From the NCBI GenBank assembly GCA_036703275.1, contig DATNPK010000089.1, positions 62,001 to 126,000 of the forward strand: a stretch of DNA of 64,000 bases, written 5' to 3'. This stretch comes from Coleofasciculaceae cyanobacterium. GTDB taxonomy: Bacteria > Cyanobacteriota > Cyanobacteriia > Cyanobacteriales > Xenococcaceae. A model generated the notes under the pieces. The model worked only from the letters and a program-made list of their open reading frames with translations, made no database searches and was not told the DNA's origin. Below, piece by piece: positions 1-64,000 of this stretch. Each line of letters begins with the position of its first letter. The first letter of the stretch is position 1. Position numbers and translations under genes: made by a program.

Positions 1-1754
1 TTGCTACCATAGTAAAACATTCCTTCTGTATTTAATACTTTTTCGTCGTATTCGGCAATTAATAAATCTAATCGAGGATTGCGTAAGAGATTACGGACAT
101 TGGTATTGTAATTAGAGTTGAGTTGCTTTTCAGAACGATTGACAATAATTCCTTCGCGACATACTGCACCAATTGTCCAATCAGGATGAAACGTCAGAAT
201 GCGATCGCTCAATCGCTGTAGCTGTCTTAGGGTAATACGGTTAAGGCTAATAATGGGAATTCGAGCATCTTTACCCGAATCAAAAAAGGTTTCCAAAATG
301 CGTGAGGTAACGTCTACTGGTTCACCAATGGCAGGATTGAGGTGCATATAAACTCCTGGTGCAGCGTTAATTTCAATAATGCCAAAGCTATTTTGTTTCC
401 AGGATTTAGCAATATCGGCAGTAATGATATCAATTCCCATGCAGGTAAGGCGGAAATGCTGAGCAATATCCTGTGCCAAAATAATATTATCAGGATGTAT
501 TTTATTAGTGGCATCGATACTAAAACCACCAGAAGAAAGATTAGCAACCTTACGTAAATAGACAATGCGATCGTTTTCAATTACGCTATCTAAATCCAGT
601 CCCTGTTCTAATAAATACAGGTACATCGCCTCATCAGTTTGGATTTTACCCATTGGCGAATTAGGAGTGTCATTGCGTTGGGGAGAACGATTTTCTCTTT
701 CAATCAGTTCTCTTAAAGAAGATCGACCATTGCCAGTTACTGAGGCTGGTTGACGTTCAATCGCTGCGACAAAACGACCGTTAACGCATAGTAAACGATA
801 ATCATGACCTGCAATGCTATTTTCCACAATAATTGCTGATTTTTCCCCTTCGGGAACAGCATCTACCGCCCTTTGATAAGCGGTTTTCAGTTCAGATTCT
901 GCTTGTATGTCGGCAGTTACCCCAATACCTTTATGTCCCGATACGGGTTTGACAGCCACGGGATAACCCAATTCTTCGGCCGCATCACAGGCTGCCTCGA
1001 AAGAGTAAACTATATCCCCTTGAGGTACGGGAAAACCTAACTCGGCTAAAAATCGTTTGCAATCATCTTTTTGCGTTGTAAAGTCAGAATCGAGATGACT
1101 ATCAGTATCAAAAGTGGTGGCTACTCCTCTGATTTGCTTTTTGCCATAACCATACTGCATCAATCTTTCATCCCAAAGATAAAAGCTAGGTATTTCTTTG
1201 GCATTTGCCGATCGCAATAGAGCATATACAGTCGGGCCACCATATACTGAATTACGAAAAACTTGTTGCAAGCTATCAATTTGTGAGGCAATTTCCAAAT
1301 CCTCGCCCCTGGCGAGCGCCTCAAACCAATCCCAGACTGTATAAATTACCTCTCTTGTAGTGCGCAGATGTAGTGCTTCTATGGCAATTTTGGCAGATTC
1401 AGATTCTTGAGGATACGGTTGCGCCACTGGACGCAACGGGAGATGTCCGTGCTGCTGTACACTCCAACCCTGGAGATGTAAATCCATGTCTAGCTTATTT
1501 ACCATCGAAGCTGTACTAGCAAATAACTCTGCATGAGAAGAATATTCTTTTTCGGTTAATCGGGGATAACGCGCTCCCAATACAGCTAAATAATCAGAGA
1601 TAGGCAAAGGGCGATCGCATCCTGTTAAGACCAATTCAAACACCAATGAGGCTCGATTTAAATAAGGATTTGGTCCTAGATATTCTTGAAAGTTGAATAA
1701 ATCAAAAACATCGGTGTTCCTAGCATTTACACGAACTGGTCGATCTATGTCCAT
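1..1754 (-). CDS. cphA2: Cyanophycin synthetase-like protein, CphA2 type (partial, 3' end outside window)
   Basis: The reverse strand is open from an ATG at 1754 to the window edge, giving 584 codons without a stop. About 210 N-terminal residues are followed by an ATP-grasp region resembling cyanophycin synthetase (YPVAVKPVSGHKGIGV, then HDYRLLCVNGRFVAAIER and IEINAAPGVYMHLNP). The next part matches the start of the Mur-ligase domain of CphA1, but where CphA1 carries the GTNGKTTT P-loop this protein reads SLNRITLRQL. It also lacks the usual CphA1 N-terminus. Loss of the second ATP site is what is described for CphA2 enzymes, which polymerise beta-aspartyl-arginine dipeptides. It is divergent from cphB. 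Membership of the cyanophycin synthetase family is solid; the CphA2 assignment is inference because the C-terminus is not visible. Confidence 0.8.
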   Translation of the reverse strand, partial: MDIDRPVRVNARNTDVFDLFNFQEYLGPNPYLNRASLVFELVLTGCDRPLPISDYLAVLGARYPRLTEKEYSSHAELFASTASMVNKLDMDLHLQGWSVQQHGHLPLRPVAQPYPQESESAKIAIEALHLRTTREVIYTVWDWFEALARGEDLEIASQIDSLQQVFRNSVYGGPTVYALLRSANAKEIPSFYLWDERLMQYGYGKKQIRGVATTFDTDSHLDSDFTTQKDDCKRFLAELGFPVPQGDIVYSFEAACDAAEELGYPVAVKPVSGHKGIGVTADIQAESELKTAYQRAVDAVPEGEKSAIIVENSIAGHDYRLLCVNGRFVAAIERQPASVTGNGRSSLRELIERENRSPQRNDTPNSPMGKIQTDEAMYLYLLEQGLDLDSVIENDRIVYLRKVANLSSGGFSIDATNKIHPDNIILAQDIAQHFRLTCMGIDIITADIAKSWKQNSFGIIEINAAPGVYMHLNPAIGEPVDVTSRILETFFDSGKDARIPIISLNRITLRQLQRLSDRILTFHPDWTIGAVCREGIIVNRSEKQLNSNYNTNVRNLLRNPRLDLLIAEYDEKVLNTEGMFYYGS

Positions 1755-2061
1755 TAACCTTGAATTTCTTTCACAGCAACATCACTTACAGTAGGGATAG
1801 CTTTGGTTTTTCACCTCTATCCAGGGATTTATTTTTTAGCTAACCAAACTAAACACTTCTGCTCTGCAAGCTGATATTTTATATATACTAATTGTTTTTC
1901 AATTTTATAGAAAGTAAAAGGGGATCGTGCCATATTAACCAATAATTATTAGTTATCTATCTTGCAAAATATTAAAATACACCTTTAGCAATATACAAAT
2001 CAATTTAAAAATATGTTTTATTAGAAATTATCAATATTATAATAGATAAGTTAATGTAGCT
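1755..2061. promoter_or_regulatory. Divergent intergenic region between cphA2-like gene and cphB
   Basis: This is about 300 bases of AT-rich sequence between two divergent starts, so both promoters should lie here. I looked for an NtcA-type GTA-N8-TAC palindrome and did not find a convincing one. No open reading frame or stable hairpin is evident. Confidence 0.4.
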
Positions 2062-2910
2062 ATGGTGGCACTTGAATCTAAAAAAAGCGATGACAAAAAT
2101 GTGGAAGCTGTTAGCAAATCTCAATCTGGACAGCTAATAATTATTGGTGGTGCGGAAGATAAAGAGGGTGAATGTAAAATATTAAGAGAATTTATCCGTC
2201 GTGCAGGAGGCAGAAACGCTCGAATTGTGGTGATGACTGTGGCGACATCTTTGCCTGAGGAAGTAGGTTCAGACTATCGATATTTATTTGAAAAGTTGGG
2301 TGCAGACACAGTTGAGATTGTCGATACCGAACGTCGAGAAGATGCTAGTAATGAAGGAAATCTAGAAGTTATTGATAACGCCACGGGAGTATTTTTCACA
2401 GGAGGCGATCAAGCTCGGATTACCGAAATTCTTAAAGATAGCGAGATTGACAATCTGCTTCATCAAAAGTTCGAGCAGGGTTTAGTTATCGCAGGTACAA
2501 GTGCAGGAGCAGCCATGATGCCCGATATTATGATTGTTGAAGGCGACGGCGAAACTAATCCTCGTCTGGATACGGTTACTTTAGAGCCAGGTATGGGTTT
2601 CTTACCCCAAGTAGCGATCGATCAGCATTTTTCCCAAAGAGGTAGACTGGGCAGGTTTGTTTCTGCTTTAATTCAACAACCTGCGGTATTAGGTTTTGGT
2701 ATTGACGAAAATACGGCGATCGCCGTAAATGGAGATGAAATCGAAGTTATTGGTGAAGGTGCAGTAACTATTGTTGATGTTGCCAATCTCAGTCACACTA
2801 ACCTCAATGAATCTCTACAGGATGAAGCTTTAGCAATATGTGGTGCAAAATTGCATATCTTACCTAATGGCTATCGCTTTAGTCTCAAACAAAGAGATTG
2901 TCTTTGTTAA
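2062..2910 (+). CDS. cphB: Cyanophycinase
   Basis: The 282-residue protein matches CphB, a serine-type peptidase of the S51 family that cuts cyanophycin into beta-Asp-Arg dipeptides in the cytoplasm. The nucleophile elbow GTSAGAAMM is visible at about residues 145-153, with Ser147 as nucleophile. The family's IIGGAEDKEGE motif lies at residues 28-38 and DQHFSQRGRLGR at 187-198. The length is normal for the family. It is divergent from the CphA2-like gene, which fits a polymer synthesis and turnover locus. The gene ends 19 bases from the convergent ClC gene. Confidence 0.95.
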   Translation: MVALESKKSDDKNVEAVSKSQSGQLIIIGGAEDKEGECKILREFIRRAGGRNARIVVMTVATSLPEEVGSDYRYLFEKLGADTVEIVDTERREDASNEGNLEVIDNATGVFFTGGDQARITEILKDSEIDNLLHQKFEQGLVIAGTSAGAAMMPDIMIVEGDGETNPRLDTVTLEPGMGFLPQVAIDQHFSQRGRLGRFVSALIQQPAVLGFGIDENTAIAVNGDEIEVIGEGAVTIVDVANLSHTNLNESLQDEALAICGAKLHILPNGYRFSLKQRDCLC

Positions 2911-2928
2911 TCTTAATCAGCAATAAAT

Positions 2929-4794
2929 TTATATTTTTAATGAATAAACTTGATATGAACTAAGAGCTGCTTGAGTTAAAATCAAATCTTCAGCTAAATA
3001 TATTTGTTCTTTACTGATTACTCCCAAAATCAGACGGGGGTTGTCGCGATCAACCACTGGTAGTAAATATAACCCCCTAGTTCCCATGCGCTCTAAAGCC
3101 GAACTGATTGGTTCTTCGGGATAAGTATAGAGAACTTCTAAGGTACAGATATCTTGTAGTTGTGGTCGATCTGTCTGTGGTGCTGAGTGTTGTTGGAGTT
3201 CTAGAACATGGCGTTTAATATCTGCCAGAGTAACAATACCGATCAATTGCTGCTGTTGGTCGATTACTAAAGCAGTGTGAGATTTATTGCTTAAGATTGT
3301 TTCCCCAGCCTCTAGCACTGATAAAGATTGAGGCAATGCCAAATAAGAACTTGACATCATTTCGGCTACAGACATTTGACCTAGCAATTCTCGTTCATCC
3401 TGTTTTTCTAAGTTCATGCCCATTTGCTGAAGGTTTAAGCCATCGGTTGCTTGTTGAGATTGAATCAAACCAATAATCCAAACGCTAACGCCCACAGCAG
3501 CCATTAAAGGTAAGATAATCGAATAATTTTGAGTTAGCTCAAACAGTAAAGCGATCGCGGTTAAAGGCGCGTTAACACTTGCAGCTAAAACAGCTGCCAT
3601 GCCCACGATGGCGTAAGCAGGAGGCGGGGCAATGGCTAATTCTGGAGGCACGATTAAAGCTAAGATATTGCCGTAAGTCGATCCCAAACAGGCCCCTAAA
3701 AATATAGCTGGAGCAAAAACTCCGCCTACAAAACCGCTACCTAAACTAATAGCGGTGACAATTAATTTAACTATGAGCAACCAAGACAATAAAGCCAGGG
3801 AAAATTGGCTTCCCCTTAAAATCTGCTCTACCGTGCCATAATCTACTCCCAAAACTTGGGGTAAGCTTAAGGCTACCGTACCAAGAACTATCCCACCAAG
3901 GGCAGGTTTGAGCCAGATCGGTAGTTTGCCTAACCACTGTAAACCAGCAATTTCTCCTCGAAAACTAGCTTGCGCCAATTTAATTGCTTGGGTGTAGGTA
4001 AAAGCGACAAGACTAGCTAATAATCCTAAGCCCAAGTAAAATAACCATTCCCAATAGCTAAAAACTTGATAAGTTGGTAATTCTAAAGCTGGATGTACGC
4101 CCAAAATCGACGAGGCGATCGCCGCACTAATAAAGGCAGACAGCAAAATTAAACTAGCTGCTGGAGTGGTAAACGCCGTATCCAGAACTACTTCTAGGGC
4201 AAAAAAAACTCCAGCAATGGGAGCATTAAAACCTGCTGCTAGTCCTGCTGCTGCCCCTGCACCCAACAGTAGCCGATAGCGGTCTTTGGAGACTTGAAAC
4301 AGTTGTGCCAGAATAATGCCAATATTCGCACCAATTTCCACACTGGGACTTTCTGGCCCTAAAGAAGCCCCCGTACCCAGAGAAATAGAGGCTGCCAGCA
4401 TTTTGAGGGCAGGTCGCCAAGGCGCGATTTTTTGCTCTCTAGTACTCTTGAGTAAAGTATAAAAATCTTGACCTAATACTTGAGGAAACAGCCATTTCAT
4501 CGTACCGACGATCGCGCCACCCAGAGTAGGTATCAACAATAATGTCCAACCACCCCAAATGGAGATTATTCCTAATAGTTTTTCAAAACTCCAAGTTTGA
4601 AATAGATCGATTAAATAGCGAAATAAAACGACAGTTAAACCTGAACCTCCGCCAACAATTAAAGCCACAATTAACACTAAGGCTTCTGGTGAAGGTTGAA
4701 GGCGATTGAGGCGATCGGTTAAATATTCTGAAAGGGAAGACGGATTCGATTTAGGAGCTAAAAATAGCTGGGATTGGATATGTGTATCGATCAT
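2929..4794 (-). CDS. ClC-family chloride channel/transporter with C-terminal CBS pair
   Basis: The 621-residue protein has a ClC membrane domain (about residues 35-450) and two CBS motifs (about 470-600). LGPESPSVEIG aligns with the E. coli LGREGPTVQIG segment, so the gating glutamate is kept (Glu148). GGVFAPAIFLGA matches the GIFAP selectivity motif. The internal proton-path glutamate (E. coli Glu203) aligns with Val202 in FNAPIAGVFFALEVV. ClC channels also carry valine there, so channel-like rather than 2Cl-/H+ exchange behaviour is possible. The CBS pair suggests nucleotide control. The gene is convergent with cphB. Confidence 0.92.
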   Translation of the reverse strand: MIDTHIQSQLFLAPKSNPSSLSEYLTDRLNRLQPSPEALVLIVALIVGGGSGLTVVLFRYLIDLFQTWSFEKLLGIISIWGGWTLLLIPTLGGAIVGTMKWLFPQVLGQDFYTLLKSTREQKIAPWRPALKMLAASISLGTGASLGPESPSVEIGANIGIILAQLFQVSKDRYRLLLGAGAAAGLAAGFNAPIAGVFFALEVVLDTAFTTPAASLILLSAFISAAIASSILGVHPALELPTYQVFSYWEWLFYLGLGLLASLVAFTYTQAIKLAQASFRGEIAGLQWLGKLPIWLKPALGGIVLGTVALSLPQVLGVDYGTVEQILRGSQFSLALLSWLLIVKLIVTAISLGSGFVGGVFAPAIFLGACLGSTYGNILALIVPPELAIAPPPAYAIVGMAAVLAASVNAPLTAIALLFELTQNYSIILPLMAAVGVSVWIIGLIQSQQATDGLNLQQMGMNLEKQDERELLGQMSVAEMMSSSYLALPQSLSVLEAGETILSNKSHTALVIDQQQQLIGIVTLADIKRHVLELQQHSAPQTDRPQLQDICTLEVLYTYPEEPISSALERMGTRGLYLLPVVDRDNPRLILGVISKEQIYLAEDLILTQAALSSYQVYSLKI

Positions 4795-5213
4795 TAATGG
4801 GTACGCTTGCGATCGCTAACCATAATTCCGAGATTAGCGTCCAATCTAAGATTAACTTCTTTCTAAATAAATATGTGTTTTAAGTCTAAAAACTGCAAAT
4901 AAACCAAAAATTGCCAGTAGTTGTCAGAAATTAGCCATAAATATCCGTAATTATCCCAAAAATATTATAACTCTCTCATTATTTTATTAAAGTCATCTGG
5001 TTATCTTGGTTAAAGATTTGTAAATAATAAATAAATCAAGAGCAACCTATCGATGGCAGTTTAATTCTATTGATAGTTATTCCTTTGATAACTCAGCAAA
5101 TAGCTAATAGCTATTTGCTACGAACCGAAACACTTTGAGCAAGGAAGCCCGTCGAGGAAACCTCGACAAGGGCAAGTCTTGCTGTTGTACCTTATACGTT
5201 AAATCACCAAGGC
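4795..5213. other. Intergenic region between ClC gene and bgtA
   Basis: About 420 bases without a gene, mostly AT-rich. It would hold the ClC promoter at its left end and the 3' region of bgtA at its right end. The one clear structure is a hairpin at 5147-5173. Confidence 0.4.
5147..5173. repeat. Hairpin / extragenic palindrome downstream of bgtA
   Basis: GTCGAGG and CCTCGAC form a perfect 7-bp stem with an AAA loop, extended by GCCC/GGGC arms with two unpaired bases. No T-run follows on either strand, so it is not a textbook Rho-independent terminator. It may be an interspersed palindromic repeat. Confidence 0.5.
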
Positions 5214-5966
5214 TTAATTATTCATCCGACTAAGAAAAGCTTTAAGGCGATCGCATTGAGGATTGGTCAATACTTCTTTGGCATCTCCCTGTTCTTCTAC
5301 GACTCCCTGATTGAGAAACATAACTCGGTTTGCCACCTCGCGGGCAAACTGCATTTCATGGGTAACTACTACCATCGTCATTCCTTCTTCAGCAAGCTGC
5401 TTCATTACCATTAAAACTTCTCCGACTAATTCAGGATCGAGAGCGCTTGTCGGTTCGTCAAACAGCAGCACTTCAGGCTTCATACAGAGGCTGCGCGCGA
5501 TCGCCACCCGCTGTTTTTGTCCCCCAGATAGCTGTTCGGGATAGGCGTCGGCTTTACTAATCAAACCCACCTTATCTAAATAATGTAGGGCGCGATCGCG
5601 ACATTCTGATTTTGATTCCTTTAATACCTCAGCAGGCGCTAACATCAAGTTTTGCAACACATTGAGGTGAGGGAATAGATTGAATTGCTGAAAAACCATA
5701 CCTACCTTAGTTCGTAGCTGCTTTAATTTGTGCGCGCTAATCGTTGGTTGGGAAAGATCGATATCCATTACCCTGAGCTTGCCACCATTAATAGTTTCTA
5801 AGCGGTTACAGCAGCGCAGCAAAGTACTTTTTCCACAGCCAGAAGTACCAATTATTGAAACAACATCTTTTTTATAAAACGAAGCAGTAATCCCTTTCAA
5901 TACCTCTAATGAACCGTAGCTTTTTCTTAAATTATCAAAGGAAATAACTGGGGCAGAAGTAGACAT
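5214..5966 (-). CDS. bgtA: Polar amino-acid ABC transporter ATP-binding protein (BgtA type)
   Basis: The 250-residue protein is an ABC ATPase of the HisP/GlnQ class. It shows Walker [10 protein letters not shown], signature [15 protein letters not shown], Walker [13 protein letters not shown] and the switch histidine in VVVTHEM. It lies divergently next to a gene encoding a fused binding protein and permease. In Synechocystis that partner is BgtB and the ATPase is BgtA, a system for basic amino acids and glutamine/glutamate. The symbol rests on that arrangement and on domain content, not on a database match. Confidence 0.88.
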
Positions 5967-6355
5967 ACTTATTAAATCTTATCAAATTACTCTCAAGTAA
6001 AATAACTCACTATTTTTGGTTCAACTGTACAATTGAACACATTAATTATATTAGGTTATGTTCATAATTCGTCTTATTTGCAAAATTTTGCAACCATTAA
6101 CTTATGCTAACCACATCTATATGGTATATAGCTTAAAGTAGAGTTTAGTTCAAAAGCTTATATCCTGTATCCAGCAAGGTATGGTGGTTGAATAAATTAA
6201 TTATTAAATGCAGCTAGTAAGATTAGTATTGTTATGAATTTATAAATTTACTTGATATTAATCGATAGTTTTGCTCCAAAAAAAGACTCTGCTAATTTTT
6301 TAAATTTAAACCTATCTAGATAAAGAAAATAGTAATCATAAACTATTAAATAACT
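5967..6355. promoter_or_regulatory. Divergent promoter region bgtA/bgtB
   Basis: About 390 bases of AT-rich DNA between divergent starts of a two-part transporter. Shared regulation is likely from the layout. I could not identify a specific operator. Confidence 0.4.
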
Positions 6356-7903
6356 ATGAATAAAAATAGCTTACGATTTTGGTTAGGAAAAATAGGATTC
6401 AGTTTAGTTGGATTATTATTAATAATTAGCCTCAACTTTTATTTAACTTCTTCTTTAAACGCTCAAGGGGTTTTAAAAGTAGGAACAGACCCAGCTTTTC
6501 CTCCTTTTGAAATGCGGGCTTCAAATGGTAAAGGGTTTACTGGATTTGATATCGATCTATTTAAAGCAATTGGTGAAGAAGCGGGTTTAGAAATTCAGTT
6601 TCAAAGTATGCCCTTTTATGGGCTAATTCCCGCTCTACAGGCTAAAAACATTGATGCGGCAATCAGTGGCATGACTATTACTGCCGAACGGGCCCAGACA
6701 GTAGATTTTGGTCGCCCATACTTTCAATCTGGTTTGGCGATCGCCGTTAGGAAAGAAGACAAAGGGGAAATTAAAAGTTTTGATGATTTAGAAAATAAAA
6801 AAATTGCCGTTGCGATTGGTACAACTGGAGCGCAGGAAGCTCAGAAAATAGCAGGCTCAGAAATTTTTACTTTTGATAATCCCCCACTTGCTCTACAAGA
6901 ATTAAGCAATGCAAATGTAGATGCTGTAGTCAATGATGCTCCCGTAACTCTTTATGCAATCAAAGTTGGCAATCTTAATAATGTTGAGGTGGTTGGAGAA
7001 CTATTGACTGAAGAATACTATGGAATTGCCCTGCCGAAAAACTCGCCCAATTTAGAGAAAGTTAACAATGCTCTAGATGAACTGCTCAAGAGCGATCGAT
7101 ATCGCGATATATATCAGAAATGGTTTGCAGGAGAGCCGGCAAAATTACCTTTAGTTGCTCCAGCCTTAGAAGGAGAAGCCTCTGCCTTTAGCCTGGCTAG
7201 AATGTTGCCCACCTTACTATGGGGAGCATTAGTAACTGTAATGTTAACGACGTTTTCGGTATTCTTTGGCACAATTGGCGGCACTTTACTGGCTTCAGCC
7301 TCAATTTCCGACTTCAAACCTTTGGGTTGGTTGAGTCGCATCTATGTAGACTTCTTTCGCGGTACGCCTTTGCTAGTTCAAATCTTTATGATCTACTTTG
7401 GTTTACCGTCTCTACTACAGCAAATAGGCTTAGATTTTAGCTTTAATCGGTTTGCTGCTGCGGTTACGGCTTTGAGTCTTAATTCTGCTGCCTATTTAGC
7501 CGAGATTATTCGCGGTGGTATTCAATCGATCGACCAAGGACAGTGGGAAGCTTCTCAATCAATGGGAATGGGTTGGTTGCAAACTATGCGCCACGTCATT
7601 TTCCCCCAGGCTTTTCGGCGAATGTTACCGCCTTTAGGTAATGAGTTTATCACCATGATTAAAGACACGAGCTTAGTCGCGATTATTGGTTTTGAAGAAC
7701 TATTCCGTCAGGGACAACTAATGGTGGCAACTACTTATCGTGCTTTTGAAATTTATGCAGCAGTAGCCTTAATTTATCTGTTTTTAACCTTTATTGCTTC
7801 TAGAGTCTTTAGTTGGCTAGAAAAACGGCTCAACCCCGTGCGAAGTGCTAATAAAAAAGCCTCAGCCCAAGTTGCTTCGAGTTCGGAACAATTAGCAGGC
7901 TAA
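6356..7903 (+). CDS. bgtB: Amino-acid ABC transporter, fused substrate-binding protein and permease (BgtB type)
   Basis: The 515-residue protein has an N-terminal membrane/signal segment (about residues 13-35), a family-3 solute-binding domain (about 40-265, beginning LKVGTDPAFPPFEM) and a HisM-type permease domain (about 280-495). The permease carries the EAA-loop region EASQSMGMGWLQTMRHVIFP and the segment RGTPLLVQIFMIYFG. Fusion of binding protein and permease in one chain is the BgtB architecture of cyanobacteria. It would place the binding domain in the periplasm, tethered to the inner membrane, with BgtA as the ATPase. Confidence 0.9.
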   Translation: MNKNSLRFWLGKIGFSLVGLLLIISLNFYLTSSLNAQGVLKVGTDPAFPPFEMRASNGKGFTGFDIDLFKAIGEEAGLEIQFQSMPFYGLIPALQAKNIDAAISGMTITAERAQTVDFGRPYFQSGLAIAVRKEDKGEIKSFDDLENKKIAVAIGTTGAQEAQKIAGSEIFTFDNPPLALQELSNANVDAVVNDAPVTLYAIKVGNLNNVEVVGELLTEEYYGIALPKNSPNLEKVNNALDELLKSDRYRDIYQKWFAGEPAKLPLVAPALEGEASAFSLARMLPTLLWGALVTVMLTTFSVFFGTIGGTLLASASISDFKPLGWLSRIYVDFFRGTPLLVQIFMIYFGLPSLLQQIGLDFSFNRFAAAVTALSLNSAAYLAEIIRGGIQSIDQGQWEASQSMGMGWLQTMRHVIFPQAFRRMLPPLGNEFITMIKDTSLVAIIGFEELFRQGQLMVATTYRAFEIYAAVALIYLFLTFIASRVFSWLEKRLNPVRSANKKASAQVASSSEQLAG

Positions 7904-7956
7904 TCAAGCTTAATAATGTTGGCAGACAAAAATCAATAATTTTAGGTGAGAGGATA

Positions 7957-8754
7957 ATGTTTAATCGTGTAGTTAAATTGCTCCCTATAGGTGCAATAGT
8001 TTCTGGTGTCGTTTTGAGCGATGGCGATCGCGCTCAAGCCACGCCCCAGAATATCTATCAAGATGATTTAGGGCAGGTTACTAACGTCAATCAGCTAAGA
8101 GATGTTGCTCCGACAGACTGGGCTTACGAAGCACTGAGAAGTTTAGTTGACCGCTACGGCTGTATTGCTGGTTTTCCTAATCAAACGTATCGCAGCAACC
8201 AACCCTTGACTCGTTATGAATTTGCCGCAGAATTGGCTACTTTGGGGGGTAGAGTCGATGAACTGGAGAGTCGGACGGCTGTATTAGAAGACAGTTCTTT
8301 TTCCACCACTACCAAGCTAAATACAGAGATCGTTAACTAGGTGCTGGGAACATTTGGCGATGCTAAACCAGACGGTAGCGATGTTGATGATGAAATAACT
8401 TTTAGCAGTCGCGTTCAACTCAATTTAGATAGCACCTTTACGGGAGAAGATCTGCTACGAGTGCGATTAGAAGCAGCAAACATTACTACTCCAGTGGAAT
8501 CTGGCAAAACTAATTCTTTAGCGCTTAACTTTGAGGGAGATAATGGCAACAATGTCGAAATCGACGATTTATACTACACTTTTGCTGTTACCGAAAGAAT
8601 TTCTGCTTTAGTTGGTGTTAATGGCGTTGATGTCGATGATTTTTTTGATGTTGTCCCGACGATGGGAGTAGCCTATGACACGCTGAGTCTATTTAATCAG
8701 AATTTTGCTCTTATATCAAAAGATAATGCTTTATTACTCTGCTTTTTAATTTGA
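7957..8754 (+). pseudogene. Truncated SLH-domain iron-uptake-type porin, interrupted by an amber stop
   Basis: The first 127 codons encode a short signal region, a linker with VTNVNQLRDVAPTDWAYEAL typical of cyanobacterial SLH/OprB porins, then GRVDELE and FSTTTKLN. An in-frame TAG at 8338-8340 interrupts it. The same frame continues for 137 codons with the porin pattern (ITFSSRVQLNLDSTFTGEDL, RLEAANI). Translation then ends at 8754, long before a full porin of roughly 500 or more residues; most of the beta-barrel is missing. An intact porin would sit in the outer membrane with its SLH domain bound to peptidoglycan. The stop plus the truncation argue for a dead gene rather than readthrough. 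Confidence 0.8.
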
Positions 8755-8799
8755 GTTGATATTTAACACTTTGATCGCCGTCAACTATTTTCGTCAACC

Positions 8800-8820
8800 C
8801 CTCTCGTGCGAAGAGAGAGG
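8800..8820. repeat. Small inverted repeat between porin remnant and acnB
   Basis: CCTCTC (8800-8805) and GAGAGG (8815-8820) form a short stem inside a CT/GA-rich stretch. It lies between convergent genes, so it could terminate transcription, but no T-run follows on either strand. Confidence 0.35.
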
Positions 8821-8832
8821 TTGGGTGAGAGG

Positions 8833-11430
8833 TTAAACAGGCATCCCTAAAATATCCTCAATTTTAGGCATTTCTTCTAACGAAATTACTCTACCTTCAT
8901 CTTCAAAGCTATCAATCTGATCAAAGTTGAGATAGCGATATAGATCGTTTTCAAAAGGTGCAATTTTCTCTTTGACAACTGTCATGTATTCTTCCACGGT
9001 AGGAATCTTACCCAACAAGGCACAGACAGCAGCTAATTCCGCCGAACCTAGGTAAACCTGCGCGCCTTTACCCATGCGGTTATTGAAGTTGCGGGTAGAA
9101 GTAGAAAAGACAGTAGCATTATCTTCCACACGGGCTTGATTACCCATGCAAAGAGAACAGCCAGGCATTTCGGTACGTGCGCCAGCAGCAGCAAACACTC
9201 CGTAGATACCTTCCTCGCGCAGTTGCTTTTCATCCATGCGAGTAGGGGGACAAATCCATAAGCGTCCCTTAACTACCCCTGCACCCTCAAGGATTTTGGC
9301 AGCAGCGCGATAATGTCCGATGTTGGTCATGCAAGAACCAATAAATACTTCGTCTACTTTATCTCCTGCACATTCTGACATTAGCTTAACGTTATCAGGA
9401 TCGTTGGGTGCAGCGACGATAGGTTCTTTTATTTCACTGAGGTTGACTTCAATAATATCAGCATATTCTGCATCCTTGTCGGCAGACATTAACTCGGGAT
9501 TGGCAAGCCACTGTTCCATTCTAGCTACGCGACGCATTAGAGTACGGGCATCTTGATAGCCACGGGCAACCATGTTTTTCAGCAGTGCCACGTTAGAACG
9601 TAAATATTCGGCGACAGTGTTTTCACTAAGTTTGATCGTACTACCAGAACACGAACGTTCGGCGGTAGCATCCGTCAGCTCAAAAGCTTGTTCTACCTTG
9701 AGATTAGGTAAGCCTTCCATTTCCATAACTCGCCCGTTAAAGACATTTTGCTTGTTTTCTTTAGAAACAGTTAGTTTGCCCTCTTGAATAGCTACCCAAG
9801 GAATAGCGTTAACGATATCTCTTAAAGTTATTCCTGGCTGTAATTCTCCTGTAAAGCGAACTAAAACAGATTCAGGCATATCTAGAGGCATTACACCCAA
9901 GGCAGAGGCAAAAGCAACCAAACCTGAACCAGCAGGAAAGGATATACCTAAGGGAAAACGAGTATGAGAGTCTCCGCCAGTACCAACCGTATCGGGTAAT
10001 AGCATTCTATTTAACCAAGAGTGGATAATACCATCTCCAGGACGCAACGCTACTCCACCACGAGTCGAGAAAAAATCAGGTAAATCTTTATGAGTTTGAA
10101 TGTCTACAGGTTTAGGATAGGCTGCGGTATGACAGAAGGTTTGCAAAGTTAGGTCGGCATTAAAACCAAGACAAGCCAACTCTTTTAATTCATCCCGTGT
10201 CATCGGTCCTGTAGTATCTTGAGAACCAACGGTAGTCATAATCGGTTCGCAGGATGTATTAGGACGAACCCCTGCCAAACCACAGGCTTTACCAACCATT
10301 TTTTGCGCCAAAGTAAAACCTTTGCCTGTATCTTCTGGCATAGAGGGGCGAGTAAAGACTTCAGACGTATCTAGTCCTAATGCTTCTCTGGTTTTATCAG
10401 TTAATGCACGACCAATAAGTAAAGGAATTCTACCTCCTGCCCGTACTTCATCGATGATCGTATCTGGTTTGAGAGTAAAGCTAGAAATAACTTCGCCAGC
10501 TTCGTTAGTAATTTCGCCTTTATAGGGATAGATCGTAATTACATCGCCCGTATTCATTTGGACAACATCACATTCGATGGGTAATGCACCAGAATCTTCG
10601 GCGGTATTAAAAAAGATCGGCGCAATTTTGTTACCCAGAATATAGCCTCCAGCTTTCTTGTTGGGAACAAAAGGAATTTCATTGCCAATGTGCCACAATA
10701 CAGAGTTAATCGCTGATTTACGAGAAGATCCTGTCCCAACCACATCACCTACATAGGCAATAGGATGTCCTTTTTCTTTTAACTTCGCAATGGTGTCTAA
10801 TCCATCGGGCATCTTTGACTCTAGCATTGCTAAAGCATGGAGAGGAATGTCTGGGCGAGTTGTCGCATGGGGTGCAGGAGATAGGTCATCGGTGTTGGTT
10901 TCTCCTGGTACTTTAAAGACGTTAACGGTAACGGCTTCAGCCGGCTTAGGGCGATGGGTAAACCATTCTGCATTTGCCCAAGAATGAATTACCTGTTTGG
11001 CATATAAATTGCTTTTAGATAATTCCAAGACATCATTAAACTCATCAAATACTAACAGAGTTTTACTTAATGCCTTAGTTGCTTCAGTGGCGATCGCACT
11101 ATCATCAGACTTTAATAAATTAACCAAAGACTTAACATTGTACCCTCCAACCATCGTACCAAGTAAGCGTACTGCTTCGGTGGTAGAAATTACAGGACAC
11201 TCAATCTCACCCTTAGCTACGCCAGTTAAGAAACCAGCCTTAACATAGGCTGCATCGTCTACCCCAGGTGGAACTCTATCTCTTAATAATTCTAGTAGTT
11301 CTTTTTGTTCTGCTTGGGGAGGATTTTTTAATATTTCACATAGTTCTGAAGTTTGCTGTGCTGTTAAGGGTAACGCAGGAATACCCATAGCTGCTCTTTC
11401 GGCTGCGTGTTTTTTATATGCTTTTAACAT
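8833..11430 (-). CDS. acnB: Aconitate hydratase B (bifunctional 2-methylisocitrate dehydratase type)
   Basis: The 865-residue protein matches AcnB in length and order: N-terminal HEAT-like domain, then the swivel domain ([12 protein letters not shown]), then the catalytic core. The [4Fe-4S] cysteines are visible in [15 protein letters not shown] and [10 protein letters not shown] near the C-terminus. It interconverts citrate and isocitrate in the cytoplasm and supplies 2-oxoglutarate for nitrogen assimilation. The start at 11430 has a GGAG ribosome-binding site a few bases upstream. Confidence 0.96.
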
Positions 11431-11651
11431 TTAGTAGTTCTCCTCTTTCTATATGTATATTTATTACAGAATATCTATTGTCTCATCTCTCATCGATCCT
11501 AATAATTCCAGGTTGATTGAAGTAATTTTTCAAGAAACAAAATGACTTAGATGTGAATACAATTATTCTATTGCTTCCAGTTTTGTGTAGTGTATCGAGA
11601 TTGTCAGACTGTAGCGGCGAGGTTAAGCAATCTTGCTCAAAAGGATGCTGA

Positions 11652-11930
11652 TTAGACAATAGGCGGAGTTTTAATATTTAAAGGAGGCTGATCAAACGCG
11701 ATCGCAGCATTCTCGGCACGGTTTAATAACCATTCTGGTATTTGAACCCAGACAATAAAGGCCTTAGTCCCACACATAGCAAGTATTTTACTTGTTTTAT
11801 GATGACCGTTGTTCCAGCGAAGATAAATATTTTTTGCTTGTCCAATATATAAAACATTGTTGTTAGCATCGACAACTTTATAAATGCCGCTAATTTTTGG
11901 TAAGCTATGAAGCTCAGTAATTGGTATCAT
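11652..11930 (-). CDS. Small GIY-YIG nuclease-fold protein
   Basis: I start this at the ATG at 11930, two bases after the upstream gene's stop, giving 92 residues. The GIY-YIG core is visible: SGIYKVVDANNNVLYIGQAKNIYLR, then a helix containing Arg-Trp and a later glutamate (NRAENAAI) that could bind metal. It is short and lacks a DNA-binding extension. It is the last gene of a three-gene reverse-strand set with the two coiled-coil proteins upstream. Function beyond a likely nuclease fold is unknown. Confidence 0.72.
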   Translation of the reverse strand: MIPITELHSLPKISGIYKVVDANNNVLYIGQAKNIYLRWNNGHHKTSKILAMCGTKAFIVWVQIPEWLLNRAENAAIAFDQPPLNIKTPPIV

Positions 11931-11932
11931 GG

Positions 11933-12265
11933 CTACAGCTCTTCTAGATGAATATCTGCCAACTGAGTTTCCAACTGAATACGCTCCCAATCAACTTCTA
12001 TTTTAGCATCGTTTAAACCTGCCATACGACCGACGGTTAATAAAGAGTTTTTCAGCATTTTTTCTGATGCTTCTAAATTTTGAAGAGAAATATCTAAATT
12101 TTTTTCTTTTAGTAACTTTGTTTGGTTAAAAATCTCAATCCAGCATGATTTATATCGCAGATCTTTTCCCTTCGTTAAGTCCGAACGTTTTTTCTTTAGT
12201 TGTTTAGTATTTTTGGTATGAGTAAGATCATAAACTACTTGCTTTATTTTAAATAATTTCATCAT
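11933..12265 (-). CDS. Hypothetical charged helical protein
   Basis: The 110-residue protein is lysine- and glutamate-rich and mostly helical by composition, with a likely coiled coil over the C-terminal half. Its start overlaps the stop of the upstream gene by four bases (ATGA), and its stop lies next to the GIY-YIG start, so the three are probably co-translated. I do not recognise the family. Confidence 0.6.
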   Translation of the reverse strand: MMKLFKIKQVVYDLTHTKNTKQLKKKRSDLTKGKDLRYKSCWIEIFNQTKLLKEKNLDISLQNLEASEKMLKNSLLTVGRMAGLNDAKIEVDWERIQLETQLADIHLEEL

Positions 12266-12918
12266 TTATCTTGCACAACTTTGGCGTATCGAATCGCTTT
12301 TTTGACTATTTTAAGAATTTCTGATTGTTCTAAATTTAAAATATCTCTGCCTTTTTCAACAGCTTTATTAACTGAACGAGTGTCGTAAATAGCATTTATC
12401 TTGGCAATTACCTCTAAAGATACTTCCTCTTCCAGTAATTTCTTAACTAGTTCTCGCTGTACTCGATAAGTATCGTTCCAAGTTTGTAGAGATCTTTGAC
12501 TGCTTTCTAAATTGCCAATTCTTTTAATTTGCTCAGACCAATTATCGAGGAGTTTTACTAATTCTAAAGCGGTTTTTACTTTTGCTTTATTAAAAATTTG
12601 CTTAAGAGCATTACCTTTTTTGTGGCTATCTTCAATAACTTTAATATGTTCTTCTTGATACTTTGCTAAAACTTGTTCTGCTGCGCCAACTGCTGCTTTT
12701 TTTTGTTGATAACTTTTAACATAACCTTGTTGTTCACGAATTTCGTTCAATACCTCATCATAATTAGTCATGTTGTGACGATAATGATTAAAAAGCTGCC
12801 TACCATTCGCTTTGTCATAATCAATTATTTTTCCGTGTTCATTTTTTATTTGATAAAAATTTTCAAGGTTGCGTAATTCTATTTTTTCGCGCGGATTAAT
12901 ATCTTCATTAATACTCAT
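12262..12918 (-). CDS. Hypothetical coiled-coil protein, first gene of GIY-YIG operon
   Basis: I choose the ATG at 12918 (MSINEDINPREK), giving 218 residues. A longer in-frame start at 12984 would add a hydrophobic, AT-rich leader that looks non-coding. The protein is rich in Lys, Glu and Gln with heptad-like stretches (QQKKAAVGAAEQVLAKYQEE), no signal peptide and no membrane segment. The ATGA overlap with the next gene indicates an operon. Family not recognised. A divergent gene begins 139 bases away. Confidence 0.6.
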   Translation of the reverse strand: MSINEDINPREKIELRNLENFYQIKNEHGKIIDYDKANGRQLFNHYRHNMTNYDEVLNEIREQQGYVKSYQQKKAAVGAAEQVLAKYQEEHIKVIEDSHKKGNALKQIFNKAKVKTALELVKLLDNWSEQIKRIGNLESSQRSLQTWNDTYRVQRELVKKLLEEEVSLEVIAKINAIYDTRSVNKAVEKGRDILNLEQSEILKIVKKAIRYAKVVQDK

Positions 12919-13057
12919 AATATAAAAGTTTTTTTGCTTGTAGACAAATATAATATTATATATTACATAAAATAGCAATCGCAATCACAATCAAACAATT
13001 GATTGTCTAGCAACAATGGAAGCAGTGATTTTATTATTCCAAAAAGATTAATTCAGA

Positions 13058-13609
13058 ATGGATGTATTTATCTTTCCCATTGCCAGTCTTTTGCAAGCTA
13101 TAATCCAAGAAGCTCATGCTGAGAATCAAGGCCGACACGAAGAAAAGATGTCGCAAATCAACTTAATTGCTAATTCTGAATTAAGAGATAGTTATGTACA
13201 GCAGCTTATTTTAGATAAGTTTTTAGCCCCTGTTGAAGATGCACAACATCAAATAAAAAATACTGCTAAACACGCTCAATATATGGCTGAGTCAGTTAAT
13301 TATTATTACCGAGATCATTATTTATCAAAAGAGCAAGCAAAAGATGTTTGTCAACGGTTTCGTTTCTTAGCAGTCAAAATTGCCGAAGTTGATTCTTTAT
13401 ATGAGTTGAAATTAATATATCAGGCAATTACTTTGTTTGCGCATCGAATGTGTGAATTTAAGCATAATGACCGTAAATATTCTATAGAACAAGCTGTCAG
13501 GAAAAATATTTTAGATAGACTGAGTACTTGTATTGCTGTAGAAAATAATTTTCAATGCAGATTATCTTTGATGAGCAATAATAGTAAGGGTACGAAGAAT
13601 AATAATTAA
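13058..13609 (+). CDS. Hypothetical protein divergent from GIY-YIG operon
   Basis: The 183-residue protein is predicted to be mostly helical. The first helix (FIFPIASLLQAIIQEAHAEN) is partly hydrophobic, and the remainder is rich in His, Gln and Tyr with no recognised motif. It is transcribed away from the three-gene GIY-YIG set and shares its intergenic region. Base use is AT-rich like that set. No function assigned. Confidence 0.55.
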   Translation: MDVFIFPIASLLQAIIQEAHAENQGRHEEKMSQINLIANSELRDSYVQQLILDKFLAPVEDAQHQIKNTAKHAQYMAESVNYYYRDHYLSKEQAKDVCQRFRFLAVKIAEVDSLYELKLIYQAITLFAHRMCEFKHNDRKYSIEQAVRKNILDRLSTCIAVENNFQCRLSLMSNNSKGTKNNN

Positions 13610-13765
13610 AAAAGTTTGATGTCAGCCTGATGATTCTTATTTTATTTTGATGAGAGTAATTAAAAATAATTTAAGATATTGCGATCGCCTTGGCAAATCC
13701 CTGCACTTCTACGCTCATAAAACATACAATTATAATATTAACAACAATTATCTAGGTAATATTTG

Positions 13766-14371
13766 ATGATTACCTCTCCTCAAAATTCGTATTTGACAAT
13801 CAAAGAATATCTTCAGTTAGAAACAGATAGCGATATCAAACATGAGTATATTGATGGTGAAGTTTATGCAATGGCTGGTGCTACCGATACCCATGTCACT
13901 ATTGCAGGAAATATCTTTGCCCTACTACTTTCTCACTTAAGAGGTTCTGGGTGTCGGGTGTATATTTGCGATATGAAAGTCACGATTGAAGCCAAGAATT
14001 ACTTTTACTATCCTGACATATTAGTGATTTACGAAGAGAAGGACAAGGAAAACAGTACGTTTAAAAAGTTTCCCAGTTTAATTATTGAAGTGTTATCTGA
14101 CTTCACTGAAGCTTTTGACCGTGGTGATAAGTGTGCTGACTATAAGTCTTTGCCAAGCCTACAAGAATACGTGCTGGTTAATCCAAAAAAAGCAAGAATT
14201 GAGTGCTTTCGGGGCACAGAACGCGGTTTATGGTTGTTACAATTTTATGAATTAAAAAATGAGCAATTTGAATTAGCTAGCGTTGATTTCGCAGAAAAGA
14301 TTAGTGATGTATACGAAAAAGTGGTTTTTAGTGAACAATCTGGTTCTAAGAAACAGCAAAATTTTATTTGA
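13766..14371 (+). CDS. Uma2-family (DUF820) putative restriction endonuclease
   Basis: About 200 residues with the features of this PD-(D/E)XK-fold family, which is greatly expanded in cyanobacteria. The N-terminus reads LTIKEYLQLETDSDIKHEYI, followed by DGEVYAMAGAT. The acidic pair is in YYPDILVIYE and LIIEVLSDFTEAFDRGDK, with the basic residue in GDKCADY. Members have the nuclease fold but their physiological role is mostly unknown. Two adjacent ATGs (13763 and 13766) are possible starts. It sits in the accessory stretch just before hicAB. Confidence 0.85.
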   Translation: MITSPQNSYLTIKEYLQLETDSDIKHEYIDGEVYAMAGATDTHVTIAGNIFALLLSHLRGSGCRVYICDMKVTIEAKNYFYYPDILVIYEEKDKENSTFKKFPSLIIEVLSDFTEAFDRGDKCADYKSLPSLQEYVLVNPKKARIECFRGTERGLWLLQFYELKNEQFELASVDFAEKISDVYEKVVFSEQSGSKKQQNFI

Positions 14372-14497
14372 ATAAAAAGAGTTCTTGAGAATATCGCTTT
14401 ATCAAACCTTTCCAAGATCGAGGCGATCGCAATTTACTAATTTAGTTATATATAATTGACATAGTATCATTATTACAACTATTGTGTATTTAATGAT

Positions 14498-14751
14498 ATG
14501 GCACAAATCATTAAACTTGTTGCTCAAATTCGCAATAATCCTCAAGATGTGAGGTTCAATGATTTGGCAAAAGTCTGTACTCATTATTTTGTTGAACCGA
14601 GACAACAAGGAACAAGTCACTTTGTTTATAAAACTCCTTGGCAAGGTGATCCTCGTGTAAACATTCAAAATAAAAAAGGAAAGCCAAACCGTATCAGGTT
14701 AAGCAAATGCTAGCTGCAATTAAAAAGCTGGAGAGTAACAGTAATGATTAA
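14498..14751 (+). pseudogene. hicA: HicA-family mRNA interferase toxin with C-terminal frameshift
   Basis: The open frame from 14498 gives 71 residues with HicA hallmarks: VRFNDLAKVC, GTSHFVYKTP with the catalytic histidine, and VNIQNKKGK. It then diverges and stops at 14713. The +1 frame from about 14683 continues with AKPYQVKQMLAAIKKLES and stops at 14749-14751, overlapping the hicB start. That is the normal HicA ending and the normal coupled layout. A single lost base in the A-rich tract at 14672-14683 explains it. As read, the toxin loses its native C-terminal helix, so it is either inactive or a sequencing artefact. Confidence 0.7.
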
Positions 14752-15070
14752 CTTTGAACACTATACTTATAGAGTCATTTGGTCAGCAGAAGACGAAGAG
14801 TTTGTAGGATTATGTGCAGAATTTCCGAGTCTTTCATACTTAGATGAAACACATTTAAAAGCATTGATAGGTATCACCAATCTAATTAAAGATATAGTTG
14901 ATGACATGGAAGCTAACGGAGAAAAAGTTCCTATACCTATCTCGGAAAAAAAATACAGTGGAGTGTTTCAAGTTCGGATTCCTCCAGAACGCCATCGTAT
15001 GTTAACAATTGAAGCTGCCGAGCAAAATGTTAGCCTGAATCGTTTGGTAAGCGATAAACTAGCTGGTTAG
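14744..15070 (+). CDS. hicB: HicB-family antitoxin
   Basis: The 108-residue protein combines the HicB partial RNase H-like fold (YTYRVIWSAEDEEFVGLCAEFPSLS) with a C-terminal ribbon-helix-helix type segment (VRIPPERHRMLTIEAAEQNVSLNRLVSDKL). The start overlaps the end of the reconstructed hicA frame, as expected for a translationally coupled toxin-antitoxin pair. It should bind and neutralise HicA and repress its own promoter. The gene is intact although hicA appears broken. Confidence 0.85.
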   Translation: MINFEHYTYRVIWSAEDEEFVGLCAEFPSLSYLDETHLKALIGITNLIKDIVDDMEANGEKVPIPISEKKYSGVFQVRIPPERHRMLTIEAAEQNVSLNRLVSDKLAG

Positions 15071-15083
15071 TTGCAAAATGTGA

Positions 15084-15836
15084 CTAAGCTATGCCAGGAA
15101 AACGGCGATATTTGAGTAAGTAACCCAAGAGCATCAGCAAGATAATTATCGCTGTACCGATGCCAATAGGACTAGGTAGCCAAAAGATAGCATGGATATG
15201 ATTAACTTCGCCTGGATGGAGTTGCCAAACTAGACCTTTTGTTAAAGTATTATTTATTGGTTGAAGATTTTCTGAATTAGAGATACTGCGAGCAATCCAA
15301 GGAGTAGTTAACTGAAACTTTAAGTTAGCTATCGAATCTGGATCGATGATAATTTTATCTTGTTGACTCAGAATTTTTAATGCTCTTAGGTCAATCGCCA
15401 GATCTAAGCTGTTTCTTTCAACAAAGATTAGGTTGCTTTGATGGATCGATACCTGGGAATTAAGCTTAATCAAATCGACTCGATCTTTGGGAATAGTCGC
15501 ATTAGGAACAATGCTAGTTTGAAAAAGCTGATTAAACTTTTGGGCTAATTCTGCACCATTACCGAAGGGAATAATTAATAAGAGTTCTTGAGAATTAAGT
15601 TTTTTAACGTTGCCATCAAGTTGGCGCGATCGCTTTTGCAAACTATCCAACCATTTTTTCGTATCCGATGGCGCAAGATTACTCAGTTTTTCACTAACTT
15701 TTACGTGCTGAGTAATCTCTCCACTATAGGGAGTCGCAAAATTAATTCCTACCTGATAATCAACGCAGCCAGTTAACAAGACTGTTAAACATAAAATGAC
15801 AGGCAATAAAAATCTCACAACGCTAATATTTTTCAT
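15084..15836 (-). CDS. DUF3153-type cyanobacterial lipoprotein
   Basis: The 250-residue protein has a lipoprotein signal (VILCLTVLLTGC, lipobox cysteine near residue 24), a soluble domain of about 190 residues and one C-terminal membrane helix (GIGTAIIILLMLLGYLLKYRR). This architecture fits the DUF3153 proteins found widely in cyanobacteria. It should be anchored at both ends facing the lumen or periplasm. Function is unknown. It lies 69 bases downstream of the TldE/PmbA gene on the same strand. Confidence 0.75.
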   Translation of the reverse strand: MKNISVVRFLLPVILCLTVLLTGCVDYQVGINFATPYSGEITQHVKVSEKLSNLAPSDTKKWLDSLQKRSRQLDGNVKKLNSQELLLIIPFGNGAELAQKFNQLFQTSIVPNATIPKDRVDLIKLNSQVSIHQSNLIFVERNSLDLAIDLRALKILSQQDKIIIDPDSIANLKFQLTTPWIARSISNSENLQPINNTLTKGLVWQLHPGEVNHIHAIFWLPSPIGIGTAIIILLMLLGYLLKYRRFPGIA

Positions 15837-15905
15837 GATTAACTACCCATCGCATAGAGTTTCTTAAGTTTGCCGAGATGTATTTTATTCTGACTTCTGA
15901 CTTCA

Positions 15906-17210
15906 TTACTGTCTTGCTGCTACACCTAATTGAGCAAAAACAATATGAGGAACATAGGCACTGCTACCAACCCATTCAGGGCGATCGCTTAGATCGATTA
16001 TCTGGCTGAAGGCTTCAAAAATGTTTCCTGCCACCATTGTATCTTTTACTCTGCCGACAATTTTTCCCTGCTCAACTTTGTAACCTAAATCTATATTGAC
16101 GGAAAATTCACCTGCTAAAACATTAGATTGTCCCGCACCCAAAACCTGATCGACAATAATGCCTTCTTCCATGCCAGCAATCAAATCATCAACGGTAGTT
16201 GTACCAGGGCTAATGCAGACATTGGCTAAACTGGGGCTAGGACGCGAAATACCGCCTCGAAAACCATTGCCACTAGATTCTACTCCATGGCGAGCTGCCC
16301 AGCGTCTATCCCAGTAAAATTGCTTGACCACGCCTTGCTCGATCAAATACTTCTTGCTGGTGGGTACTCCCTCATCATCAAAATCACAGGCAGAAACTCC
16401 AATAGTAGGATCTTCATAGACATTAATTTGTCGATCAACTATTTTTTCGCCTAATTTATCGGTTAAGGGAGAGGCTTTTTGCACCACAGATTGACCAGAA
16501 AAAATTGTGCCAAACATTCTGCCCATAGTGCTGCTGACTGCACTAGGAGTAAACAACACGGGATATGTCCCGCTGGTAATACTTGCTTTAGCTTCAGCAC
16601 GTTGATATTTAACAATTAACTTGTTTAAAATTGCTTGATAGTCTGGTTGGCGATCGCGAGTTACTTCATAAGCATAAGCCTGTAAAAAATCTTCGCCCCG
16701 CACCAAATTACCTGATAAAACCGCACTAAGACTTTGGCTATTCTGTTCGGTGTAAACGTTAGTTGTCGTTGCTAGCTTTACCTGACTAGAACGGCTATGA
16801 AAGCTAACGTCTACTAAAATATCAGGATTATATTGATGAACTTTGCTAATTAAGTCTTCTCCTACCCCGACTAATTTTTCGGTATTAGGAGGCTGGTAAT
16901 CGCTTTTTGGCTCAACTGAATTAACATCTTGAGTAAAGTCAAACTCTACAGGATCGCCAATTTCGGCAGTAGACACGGCTGCATCAACCAAATCTGACAA
17001 ACGAGTTAAATCTGTAGAACTAGCAAATCCCAACTTGCGATCGGCAATTACTCTTAAAGCAATACCTTCTGAAGCTTTAGTTTCTAATGACTTTAAACGG
17101 TTATTACCAAACTCAATTGGCGTATCCTGGCTGGCAACGTAATACACTTCTGCTTCGATACCTTTTTTATTTGCCAGGTCAATTACCTGTTCGACTATCC
17201 GATCCTTCAA
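15906..17210 (-). CDS. pmbA: TldD/PmbA family metallopeptidase-related protein (TldE/PmbA)
   Basis: The 434-residue protein matches the TldD/E family. The N-terminal domain includes EFGNNRLKSLETKASEGIALRV, and the C-terminal domain has FDDEGVPTSKKYLIEQGVV and GAGQSNVLAGEFSVNIDLGY. I do not see the HExxxH zinc motif that marks TldD, so this should be the TldE (PmbA) partner, which forms a heterodimer that degrades unfolded peptides. The length is normal. It is followed closely by the rnr-like gene upstream on the same strand. Confidence 0.85.
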   Translation of the reverse strand: MKDRIVEQVIDLANKKGIEAEVYYVASQDTPIEFGNNRLKSLETKASEGIALRVIADRKLGFASSTDLTRLSDLVDAAVSTAEIGDPVEFDFTQDVNSVEPKSDYQPPNTEKLVGVGEDLISKVHQYNPDILVDVSFHSRSSQVKLATTTNVYTEQNSQSLSAVLSGNLVRGEDFLQAYAYEVTRDRQPDYQAILNKLIVKYQRAEAKASITSGTYPVLFTPSAVSSTMGRMFGTIFSGQSVVQKASPLTDKLGEKIVDRQINVYEDPTIGVSACDFDDEGVPTSKKYLIEQGVVKQFYWDRRWAARHGVESSGNGFRGGISRPSPSLANVCISPGTTTVDDLIAGMEEGIIVDQVLGAGQSNVLAGEFSVNIDLGYKVEQGKIVGRVKDTMVAGNIFEAFSQIIDLSDRPEWVGSSAYVPHIVFAQLGVAARQ

Positions 17211-17359
17211 TGCTCTTGCTCCTTTTTTGATGACGTTGCTAATTTTAAAGTGCTGCTAAAAGCTATTAGCTATTAACTTTTAGCTTTTATTACTGGGGAT
17301 GGGAGAAGTGTTTAAATTGTTTCTTGCCTTCTTGCCTTCTCTGCACCCTACAAGCTTAC

Positions 17360-19618
17360 TTACTCCTCTTCCCAATCAGCATTTTGGGCTTCACTGCCAC
17401 CGCCAACGGTAACGAGGTCGATTTGCTGACGATAGTAATCAACGCTTTTGACCTCTACTTCTACGCGATCGCCTAAACGATAGGCAGTACGATTTTTTCT
17501 GCCTACCAGACAGCTATTACGAGAACGATATTCATACCAGTCATCTTTAAGAGAACTAACGTGAACCAAACCTTCTACCAATAAATCCTCTATTTCCACG
17601 AAGAAACCATAAGACTGTACTCCCGTAATCAAGCCTTCAAAAATTTTACCTGTCCGTTCCTTCATTTGTTCGGCTTTTTTCAATCCAGCCAAATCCCTCT
17701 CTGCGTCTTCTGCCTGTTTTTCGCGGTCATTTAAGAAGGGCAGCATGGTTTGAATATCGATTTCAATTTGTTCTTGGATATTAGGCGGCAGTACCTTCCA
17801 GTTAATTTGTCCGTGACTGCTGCTGCTGGTGAGGTCAACACCGTGTTTGGTGCGGCTATGACGGCGATCGCGTCCATGCTCAAATATCGTCTTTAAAATG
17901 CGTTGAATAATTAAATCGATATATCTTTGACCAGGAGAAATACAGTGAGTGTAACCATCTTCATAAGCTAAACCAAAGTGATGCCCTGGTTTAGTTAAAT
18001 ATTTGACTGGTTTAAAGGTGCTTTGCAGCAGATAATTCAACACCATTACTGCCGAAGAGGTGGCAAATTGTTCGGTAAGCCTTTGGTAGTCTTGAGAAGA
18101 AACTTTGTCTTCGACATTAAGGTCAATATCCAAACCCAAATTATTCCCCAGCTTAATTAAATCTTCTAATTCCTCAACGTCTGGTTCTGCTTGAGTACAG
18201 TAAATTCCTGGCAATTCTAATGCCTGTAGATGTTCGGCAACTGCTTTTCCAGCTAATATAGTTAACTCGGTCAACATCGAGTGTACGGGTAAAGCTGCTA
18301 CACCAAGAATTGTTCCTACCCTTCCTTCATCTTTATAAAGGTTATGAATTTCTGGCGTTGTAACTTCTAAACCACCTCTTTGTAAGCGTTGTGCCTTAAC
18401 CAAAGGACTTATAGTAAAGAATAAATCTTTAAGCAGAAGAACTAGGTTAGCTACTTTTTTACCTGGTCTTTTTTCTGACCCAATCAACTCTTGTGTTTCT
18501 TGATAGGTAAGCTGATGGTCTACTGAAATGACCGAAGGTATAATTTTATATTCGCTCGTATTTCCTTGAGAATCGAGGGTTAGCATTACCGAAATTGTCA
18601 AACGGTTTCTGCCTGGGATTAAAGAACACAGCTTACTGACTTTTTCGGGAAACAAAGGTAAAACTTGTTTGCGTAAGTTTACTGCTACACCGCGTTTTCT
18701 GGCAATACGGTCTAAAACTGTATCCTGTTCTATGTAATGGGCAACGTCGGCAATATGTATGCCTAACTGCCAGTCTCCTGATTCGGTTTTTTCTAAGGTG
18801 AAGGCGTTTTCAATCCAAGGATTATTTTCTAGATTAGATTCGGATTCAATTGTAAAGGTTAACTTGTCTCTTAGATCCTGACGGCTTTTGATCTCTGCTG
18901 CGGGTATACGGGCAGTAGGTAGCTTAGACGTAGCAGCGATCGCTTTTTCGGGAAAGTTTAAGGGAAGGTCATGTTTACAGGAAACAATATCAACATCAGC
19001 AGCTTCTTCGGCATCACTACCTAAAACTTTCGTTACTTTTCCCCAAGGAGGATTTTGTCCTAAAGGATAGCGCAACACGGATACGTGAACCAGATGTTCT
19101 AACGCTGCTTCTAAGTCTTGACCATTTTCTTTGAGGTCTAGTTCAAACAATAAGCGATCGTCTAAAGGTATGGCTTTGTAGTGTGCTTCTTTGTTGGTTA
19201 CTGTGGCAAGCAGCGAAGGATTAGAACGCTCCAAAATCAGTTTGACTTCTCCCTCAGGAGAACGACGACGACTGCCTTCTTTAATGATTTTCACAAAAAC
19301 GCGATCGCCATTCCAAGCATTACTCAGATGACTTTCCCTGACATAAATATCATCAGCATTTTCTTCATCTTGAATCGCAAAGCAAAATCCTTTGCTAGAG
19401 CATCTTAATTTAGCTTCAACCACATTATCTTCATAGATACGGCGATACTTACCTCTTTCTTTAATTAAAACATTGATTTTTTCTAGAGCATCCAAAGTAA
19501 TCTGTAATTTTTGAATACTCTCCTCATCCTCACAACCGAGTTTTTTCTCGATATTTTTGCCCGCAACCAACTTATCATCAACGAACTGAGCGAGTAATGT
19601 AGCGATTGAAAATTCCAT
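17360..19618 (-). CDS. RNase II/R-family protein with degenerate catalytic motif
   Basis: The 752-residue protein has two N-terminal cold-shock-like domains, an RNB core (about residues 240-600) and a C-terminal S1 domain (about 645-740, beginning RTGKIFEGLITGVQSYGFFV). Conserved RNB segments are present (GIHIADVAHYIEQ, LPLFPEKVSKLCSLIPGRNRL). The usual aspartate cluster (TIDxxDAxDxDDA) reads TIESESNLENNPWIENAF here, so the metal-binding aspartates are replaced by Glu or Asn. RNase R normally degrades structured RNA 3' to 5'. This protein may be catalytically weak or have become an RNA-binding factor. The start at 19618 gives full domain coverage. Confidence 0.85.
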   Translation of the reverse strand: MEFSIATLLAQFVDDKLVAGKNIEKKLGCEDEESIQKLQITLDALEKINVLIKERGKYRRIYEDNVVEAKLRCSSKGFCFAIQDEENADDIYVRESHLSNAWNGDRVFVKIIKEGSRRRSPEGEVKLILERSNPSLLATVTNKEAHYKAIPLDDRLLFELDLKENGQDLEAALEHLVHVSVLRYPLGQNPPWGKVTKVLGSDAEEAADVDIVSCKHDLPLNFPEKAIAATSKLPTARIPAAEIKSRQDLRDKLTFTIESESNLENNPWIENAFTLEKTESGDWQLGIHIADVAHYIEQDTVLDRIARKRGVAVNLRKQVLPLFPEKVSKLCSLIPGRNRLTISVMLTLDSQGNTSEYKIIPSVISVDHQLTYQETQELIGSEKRPGKKVANLVLLLKDLFFTISPLVKAQRLQRGGLEVTTPEIHNLYKDEGRVGTILGVAALPVHSMLTELTILAGKAVAEHLQALELPGIYCTQAEPDVEELEDLIKLGNNLGLDIDLNVEDKVSSQDYQRLTEQFATSSAVMVLNYLLQSTFKPVKYLTKPGHHFGLAYEDGYTHCISPGQRYIDLIIQRILKTIFEHGRDRRHSRTKHGVDLTSSSSHGQINWKVLPPNIQEQIEIDIQTMLPFLNDREKQAEDAERDLAGLKKAEQMKERTGKIFEGLITGVQSYGFFVEIEDLLVEGLVHVSSLKDDWYEYRSRNSCLVGRKNRTAYRLGDRVEVEVKSVDYYRQQIDLVTVGGGSEAQNADWEEE

Positions 19619-20173
19619 TTAAAAATTATCCTTATCCAGTTTTAATTTAGTAACATACAACAGAAGCGAAGAAAACTATACTAACCCGTACGCACTGTTT
19701 GCACACTTAGTGCGTTACCTTAAGCCAGGGTTTGTTGAGACGGAAACTTCTTTCACGGTTTAATCCCTGGTAGGGAGACCAATGGCTTTTTTACATCACA
19801 GAGACATAATGACGTAATATACCTCTTTGTGCTTTTACTTAATTGATGCCGTAAGAGTTGAAAGCTATCATGGTTCTTACTTTAAAGGGCTTCAAAAGCA
19901 TAGTGATATTATGTTAACTGCCCAATTTTTTAGAGCTTGGCAATTTTCTCTTGCGGTGGTCACAATCTACTCTGCCCTGAGACAAAGCCTGCCGTAACCA
20001 TTGCTCAATAAATAAATTGATTGTGAAACGCTATTACCAAAATTACGAGTTAATTTATAGTCAATTCAGTATCTATTGTAAATTCTCGATGCTTATTGGC
20101 AAATTTCTTTTTTACCAGAAGATTAAATAGTAGATTGGTACTAACATTTATTTTAAGATTAAATTAAACAAAA
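19619..20173. other. Intergenic region with hairpins upstream of the RNB protein
   Basis: About 555 bases without a protein gene between divergent genes. ACGCACT (19690-19696) pairs perfectly with AGTGCGT (19709-19715). CCAGGG near 19725 can pair with CCCTGG near 19765, and TTTTTT follows near 19790. This part could encode a small structured RNA on the plus strand, but I do not recognise a known family. The remainder is AT-rich leader for the gene at 20174. Confidence 0.3.
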
Positions 20174-20956
20174 ATGATCCTAGCTAAATTTCGTCACAGG
20201 TATCCTCAAGGAAGTTTGGTCAGTGAACTAATTAAAATTGACCGAGGAACATACATCGTTAAAGTTTTGGTACAGGTTAACAACGTAATTTTGGCTACTG
20301 CTTTGGCTGGTGCAGACACAGTTGAAGCTGCCGAGGATGCTGCGAGGCAAAGAGCGATCGCTGCTTTGTTTTTAGACGATCAACCAGCTAATAATAGCGT
20401 TATTGAAGCTACTCCATCCAGAAAAATCTCTTCTGCTACTGCTACATTTATTAAATCAAATATTGAAGCAAACCCACTTGAAAATCAGAATATTGTTAAT
20501 TTTTCTGAAGCTCATTTTAAACAGCCTGAGCCAAGTAGTATGGCCCAGACAAATATTACGACAAGCAATCCGATTTTAGAATCAACCCCAACCCAGCCAA
20601 ACCATAAGTCTGAGGTTAAAGATACGACTCAACCCATCAACACTGCCAATAATCTATTTGGTGAGACATTTACTGCCGAAATTCCGCAAAATTCTGCTAC
20701 ATTATCAGCTAATAGTGTACCAGAATCTATCTTTGAAGCTAATTCGGCTAATACCACTGCGGAAATTGAGGCGATGGACTTTAATGAAATTAAACAACAA
20801 ACTGATATTGAAATTAAACGATTAGGCTGGACTAAAGATCGGGGCAAAGAGTTTCTCAAGAGTCGCTATGGAAAAAGAAGTCGCCTTCATCTAACTGACG
20901 AGCAGCTGCTAGAATTTCTACGCTATCTAGAAAAATTGCCCAATCCAGTTGAATAG
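20174..20956 (+). CDS. Conserved cyanobacterial hypothetical protein with dsRBD-like N-terminus
   Basis: The 260-residue protein has two ordered ends joined by a long Ser/Thr/Asn/Pro-rich linker (about residues 80-200). The N-terminal 75 residues (FRHRYPQGSLVSELIKID, then VLATALAGADTVEAAEDAARQRAIAAL in outline) resemble double-stranded RNA-binding-like folds in pattern. The C-terminal 55 residues (EIKRLGWTKDRGKEFLKS, LTDEQLLEFLRYLEKL) look like a compact helical domain. No catalytic motif is seen. A role in nucleic-acid binding is only inference. Confidence 0.65.
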   Translation: MILAKFRHRYPQGSLVSELIKIDRGTYIVKVLVQVNNVILATALAGADTVEAAEDAARQRAIAALFLDDQPANNSVIEATPSRKISSATATFIKSNIEANPLENQNIVNFSEAHFKQPEPSSMAQTNITTSNPILESTPTQPNHKSEVKDTTQPINTANNLFGETFTAEIPQNSATLSANSVPESIFEANSANTTAEIEAMDFNEIKQQTDIEIKRLGWTKDRGKEFLKSRYGKRSRLHLTDEQLLEFLRYLEKLPNPVE

Positions 20957-21101
20957 GTCAAATTGACTGCTTAAGATTTGTTAAACTCAGTTACTTAGTT
21001 ACTTGAATAAAAATAGTCCTTGAATCATCGTACTAAAATAGCAATAATAGATACAGTTAAACTTAAAAAAGTTTTAGGAGTTACTCGCAAAGGAGAAACC
21101 C

Positions 21102-21413
21102 ATGTTACACCGCAAGATTTATCAACTCTGTCAAGATGATCGTGAAGTTTGTATTTTCTTGCGGGATCAACAACGCTGGATCGAAAGCGGTCGTATTGTT
21201 GATTTCGAGGGAGACATTGTAACGATCCGTTATGAAACTGAAGAAGAAGACGAAGTTAGCTCCTGGGAAGAAATGGTTCGTTTAGACAGCATTGGTGCTG
21301 TTACCCAAAAGCTGGCTTCAGTGTCTAAAACTAATACTGAAATTTCAGTTTCCGATGATTGCCCAGAAGCTGAGCAAATTCATCCCCAGTCACCAGAACA
21401 TAACCCAGAATAA
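21102..21413 (+). CDS. Conserved cyanobacterial small protein (DUF6679-like)
   Basis: The 103-residue protein begins MLHRKIYQLCQDDREVCIFL and has a compact beta-rich core (WIESGRIVDFEGDIVTIRYE) followed by an acidic stretch and a variable tail. I recognise the pattern as a small protein conserved across cyanobacteria, probably DUF6679, of unknown function. A GGAG ribosome-binding site (AAAGGAGAAACCC) precedes the ATG. It shares orientation with the gene at 20174. Confidence 0.75.
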   Translation: MLHRKIYQLCQDDREVCIFLRDQQRWIESGRIVDFEGDIVTIRYETEEEDEVSSWEEMVRLDSIGAVTQKLASVSKTNTEISVSDDCPEAEQIHPQSPEHNPE

Positions 21414-21500
21414 AGGAAAGTTAACGACGATTCGTTATGACTGGGATCATTCATCCATATATTTAATTATTTAATATTTACTACTGGGAATGACTATTAG

Positions 21501-23153
21501 TTAATCAGTTTCGTCATTAGCTTCAAAAACTGGACAGTAACCTTCGGGAACAACTTTGAACCCGTACAAGGGGGAAAATTGATTCCAGCAACGCTGGTTA
21601 TTATAGTGCAAACAGCGATTACAGCAGTCTAAATCTGATGAGATTCGCGCTTGATTATGAGAATTTAATAATTCTCGTTGAGACACTCCTTTTATTACCA
21701 ATTCATTGCCCTGCCATCGAGCCTGAATAATACCTGTATCAGCAATATTTTTCCATCTGGAGTCACCGCTGATATTATCTGGAAGAACTATAGCGATCGC
21801 CGAACCAGCTTCATTTAGCTCTCCTTCATAGTAAACAGGTTGTGGAGCTTGTGGTTGAACAAAGCGATCGCCGATCGGCAATTCCACAAGTATCTCCTGA
21901 GCAGGAGAATGAATTTGGTAGCGATTACGTAATTCTTCTAGACTAGCCAGCTCAAGCAAATAGTTTAAAGAGCCATGAACCAAAATAACGTGTTGCGGTC
22001 GCAAATTATGAATCAACTGAGTCGTATTGCGACCATCGCTATGCTCAGCTAACAAATAAGTTTCGATGGTCACCGAAGATAAACTATGTATTAGCTCTAA
22101 TCTGGGGGAATTTGGGTGAATATATTCTTGGGGATGTTCGGGTAATAATACTAACCATTCGGCAGTTTTGTCGGTTAGATACTGCCACAAATTACTTTGA
22201 TAATCGACTAGAAAAACTCCAGGGTTTTTTTTACCAGCAATAAAGCTATTAGGATGATTGATTCGGCCCATACGAGGGCAAATTCGTTCATCCCAAAATA
22301 AAGATTGGTGTTTGGCAAAATTTTGGACAGATTCGGGAAATTGAGCTAATAACTCTAAATAAATATCGCAGGTTAAAGCGACAGAATCATCGACCCAAAT
22401 ATCGAGATCGCGTCCCGTAAATTGATGATGAGAACGCAAGAGCTTGAGAATTTCTTGTCCTAAGCCAAGGGGAGGAACAGGAAGCAACACATTTTTTCCT
22501 GCTTCAATGGCTTGGTTAATGCGCTCCATCAACTGCTTTTCCTGAAGACGGCGATGGGGATGGCGTACTGTACCGTAACTGCCTTCTAAAATTAGAACCT
22601 CTGGAGCTAGTCCCCGCAAATTCTCAATCGACATTCCTTCGACTAACTGAAAGTTAGAAACCGAAAAATCGCCAGTGTACATTACTTTATAACTGCGATC
22701 GGGCGTGGCGTGAGTAATGATAATCGCCGCAGCACCAGGTAAATGTCCCGCAGGAACTATCTGTATCTGTAAATCCGTCCCAATTTTTAATGGCGATCGC
22801 CAAGACAATGTCTGACACCAATCCAGCTCCCCCTTGCTGCTCTCACTCATCCAGTGACAGCGTAAAAGTTTGGCCGTAACTTCGCTGGTATAAATTGGCA
22901 GGTCGGGATAAGCTTGATGTAGCTTGAGCAGACCACGGCAATGATCGTCGTGGGCATGAGAACAAAAAACTAAATCAGGAGATTGCTCTTGCTCCAGCAA
23001 AGCTGATAAATCTTCTAAACCGCAGTCTAGCAAGATACGGTAGTTACCGATTCGCAACAGCAAACAGACACCTTCGTCTTCATGGCCTGCTGCATAAACA
23101 AAACAGGATAAAGGCAGGGAACTAAAGGTAGTTTTTCCCTGACTTATTTTCAT
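21501..23153 (-). CDS. MBL-fold, beta-CASP-type metallohydrolase (RNase J/CPSF-like)
   Basis: The 550-residue protein has the metallo-beta-lactamase motif SHAHDDHCRG near residues 84-93, further ligands in GHLPGAAA and YTGDFS, and an inserted region of beta-CASP type with HVILVHGS near the end. A Cys-rich tail (DCCNRCLHYNNQRCW) may bind metal. Proteins of this type cleave RNA or related nucleic acids. The length and the Cys-rich tail differ from RNase J itself, so this is a distinct cyanobacterial member. Its substrate is unknown. Confidence 0.82.
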   Translation of the reverse strand: MKISQGKTTFSSLPLSCFVYAAGHEDEGVCLLLRIGNYRILLDCGLEDLSALLEQEQSPDLVFCSHAHDDHCRGLLKLHQAYPDLPIYTSEVTAKLLRCHWMSESSKGELDWCQTLSWRSPLKIGTDLQIQIVPAGHLPGAAAIIITHATPDRSYKVMYTGDFSVSNFQLVEGMSIENLRGLAPEVLILEGSYGTVRHPHRRLQEKQLMERINQAIEAGKNVLLPVPPLGLGQEILKLLRSHHQFTGRDLDIWVDDSVALTCDIYLELLAQFPESVQNFAKHQSLFWDERICPRMGRINHPNSFIAGKKNPGVFLVDYQSNLWQYLTDKTAEWLVLLPEHPQEYIHPNSPRLELIHSLSSVTIETYLLAEHSDGRNTTQLIHNLRPQHVILVHGSLNYLLELASLEELRNRYQIHSPAQEILVELPIGDRFVQPQAPQPVYYEGELNEAGSAIAIVLPDNISGDSRWKNIADTGIIQARWQGNELVIKGVSQRELLNSHNQARISSDLDCCNRCLHYNNQRCWNQFSPLYGFKVVPEGYCPVFEANDETD

Positions 23154-23338
23154 AAAATTAACTCCTAATAACCCAGACTTTGAGCGATTTTTAACACTAA
23201 CGTCAATTAGCGTCTTTGTTTAAAATCTTAAGTTATAAAAGTAGTTTTACTTATTTTAATTTAAAGAGAAGTTAAGTTTATTTATGGTTGTTAATTAACT
23301 TCTGGCAATAGCAATACAGAATTATAGCCTGGCTGTAA

Positions 23339-23461
23339 TTAATGAGCTGAACCGTTGCCATCGTATTTATCAGTATCGTAATAGCCTCCTTTAGTGCCAA
23401 AAAACAGACAGGCTACTGAAAAAATTCCAGTTAAGATTAATATAATCAGTTTGACGTCCAT
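23339..23461 (-). CDS. Small single-pass membrane protein, conserved-looking
   Basis: I start at the ATG at 23461, giving 40 residues: one membrane helix (LIILILTGIFSVACLFFG) and a polar tail ending NGSAH. A longer in-frame start exists but its extra 23 residues look non-coding. The size and shape are those of small thylakoid-associated subunits, but I cannot name it. It lies alone between the MBL and antiporter genes, on the same strand as both. Confidence 0.6.
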   Translation of the reverse strand: MDVKLIILILTGIFSVACLFFGTKGGYYDTDKYDGNGSAH

Positions 23462-23569
23462 AGTTCTAAAAACTCGTTTAATATACCTTACAGTTAATAT
23501 TAATGCGATTTTTGGCAGGCAATTCTGCAAAAAATCTATCGATTAAACTGAATAATTAGCTTATATAGC

Positions 23570-25495
23570 TTATTTTGCCTCTTCAATTTTCTCTGAAGCT
23601 ACCTGAGGCATAGAAGCAGCTACGGAGATTTCTTCTACTTCAGGAAGCTTTTCTAATACAAGGCGAGAAGATTGGTTTCCTCCTGAGAGGCGTTTTAATA
23701 ATTTTGGTCTGGGGTCATGGATCAGATAGTAAATTTCATCTTTGACTTGCCATTCTTCTGCCGCTACTGACACCTGTAGAATGTCTCGGCGTTTTATTAA
23801 TAGAGGCAACATTTCTCCTGCACGAATTAAAGCTTGGAGATGAGCTGACTTAAACAAAAAATCCGACTCTTTTAAAACTGTTTTTCCTAGTTTTATTTGT
23901 CCGTCATTGATATAGCTATTCCATATTTTAACTGGTAATTGAGGAATTAATGCCTGACTAACTTTTGTTTTACTGCTGCTTTCAGTTAAGCTATTTTGAG
24001 GAAACGCAGCTAAGACTCTAGGAGGCTGAAACTCTTCTGCTGCTCGTTGAGCTAAAACTAAGTTAACTTCGCCATTGTTAGTTAGAGCTAAAAACGTTCC
24101 CATAGATTCAATGCCTGCCTCGGCCAACACTTCAGTATCTAGCGCGCTACTCTGAAACACGGGTAGATTATCGGCTTCTGCTTTTTTACAGGCTTCAGGA
24201 TCGGTATCAATCATCACTACAGATTCTCCTAGCTGCTGAAACAACCGACCCATAAAACGACCCAAGGCATCACAGCCAATAATTACTGCTCCTTTAGCAT
24301 CGCTGGAGGTAATCTTTAGCCATTTAGCGACCCACCGCGCTGTTAATCCTTGAAAAAAGACAGTCATCAAAATAGTCAAAAAGACTAGAGCTTTGATGGC
24401 ATCTCCACCGTTAATACCTTTTTCAGTTAATAAAATGGCAAATAAAGAAGCTACAGAGGCAGATACGATACCTTTGGGCGCAATCCAAGCCAAAAATAGC
24501 TTTTGTCGCCAGTTCATGTTGCTATTCCAGGTGCAGACAACAATACTGATCGGTCTTACTACCAGCATGAGAACCCCAACTGACAGCACGCTTCCCCATC
24601 CTAAGGCGAAGACACTAGCAATAGATAGATCGGCAGCTAGCAAAATAAATAATACGGAAACACACAGAACCGTTAGCTGACCCTTGAATCTTTTCAGCAA
24701 TCTTTCTTCAGGTATAGCCGAAGCCTTAACTACGATACCAGCTACCACCGTTGCCATTAAACCAGATTCACTCCGCAAACTTTGTGAAAGACCAAATAGT
24801 CCCCATACTGCTGCCAAAACGACTAGATTTTTTAGTTCGTCTGAAAGACTATTCGCTTTTTTGAGCAATAGTCCTAATAACCAGCCTCCAAGTCCACCTA
24901 CCACCGCTCCAATTCCCAAGCGTAGCAGCAGACCACTCATGATATCCAAAGGCGCAGCATTAGTATTGAGAATCGTATTTAGTACTACTACCGCCAAGAT
25001 TGCGCCAACAGGATCGATTAGTACCCCTTCCCCTTCTAAAAGAGTTGCTACCTGCCGATCTACTCTTACCTGCTTCAGCAAGGGCCCGATTACGGTCGGT
25101 CCTGTCACTACTACCAAAGAAGCATAAAGAAATGCAATTGACCAAGGAAACTCGGCTAGCCAATGAGCTGCCATTCCTCCCCCCACCAGGGTAATTAAAG
25201 TACCAACGGTTACCAAGTTGCGTAAACTACCTGATACTTTGCCCAGTTCTCGTAGTTCTAGATTCAGTCCTCCTTCAAACAAAATGATCGCAACAGAAAG
25301 AGCAACTAATACTTCTAACCCTACTCCCAAATCATGAGGATGAAGTATGTCTAATGAATCCGCACCTAATAAGATGCCGAACAACAATAAAAAAACAATA
25401 CTGGGAACTTGGAAATATTCGGCTACTACTTGTGCGCTGATACCTGCAAGAACGGTAATAACTATTTGTATGGTAATTTGAAAAGATCCTTCCAT
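23570..25495 (-). CDS. Cation:proton antiporter with C-terminal TrkA-N regulatory domain
   Basis: The 641-residue protein has about twelve membrane helices of the Na+/H+ exchanger fold (about residues 8-385, with FEGGLNLELREL and GEGVLIDPVGAI). A Rossmann-type TrkA-N domain follows (AVIIGCDALGRFMGRLFQQLG, acidic residue in MIDTDPEA) and then a TrkA-C-like region. This is the layout of cyanobacterial Nha/Nap and Kef-type antiporters for Na+ or K+. The nucleotide-binding loop is GCDALG rather than GxGxxG. Ion specificity cannot be read from the sequence. Confidence 0.88.
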   Translation of the reverse strand: MEGSFQITIQIVITVLAGISAQVVAEYFQVPSIVFLLLFGILLGADSLDILHPHDLGVGLEVLVALSVAIILFEGGLNLELRELGKVSGSLRNLVTVGTLITLVGGGMAAHWLAEFPWSIAFLYASLVVVTGPTVIGPLLKQVRVDRQVATLLEGEGVLIDPVGAILAVVVLNTILNTNAAPLDIMSGLLLRLGIGAVVGGLGGWLLGLLLKKANSLSDELKNLVVLAAVWGLFGLSQSLRSESGLMATVVAGIVVKASAIPEERLLKRFKGQLTVLCVSVLFILLAADLSIASVFALGWGSVLSVGVLMLVVRPISIVVCTWNSNMNWRQKLFLAWIAPKGIVSASVASLFAILLTEKGINGGDAIKALVFLTILMTVFFQGLTARWVAKWLKITSSDAKGAVIIGCDALGRFMGRLFQQLGESVVMIDTDPEACKKAEADNLPVFQSSALDTEVLAEAGIESMGTFLALTNNGEVNLVLAQRAAEEFQPPRVLAAFPQNSLTESSSKTKVSQALIPQLPVKIWNSYINDGQIKLGKTVLKESDFLFKSAHLQALIRAGEMLPLLIKRRDILQVSVAAEEWQVKDEIYYLIHDPRPKLLKRLSGGNQSSRLVLEKLPEVEEISVAASMPQVASEKIEEAK

Positions 25496-26179
25496 AAGAT
25501 AAGCAAAAAATTAGCGTTCTTTGCAGATTGTCGGTTAAATTGTTAAATAAAATAGATTGCTCAACTTTGTAATAGTTATTTCATTTTATTTACCATTCGA
25601 GTATATTTACTATGCTCAAAACTTGATAATTTTCAAATTAAACTGGTTACTAATTTTAACTTAGTCGAAACTTGTTGATTGACCAGTATTTTAGCATTTT
25701 AGTCTCAGATTGCTCTGCCAGCTCCTTCAACCGCAGAGCAGGGTTAATCGACGGAACTTATTCACCTTCTAAACTTAAGCAGCGATAAAACTTATTAAGC
25801 TGGTTGTCAGAAGATATTTTTCTGGTTAAAGGATAAATTTTGGCTAAGACCTGGTAAAGCTTATCATAGCGATTAGTAAAAAATGAAAATTTTTAATGTT
25901 TTTGGATTGGCTTCGTCAGTACCAACAGAAAAAGATAGACTAATGAAGGTTAAGCTGATCATGAGCTTAATTTTTGTTTGTTCACAAGAATGCTGTCTAA
26001 TAATTTAGAGACTGCTAAGCAGTGTAAAAGGTAATATGTTTGGGTAATTGCAATAGGTCAAAGTAAAATTAAATCTTACTGTCATCAGATAAAAATACGT
26101 TTTAATCTTCATATTTTGGGCTCTTACCAACATGAATCGGAAATACAAATAATTATTTTTTCCTGCTGTTCTAAAACTT
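25496..26179. other. Long intergenic region between antiporter and glycosyltransferase
   Basis: About 680 bases between divergent genes. TGCTCTGC (25711-25718) and GCAGAGCA (25733-25740) form a perfect 8-bp stem. On the reverse strand about 45 codons ending at 25758 are open and could be a gene remnant, but I cannot assign a family. Both flanking promoters must lie here. Confidence 0.35.
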
Positions 26180-27829
26180 ATGTCATCTCACCATATATCT
26201 ATTTGGAGTCGCTCATCTAATAAACTGCGCCAAAGTGAAATTCGGCTAGAATGCTTCTGTCTTTCTGGTTTATCAATAGCAGCATTAGTTTTATTTTTAG
26301 TAAATTTGGCAAACTTACCTCTATTAGATCCAAACGAAGCAACGTTGGCGCAAGTTGCCAAAGAAATTTATCAAAGTACAGCAACGTTCAACTGGGTTTT
26401 TCCGACTTTATGGGGTGAGCCATATTTAGCTCAACCACCTCTGGTGCACAATTTAGTAGCGATCGCCTATAGTATTGGTGGTGTTAATGAATTTACAACT
26501 CGGTTTCCAGGCGCATTACTTGGCGCTGTCTCGGTTATCTTAATTTACAATATCGGGCGCGAAATTTTCATCGCTCGTATTCCTGCCTTGTTTTCGGCTT
26601 TGGTATATCTAACTTGCTTGCCTGTAGTGCGCTATAGTCGCTTAGCAACTTTAGATGGTCCCCTACTCTGCTTTGAGCTAGTGACAATTTGGGCTGTTTT
26701 GCGATCGCGTCGCGATGTGAGATGGGCTTTGGTTACAGGCATTGGTTTGAGCTTAATTAGCCTGACCAACGGGTTGTTTGGTTGTCAAATTTTGCTAATT
26801 AGTTTGCTGTTTCTGCTCTGGGATACCCCCAGATTGGTAACCTCAGCCTATTTTTGGACAGGTCTAATTTTAGGAGCTATTCCTGGAGTTGTCTGGTATG
26901 TCGCTCAATGGTTTCGTTATCACGAATTCAAAACTACGAAGGATTTAATCGAGCTGTTTTTAGCTCAGACTGTTTCGACGAGCGTGGAGCTGGGATTGCC
27001 TGTCGGATACAATTTACTACAGGGTCTGCAATATTTTTTGCCTTGGATCATAGTCGGGTTTACCAGTTTAACTGTAATTCAGCAAAATTTTCATTGGGGA
27101 TGGGGTAAACTACTAGCTGTATGGATCGGAGGATATTTGATCCTTGGGTTTTTAGTGATTCATCAAGACTTTTGGTTAGTGTTGCCTGTATATCCAGCCT
27201 TGGCGTTGGCAGCAGGAAGACAGCTGGATCAGATCGCTAATTTGCCCAGCTATGTTGCTTATCCTCGAAGTTGGATGTATGGATTTGCTCTGATGGCGGT
27301 TATGGCTGCATTGGCAGGGTTGAACTGGGGCATTCGTAACTACATTGATTTTTATTTGCCATTTGTTTGTGGCTCACTGAGCATTACTTTTGCTGCGACA
27401 GCGATTGTCATTGCCCAACAGGATAAGCAGTTTATTCCTTTACTATTTTGGGGACTTTTTATTTCATTTTTTTTACTGTTCATTTCTCCCCATTGGATTT
27501 GGGAGCTAAAGGCAGTAGAGTCGGTTAAACCGATCGCGGAACTAGTTAAACAGTATACTCCGCCTCAAGCAATAATTTATAGTTCAATGCCTTTAGAGCG
27601 ACCTAGCTTGGATTTTTATAGTGATCGCCAAATAGTTAATCAATCAATCGAGGAACTTAAACAGCACTGGCAAGAAAATGCCACTGTCTATTTGCTAGTT
27701 GATTCTCTAGCTTTGAAACAGCTCAATCTTCCGCAACAGGCGATCGCTAAAGACGCTCAGTTTGAATCTTTGGGCTGGATGCTAGCGATTAAAAAACCCA
27801 AATCTATTTTGGCTGGACAGCTCAGATAA
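26180..27829 (+). CDS. ArnT/PMT-like integral membrane glycosyltransferase
   Basis: The 549-residue protein has about eleven membrane helices and the N-terminal signature of this GT-C family (LPLLDPNEATLAQVAKEI), with the acidic pair in the first periplasmic loop, then LAQPPLVHN and FPGALLGAVSV. Members transfer a sugar from a polyprenyl phosphate donor to lipid or protein outside the membrane. The acceptor here is unknown. The soluble C-terminus (about 450-549) is normal for the family. Confidence 0.85.
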   Translation: MSSHHISIWSRSSNKLRQSEIRLECFCLSGLSIAALVLFLVNLANLPLLDPNEATLAQVAKEIYQSTATFNWVFPTLWGEPYLAQPPLVHNLVAIAYSIGGVNEFTTRFPGALLGAVSVILIYNIGREIFIARIPALFSALVYLTCLPVVRYSRLATLDGPLLCFELVTIWAVLRSRRDVRWALVTGIGLSLISLTNGLFGCQILLISLLFLLWDTPRLVTSAYFWTGLILGAIPGVVWYVAQWFRYHEFKTTKDLIELFLAQTVSTSVELGLPVGYNLLQGLQYFLPWIIVGFTSLTVIQQNFHWGWGKLLAVWIGGYLILGFLVIHQDFWLVLPVYPALALAAGRQLDQIANLPSYVAYPRSWMYGFALMAVMAALAGLNWGIRNYIDFYLPFVCGSLSITFAATAIVIAQQDKQFIPLLFWGLFISFFLLFISPHWIWELKAVESVKPIAELVKQYTPPQAIIYSSMPLERPSLDFYSDRQIVNQSIEELKQHWQENATVYLLVDSLALKQLNLPQQAIAKDAQFESLGWMLAIKKPKSILAGQLR

Positions 27830-27890
27830 TTTGATTTAGTTAACTAGCGCTCAGAGCAGGCTGCAATTATTAAATACGATTAATCACAAA

Positions 27891-27950
27891 ATAGAGGTTG
27901 AACGATCAATAACTTTGTATTCAATCGAACCCCTCTATCATTTTTATTTT
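27891..27950 (+). terminator. Probable Rho-independent terminator of the ArnT-like gene
   Basis: ATAGAGG (27891-27897) pairs with CCTCTAT (27932-27938), with further pairing inside (GTT/AAC). A T-rich tract (ATTTTTATTTT) follows on the plus strand. It lies about 60 bases after the stop codon. Confidence 0.6.
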
Positions 27951-28003
27951 ATCCAAACTGGCTAATATTTATTTTGCTAACTGTGACAAAATTTAATCAA
28001 GGC

Positions 28004-28390
28004 TTATTCTTCATCATCAACGCCAATTTGTCGCAAATGAATATGCTTTCTACCTAGAGTTATTTCAAACTCATCTCCTTGTTTCAAACTCATTTTTTTG
28101 GTGTATGCAGAACCAATCAATAAGTTTCCATTAGATTGAACGCTAATACGATAACTAGCGGAACGCCCACCTCTACCTTGTCCATTAGAAGTGCTATCTA
28201 ATTCAATTCCTTCTGCATCAATTAGTGCATTAAGGAACTTCATCATATTGACTCGCTCTACTCCGTTTTTGGTGACTGTATAATAGCCGCACTTTTTGGC
28301 TTTTTCCTCTTTTGAGAGATTGCCTAGCTCTTTAACTTTATCTATTAATGTCGGACCGACTAAAGGTTGTGGTTGGGTTGCTTTTGCCAT
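28004..28390 (-). CDS. cyAbrB-family transcriptional regulator
   Basis: The 128-residue protein matches cyanobacterial AbrB-like regulators. It has the family's N-terminal region (KEEKAKKCGYYTVTKNG and MKFLNALIDAEGIEL), and the AbrB DNA-binding fold is C-terminal here (NLLIGSAYTKKMSLKQGDEFEI). cyAbrB proteins bind DNA broadly and affect carbon/nitrogen balance genes. I cannot separate cyAbrB1 from cyAbrB2 with certainty; the KNG and GRGGRSASY segments lean towards cyAbrB2. Confidence 0.88.
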   Translation of the reverse strand: MAKATQPQPLVGPTLIDKVKELGNLSKEEKAKKCGYYTVTKNGVERVNMMKFLNALIDAEGIELDSTSNGQGRGGRSASYRISVQSNGNLLIGSAYTKKMSLKQGDEFEITLGRKHIHLRQIGVDDEE

Positions 28391-28648
28391 TAATTTGAAA
28401 CAACTAAAAAATTATTTGGTTTACAGTTTTGCACTTAGCTTAAAGTTAGATCGAGCTAAGTTTTTTGACTTTGCTATCTTGATATAAAACTATATTACAC
28501 TTATTGAGCATAATCAACTAAATTAAAATTTAATTAAAATTTCAGTTGAGCGATCTATATTATCACTGCCGAAAAATAATCTTTATAAGTTTGTCAAAAA
28601 ATAGCGAATTATTTACGTAAGTTTTACTTAAAATTAAGCAAAATAATA

Positions 28649-29092
28649 ATGAAGTTAACTACTCGTGGCCACTATAGTGTTAAGGCATTATTAGACCTTA
28701 GCTTACAGCCTGAATACCAACCAACATCTGTAAAAATGATTGCCCAAAGACAAGATTTACCTGCACCATATCTCGAAAAATTATTGATTGAAATGAGACG
28801 CGCTGGCATAGTCAAATCAGTCAGAGGAGCGAAAGGAGGCTATCAGCTAGCAGACAAACCAGAGCAAATTTCTCTAGGCAAAATTTTAGAAGCTGTAGGA
28901 GAAAGTATTGAACCTTTACCTAATCACTCTCCTGATAACAATTTAGCAGAAGATTGGGTCACTTTTAGTTTATGGCAAAGACTACATCAAAAACTCAAAG
29001 AGGCATTGTATAGTATTACCTTAGCTGATTTATATTATGATGCTCGCAGTTGGCAAGCTGCCCAAGGCGAAGAGAATAATTTTATTGTTTGA
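28649..29092 (+). CDS. Rrf2-family transcriptional regulator
   Basis: The 147-residue protein has the Rrf2 winged-helix domain: MKLTTRGHYSVKALLDLSL, IAQRQDLPAPYLEKLL and VRGAKGGYQLA. The region that carries three iron-sulfur-binding cysteines in IscR and NsrR contains none here (LPNHSPDNNLAEDWVTF), so it is unlikely to sense through an Fe-S cluster. It is followed directly by the broken GFA gene and cbiB on the same strand. Confidence 0.9.
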   Translation: MKLTTRGHYSVKALLDLSLQPEYQPTSVKMIAQRQDLPAPYLEKLLIEMRRAGIVKSVRGAKGGYQLADKPEQISLGKILEAVGESIEPLPNHSPDNNLAEDWVTFSLWQRLHQKLKEALYSITLADLYYDARSWQAAQGEENNFIV

Positions 29093-29100
29093 CCCAAATA

Positions 29101-29498
29101 ATGCTTATGATTGCTTCAACAAAATCTTTAATTTGTAACGGAGGTTGTCATTGTGGCGCAGTCCGTTTTCAAGTATTAGTCGATCGCTTTACGGTAGAAA
29201 ATTGTAATTGTTCAAATTGTCGTAAAAAAGGTTTTTTGCATTTAATTGTCCCACCAGAAAATTTTACTCTATTAAAAGACAAGATATCTTGACGAACTAT
29301 ACTTTTAACACTAACTTAGCTCAGTATACTTTTTGCTCAATTTGTGGCATCCATGTTTTTTATCGTCCTCGCTCTCATCCCAAGATGATCGATGTTAATT
29401 TTCGCTGCTTAGATGAAAACATAATCGATAAATTTACAATTCGACCTTTCGACGGACAAAACTGGGAAGACAATGTCGCTCAAATTCGAGATGAATGA
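29101..29498 (+). pseudogene. GFA/CENP-V family zinc protein, frameshifted
   Basis: The first frame gives GGCHCGAVRFQVL, NCNCSNCRKKGFLHLIVPPENF and then stops at 29290-29292. A second frame from about 29283 continues with LTNYTFNTNLAQYTFCSICGIHVFY and RSHPKMIDVNFRCLDE. Together they make one complete GFA domain of about 130 residues with all expected zinc cysteines. A single-base change near the AAAAG tract around 29270-29283 explains the break. The family is linked to glutathione-dependent formaldehyde handling, often loosely. I take ATG 29101 as start rather than the overlapping TTG at 29089. Confidence 0.75.
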
Positions 29499-30504
29499 TC
29501 CTGCACACTTCATTTTTTCTGCCTTATCGTTTCAATCGGGCTTAATTTTACTATTAGCAGCTATCGCAGATTATCTAATTGGCGATCCTTGGGGATGGCT
29601 TCACCCAGTACAGATTATGGGTTGGCTAATTCAAAATTATACTAACCTAGCGCTAAAAATTTGTCCTCTAGGTTGGCAACGTCGTTTTGCAGGCGTGCTG
29701 TTGGGCTTATTACTAATTACTGGTAGTGGATTTTCAGGCTGGTTAATCGTGCAGGGTTGCTACCAGGTTCATCCTGGGCTAGGGTTCATCCTGGAAATAG
29801 TTATCCTCGCCAGTTGCTTTGCTGGAAAGAGTTTGCGAATTGCAGTGCAGCATGTTTTAGAGTCGTTACAGGTTAATGATTTGGCAACAGCGCGATCGCG
29901 TCTGAGTTTATATGTGGGGCGAGATACCGAAAATCTATCTCAACCAGAAATACTTAGGGCATTATTAGAGACAGTGGCAGAAAATGCCGTGGATGGAGTC
30001 ACTGCACCGCTTTTTTGGGCTATTATCGGCTCTTTTACCACTATAGGTGCTGTTCCTGTGGCATTAGCCTATAAAGCTGCTAGCACCTTGGATTCAATGG
30101 TGGGTTATCTCCGCGATCCCTATTTTGATTTGGGTTGGTTTAGCGCGCAGCTAGAAGACCGTTTGACCTGGATTCCCTGTCGTTTGACAGTACTTACACT
30201 CAGCCTTTTTTCGGGTAAACCCGCACAGGTATGGGCAATATGTCGCCGTGATGGAGTTAAAGATCCTAGTCCCAACTCAGGCTGGAGTGAGGCTGCCTAT
30301 GCGGGAATTTTAGGAATACAGTTGGGAGGAAAAAATACTTATCGGGGAGTAGTGAAGGAAAAACCCCTGTTAGGAGACGCGATGGCAACAATTTCTCTAG
30401 CCAAGATCGATCGCGCTTTAAACTTGACTCGTTATTGTTTTTTAACTTGGTTGGCGATCGCTTTATTGATTCACGGACAATTTTTACTGTTTGCTGGGAT
30501 TTAA
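29491..30504 (+). CDS. cbiB: Adenosylcobinamide-phosphate synthase (CbiB/CobD)
   Basis: The protein of about 337 residues has the family signature DYLIGDPWGWLHPVQIMGWLI near its start, several membrane helices, and the conserved ENAVDGVTAPLFWAIIG, YKAASTLDSMVGY and DPSPNSGWSEAAYAG. It attaches the aminopropanol arm to adenosylcobyric acid in cobalamin or pseudocobalamin synthesis at the membrane. I choose the ATG at 29491, which overlaps the GFA stop by eight bases; an ATG at 29473 is also possible. No cobalamin riboswitch is seen upstream. Confidence 0.92.
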   Translation: MNDPAHFIFSALSFQSGLILLLAAIADYLIGDPWGWLHPVQIMGWLIQNYTNLALKICPLGWQRRFAGVLLGLLLITGSGFSGWLIVQGCYQVHPGLGFILEIVILASCFAGKSLRIAVQHVLESLQVNDLATARSRLSLYVGRDTENLSQPEILRALLETVAENAVDGVTAPLFWAIIGSFTTIGAVPVALAYKAASTLDSMVGYLRDPYFDLGWFSAQLEDRLTWIPCRLTVLTLSLFSGKPAQVWAICRRDGVKDPSPNSGWSEAAYAGILGIQLGGKNTYRGVVKEKPLLGDAMATISLAKIDRALNLTRYCFLTWLAIALLIHGQFLLFAGI

Positions 30505-31380
30505 ATTTGACCTTAAGTCAATCAGGCAACAAAAGTCGAGCGCTCGTTTTTAAATAACCTGGTTATTTGGTAGCAACTAATACATATTTTCTACCCAAGG
30601 AAAAATTAGAGCGTTATACTATTTCTGATCGATAAAATCACCCTCAACTCACACTGTTTCTGTGTTTTAGCTATGACCAACAGCTAGGGATAATTTATGC
30701 CACCAACAAAGTAAACTTAGTCATACACTTTATGACTTATATTCTTGTACTGATATTTAATAATCAATTTCGTACCAGTTGTTTTAGGTATGTAAATAAA
30801 GTCAAATCAAACTTGTCTGAGAATAGTTTTTTGGACAGAACATGCGCTATGGCTCAAGAGCCGCAGTTTGTATAATCGCGGTAATCAGATTTATATCTAA
30901 TATTTATCAGCCCTAGATTCCAATATTACTGGCTAACTTAAGCAGAATTAGTTTTTGCTCAAAACGTAGCGAAAATAGCAATAAACCAGATAAATGTTAC
31001 ACAAACAACAATACTAGTAATATTTGTCTGTTAAAAAATAAGCTGTAGTCTTACTGCTGCTTAAATATAGTTGTGTTTCCTCTCAATGTTTACCAATTCT
31101 TGACTACATCTTCAAACAAACTTCACATAAATTAAGTGATCTTGCTCATGCAAAACAAAAGATAAATCGTGCAGGATGATATCAAGTAGATGGTTATCAG
31201 CCAGTAACCTAATTGTTCTTGAATGCAATTTAAACTATTGTCCAAAATTTGGGAGTGTTGCTTGATTAGCTCGGATTTAACCAGCATCAAACTAACTATT
31301 TCGACATATATAGATAGAGACAATTATCAAACTAACCAATTTCTACCGTAAGCAAAACTATTGGAGTTGAGGAGTCAGCT
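30505..31380. other. Long AT-rich intergenic region
   Basis: About 875 bases without a supportable gene. AAATAACC and GGTTATTT (30552-30568) form a near-perfect hairpin soon after cbiB. GGCTC and GAGCC form another short one near 30855. A 63-codon reverse reading frame at 31132-31323 has no family features. The right end should carry the promoter of the gene at 31381. Confidence 0.35.
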
Positions 31381-31737
31381 ATGAATTTAGTACAACATAC
31401 ATTCGAGACTTTACACTTGAGTGCCTGGATCGAGCGACAACAACGACAATTACTTTCGTTCCGAATCAAAAAGAGCAAAATTGATTTGCTTTCCCCGCTA
31501 CGCAAATGCTTAGATGGAATTGAGATCGACAACAGTGCTTTTGCTCATCGCATTTGCCGCTTAATTCCCAGTCAGTGTCCCTTTGAACGTGAGATTAGGT
31601 TATTGAATCTGACTATCTTAAAGATTCCTCCTATGTGTAAACTCAACCCTCTTTACAATGAAATAATTGCCTTGCGTTTTCGGGCAATTTGTTATTTAGC
31701 TGATACGTGTGGAGAAGATATTAGCGTCTATTGTTGA
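31381..31737 (+). CDS. Mo-dependent nitrogenase C-terminal-domain-type protein
   Basis: The 118-residue protein ends LKIPPMCKLNPLYNEIIALRFRAICYLADTCGEDISVYC in outline, the pattern of the cyanobacterial family named Mo-dependent nitrogenase C-terminus. The N-terminal half (LSAWIERQQRQLLSFRIKKS) is basic. The family name comes from a fusion; free-standing members occur in cyanobacteria that do not fix nitrogen and their role is unknown. No nif genes are nearby. It is followed by the TIR-like protein on the same strand. Confidence 0.8.
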   Translation: MNLVQHTFETLHLSAWIERQQRQLLSFRIKKSKIDLLSPLRKCLDGIEIDNSAFAHRICRLIPSQCPFEREIRLLNLTILKIPPMCKLNPLYNEIIALRFRAICYLADTCGEDISVYC

Positions 31738-31782
31738 GATGGATTAGAATATTAATCATCTTTTTCTCGTGAACCGACAATC

Positions 31783-32550
31783 GTGGCAATAATTGCGCTC
31801 AAAGCCTGGTATTTAGAACAATACGAACCAATCAAAAAAGTAATCCAGCAGCCTTGCTCCCTGCGCTTGAGCAGAAACAGCCTGCTAAAAACAGGCTTGA
31901 GGGCAGATTTTTTAGACGATCGCCTGGAAGTAGAAGGTTCAGACTGGTTTCAACTGTATTTGTCAGGTAAAACGGTCGAGTTTTATATTCAAGGAAGCGG
32001 TACTTATTTAGTTTCCAATATTGATTTAGTTTCTCAGGAAATTTATTTTACCAAATGTACCAGCATTTCTGGGTTAGAACCAACAATCTACTATAGTCCT
32101 CAGCGTTACCACCAGGCTGCTAATGAAGCTATAACTTCAGCATTGACCGCAATTATTGACGATTTAGCAGCGCGATCGCGCATTCCGCTGACTTTGGAGA
32201 TTACCCCCCGCAGTTCAGGCTCTCCTTTGCGTTTAAGTAATAGTCAGTTTAGAAAGATCGGTAAAAGCTTGTTGTTAATAGCTGATGTAACTCCTGTCAG
32301 CAGTATTTCTGGAGCAGATCGCTCAGAGCTATTGCTAGACTCTAATGTATGTGTAGAACTAGGCTATGGTATCCAAACTAAAGATCATGGTCAAATTTTA
32401 CTGCTGAATATGGAACGCTCTGACTTAACAGGAGTAATTCCTTTTGATATGGCTGGATATAAGCAGCTGAGCTTTACCAATAAATCGCAATTAGCCAAGA
32501 GCTTACCGAAGCTACTCGAAACCTTACTCCAAAGATACAGTTTATTTTAA
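31783..32550 (+). CDS. Conserved cyanobacterial protein with TIR-like nucleotide-binding C-terminal domain
   Basis: The 255-residue protein starts at a GTG, 45 bases after the previous stop. The N-terminal half (ALKAWYLEQYEPI, DWFQLYLSGKTVEFYIQGSG) has no motif I can name. The C-terminal half (about residues 150-250) reads SLLLIADVTPV, then SNVCVELGYGIQTKDHGQILLL and GVIPFDMAGYKQLSF. That matches the pattern of TIR-like or deoxyribosyltransferase-like domains: Asp after the second strand, NVxxELGYA, then PFD. Such domains bind or cleave nucleotides such as NAD. Function here is unproven. Confidence 0.7.
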   Translation: MAIIALKAWYLEQYEPIKKVIQQPCSLRLSRNSLLKTGLRADFLDDRLEVEGSDWFQLYLSGKTVEFYIQGSGTYLVSNIDLVSQEIYFTKCTSISGLEPTIYYSPQRYHQAANEAITSALTAIIDDLAARSRIPLTLEITPRSSGSPLRLSNSQFRKIGKSLLLIADVTPVSSISGADRSELLLDSNVCVELGYGIQTKDHGQILLLNMERSDLTGVIPFDMAGYKQLSFTNKSQLAKSLPKLLETLLQRYSLF

Positions 32551-32703
32551 GCAGAATTCAAGATAATCTGTGACTAAGCTAAATTCCAGGCAAGAATACA
32601 CAGTGAATAGGTTAAACTTTAATTGAGAACTATTCCTATAAGCTCATAGTTCAAACCTGCCACAACAGCTAAAAATTAATTTTGGCTGCTATCAAAACAT
32701 AAG

Positions 32704-33870
32704 ATGAATCAGTCAGTAATTCTTCAGCTCAAAAACATTACCAAGACATATCCTCATCGAGCAGTATCTGCTATAGAGAGTCGTCATACGGTAGTTTTAG
32801 ATGATGTTAGTCTGACTTTGAACCACGGAGAATTATTGAGCCTATTAGGGCCTTCAGGATGCGGTAAAACTACCCTATTGAGAATAGTTGCAGGATTTGA
32901 GTCCATATCTCAAGGAACAGTATCGATCGCCGGAAAAGTAGTCTGTACTAACTGTGAATCTTTGGCAGCGGAAAAGCGCAACACAGGAATGGTATTCCAG
33001 GACTATGCCTTATTTCCTCATTTAACCGTGGCAGAAAATATTGCTTTTGGTTTAAAAAATCAGCACAAAAACCAAGGTAAGAGTAGATTTTTTCAGAAAA
33101 AGTCTCAGGCTCAGATCGAAGAAAGAGTGAGAGAAGTTTTAGAATTAGTTGGACTACGTGCTTTGCAAAAACGTTATCCTCATCAGCTTTCAGGGGGTCA
33201 GCAACAACGAATTTCCCTGGCTAGAGCCTTAGCACCTCAACCAGCTTTAATTTTACTAGATGAACCCTTGAGTAACTTAGATGTTCAGGTACGACATCGT
33301 TTAAGAGTAGAAATTCGTTCGATTATTAAAGCAGCAGGTATCTCAGCCATCTTTGTGACTCACGATCGCGAAGAAGCCCTAGCTATCTCTGATAAAATTG
33401 CCGTAATGCGTCAGGGAAAGATCGAACAGGTAGGGGCACCAGAAGATGTGTATCTTAATCCTGCATCCCGCTTTGTGGCGGAATTTGTGACCCAAGCTAA
33501 TTTCTTACCCGCTACCAAAAAAGGACAGACTTGGCTCACCGAAATTGGTGAAATAGCCCTATCTCAACCAAAGCTGGGCGATCGCAATTATGCCGAGGCA
33601 GAAATTGGCGACTTGATGCTGCGTCCGGAAGATATTACCTTAATTCCCGATCCCGAATCGCAGATAGTGGTTTGCGAAAGGCAGTTTTTGGGTAGAGAAT
33701 ATTATTATTGTGTGTCAACGGCTTCAGGAAAAAGAATTTATGCTCGTACTAATTTAGATCTGGCGCTCGCGCTAGAAACCAAAGTTAGTCTGTCGTTGAA
33801 TCTAACTTCTGCTCGAATATTTCCTAAATTTGATGGCATAGAAAAACGTTTAGCTTCAGTATCGTTCTAA
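32704..33870 (+). CDS. ABC transporter ATP-binding protein, ferric/sulfate/spermidine type (FutC-like)
   Basis: The 388-residue protein has Walker [10 protein letters not shown], signature [15 protein letters not shown], Walker [13 protein letters not shown] and the switch histidine in FVTHDREE, followed by a C-terminal TOBE-like domain ([12 protein letters not shown]). Q-loop [21 protein letters not shown] is typical of importers for iron(III), sulfate or polyamines. The length and TOBE fit FutC/FbpC. No permease or binding protein is adjacent, so it must pair with components encoded elsewhere. Confidence 0.88.
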
Positions 33871-33985
33871 ATTATTAGCAATATAGTCATTCTAAATAGA
33901 AACATGAATCACAAAAGCACGGAAATTAATGGGAATGACTATAGTTTTACATTTAGGCGATCGAATTTATTAATTGATAACCAGC

Positions 33986-35869
33986 TTAAGCGTCAATAAC
34001 TATCGAACTAACGGGTTTAGCACAACAGGTTAAAACTTGTCCTGGTTCTAAACCGCCTAAAGCATCATAATCTTCTTCATAAGTTACTTCTCCTTTTAAA
34101 ACTTTAGCTACGCAAGTGCCGCAAGTACCAGCACGACAGCTATTTTCAATTTCAATTTCTGCTTTCTCTGCTGTATCCAAAATATATTCATTCTCAGCGC
34201 AAGCTGCTTCTTTCCATGAGTTAGCAAAAAATACTTTGGTTGCCGTAGTAGAACTGGCTGATGATTTTTCAGGCTTGGCTTGAGGAGCTTCTACTACAGT
34301 TTGAGGTTGTTCGATAACCACACCATCTTTTAGTTTGGCGTTAAACTTCTCAATTAATAAGCTCCGCAATGTGGCTTTAAGATCGTCAACAGCAACACCC
34401 TTGTCAATTACAGTTCCCAACTCAGCATCTTTGCCAACTTTACCTCCAGCAAAGATTTTTGCTCCTTCTACCGCTTTACCGTCTTTACGCACTTTAGTAC
34501 CCATCAAGCCAATATCTCCCGCCTGGGGTTGTCCGCAAGAGTTGGGGCAGCCTGTCCAATGAAGACGTACGCGGTTAGGGATATCTAATTCTTGGTCTAG
34601 TTCTTGAGCTAATTTCAAAGCTCTTTGTTTAGTTTCAATTAAAGCAAAATTGCAATACCGCGCCCCCGTACAGGAAATAACCGAGCGAGTTAAAGTACTG
34701 GGATTAATGGTAAATTGCTCTAGCAAAGGTTCACTGAGAAAAGTTGAGATATTTTCCTTAGCAATATGGGGAATAATCACGTTTTGCTCGACTGTCAAAC
34801 GAATTTCACCATTACCATATACCTCGGCTAATCTAGCTAGCTCAAACATCGGTTCTGCTGCCAAACGTCCCATAGGAACGTGCAAACCAACATAGCTATA
34901 TCCTGATTGCTTTTGAGGGTGTACTCCTAAATGATCTTTTTTATCCTGAGTAATTTCGTCTTCAAGCGCGGCATCAGCTAGAGCTTTACCTAGTTCTTGT
35001 TCTATTTCTTGACGAAATTTTTCTACCCCCCAAGTCTCAATCAGCCACATCATACGCGCCTTGGGGCGACTAGCTCTTAAACCTTCTTTCCCACCATTTT
35101 CAGTATAGACGGTTAAAATAGCGCGGCACATCTCTACTACATCTTCATCATTAGCGCGAACCCAAACCCCTAATGGAATAGACTCGGCGCAGCGTTGAGC
35201 TGATAAATATCCTCCTACTAAAACATTGAAACCTAATTCGCCGTCTTTATAAGCAGGAATAAAAGCGAGGTCGTTTAATTCAGCATGAATTGAATTATCT
35301 CTAGCACCCTCGATCGCAATATTAAATTTGCGCGGTAGATTACTAAAAGAATAGTTACCTTCACCATTATTAGTAATCATATCCTGTACCTTCTGCATCA
35401 TCACGCGAGTGTCGATCAACTCATCGGGATCGATACCCGCCACTGGAGAACCTGTTAGATTGCGTACATTGTCCATTCCAGATTGAATACTGGTTAAGCC
35501 TACTTCTTTGAATTTACGGAAAATATCAGGAGTGTCTTCTAAACGGATACCCCGCAGTTGAATGTTTTGCCGAGTGGTAACATCAGCCGTACCGTCTTCT
35601 CCATAGCGTTCTATAGCACTTGCTAATACCCGCATTTGTTCGCTACTGACTACACCGTTCGGAACTCGCATCCGCAGCATAAATTGTCCAGGAGTCACAG
35701 GACGATAAAAGATACCTAACCATTTAAGACGTGTTTCTAAATCTATTTGATCGACAGCTTCCCAACCGATCTGAGCAAAATGTTCTAGCTCATTTTTAAC
35801 ATCTAGACCATCTTTGGCTGCTTTAACTTTTTCCACTTTATTGAGTTTAATTTCGGCTTTAATAGTCAT
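33986..35869 (-). CDS. nirA: Ferredoxin-nitrite reductase with C-terminal [2Fe-2S] ferredoxin domain
   Basis: The 627-residue protein is a siroheme [4Fe-4S] reductase with two ferredoxin-like repeats. The cofactor cysteines are in CTGARYC and TGCPNSCGQPQ. After about residue 510 comes a linker and a plant-type ferredoxin domain (CRAGTCGTC and a distal cysteine in VLTCCAKP). It reduces nitrite to ammonium with electrons from photosystem I. A fused ferredoxin on NirA is known from some filamentous cyanobacteria and could speed electron delivery. The gene is convergent with the FutC-like gene. Confidence 0.92.
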   Translation of the reverse strand: MTIKAEIKLNKVEKVKAAKDGLDVKNELEHFAQIGWEAVDQIDLETRLKWLGIFYRPVTPGQFMLRMRVPNGVVSSEQMRVLASAIERYGEDGTADVTTRQNIQLRGIRLEDTPDIFRKFKEVGLTSIQSGMDNVRNLTGSPVAGIDPDELIDTRVMMQKVQDMITNNGEGNYSFSNLPRKFNIAIEGARDNSIHAELNDLAFIPAYKDGELGFNVLVGGYLSAQRCAESIPLGVWVRANDEDVVEMCRAILTVYTENGGKEGLRASRPKARMMWLIETWGVEKFRQEIEQELGKALADAALEDEITQDKKDHLGVHPQKQSGYSYVGLHVPMGRLAAEPMFELARLAEVYGNGEIRLTVEQNVIIPHIAKENISTFLSEPLLEQFTINPSTLTRSVISCTGARYCNFALIETKQRALKLAQELDQELDIPNRVRLHWTGCPNSCGQPQAGDIGLMGTKVRKDGKAVEGAKIFAGGKVGKDAELGTVIDKGVAVDDLKATLRSLLIEKFNAKLKDGVVIEQPQTVVEAPQAKPEKSSASSTTATKVFFANSWKEAACAENEYILDTAEKAEIEIENSCRAGTCGTCVAKVLKGEVTYEEDYDALGGLEPGQVLTCCAKPVSSIVIDA

Positions 35870-36649
35870 AAATCTAAATCTTGATAGGTATAGGTATCTA
35901 AGTAAAAGATGAAGAAAATGCAGATGAGGTTGATCGATTGTAGTTGTGAGTCACCAAAATTTTGCTTGGATCTCACAGCGTGTATCTTTGCTTGAATACA
36001 CTAACCTCAGTCATTTTTCATGGTTAACATTACCCCAAGATTATGTAGATTTGTTTGAATATTTTGTATCTTTAATTACTAAACATAAATAGATATGCAA
36101 TAAACGCATATAACATATTTATTTTGTAAATTATACTTGAGGAGACAAAGGCTTGCAGAACTTGGCTTATAGAGAAAATTACCAGCTACGGAAACCAGAT
36201 CAACTGGTTAATAAATTTATCTTAGTTTAGGCGCAACAGAAGCGATCGCACATTGCAGTCAGAAAATTGAGGGTATTACTATGCACACTTAAATCTATAC
36301 AATACATTTTGGTAAGCAGATCGACTATGATGCAAATTGTGTAATGCAGTCATTGTTACAGTAATTGGTGGATCGGCTTTAGCTGACTCACCTCATTTAT
36401 ATTATCGATTAAGGCGATTGTGATTAATCAACTAAAGTCAATTAGGCAATTTAACTATGATTAGAAGTCGTTACTATTAAAACAATTTTTAAGCAATTTA
36501 TATTTTAAATTAATTACAGAACGAGCTTATTTTATGAGTATTTCTTTTTTAAAACTCCAGTCAAGTTTTTAAATATTAAATAGTTTTTAACTAGTAGTCA
36601 GCGAAACTACCTATTACTAGAAACCTAGATTGATATTTACAGTTAATTA
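35870..36649. promoter_or_regulatory. nirA upstream region
   Basis: About 780 bases between nirA and the divergent gene at 36650. GTGTAT (35980-35985) and ATACAC (35996-36001) form a perfect 6-bp inverted repeat about 110 bases before the nirA start. The GTA and TAC inside it are 12 bases apart, not the 8 expected of an NtcA site. A tiny TTG-started frame (36153-36230) follows a GAGGAG motif; I do not call it. The rest is AT-rich. Confidence 0.4.
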
Positions 36650-37279
36650 ATGTTATTTGAAATGAAAGACATATATTTATACATTGAATTTGAGATTACT
36701 AACCTTGCTAGATTTACCTGTTTGCAAAAAATGTTTGCCCAACTAAAAGAGGTAAAGAACAATTGGATGCAGGTTGTCTATTTAGAGCAAAAACAAAATT
36801 TGAATTATAGCGATCCCGTAGATAGTTTTGCTTGGAAAGATTATTTAGATGACGAAACTGTGCAGTGGTTCGATAACAGTTTTGATTACGATAGTGAAGA
36901 AGGCATAATTTATTGGAAACTTTGGGAATTGACCAAGCCAGAAATTCGTTTGCAACATCCCTTTTTTAAAACTCCAGGTAATTGGTATTTTGAATCTATG
37001 TTAGATGCCATTTTTAATGGTGATTACTCTCTAATCGATTTAGTTCAAGAAAAAGATTATCAAGGATGTTTGTATTACAAACCTCGCGTCTCTGCTTTTG
37101 GTGGTTCAGATAGTCTAGTAGAATTAATTAGATCCTTTGGTAATCAAGTAACTTACGATTCTTGGCAGGAAAATAGTAATCCAGTCAGAAAATCAGAATG
37201 GAATTACCAATTAGCAAAAAAATTGGTAAAGCTAGGTATTGGTTTTACTCCTGAATTGTTATTAAAAAAGACAAAATGA
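36650..37279 (+). CDS. Hypothetical protein
   Basis: The 209-residue protein is soluble, rich in Trp and Tyr, with the features NSFDYDSEEGIIYWKLWELT and RVSAFGGSDSLVELIRSFG. No signal peptide, membrane helix or known motif is visible. An alternative start is the ATG at 36662 (MKDIYLYIEFE). Its stop overlaps the start of the next gene (ATGA), so the two are probably co-translated. Family not recognised. Confidence 0.6.
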   Translation: MLFEMKDIYLYIEFEITNLARFTCLQKMFAQLKEVKNNWMQVVYLEQKQNLNYSDPVDSFAWKDYLDDETVQWFDNSFDYDSEEGIIYWKLWELTKPEIRLQHPFFKTPGNWYFESMLDAIFNGDYSLIDLVQEKDYQGCLYYKPRVSAFGGSDSLVELIRSFGNQVTYDSWQENSNPVRKSEWNYQLAKKLVKLGIGFTPELLLKKTK

Positions 37280-37548
37280 ATAAGATCAAAATAAACAGTC
37301 ATTTGCCAAAACCAGCAATTGAGACTTTAACCAAATATTTAAAATCTCACCCTGAATTAAAATTAGACGATCCAAAACCTACAGTCAGAGTCATGGTAGG
37401 TACGCTAAATTATTTTACAATGCTGCAAGAGATGCCCCACGGTAAAGATATTCTCCCTTTAGAAAGCGATCGACCAGTCAATACTTTAACTAGGATGATT
37501 ACTACCAATAAAAAAATAAGTAATTTTACTTATTTTTGCTTTGATTGA
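37276..37548 (+). CDS. Hypothetical small protein, coupled to upstream gene
   Basis: The 90-residue protein begins with a Lys/Pro-rich helix region (SHLPKPAIETLTKYLKSHPEL) and has no recognised motif. It overlaps the preceding stop by four bases. The pair has no obvious partner nearby. No function assigned. Confidence 0.5.
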   Translation: MNKIKINSHLPKPAIETLTKYLKSHPELKLDDPKPTVRVMVGTLNYFTMLQEMPHGKDILPLESDRPVNTLTRMITTNKKISNFTYFCFD

Positions 37549-37881
37549 ATAATTATCAATGATTAAAAATTACTCACCGTCGTAATTTATTTATTGTTGA
37601 AGGTAAGCTGATTAACATTAATAACAATTGAGAATTTAATTTAGCTAGAGTTTAGTTATTTTAACAGTCATTTCAAGATGCCATTGCAGTTAATGATTAA
37701 CTCTTGCTTAGAGGAAGGAGAATCTTTGCCAAAGGCTAGCATCTTTAGAGGAAAATTACAAAACGCCTGATTAAAACATCTAAATATTAAAAAAGTTGTT
37801 AGTTGCCTGCAAATTTTCTAAGACTAACAACTAACAACTAATTAAATAACAGCCTCAACCATTACTTATGTAACATCGAGT
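37549..37881. other. Convergent intergenic region before flv3
   Basis: About 330 bases of AT-rich sequence between convergent genes. It contains the inverted repeat at 37795-37838 and otherwise nothing I can assign. Confidence 0.35.
37795..37838. terminator. Inverted repeat between convergent genes, possible bidirectional terminator
   Basis: GTTGTTAGTTG (37795-37805) and CAACTAACAAC (37828-37838) are perfect 11-base complements with a 22-base loop. The position between convergent genes fits a shared terminator. The stem is AT-rich and the T-run is weak, so it may instead be a heptamer-type repeat. Confidence 0.4.
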
Positions 37882-39609
37882 TTAATAATGATTTCCTACC
37901 TTACGATGGTGAACTGCGGTTAAACCATCTGGATTAGAAACTCGACCTAAATTGACCTGACTATAGACAATCCAATGATCGCTACATTCCATACGGCTGG
38001 ATACCTCACATTCTAAATATGCCAAAGCATCAGTCAAAATAGGAGAACCGTTAGCTGCGGTTTGAGTTTTAACTCCTGCGAAACGATCTGCACCTGGTTT
38101 AAATCGCTTGAGAAAGTGTTTCATCAAAGTTTGATACTTACCTTCTTCCAGGATATTTAAGACGAAGCGATCGCCAACCTGCATCAAAGATTCAATTGCC
38201 CGATCTTTAGCTACAGCAATAGTCAATCCAGGTGGTTCAAAACTAGCCTGAGATACCCAGGAAGCCAACATCGCGCTACTTACATCTCCTTTAGTCGCGG
38301 TAATAATGTACAGTCCACCACTCAAGCGTCCGATCGCTTTATCTAAATCGCTGTCGAGAGATTTCATTTGCTTGACTAAATCCTTACGGGTGAGGAGTTG
38401 TCCCAAATCAGTTCCTGACTCTTCACATCTCTGATAGTCAGCTTCAGTAGGTACATCTTTGATCCTGATCGCGGGGAAGCCAGGTTTTAAACCCGCCTCG
38501 CGAAACTTAGTTAATAGTGGATCGATGGGTTCGTCATCATCACCGTAGGATTCAAACATCCCAATCATCTGTTTTTCTTTAGATGCAGCCAAAACTGTAC
38601 CTAAATTAGCAGCAATGTCCTGTTGCTTTTTGCCACCCAACGGCGGCATACCAAGCACAATACCCACAGAACGATTAACGATTTCGTGGACTTCAGTATT
38701 GTCAGCCGAGCGCAAATCGACCATTTCTACTGCCACACCAGTTTTGGTAATGCCTTTGGCAATTGCTTGGCTAATGCGATCGCTGTAGCCATAATCGGAG
38801 ACATAGAATACCGCTACGCTCTTTTCTGCCTTAGTTTGGGCTTTACTCCAGTTACGATAGCGATCGAGTAATTCTTGAAGGTTGTGGCGCAATAAAGGGC
38901 CATGTCCATTAGCGACAGTCTTAATTTCGCTCAGCTGATCCATTCGCTTCATTGCCGAAAGTACAGAGCGAGCATTAGGTCCCATTAGACAGTCATAATA
39001 AAAACGATAGTCTTTTTCAATTGCCTTAAGATCTTCGTCGTAGATAGCATTGGAACAGTAGTGCATCCCAAAGGCATCACAGGTAAATAAAATACCTGAC
39101 TTGTGGTCGTAACTAAAAATAGTATCGGGCCAGTGTAAATTAGGCGCATTAACAAACTCAATTACATGACCTTGACCTAAATCAATTGTCTCGCCATTTT
39201 TAACGATCTGTTGTGCAAAAGGCTGGTGTACTAAATCTTCTAAAAACTTAATTGCCATTTTGGCAGCAACTACCGTCGCTTGGGGTGCAAGTTCCAGAAA
39301 ATCTTTGACTAGCCCACTGTGATCGGGTTCAGTATGACTAATAATCAGGTAATCAATTTGTTGCGGATCGATTAAACCCTGCAAAGTATCTAAATACAGC
39401 TGGCGAAATTTAGCGTGGGACGTATCGACTAAAGCAATTTTATCACCACGAATTAAATAAGAATTATAGGTCGTGCCGTTTTGTAGACCAAACTCGATAT
39501 CAAAGCGATCGCGATCCCAGTCTAGGGAACGAATTGCTGTAGTATCAGGGTCAATCTCGGCAGTTTGAATACTTAACCTTGGTTGGGTTTTAATTGGTGT
39601 TGCGACCAT
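37882..39609 (-). CDS. flv3: A-type diflavin flavoprotein (Flv3-like)
   Basis: The 575-residue protein has three domains: a metallo-beta-lactamase-like diiron domain, a flavodoxin domain (about 265-400) and a C-terminal flavin reductase domain (about 430-575). The diiron ligands are canonical: SHTEPDHSG, APNLHWPDTIF, TCDAFG and NGHGPLL. That places it with Flv3 or Flv4 rather than Flv1/Flv2, which have altered ligands. The N-terminal segment IRSLDWDRDRFDIEFGLQNG favours Flv3. Flv3 acts with Flv1 to pass photosystem I electrons to oxygen, protecting PSI in changing light. No flv1 is in the window. Confidence 0.88.
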   Translation of the reverse strand: MVATPIKTQPRLSIQTAEIDPDTTAIRSLDWDRDRFDIEFGLQNGTTYNSYLIRGDKIALVDTSHAKFRQLYLDTLQGLIDPQQIDYLIISHTEPDHSGLVKDFLELAPQATVVAAKMAIKFLEDLVHQPFAQQIVKNGETIDLGQGHVIEFVNAPNLHWPDTIFSYDHKSGILFTCDAFGMHYCSNAIYDEDLKAIEKDYRFYYDCLMGPNARSVLSAMKRMDQLSEIKTVANGHGPLLRHNLQELLDRYRNWSKAQTKAEKSVAVFYVSDYGYSDRISQAIAKGITKTGVAVEMVDLRSADNTEVHEIVNRSVGIVLGMPPLGGKKQQDIAANLGTVLAASKEKQMIGMFESYGDDDEPIDPLLTKFREAGLKPGFPAIRIKDVPTEADYQRCEESGTDLGQLLTRKDLVKQMKSLDSDLDKAIGRLSGGLYIITATKGDVSSAMLASWVSQASFEPPGLTIAVAKDRAIESLMQVGDRFVLNILEEGKYQTLMKHFLKRFKPGADRFAGVKTQTAANGSPILTDALAYLECEVSSRMECSDHWIVYSQVNLGRVSNPDGLTAVHHRKVGNHY

Positions 39610-39782
39610 AGCCCCTCTTTTAACTTTTATTAAATTTCTTTACTCTTCTTCATTGTGCCACGACTTTTTAATCTGTAATCAATACTTATTTATCACAATG
39701 TTTGGTTTTATTTATGTGATGAGAAAATGGGGATCGAGTCATAGAGATAGAGATCTAGCCAATCGTCCCCAAGCGAGAAATA

Positions 39783-40610
39783 CTAAGCAGATTTAACGTT
39801 AGCCGCCTTCTCGACTAAATTTAGAACATCATAACGGCTCAGCTTGGGTTTACCAAGTGCGATCGCATCTAAAGTACCTTTGGCTAATATATAAGGAATT
39901 TGGCAAAAACTCAAAGCTGGACTGCCTTTGGGCAAAGCTTCAACATATAAATCAGCCTGCTTTAATTGGCGACGAGCATAGTGTTGAACATCTATATTTG
40001 TCCAGCCTTCAGGAATAAAGCTAACCCCTCTTTGAGAATCTTCTCTTTGGTTACGAACAATATTCACCGCCTGTAAACCGCGTCCAAAAGCGATCGCATA
40101 TTGGCGATTAGTTTTGGTATCATCGTACCAAGCCCACAAATCTGATAGCAATAAACCTACAGCTCCTGCTACGCTAAAGGTATAGCGATCCAAATCGGCT
40201 TCGGTGCTAATTGTCCAGTTATGTTCTGCCCAATATGCCATTCGATCTGCCATCGCTGCGGTAGCATCCCAAATTCGGGGAGCGATCGTGTTAGGGGCGA
40301 GACTTGCCCAGTCCCCAACACATAAACTAACCTCTGGCAAAACGTTACTATAACAAGCTAAATCTGCGCCAATACGAGCATAAGCTTCAACATCGGTCAT
40401 TTCTTGCATTCTCTGGCTAATACTACGCAGAAGTTCGGCTTTGGTATGATTGTCAAGATCTGGAGTGTCTTCTATTTCATCAATTGCACGCATACAGAGA
40501 TAAGCTGATGCAACTGCATCTTGTAGCTCTTTTGGCAAGCGGGCAATAGGAATGTAAAATGTCCTACTAGTTTGTTTTAGGGTTTCTAATGCCCTGTTCT
40601 GCAAATTCAT
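39783..40610 (-). CDS. Squalene/phytoene synthase family protein
   Basis: The 275-residue protein has the trans-isoprenyl head-to-head synthase fold. The first aspartate motif is CMRAIDEIEDTPD. The second region reads NIVRNQREDSQRGVSFIP, with Asn and Arg-Glu-Asp where phytoene synthases usually show NILRDVGED. That altered second motif suggests a squalene-synthase-like or otherwise divergent member. It would act at the membrane on C15 or C20 diphosphates. Confidence 0.8.
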   Translation of the reverse strand: MNLQNRALETLKQTSRTFYIPIARLPKELQDAVASAYLCMRAIDEIEDTPDLDNHTKAELLRSISQRMQEMTDVEAYARIGADLACYSNVLPEVSLCVGDWASLAPNTIAPRIWDATAAMADRMAYWAEHNWTISTEADLDRYTFSVAGAVGLLLSDLWAWYDDTKTNRQYAIAFGRGLQAVNIVRNQREDSQRGVSFIPEGWTNIDVQHYARRQLKQADLYVEALPKGSPALSFCQIPYILAKGTLDAIALGKPKLSRYDVLNLVEKAANVKSA

Positions 40611-40893
40611 TAGATCCGCTACTCCTCACACTGATCAACAATCACAGTAATCGTTGTCGTTTGCTCAAATCTGGAGATTGAACGACGCAAATGATTGTGA
40701 CTTATCGAAAAGCATACACTGAAAATTTGATTTCTAGATGAGAAGAGCATAAACTTTTTAAGTTGATTATGAATTGTCGATGGTTAATGCTTGATCGCTA
40801 GTTGCTGTTTTACCTAGTTCACAGATATGAGAAAGTCTATTTATGAGAAGATATAAAATCTAATTAAATCATTGATAAAAATTTTTTTTAATT

Positions 40894-41211
40894 ATGTCTA
40901 ATACCTATAGCGTTGAAATAAACCATCAGGGTAAAACTCAAACTATTCAAGTTGCAGAATCACAAAATATTTTAGAGGCAGCGACGAGTGCTGGTATTGA
41001 CCTACCTTATTCTTGTAGTGCTGGGGTTTGTACTACCTGTGCTGCTCAAATTCTTTCAGGAGAAGTCGAACAAAGTGACGGTATGGGCGTCTCTCCTGAA
41101 TTACAAGCAGAGGGATACGCTTTGTTGTGTGTGTCATACCCCCGTTCTGATATCAAACTAGAGTCTGGTAAAGAAGATATTGTTTACGCCAGACAATTTG
41201 GTAATCAGTAA
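40894..41211 (+). CDS. Plant-type [2Fe-2S] ferredoxin
   Basis: The 105-residue protein carries the ligand set CSAGVCTTC (C-x4-C-x2-C) and a distal cysteine in ALLCVSYP. The length and fold are those of photosynthetic-type ferredoxins, but the loop differs from PetF1 (CSAGVCTTC rather than CRAGACSTC), so it is probably a minor ferredoxin paralogue. It would act as a soluble one-electron carrier. It stands alone before the TnpB element. Confidence 0.9.
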   Translation: MSNTYSVEINHQGKTQTIQVAESQNILEAATSAGIDLPYSCSAGVCTTCAAQILSGEVEQSDGMGVSPELQAEGYALLCVSYPRSDIKLESGKEDIVYARQFGNQ

Positions 41212-41250
41212 TTCATGATTGAAACTTTTGATTTATACAAGACTTAAAAA

Positions 41251-41283
41251 CCCAAGACATTGGTGGATACGTAATGTTTTGGG
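41251..41283 (+). terminator. Hairpin downstream of ferredoxin gene
   Basis: CCCAAGACATT (41251-41261) and AATGTTTTGGG (41273-41283) pair over 11 bases with one G-U. No T-run follows, so termination is not certain. Confidence 0.4.
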
Positions 41284-41532
41284 TCATGGCGATCGCCTTT
41301 TTCTGTATGTCCACTAAAATTTTGGCGATCGCCATTCTAGATTTGAGTAGATGCAATTTTTTAAGGATCGAGAGGACTTCTTACTCCTTTACGGAAAAGG
41401 AGCGTAAAGCCACTGTCTTTCAAAACGGTGGATATAAGCGACCGACAGATTTCAAATCTGTCGAGCCAAATTTATTTGGCAGTTAGATATTCATGGTATA
41501 CTATTTTACGTAGCAGTTCAACTACGCAATTC

Positions 41533-42750
41533 ATGTTCATTTTAGAATATAAGCTTAGAGGTAAACAAAAGCAATATCAAGCGATAGACGAAGCTATTCG
41601 TACAGTTCAGTTTGTACGAAATAAGTGTCTTCGCTACTGGGAAGATGGTTCTGAAGTAGGTCAGAAAGATATCTACAGATATGTAACCCAACTCAGAAAA
41701 GAGTTTGCTTTTGTAAAATCTCTTAACTCTACCGCTTGTCAACAAGCTTGCGAAAGAACATGGACTGCAATATTGAAGTTCTACACTAACTGTAAAAATA
41801 AAGTTGCGGGAAAGAAAGGGTATCCTAAGTATTCTAAAAAAACTCGTTCGGTTGAATTTAAAAAATCTGGCTGGAAGCTAGATAGAGAAAGAAAACGATT
41901 GACTTTCACTGATGGTAACAACATTAATGAGATGAAGTTGATTGGAAGCAGAGATTTATTCTACTTTGCCGAATGGCAGATTCAGCGAGTAAGAATAGTT
42001 CGACGAGCAGATGGCTATTTTGCTCAGTTGTCAGTTAAGTTAGATCCAAGGGATATAACTCCACAATTGAAGCCTACTGGTAAAGCAGTTGCGATCGACG
42101 TTGGACTCAGGTACTTTTATGCGGACAGTAACGGTGAAACTGTCAATTGCCCTAAATACTATCGCAAATCCGAACGTAAGCTAAACAAATTAAATTACCG
42201 AAAGTCGAAAAAGTTTGTTCGAGGCAAACCTGCTTCTAATAACTATATAAAAGCTAAGAAAAAATACGCCAAGAGACATTTGAAGGTAAGTAGGCAGCGA
42301 GAAGAGTTTGCCAAAGAAAAGGCACTCCGTTTAATTCAATCTAACGATTTGATCGCCTACGAAGATTTAAAAGTTAAAAATCTTGTTCGTAATAAAAAAT
42401 TAGCTAAAAGTATCAATGACGCTGCGTGGTCACAGCTAAGGAAATGGATTGAGTATTTTGGATTAAAGTATGGCAGGTTAACAGTTGCCGTACCTCCACA
42501 CTACACATCATCTGATTGCCCCAATTGTAGCAAAAGAGTGAAAAAATCTCTTTCTACTCGCACTCATGTATGTGATTGTGGCATTGAGCCTATGGATAGA
42601 GATTATGCTGCATCATTGAATATTTTGAAAAAAGCTACGATAGGGCATATCGGAAGCTGGTCTAATGAAATATTAGATCTAAACGCTTGGGGAGATTCGA
42701 CCTCTATCTTGGTTGGTGGCAACACCTGCGAGGGTAAGTCAAATCGCTGA
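41533..42750 (+). CDS. tnpB: TnpB RNA-guided nuclease (OrfB)
   Basis: I start at ATG 41533, giving 405 residues; the longer frame from 41428 runs through the end hairpins. The RuvC residues are visible: AIDVGLRYF (first Asp), AYEDLKVKNL (Glu) and DRDYAASLN (last Asp). The zinc ribbon is CPNCSKRV and CDCG. TnpB is a guide-RNA-dependent DNA nuclease that helps IS200/605 elements persist. Domains and catalytic residues look intact, so it may be active. It lies between the ferredoxin gene and livM-like gene. Confidence 0.9.
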   Translation: MFILEYKLRGKQKQYQAIDEAIRTVQFVRNKCLRYWEDGSEVGQKDIYRYVTQLRKEFAFVKSLNSTACQQACERTWTAILKFYTNCKNKVAGKKGYPKYSKKTRSVEFKKSGWKLDRERKRLTFTDGNNINEMKLIGSRDLFYFAEWQIQRVRIVRRADGYFAQLSVKLDPRDITPQLKPTGKAVAIDVGLRYFYADSNGETVNCPKYYRKSERKLNKLNYRKSKKFVRGKPASNNYIKAKKKYAKRHLKVSRQREEFAKEKALRLIQSNDLIAYEDLKVKNLVRNKKLAKSINDAAWSQLRKWIEYFGLKYGRLTVAVPPHYTSSDCPNCSKRVKKSLSTRTHVCDCGIEPMDRDYAASLNILKKATIGHIGSWSNEILDLNAWGDSTSILVGGNTCEGKSNR

Positions 42751-42788
42751 ACCAAGAATCCCCTGATTTTTAATCGGGGGAGTGTCAA
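42650..42788 (+). ncRNA. Candidate omega RNA (TnpB guide scaffold)
   Basis: In this family the guide RNA overlaps the 3' end of tnpB and the right end, with the guide being the sequence just outside the element. Here the right-end hairpin at 42760-42779 and terminal AGTGTCAA (42781-42788) are present. The predicted guide would begin at 42789. The 5' boundary given is arbitrary. Confidence 0.5.
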
Positions 42789-42854
42789 TGATTATATGGT
42801 CAACTAAGCTACAATCGGCTGCAAGAATGCAGTTAATAGCTGGGAAAATATTTA

Positions 42855-43973
42855 ATGGTTGGTTACTTAGTTTTTCTAACAATCTATGTTGGGCTGTATG
42901 CCTTGTTCGCTCTAGGGCTGAATTTACAGTGGGGTTACGCAGGATTAATTAATTTTGGTCATGTAGCTTTTATGACTGTTGGCGCATATACAACAGTGTT
43001 GTTAAGTTCACAAGGTGTCCCGCTGATAGTAGCAGTTATTGCTGGAGTGGCGATCGCATCATTGCTCGGATTATTGATTGGGATGTCTACCCTCAGATTA
43101 CGAGAAGACTATTTAGCCATTGTCACCATCGGAGTTTCTGAACTATTACGTCTAGTTGCTCTTAACGAAGAATGGTTGACCGAAGGATCTTTTGGCGTTC
43201 GCGGTTTTCCCTTACCTCTAGAACGTTTCGATCCTAATCTATTTCAAAAATATATTTTGATTGGCATTTTAACTTTATTAGCAATCTTCGCAGCTTGGCA
43301 ACTGTGGCGAGGTGGGCGATCGCAATGGCGCGAAGCTAAAGACATTCAAGGCAAAAGCTATCAACCAACTAAAGCAGCCAGTCTAATCGTTTGGGGCATT
43401 GTGGGAATAGCAACGGTTTTAACTATATATATTAATGGCTGTGCTGCTTTACTAAACTATAACTACAAAGCTGGCTTAATGCTGTTAGTTTTAATTGCGG
43501 TAGCCGTTACTTATTGGGGATTAGATTTGCTGGTCAAATCCCCTTGGGGTCGAGTATTAAAAGCAATTCGCGAAGATGAAGAAATTGCTACAGCTTTGGG
43601 TAAGAACGTTTTTTGGTATAAGCTACAGGCGTTTATGCTGGGTGGTGCGATCGCAGGTGTGGCAGGAGCGTTTTATGCTTGGCAACTCACTACTATTTAC
43701 CCCAGCAATTTCGAGACTCTAGTTACCTTCAATGTCTGGACGATGGTGGTTTTGGGTGGTGCTGGTAAAAACCCTGGGGCATTGTTAGGAGCAATTATTT
43801 TCTGGGCTTATGATGCCTTGACTCGCTTTTATTTGCCAAAATTGGGCTGGTTTAATAGTTCAGAAGAAGGAGCTTTTCGCGTCATGATCATCGGCTTAAT
43901 TCTGATGATTTTAATGGTGTGGCGACCTCAAGGAATCCTGGGGAGGAAAGAAGAATTAACCTTAAGCAAGTAA
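42855..43973 (+). CDS. livM: Branched-chain/neutral amino-acid ABC transporter permease (LivM family)
   Basis: The 372-residue protein has about ten membrane helices and LivM signatures: LNLQWGYAGLINFGHVAFMTVGAY in outline, LRLREDYLAIVTIG, and the cytoplasmic loop SPWGRVLKAIREDEEIATALGKN. A charged insert near residues 160-175 is common in cyanobacterial NatC-type proteins. It is an orphan permease here; partner permease, ATPases and binding protein must be elsewhere. A TnpB element inserted just upstream could affect its promoter. Confidence 0.9.
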   Translation: MVGYLVFLTIYVGLYALFALGLNLQWGYAGLINFGHVAFMTVGAYTTVLLSSQGVPLIVAVIAGVAIASLLGLLIGMSTLRLREDYLAIVTIGVSELLRLVALNEEWLTEGSFGVRGFPLPLERFDPNLFQKYILIGILTLLAIFAAWQLWRGGRSQWREAKDIQGKSYQPTKAASLIVWGIVGIATVLTIYINGCAALLNYNYKAGLMLLVLIAVAVTYWGLDLLVKSPWGRVLKAIREDEEIATALGKNVFWYKLQAFMLGGAIAGVAGAFYAWQLTTIYPSNFETLVTFNVWTMVVLGGAGKNPGALLGAIIFWAYDALTRFYLPKLGWFNSSEEGAFRVMIIGLILMILMVWRPQGILGRKEELTLSK

Positions 43974-44020
43974 AATACTGGGCAAATACTATTGGTATAG
44001 TGCCATCAAACTTCGTGAGA

Positions 44021-44049
44021 AGAGCTAATAGTTAAAAGCTATTAGCTCT
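44021..44049. terminator. Hairpin between convergent genes
   Basis: AGAGCTAATAG (44021-44031) and CTATTAGCTCT (44039-44049) are perfect 11-base complements with a 7-base loop, between the livM-like gene and the convergent Cys-rich protein gene. A shared terminator is plausible. Confidence 0.5.
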
Positions 44050-44079
44050 CAACTATTAGCCAATCAATAAAATCGTTAA

Positions 44080-44385
44080 CTATGATTGCTGTTGATTAGC
44101 ATCAATATTACGCACTAAATTTCTACAGCCAGCACAATCACAACCATAAAGTTTAATTGCCTTGTCGCCTTCGCGGTCTATTTTGGCTGCTGTTTCGGCA
44201 TCGTATTCATTGCAGCTACAGTCGGCAAAAGGATAGTCAGTTTCACTCTTGGGAATTTCAGCAATTTGGTTGTCTAACTCAGGAGCAGTAAAAACATACT
44301 CTCTGGCATTAACCGAATTTGCACTTAGTAAAGATAAAGCTACCGAACCAGAACAGCCTAATGTAGTAAGTAATTTTTTGTTCAT
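44080..44385 (-). CDS. Small secreted Cys-rich protein
   Basis: The 101-residue protein has a signal peptide (LLTTLGCSGSVALSLLSANSVNA, cleavage near residue 27). The mature part carries cysteines in DCSCNEYD and YGCDCAGCRNL, five in total, spaced as a possible metal or disulfide site. No family recognised. A GGAG-like site precedes the start. It would be periplasmic or lumenal. Confidence 0.65.
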   Translation of the reverse strand: MNKKLLTTLGCSGSVALSLLSANSVNAREYVFTAPELDNQIAEIPKSETDYPFADCSCNEYDAETAAKIDREGDKAIKLYGCDCAGCRNLVRNIDANQQQS

Positions 44386-44478
44386 TAGTTACTCCTGATA
44401 AATTAAAAATCAATTATATCCTGCATTAAATTAATTCTTGGGTAGCAGCTTTACATTACACAAAATTTTCAGGTAATT

Positions 44479-44981
44479 TCAGCATATTTTTGCTAAAGAT
44501 TCACATTGGCAATCAATTGCCAATCTTGACCACTGAGAAACTGTCGGATGGCTGATAATTTTGGCAATTTTCATTTGGCAATAAGTACCGACTAAAATCA
44601 AACCTTGCAATCAGCAAACGGCCTTAATAGTTGATCAAGAGTGTTTAAAGGGTGAAAATAGCTTCGATTAATAATTATCAGCTTCAATCCAGCACTGTCA
44701 ATAATCTCTGACAAAGATCTGTCTGATTTAAATTCTAAATTGTTTAGCTTGGCGGTCAATTCTTCGCTAAAAATGCTGAGAAATTCAGCGGTGCTTTCTC
44801 CTGAAAAAGCTTAATAATAGATAGCTGGAGTTTTCAAAGAATTATCGTTAGCTTCGAGAAAGCTCTGAATAATATCAAGGCTACTAAAATCAAGATCATC
44901 GAAAACCAGTCCATTTTCGCGATTAATTAGCTTATTTTTTAACCAATTGATCGCTAATTTTCTGCTTGATAGTTCGACCAT
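44479..44981 (-). pseudogene. Decayed ATPase-like gene
   Basis: On the reverse strand an ATG at 44981 opens 56 codons (VELSSRKLAINWLKNK, then LVFDDLDFSSLDIIQSFLEA), interrupted by an in-frame TAA at 44811-44813. The frame then continues with GESTAEFLSIFSEEL, SEIIDSAGLKLIIINRSYFH and PLNTLDQLLRPFADC before a frameshift. The shifted frame reads LILVGTYCQMKIAKIISHP and stops at 44479. The IIIN and ILVG strands resemble the Walker B and sensor regions of AAA-type NTPases. A P-loop is not visible. One stop and one frameshift show the gene is dead. Confidence 0.6.
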
Positions 44982-45259
44982 AAAACCAAAGTTAAAAAAA
45001 TAATGGTAACCTAAAATAAATTTTAAGCAAACTACAAAAAGATATACGGTTATTTAATTCTTATTGAACTACAATATAACCAATTATTTGATTCATTATT
45101 TTAATAAATATTTCTCGGTCGAAGTACTAAAAAATAACTGTCTGTCCTGATTATTCAGCTTTAACAACCAAATAATGTTGCCTTTTAAATCAATAAAGTT
45201 AAGCTATAAGTACTAGAATTACTTTGATTATTGGTTCGGTGTTAGAACTAAACCTAGAA
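44982..45259. other. AT-rich intergenic DNA downstream of the heparinase-like gene
   Basis: About 280 bases between the ATPase remnant and the next gene, both reverse strand. Nothing I can assign. Confidence 0.3.
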
Positions 45260-46858
45260 CTAAACATTTCTAGTAAGATTAAGCGATTCTTCTGAATTTA
45301 AGTTTCTCAGCCGATCGCTCAAATCCCAAGCGGGTTGCAGTTGTCCTGGTTGAAAGGTGCGACTCATGACGACATAGATTGAAGTACGATCGCAACCGAT
45401 ATCTGCTGCCACCACATTATCCCAAGACTCGGCAGTAAGGCGATCGTCAATCTGCCAATGCCCGTTTTGCCAAGACAAGCGACGAGAGAACCTAAATGGG
45501 GTTTTTTGTTTGCCTGTAATCAGAATTTTTTGTAAGCTACGTCGAATTAAATTAGGAAAATAACGCCCCAAAGACAACATTACTACTCGCAGAATAATTA
45601 AGTTCTTCGGGTTCATCTGCTTTTGTTTCGCCCAGCCAAGATTACCCACGATCGCAATTTGATCGGTGCTAAGGTGAACTTGATAATTATCTACCAAATG
45701 TCCCACTGCGTTTCTTCGTTTATTGCCATCCTGCACTAACAAAGAAAATTGAGTATCCGAAGCAACTAGCTGATTATCGCGAAATATTTTAAACACACCG
45801 CCTTTATTGAGGGCTAAATACAGTTCCGTATTGTCTCGGCGATCGATTAAAATACCCCCTTGTTTTAAATGAATCGTGCCAGAAGTACGAGGCTGTAAAG
45901 GGGGACGACTAGGGATAAAGTCACGCCAGGCTAAAAGATAATTCCAAGTATGATGTCCAATAATGCGATCGTCGGCATAGCAAGAGCCTAAACCATTGGC
46001 TAACCCCTGCAAAAAGCGGTCATTAATATTTAAAGCGACTGGTAGCCATTTACCTACTAGCTCAAATCCATGAGGGAAGAAGTTATAAGTATTGCGACTG
46101 GTATATTCTCCACCATAAGAACCATCGGGATGCACAAACTCCGCCGCTAACTTGACTGCTGAGGCGATCGCCTGTTTCAATCTTTCACTCTGGTTTAATT
46201 CATATAGCCGCGCCAAACAAGAAATAGTTAGGGTATGATATCCAGGATCGCAACCTTCATACTCAACAAACCAGCCTTCAGGATTTTGCCAGGACAATAC
46301 CTGTTCTAAACGCTCTTGCTTACTAGCATCCCAGCGATCTGTTTTAAGTAGTCTGCCGACTAACTCCAGACAAAGTACAATTAAAGCCTGATGATTAGTT
46401 AGCCGTCCGCTTTCTTGATGTTTTGCCAGCCAGTCTGCCCGTCTGCGGAAAAAATTCAGAACTGCTTCAGAATGCTCTAAGCTCATCAAATTAGTACTTT
46501 CTAGACAGGCAAGTAAAGAAAAAGCGGCTGCGCCTGCTGCTCTTTCATAGGGAAAATAGTCATCACATGAACCATTAGCATGACTACTCCAGTAAGCATA
46601 ATTAATTCCTGCTTTAACCCACTCCTCAATCATGGGCTGCTGATAATAAATATTTCCTGGAAGATTGCAATGATACGCCAAAGCTAGCGGATAAACAAAC
46701 TCCTGAGACATTCCCGCCGGAAAATCAATCACCTTATATTGCCAAAAAGTGCGATCAAAACAACCATAGGTGGGGCTATGAGGATTGCGATCTAAAAGAG
46801 TCAAAATCTTGGGAATCTGCGCCAGGGCTTCGCGAGCGAATAAATCTCTGTTACTCAT
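45260..46858 (-). CDS. Heparinase/alginate-lyase-like (alpha/alpha)-toroid protein
   Basis: The 532-residue protein has an N-terminal helical region with repeated toroid-type patterns (FPAGMSQEFVYPLALAYH, NPEGWFVEYEGCDPGYHTLTISCLARLYEL in outline, HPDGSYGGEYTSRNTYNFFPHG). The C-terminal half is beta-rich. This combination is typical of polysaccharide lyases and related enzymes. No signal peptide is seen, so a cytoplasmic or membrane-associated role in exopolysaccharide handling is possible. The substrate is unknown. Confidence 0.6.
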   Translation of the reverse strand: MSNRDLFAREALAQIPKILTLLDRNPHSPTYGCFDRTFWQYKVIDFPAGMSQEFVYPLALAYHCNLPGNIYYQQPMIEEWVKAGINYAYWSSHANGSCDDYFPYERAAGAAAFSLLACLESTNLMSLEHSEAVLNFFRRRADWLAKHQESGRLTNHQALIVLCLELVGRLLKTDRWDASKQERLEQVLSWQNPEGWFVEYEGCDPGYHTLTISCLARLYELNQSERLKQAIASAVKLAAEFVHPDGSYGGEYTSRNTYNFFPHGFELVGKWLPVALNINDRFLQGLANGLGSCYADDRIIGHHTWNYLLAWRDFIPSRPPLQPRTSGTIHLKQGGILIDRRDNTELYLALNKGGVFKIFRDNQLVASDTQFSLLVQDGNKRRNAVGHLVDNYQVHLSTDQIAIVGNLGWAKQKQMNPKNLIILRVVMLSLGRYFPNLIRRSLQKILITGKQKTPFRFSRRLSWQNGHWQIDDRLTAESWDNVVAADIGCDRTSIYVVMSRTFQPGQLQPAWDLSDRLRNLNSEESLNLTRNV

Positions 46859-47190
46859 GGAATAGCTGTTAGCTGTTAGCTGTTAGCTGTTAGCTGTTAA
46901 AAATCATCCTGCTAATTTTGGCATAAAAATACTATCTTTAGTTCAATAGTGCGATCGCTCTGACGTAGGTTCGGCAAGATCTATGTATGTAATTTTGTGT
47001 CTTTACTACTTAATTGTGCAACGTCGATAAAATGCGATCGCGCAATATATACTCAGTAAATTGCTAAATGATTTACGTCTGTTGAAATGCTCGTAGATCA
47101 CAAACATATCGATTTTATCTGGCTTTCGCTAGATGCCGTTTGATTAATCTTTGCCAAGAATAAAAGAGTAGCATTACATTATTTAACATT
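46859..47190. other. Intergenic region with heptamer repeat
   Basis: About 330 bases between divergent genes. It begins with tandem copies of the heptamer AGCTGTT at 46864-46898. GCGATCGC-type HIP1 sites lie near 46950 and 47035. No gene is seen. Confidence 0.4.
46864..46898. repeat. Tandem heptamer AGCTGTT, about 5 copies
   Basis: About five consecutive copies of the 7-base unit lie just upstream of the start of the heparinase-like gene. Short tandem heptamers are common in cyanobacterial genomes and vary in copy number by slippage. Confidence 0.85.
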
Positions 47191-47562
47191 ATGGTTTCGC
47201 AACAGTCAGGTCATCCTAGCGACCAAGAGCCAGACCAATGGCAAAAAGATTTGAACCCTGACCCGATGGCAGGTCAAAACCATGGCGTAGAGACAACTCA
47301 AGAAGATGTGTATGATTTAACTGCCTATGATCTCGAAGAACTTCATGATCGCCTCGCAGATTTTACCAAAGATGAGTTAAAAAAAATTCCCGTTCTCAAA
47401 GTTGGAACTCGTCTGCAACAGGGAGCAACCTATATTAATCTTAACGATCCTTTACGCGAGGAGTTTACGGGAATGGGAGATATGTCAGCAGAAAATAACA
47501 ATTTGATAATTCCCAAGAATAAAGTTGGTTATGAATTATGGAATCGTTTGATAAGCAGTTAA
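47191..47562 (+). CDS. Conserved cyanobacterial hypothetical protein
   Basis: The 123-residue protein has a disordered, acidic, Gln/Pro-rich N-terminus (QQSGHPSDQEPDQW) and an ordered C-terminus (YDLEELHDRLADFTKDELKKIPVLKVG, then NNLIIPKNKVGYELW in outline). It resembles small cyanobacterial proteins of unknown role. No motif is recognised. The palindrome at 47581-47622 lies 18 bases after its stop. Confidence 0.6.
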   Translation: MVSQQSGHPSDQEPDQWQKDLNPDPMAGQNHGVETTQEDVYDLTAYDLEELHDRLADFTKDELKKIPVLKVGTRLQQGATYINLNDPLREEFTGMGDMSAENNNLIIPKNKVGYELWNRLISS

Positions 47563-48022
47563 AAATTGAGTGAAGGCAAAAGGATAAATAGCAAGTAGTT
47601 TAAACTACTTGCTATTTATCCTAATGCAATGCAACAACTTATATTAATTCTCGCGCCTTAGATAAAGAAATAAATATCAAAATATTAAACGAGCGCGATC
47701 GATAACTTACCAAAAACTTAGACGTGGTTGCCAAACAGATCAATCATCTATGTTTATCTGCGTGCTGTTCGAGAAGCCTAACGGCTACATCTGTAAACAC
47801 GATGAGCCAAAAGCGATCGCGGTTGCCATAGAACTAATCTCACTCCCTACCGATAAATCCATCTGTGTTTATCTGCCTTCATCTGTGCGACGCGTCGCAA
47901 ATCATGCACGGGCATATCCTTTAGGGGACTTTTATACAGCAAGATTTCAGACAGATAAGTCCATAACAAAACCTCTAATTGCTTTTGCTCAATAACATTA
48001 ATTAATTAATCTCAATTTTCCA
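47563..48022. other. Intergenic region with palindrome and degenerate repeats
   Basis: About 460 bases. After the palindrome, segments of the type CATCTGTGTTTATCTGC recur imperfectly near 47750, 47788 and 47860. This looks like degenerate interspersed repeat rather than coding DNA, so I do not call the open frame there. Confidence 0.45.
47581..47622. repeat. Perfect 42-bp palindrome
   Basis: The 21 bases 47581-47601 (AGGATAAATAGC...) are the exact reverse complement of 47602-47622 with no spacer, centred on GTTTAAAC. It follows the gene at 47191 closely and could form a terminator hairpin in RNA, but it is unusually long and perfect. Confidence 0.9.
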
Positions 48023-49081
48023 ATGCTTATTAGCTCTACTAAACCCAAGACTACTCAATCCAAAACAAAACTCTGGTTACCCAAGCAAGTACTAGTGACT
48101 CCTGCTGCTTATGCCGAAGACTGGGGACAAGAAATTATTAAAAGAGTAGAATCTTTTAACATTCCCGTTATCAAGCTTAGACAAAATAGGATTACAGGAT
48201 TGCGAGGTAAAAATGAGCGAGAAACTTATGCGATCGCCAAAAATACCTTAGCCATAGTCAATGCACCACCCAGCCAGCTAAAACTAACCCCCATACCACC
48301 TTCTGCTGATTGGCAATTTCATTTGGCGCAGGGTTGTCCTGCACACTGCCAATATTGTTATTTAGCGGGGAGTCTGTCTAATGTTCCCGTGGTCAAAGTT
48401 TATGCCAATCTACCGCAAATTTTGGCTAATCTTAGCAATTATGAGCAAGAAGAGCATCATACTACCTATGAGGTTAGTTGCTATACAGATCCCCTGGGAA
48501 TTGAACACCTAACTGGTAGTTTAGCTGAGTGCATTCGCTATTTTGGTACTAGGAGTAGTGCTTCTTTGCGCTGGGTTAGTAAATTCGATTATGTAGATCA
48601 ACTATTAGATTTACCCCATAATGGACATACTCATTGTCGCGTTAGCGTTAATGCCGATCCTGTAAGTCATTCGCTCGAAGGTGGCACTGCTAGGGTATCA
48701 CAGAGATTGCAGGCAATACGTAAATTAGCTTTGAATGGTTATCCTATAGGAATAGTCCTTGCACCAATTATGGCGATCGTTGACTGGCAACAACATTACG
48801 CTAATCTATTTGAACAGATTGCCCAAACCTTAGATCTAGATTGCGATCTTACTTTTGAATTAATTACCCATCGCTTTACCCCTAAATCGAAAGAGGTATT
48901 GCAAACATGGTATCCCAACAGTAAATTGGATTTAGAAGAGGATGATCGCACTCACAAGCGCAATAAATTTGGTGGGGTAAAATACGTCTACAAGAAAGAC
49001 ACGATGCAAGAACTACAAGATTTTATTCAGACTCAAATCAACACCAAGTTTCCTCAAGCTAAGATTTTATATTGGACTTAA
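48023..49081 (+). CDS. Radical SAM protein of the spore photoproduct lyase-like family
   Basis: The 352-residue protein carries the cluster motif CPAHCQYCYLAG (C-x3-C-x2-C) and segments typical of SPL-like proteins (YEVSCYTDPLGIEHLTGSL, RVSVNADPVSHSLEGGT, ITHRFTPKSKEVL). True spore photoproduct lyases repair spore-specific thymine dimers in Firmicutes; cyanobacterial relatives have an unproven role, possibly DNA repair. The length is typical. tRNA-Cys follows on the other strand. Confidence 0.85.
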   Translation: MLISSTKPKTTQSKTKLWLPKQVLVTPAAYAEDWGQEIIKRVESFNIPVIKLRQNRITGLRGKNERETYAIAKNTLAIVNAPPSQLKLTPIPPSADWQFHLAQGCPAHCQYCYLAGSLSNVPVVKVYANLPQILANLSNYEQEEHHTTYEVSCYTDPLGIEHLTGSLAECIRYFGTRSSASLRWVSKFDYVDQLLDLPHNGHTHCRVSVNADPVSHSLEGGTARVSQRLQAIRKLALNGYPIGIVLAPIMAIVDWQQHYANLFEQIAQTLDLDCDLTFELITHRFTPKSKEVLQTWYPNSKLDLEEDDRTHKRNKFGGVKYVYKKDTMQELQDFIQTQINTKFPQAKILYWT

Positions 49082-49168
49082 TCTAACGTCTAGATCGCCA
49101 ACACAATTGCGTGCCGATTTCTGTTAGATGCACAAATATTAGACTGCTTGAGGCACAACGCTAATCAA

Positions 49169-49239
49169 GGCGACACCCAGATTCGAACTGGGGGATAGTG
49201 GATTTGCAATCCACGGCCTTACCACTTGGCTATGTCGCC
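49169..49239 (-). tRNA. trnC: tRNA-Cys (GCA)
   Basis: The reverse strand folds as a 71-nt tRNA: acceptor GGCGACA pairing with TGTCGCC, D arm TAGCCAAGTGGTAAGGC, anticodon loop TTGCAAA with GCA, and T arm CCCAGTTCGAATCTGGG. CCA is not encoded. Confidence 0.95.
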
Positions 49240-49311
49240 ACCCTGCTAATAACGCTTAATTAGTATATCAAACTTTATTCACTATTAACCTGGGCTGGAA
49301 TGAAAATATTT

Positions 49312-49773
49312 CTAACAGATAGAAGGTTGCTTTTCCTTAGTGCTTGATACTGCTTTTGACAAGGTTAATTGCGTTCCATCTCTGTTCCAATGTACGCTAT
49401 CAAAAACTTCGTGTAAAATCGAAAAGCCTCTGCCATTCTCTGATTCATCTATTGGTAATTCTTTACCCCGATCGGGGCAACTGTTAAAACTTTTAAATCC
49501 TTCTGTAAAGCCGCCGCCTTCATCGGCAATTACCCATGAATATTCTGTATTGGTAACTGTAAATCTAACAATAATAGTTTTGCTAGGATCTAGTTTATTA
49601 CCGTGCTTAGCTGCATTAACTAATGCTTCTTGTAATCCTAATCTTACTTCTGCTCGCCATTCTAGAGGTACGCTTACTAAGAGTAAATCGAGAACAGGAC
49701 AAAGATAGAGTGTTGAAGTGAAGCTCATAGTAGTCCACTTGCTTCTATTCCAAGGAATAGGGATGGCAATCAC
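49312..49773 (-). CDS. HATPase_c-domain anti-sigma-factor-like protein (RsbW type)
   Basis: The 153-residue protein is a GHKL ATPase domain with N-box LQEALVNAAKHGNK and G1 motif DEGGGF, and the later GRGFSIL glycine loop. That set defines RsbW/SpoIIAB-like serine kinases or anti-sigma factors. No sigma factor or anti-anti-sigma gene is adjacent. The first 15 residues (MIAIPIPWNRSKWTT) look genuine for cyanobacterial homologues, so I keep the long start. Confidence 0.82.
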   Translation of the reverse strand: MIAIPIPWNRSKWTTMSFTSTLYLCPVLDLLLVSVPLEWRAEVRLGLQEALVNAAKHGNKLDPSKTIIVRFTVTNTEYSWVIADEGGGFTEGFKSFNSCPDRGKELPIDESENGRGFSILHEVFDSVHWNRDGTQLTLSKAVSSTKEKQPSIC

Positions 49774-50128
49774 TAATTTATACCTCTAGGTTAAACTGTA
49801 GGATTTGTGCTGTTGGAAACTGACGATTATATCTCTTGTGTCAATTTTAGAGTCGATTTAGTGACATTAACTTAAGTATTAAAGCTAGTTAAATTGGCAT
49901 TTGCTAGCTGAAAAGAAACTTCCTGTTTCCTCCAGATTAGTATTTTTGCCGGTTAAAATTATTAGTTATTAGTTTTTACAGCCTCATCATGGCAGTAATT
50001 CCTTTAGTTTGTTGGCGAATCTAACAGCTAAAGTCATAGTCTTCCTCTTGAGGTTTGAACAGATGCTTACATCCCCGATATTATTAATTATACTAAATTT
50101 TACCAACAAAACAGATTAAAATCTTGAA
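49774..50128. other. Intergenic region upstream of the HATPase gene
   Basis: About 350 bases between two reverse-strand genes, holding the HATPase promoter. AT-rich, no gene or clear hairpin seen. Confidence 0.3.
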
Positions 50129-51490
50129 CTATTGCCTATTCAAAATGACGCAACACTCGACATGAGTGGTTTGAGGAAAGAAATCAACAGGTTGAATCTG
50201 AACTGGCTGATACATCTTCGACTGACATAATAGTTTGATATCTCTTGCCAAGGTTGCTGGTTGGCAACTGATGTATGCAATACGCGAAGGTTGCAAATTT
50301 AAGATAGCCGTAATTACCTCAGGATCGCAGCCTTTGCGGGGTGGATCGAGCAGCAAAATATCTGGTTGAAGCTCGATTTGTTCGAGACAGTGTTTGACCC
50401 TTCCAGAATAAAAAGTTGCGTTTTTGATTTGGTTGATCTTAGCGTTGTTATTTGCCTGTTCGATCGAAGCAGGATTAAGTTCTATTCCGATAACCTGGCT
50501 TACTTTTCGAGCCAAAGGTAAGCTAAAAGTGCCAACACCACAGTAAGCATCGATAATAGTTTCATTTCCGATTAAGTTTAATTGTTCAATAATCGCCTGA
50601 AGTAATAATTCTGCTGCGCTGGTATTAACCTGAAAAAAAGTATCCGCAGCAATGTGCAATTCAACTCCTGCAAAGATCTCCCGAAGATAAGATTTACCCG
50701 CAACGGTATGGGTTATTTTACCTAAAATAGCATTAGTGCGATCGCTGTTGATATTTAAACAAACTCCCACTAGTCCAGGATATTTATCCAACCAAAGCTG
50801 TGCTTGCTCTTCAATCCCAACTAACTTGGGATCGGTGGTTACCAAAGTAAGCAAAATTTCCCCAGTATTGCTGCCAATTCTGAGAGATAAATGACGTAAC
50901 TTTCCCTGATGATTAGTTTCGTTATAGATCGACCATCCTCGCTGCTGAATATCCTGTTTGACCTCTTTTAGCAATGGATGTAAACGCTCATCCTGTACGG
51001 GACACTGATTAAGATTAACTAACTTATGGCTACTGTAGCGATAATAACCAGCCTGCACTTGTCCTGTAGCGGATCTGGCTAGAGGGTATGTAGATTTATT
51101 GCGGTAATTCAGAGCATCCGATGTATATAGAATTGGCTGCACCTGAATATCTGGGAAACCACCTATCCGTTGAAAAGCCTGGATTACCTGCTGACGTTTT
51201 GCTTCACGTTGATAATCCATGTCTATATGCTGCCACTGACAACCACCACACTTATCAGCCACAATACATTTAGGACGTATACGCTGCGGAGATGGATTCA
51301 GCAACTGCTGAACTGTACCCTTGGCAAATTTAGCTTTAGACTGAATTATTTTAGTAGTGATGCGATCGCCTGTTACTGTATTAGGTACAAAAACAACTCT
51401 CCCTTCATGTCTACCTACCCCTTCGCCACTGCTATTGAGATCGGTTATTTCTAGTTCAACTGTTTGACCTTGCTGTAATTTTTGGTTCAT
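50129..51490 (-). CDS. rlmD: 23S rRNA (uracil-C5)-methyltransferase RlmD-like (RumA/TrmA family)
   Basis: The 453-residue protein has an N-terminal TRAM domain (VELEITDLNSSGEGVGRHEG), an Fe-S cysteine group (CIVADKCGGCQWQH plus a later Cys in NQCPVQDE) and a SAM methyltransferase domain. Motifs IIDAYCGVGTFSLPLA and LLLDPPRKGCDPEV are visible; the catalytic cysteine is in YISCQPATLARD. It methylates uracil in 23S rRNA. The length is normal. It is transcribed with the P450 gene upstream, about 70 bases apart. Confidence 0.92.
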   Translation of the reverse strand: MNQKLQQGQTVELEITDLNSSGEGVGRHEGRVVFVPNTVTGDRITTKIIQSKAKFAKGTVQQLLNPSPQRIRPKCIVADKCGGCQWQHIDMDYQREAKRQQVIQAFQRIGGFPDIQVQPILYTSDALNYRNKSTYPLARSATGQVQAGYYRYSSHKLVNLNQCPVQDERLHPLLKEVKQDIQQRGWSIYNETNHQGKLRHLSLRIGSNTGEILLTLVTTDPKLVGIEEQAQLWLDKYPGLVGVCLNINSDRTNAILGKITHTVAGKSYLREIFAGVELHIAADTFFQVNTSAAELLLQAIIEQLNLIGNETIIDAYCGVGTFSLPLARKVSQVIGIELNPASIEQANNNAKINQIKNATFYSGRVKHCLEQIELQPDILLLDPPRKGCDPEVITAILNLQPSRIAYISCQPATLARDIKLLCQSKMYQPVQIQPVDFFPQTTHVECCVILNRQ

Positions 51491-51559
51491 TTATTTAGGA
51501 TAAATTATTTCAATGAAGATATTTAATCAGATTCGAGCAAGATGAGACTGATAACTAAT

Positions 51560-52891
51560 TTATCGGCGACTAAAGTTAACTTTTAAACCATCGCGGGGAT
51601 GAGGAGTAGGGACAGTTACTAATGCTAAGTTTTGATTGGATAATAGTTCCCACTGATAATTTTGCAACAACTTGGAGGCAAATAGGCGCATTTCCAACCG
51701 AGCGAACTCTTTACCGATACATTCTCTTAAGCCACCGCCAAAGGGAATATAGCCAAAGCTAGCTTGCTTATCCGCTGGCTGTTTGGGTGCAAACCGATCT
51801 GGATCGAAGCGATCGCTTTGGGGATAAATCTCTTCGTCTTTGTGGGTTTGAGCAATTTGATATTGAATATTCCAGCCTTGAGGAATCCGATAGCCACCAA
51901 ATTCAAAAGTTTCTACCGCTTGCCTAAAGCCACCACCTACAGGCGGAATTAAACGCATAACTTCTTTTAGCACCTGTTCGAGATAAGTCATCGCTTTGAG
52001 ATCTTCTAGTGTTGGAGTACCAGTTATGTTTAACTGATTTTGTTCTTCCACAAGACGCTGCATGACTTTAGGATGTTGTGCGGTTAAAAGACAAAAAGAG
52101 GCGATCGCACTAGTTAAGGTTTCGTGTCCTGCAAACAACAGTAACAATATCTGATCTTTTAATTCTTCTAAACTGAGACTATTCCCATCCTCATCTTCGG
52201 CTTGAATCAGTAACCCTAACGCATCTTTTCCAGGATTATCATTCTGCCGACGTTTGAGAATAATCTGCTCAAGTTTTTCCAGTAACTTCCGACGCGCTGT
52301 TAAAGCCTTGCCAAATTTAGTCCAGGGTAAAGAAATCGGAATCGTAAACAAACCCGCACACCAATCTTCAAAATAGTGTCCGACAGAACTTTGTGAACCA
52401 CCGTCGGTACTGACAAACAAATTACTGGCAATATCGAAAGTATAGTTGCGCAATTCTGGATACCAGGTAAACATACCTGCCGCTTCCCACTTTTGCAGAT
52501 AATTGTTCGTAATCTTTTCCATCGTAGGAATATAGCTAGCTAAAGCTCTAGGCTGAAACGCCTCATACAGTAGCTTACGTCGCGAAGTATGAAAGCTACC
52601 GTTATTAACCGATAAAGAGTTTTTGCCTAATAAAACTCTGGTACTTTTCGGCCAAGTAGAGACTACATACTTATTCTCATGGCGAAATAAAAAAGTATTA
52701 GCTTCTGAACCGATCATCATCACCGTCGGACTACCGAAGACTTTGGTTTGATAAACCTTGCCGTATTTCTCAACTCGTTTTTGATTAAAGTCTCGATCGT
52801 TCAAAAAGGCGATCGTTTCACCAATAAAAGGCAATCCAGTTTTACCAGGAGGTTCGGGTAAAGAATTTAATTTACTCTCACTTATAGTCAT
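51560..52891 (-). CDS. Cytochrome P450 (CYP120-like)
   Basis: The 443-residue protein has the heme-binding loop FGGGLRECIGKEFARLE with the cysteine ligand, the oxygen-binding helix LFAGHETLTSAIAS, and the ExxR motif in LKEVMRLIPP. The N-terminus LPEPPGKTGLPFIGETI is typical of cyanobacterial CYP120, whose Synechocystis member hydroxylates retinoic acid. There is no membrane anchor. The substrate here is not known. Confidence 0.9.
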   Translation of the reverse strand: MTISESKLNSLPEPPGKTGLPFIGETIAFLNDRDFNQKRVEKYGKVYQTKVFGSPTVMMIGSEANTFLFRHENKYVVSTWPKSTRVLLGKNSLSVNNGSFHTSRRKLLYEAFQPRALASYIPTMEKITNNYLQKWEAAGMFTWYPELRNYTFDIASNLFVSTDGGSQSSVGHYFEDWCAGLFTIPISLPWTKFGKALTARRKLLEKLEQIILKRRQNDNPGKDALGLLIQAEDEDGNSLSLEELKDQILLLLFAGHETLTSAIASFCLLTAQHPKVMQRLVEEQNQLNITGTPTLEDLKAMTYLEQVLKEVMRLIPPVGGGFRQAVETFEFGGYRIPQGWNIQYQIAQTHKDEEIYPQSDRFDPDRFAPKQPADKQASFGYIPFGGGLRECIGKEFARLEMRLFASKLLQNYQWELLSNQNLALVTVPTPHPRDGLKVNFSRR

Positions 52892-53150
52892 GTTTTTACC
52901 TTCAGTAGCCAGTACTGTTGCAGCTAACTTATATTTTCTCAGTTTTTGATTGATCGAATCTTGCTAATAATCTTCCAGTTTGATAAGCTTTGTTGTAGTC
53001 TGGGAGTAAGTTTAAGAATTCCATCACGCTCTTTTTCTTTGGCAGTAATATTATCTCCTAAACAAACAAGCCTAAGCATAAGAAAAATTTATTTAGATTT
53101 AGATATTTGTCGTTTTTGGCAATTATTAGCGATCGCTTTAAAGTCGATCA

Positions 53151-53420
53151 TTAATTAAACAACCAGCTAGTTATGGGTTGACTAAAAATATTAGCCACTA
53201 TTGCTAAAGCGATCGTCACTAAGATCCATTTGATAGATCCCAAAGTGCGATCAATACTTTCAACTTTGGGCTTGACAAAAGCCATATCTTGCTTTTGTTA
53301 TGATACGTCTTGCTTGAGTTGTGATATGTCCTGTTCTACTATGACCAACCTTTCGGAGTTTTTAATTAGCTGCTGTAAGATTGCTCCCTCATATTGTTGC
53401 TTAGATTCAACGTTTGCCAC
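53151..53420 (-). pseudogene. Small coiled-coil/membrane protein gene with in-frame ochre stop
   Basis: From a GTG at 53420, preceded by AGGAG, 40 codons encode a helical segment (QQYEGAILQQLIKNSERLV, then EQDISQLKQDVS). An in-frame TAA at 53298-53300 follows. The same frame continues with VKPKVESIDRTLGSIKWILV and a membrane helix (VTIALAIVANIF), and stops at 53151-53153. The intact product would be about 89 residues: coiled coil plus C-terminal anchor. One stop codon is the only lesion, so decay is recent or the stop is a sequencing error. Confidence 0.6.
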
Positions 53421-53435
53421 TTTCTATTTTTTCTC

Positions 53436-54242
53436 CTACTTACCTAGTTCTTTAGATCTAGCTGTAGCAGTCTTAACTGCCTCAATTAACGCCGAACGAA
53501 ACCCTGCACTTTCTAATTTAGCAACTCCCGCGATCGTTGTTCCTCCAGGACTCGTCACCCGATCTTTGAGGACTCCTGGGTGTATACCTGTCTCTTTTAC
53601 TAAAGTTGCTGTACCCAATACTGTTTGGGTTGCTAACTGAAGAGCGATCGCTCTGGGTAATCCTGAAGCTACACCACCATCTGCCAAAGCCTCAATTGCC
53701 AGTGCCACAAAAGCAGGACCCGAACCTGATAATCCAGTTACGGCATCGAGCAAAGATTCTGGTACTTCTACTACTTCTCCTACGGCGGTAAAAATAGATT
53801 TAGCTCGTTCAATGTGTTGCTCTTTAGCGTATGTTCCTGAAGCGATCGCGCTCATCCCTGCACCTACTGTAGCGGGAGTATTGGGCATGACGCGAATTAC
53901 TGACTGCTGCGGAAAAGCTGCTTCTAGTTTATCTATAGTTACTCCTGCCAAAATCGAAATAACGGTGCTGTTGGTATTGGGAGTAATGTCAACGACAACT
54001 GAATTAAATGTTTGAGGCTTAACGGCAAGTAATAGTATTTCAGCAGCAGATATAGCAGCCTGATTGTCTGCCGTAACTTGAACTTGGTATTTTTGGGCTA
54101 AAAAATCTCTTCTTTCTGCTCTAGGTTCGCTAACTAATACGGTATTAGCAGCAAAAACTTGTTGCTTTAAAAGGCGGGATAATATAGCTTCTGCCATTAC
54201 CCCGCCACCAATAATACTGAGGCAAATACTATTAGATTTCAT
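53436..54242 (-). CDS. proC: Pyrroline-5-carboxylate reductase
   Basis: The 268-residue protein has the dinucleotide-binding start LSIIGGGVMAEAIL, the segment VIRVMPNTPATVGAGM and the signature LRDRVTSPGGTTIAG in the form VLKDRVTSPGGTTIAGV. It reduces pyrroline-5-carboxylate to proline with NAD(P)H in the cytoplasm. It sits 29 bases downstream of sepF on the same strand, as in many cyanobacteria. Confidence 0.95.
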   Translation of the reverse strand: MKSNSICLSIIGGGVMAEAILSRLLKQQVFAANTVLVSEPRAERRDFLAQKYQVQVTADNQAAISAAEILLLAVKPQTFNSVVVDITPNTNSTVISILAGVTIDKLEAAFPQQSVIRVMPNTPATVGAGMSAIASGTYAKEQHIERAKSIFTAVGEVVEVPESLLDAVTGLSGSGPAFVALAIEALADGGVASGLPRAIALQLATQTVLGTATLVKETGIHPGVLKDRVTSPGGTTIAGVAKLESAGFRSALIEAVKTATARSKELGK

Positions 54243-54271
54243 AATCTAATAATACTATTGATTCATTGAAC

Positions 54272-54847
54272 TTACTGAGCTGCTGCATTGGGCTGTTGTC
54301 CCCAGGCATCAGGAGCAGGAACAGATCGACGTACATGAGTTTCTGGAGTGTGTACATCTTTCAAAATTCCCGAAAGACTACTGACTTTAACCGAGCTTGG
54401 AGTAAACAAAAAGATGCTTTCGCCAACTCTTTCTTGATGACCATCCATAGCATAAGTGCCGCCAGCAATAAAATCAACGGCTCTTTGAGCTTCTTCTGGG
54501 TTCATGACATTCAGATTCAATACTACTGACTTACGTTCGCGCAACGCTAGAATAACCTGAGGCATTTCTTCAAAAGAATGGGGTTCAATAACTACTACTT
54601 CTGAATTTCCGTTGGCTAATCCTGGCATACCGATCACATTATTTAGCTTCATTTCTTGTTTGCGGTTATTTTTCTGGTTGCTGGGAGATGATACTTTGGT
54701 TAGTTCTGGTTGAGTGTGAGATGCCGAAGAGTTAAGAAATGCTTGAGAATCCATTTCTTCCTGAGCAGGATCGTATTCGGCATAATTTTCATCTTCACCC
54801 TCGTATCCGTTTTCAATTCCAAAAAATTCTTTTAATGTATTAAACAT
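54272..54847 (-). CDS. sepF: Cell division protein SepF (Cdv2)
   Basis: The 191-residue protein has an N-terminal region [12 protein letters not shown], a long disordered linker and the SepF domain (about 85-170: [29 protein letters not shown] in outline, [20 protein letters not shown]-type [10 protein letters not shown]). SepF binds and organises FtsZ at the division site. The gene cluster with pipY, pipX and proC is a known cyanobacterial arrangement. Confidence 0.95.
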
Positions 54848-55514
54848 ATTGCTGACAATCCCTATTAATTTACGACTTTTAATTGGCTAGTACGATATTT
54901 CTTTAAAATTACTGTTTAGCTATAAGACTCGCCCTTTCCTTAGCGTTCAGATGCGGCTATAACCTTTCTGACGCAGCAAGTTCGCTTATCAATCTAATAA
55001 AAAACTATTTTTTTTGGACAACTTGTTTTTATGAGTTATCTTTTGTTAGTCATAGTTTGAAATATTAGGTCAACTATCAGTTTCATCCTCAAAATTTAGT
55101 GAGAAAGTGGCTGTGTTCAAAGAAATATTTTGTTTGGCGACTCAATTCTACTCCACATAACCCCAAATGACAGGTTCGGTACGATCTATTTATTGATTTA
55201 AATTTATTTAACTTAGCTTTTATTTATTTTTATTTACAATCAAAATTGAAGTGATTTGTTACTATCTGAATTTGGAGAGTGATAGAAAATCGATATATTT
55301 AATTTCATCTAGGTAGCGATCTGCAATTTTTCTCAGCTATCAGCATCTAAACCAAAAGCATACTTAAGGGATACATATCTTGATACTTAGGCATAAAAAA
55401 TACTTCTCAAGTCAAATTATGCTCTGTTCGCTCAATAGCAAAAGAGCGAGCGCTTTGATTATACCTCCAGTGTTTTTGCTGATCCTTTCGCTTTCACAAT
55501 GCTTGCTTAAGTAT
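54848..55514. other. Intergenic region between sepF and pipY
   Basis: About 670 bases of AT-rich sequence on the leading side of sepF. No gene or strong hairpin seen. Its length suggests sepF-proC has its own promoter here rather than depending on pipX. Confidence 0.35.
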
Positions 55515-56213
55515 TTAAGTATTTCGCTCGCCAAAAATAATTCTACCTAGACGAATTGCCGTAGCACCTGCTTTGATTGCCAGTTGGTAATCACTAGACA
55601 TTCCCATCGATAGCTGTTCCATGCTTAAATTCGAGTAGTTCTTTTGTTTTATTCTTGTTGCTAATTGATGGATTTCTTGAAATGCACTTAAAGTTTGTGC
55701 AGGAGACAATCCCTGAGGCAAAATTGTCATCAAACCCTGAATATTAAGATACTGATATTGATTCAATTGCTCTAAATCTTGTAACAATTCTGCAACTTGC
55801 CAGCCATACTTATTAGGATCTGATAAAACCTTGGTCTGCAAGAAAACTTTAGGTATACGGTTCAACTCCTCAGCGAGCCTGTTTAATCTTTGCGCCAAAG
55901 CAAAACTATCTACTGAATGAATCCAGTCAAAATTTTCCATGACTTTTCTAGCTTTATTTTTTTGAATATGACCAATAAAATGCCAGCTAATATCAGTTAA
56001 ATCTTGTAGCTGTTCTTGTTTTGTTAAAGCTTCTTGAAGACGATTTTCACCAAAATTGCTGATTCCTGCTGCATAAGCTTCTCGCATTGCTTCAATGCCG
56101 ACTTGTTTGGTAATTGCGATTAACTCAACATTTTGGGGAATTTGCTGCTTGATTAATTTAATTTGCTGCGTAATATAGCCTTCCATTAAGTTATTCTTTG
56201 AATTGGAGGTCAA
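55515..56213 (-). CDS. pipY: PLP homeostasis protein YggS/PipY
   Basis: The 232-residue protein matches the YggS/PLPBP family: single-domain alanine-racemase-like barrel with the PLP lysine in LIAITKQV, ISNFGENRLQEAL, and the C-terminal SMGMSSDYQLAIKAGAT and RLGRIIFG. It controls free pyridoxal phosphate and amino/keto-acid balance. It starts two bases after the pipX stop, the conserved cyanobacterial pipX-pipY operon. Confidence 0.95.
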   Translation of the reverse strand: MTSNSKNNLMEGYITQQIKLIKQQIPQNVELIAITKQVGIEAMREAYAAGISNFGENRLQEALTKQEQLQDLTDISWHFIGHIQKNKARKVMENFDWIHSVDSFALAQRLNRLAEELNRIPKVFLQTKVLSDPNKYGWQVAELLQDLEQLNQYQYLNIQGLMTILPQGLSPAQTLSAFQEIHQLATRIKQKNYSNLSMEQLSMGMSSDYQLAIKAGATAIRLGRIIFGERNT

Positions 56214-56215
56214 AA

Positions 56216-56494
56216 CTAAAGAAAAGTGCGTTGATAAATAGCCTGTAATTGTCGATGTTTTTCTGCTTCTCGGTCTAATAATAATCTTCGGAGTAAACTT
56301 TCCACTAACATACGAGCATCTGTCCTGCTAATAGGTTCAAAAGAAAAAGACGCGCTACTAGTAGTTACGGTAAAAAACAGACGTTGAGCGTACAGGGTAG
56401 TAAATAATTCTTGATTATCTTTCAACAGACATATTCTGTAGAGAAGTCCGAAAGTAGGGTGATTCAGGTAAACTTCATTGGGTTGATTATTCAC
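56216..56494 (-). CDS. pipX: PII-interacting protein X (NtcA co-activator)
   Basis: The 92-residue protein matches PipX: an N-terminal Tudor-like domain (YLNHPTFGLLYRICLLKD, then LFTTLYAQRLFF) and two C-terminal helices (ARMLVESLLRRLLLDREAEKHRQLQ in outline). PipX switches between NtcA, which it co-activates under nitrogen limitation, and PII. The length is right and the next gene is pipY, so assignment is secure. Confidence 0.95.
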   Translation of the reverse strand: MNNQPNEVYLNHPTFGLLYRICLLKDNQELFTTLYAQRLFFTVTTSSASFSFEPISRTDARMLVESLLRRLLLDREAEKHRQLQAIYQRTFL

Positions 56495-56879
56495 TCGGTA
56501 ATTAATTAATTTTTGCTATGTGCCAAGAATATTCTAAAAATTATACTATTCACCCTTCACCAGTGGAAATTCAAAGTTATAGATATAGCAGTCAAATTTA
56601 TAGCTGAGGACATCAGAATCTTGTTACAAAGAAAACGGGGAAGAGGAAATAGGAAAACGAGTAAAAATATTTTAATCTTTGCCCCGACTGCTATAACTCA
56701 GTATAAGTGAAGCTAATTATCTTAGATGAGCGTTAAACTATGGCTCAGTTGTGATAGCATTTTTGGGTCGAAAATCAAGTTATCGTTCTGATACCAAAGC
56801 TCAAAAAAACTAGATCTAAAACTATATATAGAGTAATATGGGCTAATCCTCGTTTACGAAACGCTATATGTGGTAAAAG
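56495..56879. promoter_or_regulatory. Divergent region pipX / nrdA
   Basis: About 385 bases between divergent genes. A 65-codon plus-strand frame at 56513 has no family features and I do not call it. The right end carries candidate NrdR boxes. Confidence 0.4.
56820..56875 (+). promoter_or_regulatory. Candidate paired NrdR boxes before nrdA
   Basis: CTATATATAG (56822-56831) and CTATATGTGG (56864-56873) resemble NrdR boxes, spaced 42 bases start to start, about four helical turns. They precede the ribonucleotide reductase gene, where NrdR repression is expected. The second box is imperfect. Confidence 0.4.
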
Positions 56880-59333
56880 TTGAGCTATAGTAAACAGACG
56901 AGTAAAAACTTTTCAGCCTCAGAGTATATGCAGCCAAGTTTCCCGTTAACCAGCAACTCCATATCAACAGCTAATTCAGAGCCAAAAGTCTCGAAAACTG
57001 GACGTAATCAGCAGCCGATCGCTAATCCTAATGGTTTAGGTAGCGTATTGCCTCAACAGCGTGATTCTACTTGCGCTCAGATGCCAGGAGAAATATTTGA
57101 GGCTGGTTCAACGACATCGATTCAGGTGGTAAGACGAGATGGTTCACTTACGCCTCTTAATATATCTAAAATTCGTTCTGTAGTTGAATGGGCCTGTAGC
57201 GAACAAAATGTTAATCTAATTACCCTAGAAGCTGGTTTAACCACTAGATTACGCAGCGGTGTAACCACTAGAGATATTCAGGATAATTTAATCGACTGCG
57301 CGTTGGGAATGTGTAGTCCTGATGAACCAGCATGGCGTTATGTAGCGGGAAGACTGCATATCTGGAGTCGCTGGAAAGATACTCAGGTAAGTCGGGGATT
57401 TGGCTATGGAAACTACCCCGCAGCAGTGCAATTTCAGCTAGAGGCCAAACGTTACGATCGCAATATTTTAAAATACTCTACGGCTGAACTAACGAAAGCA
57501 GGAACTTGGATTAATCCTGATTGGGACAAAGATTATGATTATGCTGGGGCAGTACTGTTAACTAAACGTTACCTGTTAACCAATGAACTACCTCAAGAAG
57601 CTTATCTTACCTGTGCTTTACTGCTTGCTGTTAATGAAAAGTCCGAAGTTAGATTGAATGTAGCCAGATCTTTTTATGAAGCGATCGCCCAACGGAAAAT
57701 TTCCTTAGCCACGCCGATTTTAGCTAACTTAAGAGTGCCAGATGGTTCTTTGAGTAGCTGCTTCATCATTGGCATGGATGATAATTTAGAAAGCATTTTT
57801 GCCGAAATCACCAACGCAGCCAGAATTTCTAAGAATGGTGGTGGCGTTGGGGTAAATGTCAGTCGGATCCGCGCTACTGGTAGCTGGGTAATGGGCAAAG
57901 ATCATGCTTCTGGGGGCGTTATTCCTTGGATTAAGTTGCTCAATGATACGGCGATCGCCGTTAATCAGGGTGGACGTAGGGCTGGGGCTGTGACTATTGG
58001 CTTGGATATCTGGCATTTAGATGTGCCTGAGTTTTTAGAGATGCAGGCGGAAAATGGCGATCGTCGTCGCAAAGCCTATGATGTCTTTCCCCAACTGGTA
58101 ATCGTCGATGAATTTATGCGTCGAGTCGAGCGATGCCAAAAGTGGACGCTGGTAGATCCCTATGAAGTTAAAGAAAAGTTAGGTATTGAGTTAGCCGAAC
58201 AATGGGGCGAAAACTTTGAAGCTGCTTATGCTCGAATTGAAGCAGAATTGGATCGTAAAATTACTCTCTACAAGCAAATAGATGCCCGCGAATTGTTTAA
58301 ACACATTATGCGGAGTCAGGTAGAGACAGGAATGCCTTATCTGGCGTTTAAGGATACGATTAATCGGGCAAATCCCAACAAGCATGAAGGTTATATTCCT
58401 GGGGTAAATCTCTGTTGTGAGAGCTTTAGCAACGTCAAGCCAGGGTTGGAGGCGCACTGCTGCAATTTAGTATCTCTTAATTTAGCTAACGTCGAAGAAT
58501 CTGAAATAGCTGATGCTGCTCGCTTAGCCGTGAGAATTCTCGACAATACAATTGATATAACCAAGCCTCCCTTTACCGATAGCAAGACCCATAACGACAA
58601 ATACCGCACGATTGGCGTAGGCTGTATGGGGTTAGCTGACTGGCTGGCAAAACGCCATTTAACTTATGAAAGCCTAGCGCAAATTAGTCATCTGTTTGAA
58701 GAGGTTGGCTACTGGTCTACCGCCGCTTCGATGGAATTAGCCAAAGAGCGTGGTGCTTATGCGGCGTTTCCTGGTAGCGAATGGAGTAAAAACAAACTAA
58801 TAGGTTCTAAGTCGTTAGAGGAGATTTTAGAACTTGCTCAAGATAAAGATCGTTGGATCCAGTTAGCCCAGAATATTAAAACCTACGGTATTCGTAATTC
58901 ACATATTACGGCGATCGCTCCTAACACTTCTTCTTCTCTGGTACAGGGTTGTACCGCTAGCATTCTACCTGCATACAGTAAGTTTTTCTATGACAAGTGG
59001 GCAAAAGGTACTGTACCTATTGCTCCTCCCTTTATCGAAGATTGCTTTTGGTTCTATCGCGAAAATAAAAGTCTCGATCAGAAAATCGTAGTTAAAGCAG
59101 TTGCAGTTATCCAACAGTGGATCGATACAGGCATTTCAATGGAATTATTGTTTAATCTCAATCAAGGAGTATATTTCCCTGATGAACCAGAAAGAGCAGT
59201 GAAAGCTAAAGATATTTATGAAACCCTAATCATGGCATGGAAAGAAGGCTGTAAAGCTGTCTATTACGTTCGTACTGTCCAAAAAGATGACTTTAAAGAG
59301 TCTGGTGAAGGCTGTACAGCTTGTGCCAATTAA
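56880..59333 (+). CDS. nrdA: Ribonucleoside-diphosphate reductase alpha subunit, class I
   Basis: The protein is up to 817 residues: an ATP-cone domain (SIQVVRRDGSLTPLNISKIR) and a ten-stranded catalytic barrel. Catalytic residues match: SSCFIIG, NLCCES (Asn, Cys, Glu of the active site) and AHCCNL; the tyrosine pair is near LPAYSKFFYDKW. It makes deoxyribonucleotides with NrdB, encoded elsewhere. The open frame starts at TTG 56880, just after a stop; the ATG at 56928 is equally plausible and gives 801 residues. Confidence 0.93.
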   Translation: MSYSKQTSKNFSASEYMQPSFPLTSNSISTANSEPKVSKTGRNQQPIANPNGLGSVLPQQRDSTCAQMPGEIFEAGSTTSIQVVRRDGSLTPLNISKIRSVVEWACSEQNVNLITLEAGLTTRLRSGVTTRDIQDNLIDCALGMCSPDEPAWRYVAGRLHIWSRWKDTQVSRGFGYGNYPAAVQFQLEAKRYDRNILKYSTAELTKAGTWINPDWDKDYDYAGAVLLTKRYLLTNELPQEAYLTCALLLAVNEKSEVRLNVARSFYEAIAQRKISLATPILANLRVPDGSLSSCFIIGMDDNLESIFAEITNAARISKNGGGVGVNVSRIRATGSWVMGKDHASGGVIPWIKLLNDTAIAVNQGGRRAGAVTIGLDIWHLDVPEFLEMQAENGDRRRKAYDVFPQLVIVDEFMRRVERCQKWTLVDPYEVKEKLGIELAEQWGENFEAAYARIEAELDRKITLYKQIDARELFKHIMRSQVETGMPYLAFKDTINRANPNKHEGYIPGVNLCCESFSNVKPGLEAHCCNLVSLNLANVEESEIADAARLAVRILDNTIDITKPPFTDSKTHNDKYRTIGVGCMGLADWLAKRHLTYESLAQISHLFEEVGYWSTAASMELAKERGAYAAFPGSEWSKNKLIGSKSLEEILELAQDKDRWIQLAQNIKTYGIRNSHITAIAPNTSSSLVQGCTASILPAYSKFFYDKWAKGTVPIAPPFIEDCFWFYRENKSLDQKIVVKAVAVIQQWIDTGISMELLFNLNQGVYFPDEPERAVKAKDIYETLIMAWKEGCKAVYYVRTVQKDDFKESGEGCTACAN

Positions 59334-59353
59334 AATTGCTTCATGTTTTTGAG

Positions 59354-59385
59354 GATGGGTAGAGTTATAGCGAAACCCATCTTTT
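59354..59385 (+). terminator. Rho-independent terminator of nrdA
   Basis: GATGGGT (59354-59360) pairs with ACCCATC (59375-59381), followed by TTTTC. It begins 21 bases after the nrdA stop. Confidence 0.7.
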
Positions 59386-59433
59386 CTCTAAGTTAGTCCA
59401 GTAATTTATTTAATCTCAGACGCTACTATTAAA

Positions 59434-59829
59434 TCACCGCATGATCGGGCTACCATGATGACTGACGATATACCATTTCTGCGCCATTTTCTGAAAGACA
59501 TTAGTTGCCATTGATTGCGCCTTCATTTTTTTGCCTCGGCTTGACTGCAACACTATTTCTCTGACCATCACGTAAGCAAGTGAGCGATCTGTTTCCACTT
59601 TGACAATTTCTATATCTATCTCCAAAGAATCAGTGTTACGAAAAATAGCGTCCCACGAGTCTCTAATCTCTGACCAACCTAAAATCGGCTGACTACCAGG
59701 ATGAATGCACAAGCTAGTTGAACCTTGCCACCATAAAGATGTCATTGCTTGGAGATCCTGACTAGAAAAAGCCTGGTAAAAAGATTCATTAGTAGCTAAA
59801 ACTATCTCTTTGTCTGTTGGATTAGTCAT
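59434..59829 (-). CDS. NTF2-like / SnoaL-like domain protein
   Basis: The 131-residue protein has the cone-shaped NTF2 fold pattern: N-terminal helices ([23 protein letters not shown]), [15 protein letters not shown], and a strand-rich C-terminus ending [12 protein letters not shown]. Many such proteins bind or isomerise small molecules; this subgroup is common in cyanobacteria and has no assigned reaction. It is divergent from ilvC. Confidence 0.8.
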
Positions 59830-59953
59830 AAAAGAATTCCGCTTAACACCTATAGATTGTGTCTATAAAGTTTATCGTTTTCATTATGTTTTCTCAGTTG
59901 GCATAAAAAACTATAATAATCAGGCAAGATTTAACGATGCTGGAGAAATTCTT

Positions 59954-60952
59954 ATGGCGCGGATGTATTACGACGAGGATGCCAATCTAGACCTGTTGAA
60001 AGATAAGACAGTAGCAATAATCGGTTATGGTTCTCAGGGACACGCTCATGCCCTTAATCTTAAAGATAGCGGAGTAAACGTAATTGTTGGTTTATATCCT
60101 GGAAGTAAGTCAAAAGCCAAAGCAGAGGCAGATGGATTAACCGTTCATTCTGTAGAAGATGCAGCTAAAGCAGCAGATCTAATTATGATTCTGCTACCAG
60201 ATGAAGTCCAAAAGAAAGTGTATACCGAAGAGATTGCGCCTCATCTAACCGACGGTAAAATTTTAGCGTTTGCTCATGGGTTCAATATTCACTTTGGTCA
60301 AATTATTCCTCCCCAGTCGGTAGACGTAATGATGGTTGCGCCAAAAGGTCCAGGACACTTGGTTAGACGCACCTACACTCAAGGACAGGGTGTACCCTGC
60401 CTATTTGCGGTATACCAAGATGCGACAGGTCAGGCACGCGATCGCGCTATGGCTTATGCTAAAGGTGTAGGCGGTACTAGAGCGGGTATTTTAGAAACTT
60501 CTTTTAGAGAAGAAACCGAAACCGATTTGTTTGGCGAACAAGCAGTTCTTTGTGGTGGTCTAAGCGCTTTGATTAAAACGGGCTTTGAAACCCTGGTAGA
60601 AGCTGGCTATCAGCCTGAATTGGCTTACTTTGAATGTTTGCATGAAGTTAAATTAATCGTCGATTTGATTGTTGAAGGCGGTTTGGCCAAAATGCGCGAT
60701 AGTATCTCGACTACCGCTGAATATGGTGATTATACTCGTGGTCCGAGAATAGTCAACGAAAATACTCGCGCTGAAATGCGTCAGATTTTGCGAGAAATTC
60801 AGCAAGGGGATTTTGCCCGTGACTTTATCTTAGAAAACCAGGCTGGTAAGCCAGGATTTACCGCTACCCGCCGTTTGGAAGCAGAACATCCCATTGAAGA
60901 GGTGGGTAAAGATGTTCGCGCTCACTTTAGCTGGCTCAAAAATGTCAAGTAA
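59954..60952 (+). CDS. ilvC: Ketol-acid reductoisomerase
   Basis: I start at ATG 59954 ([13 protein letters not shown]), preceded by a GGAGA site, giving 332 residues, the usual class I length. The NADPH loop is [19 protein letters not shown] and the metal site includes [12 protein letters not shown] and [14 protein letters not shown]. It catalyses the second step of valine, leucine and isoleucine synthesis. A longer in-frame start at 59810 adds sequence unlike the family. Confidence 0.96.
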
Positions 60953-61024
60953 TGAGTTGAGCTACTAGGCGATCGCCTTAGTTGAAGATTATACCTTTAA
61001 GTAGGGCGATCGCTGTACATCAAA

Positions 61025-63161
61025 TTAGGCACAGATAATTTTCTGGCGATCGACTCCTTGTAACACCCCAACTCCTCCCAAACGCTGAACCAATTTTGCC
61101 ATTCTATCGGCAAAATGAATAACGCAAGGAAGACGACTATAAGCAGATGCGCTGGCAGGGTTTAGCATACACAGTCTATCAATTTGACGAGCTAAAATTT
61201 CTAAAGGCGCATCTCCATAATCTCTAACTACTTGCAAAGGACGCGCGCTTCCTCCCGCCTTGGCTTCAGAAGTAACAATACGAAAAGTATCTCCATCAGC
61301 TGATAGTATCGCTGTTCCAGGTAATGCGTCTTCTAAAGACTCTGATTGATAAGGTAATACTGCCATCCTACCTGCACCACTTTTTCTCACCCCTAAAATA
61401 TCGACGGCGATCTTTGCTTGCTTCAACTCGGCAACTGTTTCCAAAAATTCATCCGCCTGAACCAAACCATCTCTCAGTAACAGTATCCGTTTCGGCATTC
61501 TATTTTCTTGATTCTGAAATATAGTAATAATATTACTTACAGTACGCCAGACTACTCGACCACTTATTGTTTCTCGTTGCGCTTCAGGAATTTCCCAACC
61601 CAAATTTTGTCCGTTGGCTAAGACAGCAAACGCACTTGTACCGTAATACATTTGTCTATTTGTTCCCGCATCAAAACCAATCACTACTTCTGCTGCGTAT
61701 TGATCTTGGATCGCTTTTAATCCGACTGGCTGCCATTTTGCTTTCAGTAATAAACCTAGAACAATGTTAGCAATGCGATAATCTTCAAGCTTAAACATAG
61801 GCTGCATAAACTGAAGTGCAATATTAGCTTCTAAAGCTTCTCTTTGAAATTGAGCTTTTATTGTATTTTCTAACCAGGGGGTGACAACCAAAATAGTTTG
61901 AGTACCTTGATTTGCCCAACTCTGCCAAAATTGTTTACGTGCTAACGAACTATTTGGTAAATCCTGTTTATTTTTTGCAGATTCTAGAAAAATATTTACA
62001 TCACTTTTTTTAGCTACACTTTCTAGCTTATTGCTAATAAATTTTGACCAGCCACCGCTGTTTGTTAAATCTAAGCAACCAAACTGTTTTTCCCCAACAC
62101 TATAACAGCCTAAATCTAGACTTTTTTTAGGACGATTAACCTTAATTGATTTAGTTAATAGTAAGGGCGATTTATCTCTCAAAATAATTCCTAGAACTTT
62201 TTGAGGTTTTATCCTAACATCAACATTGTAAATTTTTTGAGCCAACCATTTAGCTGTATTCTCCCCTTTTTTAAAGCGATCTTTAGTAGGTTGACGAGTT
62301 TGAGAAAAAACTTAGCAGCTTCTTTGGAACCTCTTTCTTTTAAAATACTTAAAATTTCCATTGTTATACTAGGTCTTAATCTAGTAGAAAGATGTGGTAT
62401 TTCTTGATTTTTGCTATCTAAATAAACAACCCTCGCATCCTTAATTTCAGCTTCTGTTGCAGGTATGTTTAATTTTCGATGATAATCTGTTAGACTCGCC
62501 CCTGTTAATAATATTACTTGCTCAGGGTTTTCATTACTAGTGCGAACTAGTTGCCAAGAAAGAAAATTATAGGTATTTCGTACCCACTTAATTGGAATAT
62601 CAGAATAAGTTTGTAACCATTGTTATAATGTCCAAGGAGAGTAAAAACGATGATGAGTATCAAGTTCAACTAATACCATGCCTGAATAGTGAAGCTCTAA
62701 ATCTAAACGAACCCCTGTGTGAACTTCCCAACCTAAATCTTCGAGAATAATTTTATCCGCATTCCACAAATAAATCCTCCTTCTCGGGCTTTTTCTATTC
62801 TATTTCTTGCGGATCTTTGTCTAATTTCATTACCTAACCAACGCCTTTCTAGTCTTTCTAAAGCCTGTTTTTCAACTAACTTTTCTGAATTTAAAAGCTT
62901 GGTTTCTTGATGTTGTAAAGTCCAATCTTTATTACTCAAGTATTTGTCAGATATTTTCTCTTTAGTAATAATAGTTGAACCAAATCTTACTCCTGATGTA
63001 TATCCAATTTTATAAGGAATGCTGTTGATTGCAGAATATTCTTGACCTAATTCAGGAGATGACTCAAAGTTGCATTTATAGATCTGAACAGTTTTATCCA
63101 CCTCAGTTAATTTTTTAAGCGGAAAGCGATTTAAGTAGACTTTAACGTCGGCTTGATTCAT
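61025..63161 (-). pseudogene. Prokaryotic Argonaute (long, PIWI-containing), broken by two frameshifts and one stop
   Basis: Read together, three segments make one protein of about 710 residues. Segment one (63161 to about 62790) is the N domain, starting MNQADVKVYLNRFP. After a frameshift near 62770-62795, segment two reads RIYLWNADKIILEDLGWEVH and the PAZ-like HYSGMVLVELDTHHRFYSPW, an in-frame TAA at 62623-62625, then WLQTYSDIPIKWVRN. A second frameshift lies in an A6 run at 62305-62310. Segment three (61025-62245, 406 codons) holds MID and PIWI. The PIWI segments are VVIGFDAGTNRQ, ILLLRDGLVQADEF and VIHFADRMAKL, so Asp192, Glu225 (or 221), Asp259 and Asp380 of this frame form a likely catalytic set. 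Argonautes use guide nucleic acids to attack invading DNA or RNA. No partner nuclease is adjacent. Confidence 0.8.
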
Positions 63162-63216
63162 TCAAGTAAGTTTGTTTAGTTTCTGATTCGTGCAAATAAT
63201 TGAGATTGTATCTCCT

Positions 63217-63242
63217 AAAAAAAAAGCCTGCCAAGGCAGACT
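63217..63242 (-). terminator. Rho-independent terminator of ndhB
   Basis: On the reverse strand AGTCTGCC and GGCAGGCT pair with a TT loop (63225-63242, one G-U), followed by nine T residues. It lies about 25 bases after the ndhB stop. Confidence 0.85.
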
Positions 63243-63266
63243 AAACATAAGTGTTATCTAACTAAA

Positions 63267-64000
63267 TTAATTAGTTGATTGTTGATTAATCAAATCTTTC
63301 ACTGTCGAGACTTGAACTTTGCTTTGAGGTATTTGTATTTCTTGAGTAATAATCGCCGATTGCAATATTGGCGTAGTAGCAACAGAATTACTGCTCAAGG
63401 TAAACAAAGGATTAGATAAAATTCCAGCTAAGGAAGTAATAATTGCTGAAGCTACAAGACCTACTTGTAAAGGTCGCATGCCTGGAAGCTTCCAGTTGAT
63501 AGTCGGGTAGTTTTTAACCGACTCGGACATTTCCTGGGGTTCTTTCACTACCATCATTTTAACGACGCGGATGTAGTAGTAAATCGAGATAACGCTGGTG
63601 ATTAAACCAAGTAAGACTAAGCCATAAAGCCCAGCTTGCCAACCTGCCCAAAATAGATAAATCTTACCGAAGAAGCCAGCCATCGGGGGAATACCGCCCA
63701 AAGAAAGTAAGCAGATGCTCAAGCAAAGAGTTAGTAAGGGATCTTTTTGATATAAACCTGCATATTCACCAATTTGATCTGTACCTGTACGCAGAGAGAA
63801 CAGAATAATACAGGTAAACGCTCCCAGGTTCATAAATAAATAGATAAACAGGTAAAAGATCATGCTGGAGTAACCATTATCAGTACCAGCAATCAGACCA
63901 ATCATCACAAAGCCAGCTTGGGCGATGGATGAATATGCCAACATTCGCTTGATGCTAGTTTGCGCTAGGGCTACCACGTTACCCAATATTAGACTGAGAA
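63267..64000 (-). CDS. ndhB: NAD(P)H-quinone oxidoreductase subunit 2 (NdhB), partial
   Basis: The C-terminal 244 or so residues are visible and the frame runs off the window edge. Segments [56 protein letters not shown] and [19 protein letters not shown] are typical of cyanobacterial NdhB. It is a proton-pumping membrane subunit of the NDH-1 complex in respiration and cyclic electron flow around photosystem I. Confidence 0.95.

Follow-up and report, generated by a model that had tools for sequence, protein, structure and literature searches.

The window analysed here is a stretch of 64,000 nucleotides that forms part of contig C89 in a draft cyanobacterial assembly (5.62 Mb, 116 contigs). 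Between ilvC and ndhB, consecutive parts of one Argonaute were carried in three reverse-strand frames. The nearest relative found was a Myxosarcina sp. MAG (G012, JAIMKV010000006.1), the sole genome returned by a search of genome contigs that reached close relatives only. The features of the locus were as follows:

59954–60952, forward strand: ilvC, intact, 98% identity with the G012 protein across 330 residues (name from sequence)
61025–62311, reverse strand: MID-PIWI fragment with 428 open codons (PADLOC pAgo, Pfam Piwi, TtAgo alignment)
about 61575–61576, reverse strand: in-frame loss of 3 nt, removing the residue that precedes the Glu-finger glutamate (G012 alignment; position approximate)
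62290–62622, reverse strand: PAZ fragment downstream of the TAA (Pfam PAZ_3, PADLOC pAgo, identity to G012)
62312–62313, reverse strand: second frameshift, at the PAZ/MID boundary in a short A stretch of the reverse strand (G012 alignment)
62623–62625, reverse strand: TAA stop, in frame between both frameshifts (position exact; a substitution)
62733–63161, reverse strand: N-terminal fragment with an ATG start, continuing past the first frameshift as far as an out-of-frame stop
about 62767–62768, reverse strand: first frameshift (DNA alignment with G012)
63267–64000, reverse strand: ndhB, 3' part within the window, intact, 95% identity with the G012 protein across 243 residues (name from sequence)

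The three segments matched successive parts of the PADLOC pAgo profile PDLC02387, namely positions 2–125 for the N piece (62733–63161; E = 1.2e-33), 170–264 for the middle piece (62290–62622; E = 6.6e-30), and 262–671 of 672 for the C piece (61028–62311; E = 1.7e-169). Pfam assigned PAZ_3 to the middle piece (80.7 bits; cut-off 27) and Piwi to the C piece (38.4 bits; cut-off 28.9), while Ago_Mid on the C piece stayed under its cut-off (20.6; cut-off 27) and neither the N piece nor the short piece at 62626–62784 gave a Pfam hit. The best solved relative of the C piece was TtAgo, which aligned over residues 282–683 (E = 2.2e-55). Similarity of this order greatly exceeds what chance would give. 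Amino-acid identity to the G012 Argonaute was 90% for the N piece (G012 residues 1–131), 95% for the PAZ piece (first 106 residues), and 90% for the C piece. An earlier note, made from the DNA letters alone, had joined the three reverse-strand segments into one Argonaute; PADLOC, Pfam, and the G012 alignment bear this out, and the pAgo, PAZ_3, and Piwi matches uphold the Argonaute call. The C-terminal frame of 406 codons that it described is right when counted from the TTG at 62245, and reaches 428 codons when followed back to the previous stop. The whole genome gave one Piwi match, and no second Argonaute copy was found in it.

By sequence, positions 61025–63161 on the reverse strand were confirmed as a TtAgo-type pAgo of the long-A class broken by two frameshifts and a TAA, where long-A stands for closeness to TtAgo rather than for a placement beside long-B and short pAgos in a clade tree. 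The MID and PIWI parts were TtAgo-related, as long-A membership requires (with Ago_Mid under its cut-off), and the PAZ and N parts of the long-A architecture were present as remnants in broken frames, the N part by the PADLOC profile only. The single intact reading frame expected of a long-A member was absent. With two frameshifts and one stop, the gene is therefore best regarded as a pseudogene of the long-A family and not as a working member of it.

In G012, the same ilvC and ndhB flank an Argonaute with one uninterrupted 718-codon frame, and the two genomes were collinear around it (C79:24461 to 67311). The locus thus combines disabling lesions with an uninterrupted orthologue at the same place in a relative, as is expected of a pseudogene. 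The alignment also placed all frame-breaking lesions in the N/PAZ half, as had been proposed. By our own arithmetic, three random hits would all spare the C half in about 6% of cases, so the restriction of lesions to the N half is weak evidence for a surviving C half. Of the positions proposed earlier for the lesions, that of the TAA (62623–62625) was exact and all were within a few bases, the first frameshift falling just outside the range of 62770–62795. The frameshift attributed to an A6 run does exist, but it sits beside that run (62305–62310) and not within it, and the run has equal length in G012.

The in-frame loss of 3 nt at about 61575 was absent from the earlier lesion list, and it bears on the claim that the PIWI active site is intact. 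The residues of the D-E-D-X tetrad were all kept, with equivalents of TtAgo D478, E512, D546, and D660 in the alignment, and to this extent the claim stands; the Gly adjoining the Glu finger was deleted. This Gly was present in 20 of 20 other homologues examined (18 cyanobacterial proteins, TtAgo, and the copy of G019; those of G014 and G019 are broken elsewhere). In TtAgo, the active site is described as being completed by E512, a glutamate inserted by PIWI loop 2 (PMC4390867).

Broken Argonautes were also found in other genomes. In a sample of the order, 17 of 388 genomes had a close Argonaute relative (E ≤ 1e-20); 12 of these carried one open frame across nearly the whole gene, and five held broken copies or remnants. 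The lesions differed among the five. Besides the window genome, these are G019, whose frame changes at the same PAZ/MID junction; G014, with a short insertion close to the 3' end of the gene; G006, where only the 3' end was found, on a contig of 4.1 kb and preceded by different sequence; and G071, where the Argonaute is decayed and contains stops. Four of the five belong to the window's own family, G071 lying outside it. As judged from these sequences, Argonaute loss is recurrent, mainly in that family. In a phylum sample that overlaps the order sample, 8 of 386 genomes matched at E ≤ 1e-40, and the window's copy was the sole broken one. The Argonautes of G449, G507, and G559 were 44–45% identical. 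Our open-access literature search found no paper on broken cyanobacterial pAgos; one paper mentions that some pAgo sequences are fragmented or truncated, with annotation blamed for those excluded (PMC2743648). Separately, the frame changes of G019 (L027:9035–9110) and the window (62270–62345) fall at one A-rich junction, which is perhaps a mutation hotspot.

Apart from the lesions, the gene showed no sign of decay. The dN/dS between the window and G012 Argonautes was 0.21 (693 codons), with 0.201 and 0.217 in the N and C halves, respectively; four pairs of uninterrupted Argonautes, used as a yardstick, gave 0.14–0.27, and the 25 neighbouring genes compared with G012 had a median of 0.11. When amino-acid changes were polarised with five outgroups, 14 fell on the window branch and 21 on the G012 branch, with 20 unresolved, and at positions invariant in the five outgroups each branch had five. 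The relaxed substitution pattern expected of a pseudogene was thus absent, with no excess on the window branch; either the loss was too recent or recombination has blurred the signal. As there is no decay beyond the lesions, the loss looks recent, and the earlier suggestion of a recent loss gains support from this and from the orthologue in place in G012. The Argonaute had the lowest dS of 26 genes compared with G012 (0.20; 0.25–0.62 in the other 25, median 0.37). The aligned pair (61025–63161 and L021:7727–9883) was a mosaic in which blocks of zero divergence lay beside strongly diverged ones. Together with the lowest dS, these blocks suggest recombination, in which pieces would have been exchanged between lineages, and the dating of the loss may therefore be blurred.

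The locus is thus very likely a recently inactivated stand-alone long-A pAgo of the TtAgo/SeAgo type, as far as sequence comparison can tell. By analogy with that type, the intact form would have bound short DNA guides through MID and PAZ, cut matching DNA at the RNase-H-like D-E-D-D site of PIWI, and restricted plasmids and incoming DNA. The two frameshifts and the stop would end translation inside the N/PAZ half, and the codon loss beside the Glu finger would have altered the PIWI loop. Standard translation would give no full-length protein, so the strain most likely lacks the activity, a loss of function that we infer from the gene. On the same analogy, we infer that the strain may recently have lost a barrier to DNA uptake.

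That the lesions are sequencing or assembly errors, and the Argonaute is intact in the organism, appears very unlikely. They are known from one draft assembly, in 116 contigs, and were compared with a MAG, and two of them are frameshifts next to short homopolymers. One lesion, however, is a stop made by substitution, and an in-frame codon loss accompanies it. Neighbouring genes also speak against error. The comparison took in 80 G012 ORFs (≥100 aa), of which 29 matched stretches of the window genome at ≥60% identity (the 51 unmatched ORFs were left unjudged); 27 of these 29 were unbroken. The exceptions were the Argonaute gene and a 122-codon ORF (C79:37733–38101) with three stops in the window genome, which lies wholly inside an opposite-strand ORF of 900 codons (L021:11867–14569) and is very probably no gene. 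With the other exception antisense, these counts make assembly error unlikely. A codon comparison of 25 of the 27 unbroken ORFs (G012 C79:39689–40288 and 55762–56550 were left out) gave no frame-breaking lesion in 10,509 codons, as against the three concentrated in the roughly 700 codons of the Argonaute gene; three random errors would all land in this gene with a probability of about 3e-4 (own arithmetic, made after the fact).

The earlier note had also considered that the C-terminal part survives as a MID-PIWI-only protein. Such a protein would bind guides with no or altered cutting. There are 428 open codons, all four catalytic residues are kept, and the C half had a dN/dS of 0.217 without a surplus of changes along the window branch (10, compared with 14 on the G012 branch and 14 unresolved); a low dN/dS in an open C half would suit a C-terminal protein in use. 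PAZ-less long pAgos do exist, with 31 counted in one paper (PMC6299218), and the open frame of a distant PIWI relative in G042 (29% identity, E = 1.9e-12) is just 447 codons long. The start sites, however, are poor. The first in-frame start is the TTG at 62245, which has no well-placed ribosome site, its closest purine-rich stretch stopping some 15 nt before it; later starts are TTGs at 62182 and 61891, and the first ATG, at 61807, is where the PIWI match begins. Promoter-like sites were not enriched (5, versus 7.2 in shuffles, sd 2.8). Constraint on the C half did not exceed that on the N half (0.217 vs 0.201), and selection on the C half alone was rejected since the values are alike. The Gly kept beside the Glu finger in the 20 other homologues is deleted here, and the intact close relatives, that is, the 12 in the order sample and the unbroken ones in the phylum sample, span nearly the whole long protein, none being without PAZ. 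The survival proposed in the note thus found no support, and production of such a protein is very unlikely. Also very unlikely, and given slightly less credence, is a reading of the 3' half as a separate short-pAgo-like MID-PIWI Argonaute newly arisen from a long pAgo, whose shortened Glu-finger loop would leave guide binding without cutting. A short pAgo would be a MID-PIWI-only gene with its own start and often a partner; here N/PAZ remnants lie directly upstream in other frames, the start is weak, and there is no partner between ilvC and ndhB. The PIWI of short pAgos is moreover described as lacking the catalytic tetrad (PMC6299218), the residues of which are present in the window copy. As a separate observation, a terminator-like hairpin lies 3' of ndhB and a promoter-like site upstream of the ATG of the N-terminal fragment, both kinds occurring at chance frequency in the region.

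Programmed frameshifting or recoding that would give a full-length protein is almost certainly not the explanation: G019 does change frame at the same A-rich junction, but one mRNA would need two shifts and one readthrough, and programmed frameshifting at the PAZ/MID junction was rejected because seven other relatives aligned there cross it in one frame and the lesions of G014, G006, and G071 differ in both kind and position.

The surroundings of the broken Argonaute were compared as well. No partner gene lies between ilvC and ndhB, as the earlier note had stated, and the neighbours of the gene vary among relatives. A constant partner nuclease was rejected, since the neighbours differed among ten proteins scanned at the loci of six relatives (an Mfd-like protein, two Uma2 proteins, a Y1 transposase-like protein, DUF554, an RF-1-like protein, a riboflavin-kinase-like protein (DUF120), an ion channel, a glyoxalase, and a trypsin-like protein). 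The Argonaute genes of three relatives are immediately preceded by an ORF of the Y1 (IS200-like) transposase type (L022:10573–11160, assigned by Pfam; L023:6681–7255 and L028:4930–5577, by likeness of the first residues only). Genes for putative nucleases of the Uma2 type lie near the Argonaute gene or its remnant in three relatives (L025:7722–8270 and L028:2000–2569, by Pfam; L030:541–1092, by sequence likeness only). In the window, a 131-aa ORF on the reverse strand (59434–59829), between the gene at 56880–59333 and ilvC, found no match in the equivalent stretch of G012 (L021).

Comparison of the locus in relatives found an uninterrupted homologue between ilvC and ndhB in G012. No adjacency of the two flanking genes was seen in 15 other genomes of the genus or family, where fragmented assemblies could hide it. 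The two genes share a contig in G007, G009, G011, G013, and G020, separated by roughly 250 kb or more, and lie on separate contigs in 9 of the 15; a close ndhB was not found in G010. In a MID-PIWI tree, the window and G012 Argonautes grouped with those of the same-genus genomes G002, G003, and G004 with support of 86/96, below the firm mark of the tool, and the Argonaute locus of these three differs from ilvC–ndhB. On these sequences, vertical descent with moves and losses would fit as well as horizontal transfer into the ilvC–ndhB gap.

The case looks like an ordinary loss of a defence gene in a known family and not like a new kind of protein, and it leaves knowledge of Argonautes unchanged. 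It offers a clean and recent loss of a defence nuclease of which a related species still has an uninterrupted copy, and the window genome and G012 form a natural comparison of lineages without and with the gene. The pair is informative because SeAgo of Synechococcus elongatus is reported to hinder DNA uptake, lowering natural transformation and RSF1010 maintenance (PMC10653904).

Among known systems, the closest was the G012 Argonaute, which shares the ilvC–ndhB locus and 90, 95, and 90% identity of the respective pieces; unlike the window copy, it has one frame of 718 codons and retains the Gly that precedes the Glu finger. TtAgo of Thermus thermophilus aligned with the MID-PIWI part and has its four catalytic residues conserved there, whereas the N/PAZ part of the window copy is broken and the residue preceding E512 has no counterpart in it. 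SeAgo, described as a TtAgo relative from cyanobacteria that cuts DNA with DNA guides and whose natural functions are still to be investigated (PMC10269773), is likened here by description and not through comparison with its sequence by name; it is functional, whereas the window copy is broken. The PAZ-less truncated long pAgos, such as AfAgo, and the short pAgos are built as the C fragment would be if it were made (PMC6299218), but these are whole genes, while the window holds the 3' part of a long gene that has been broken and that lies without a partner between ilvC and ndhB.
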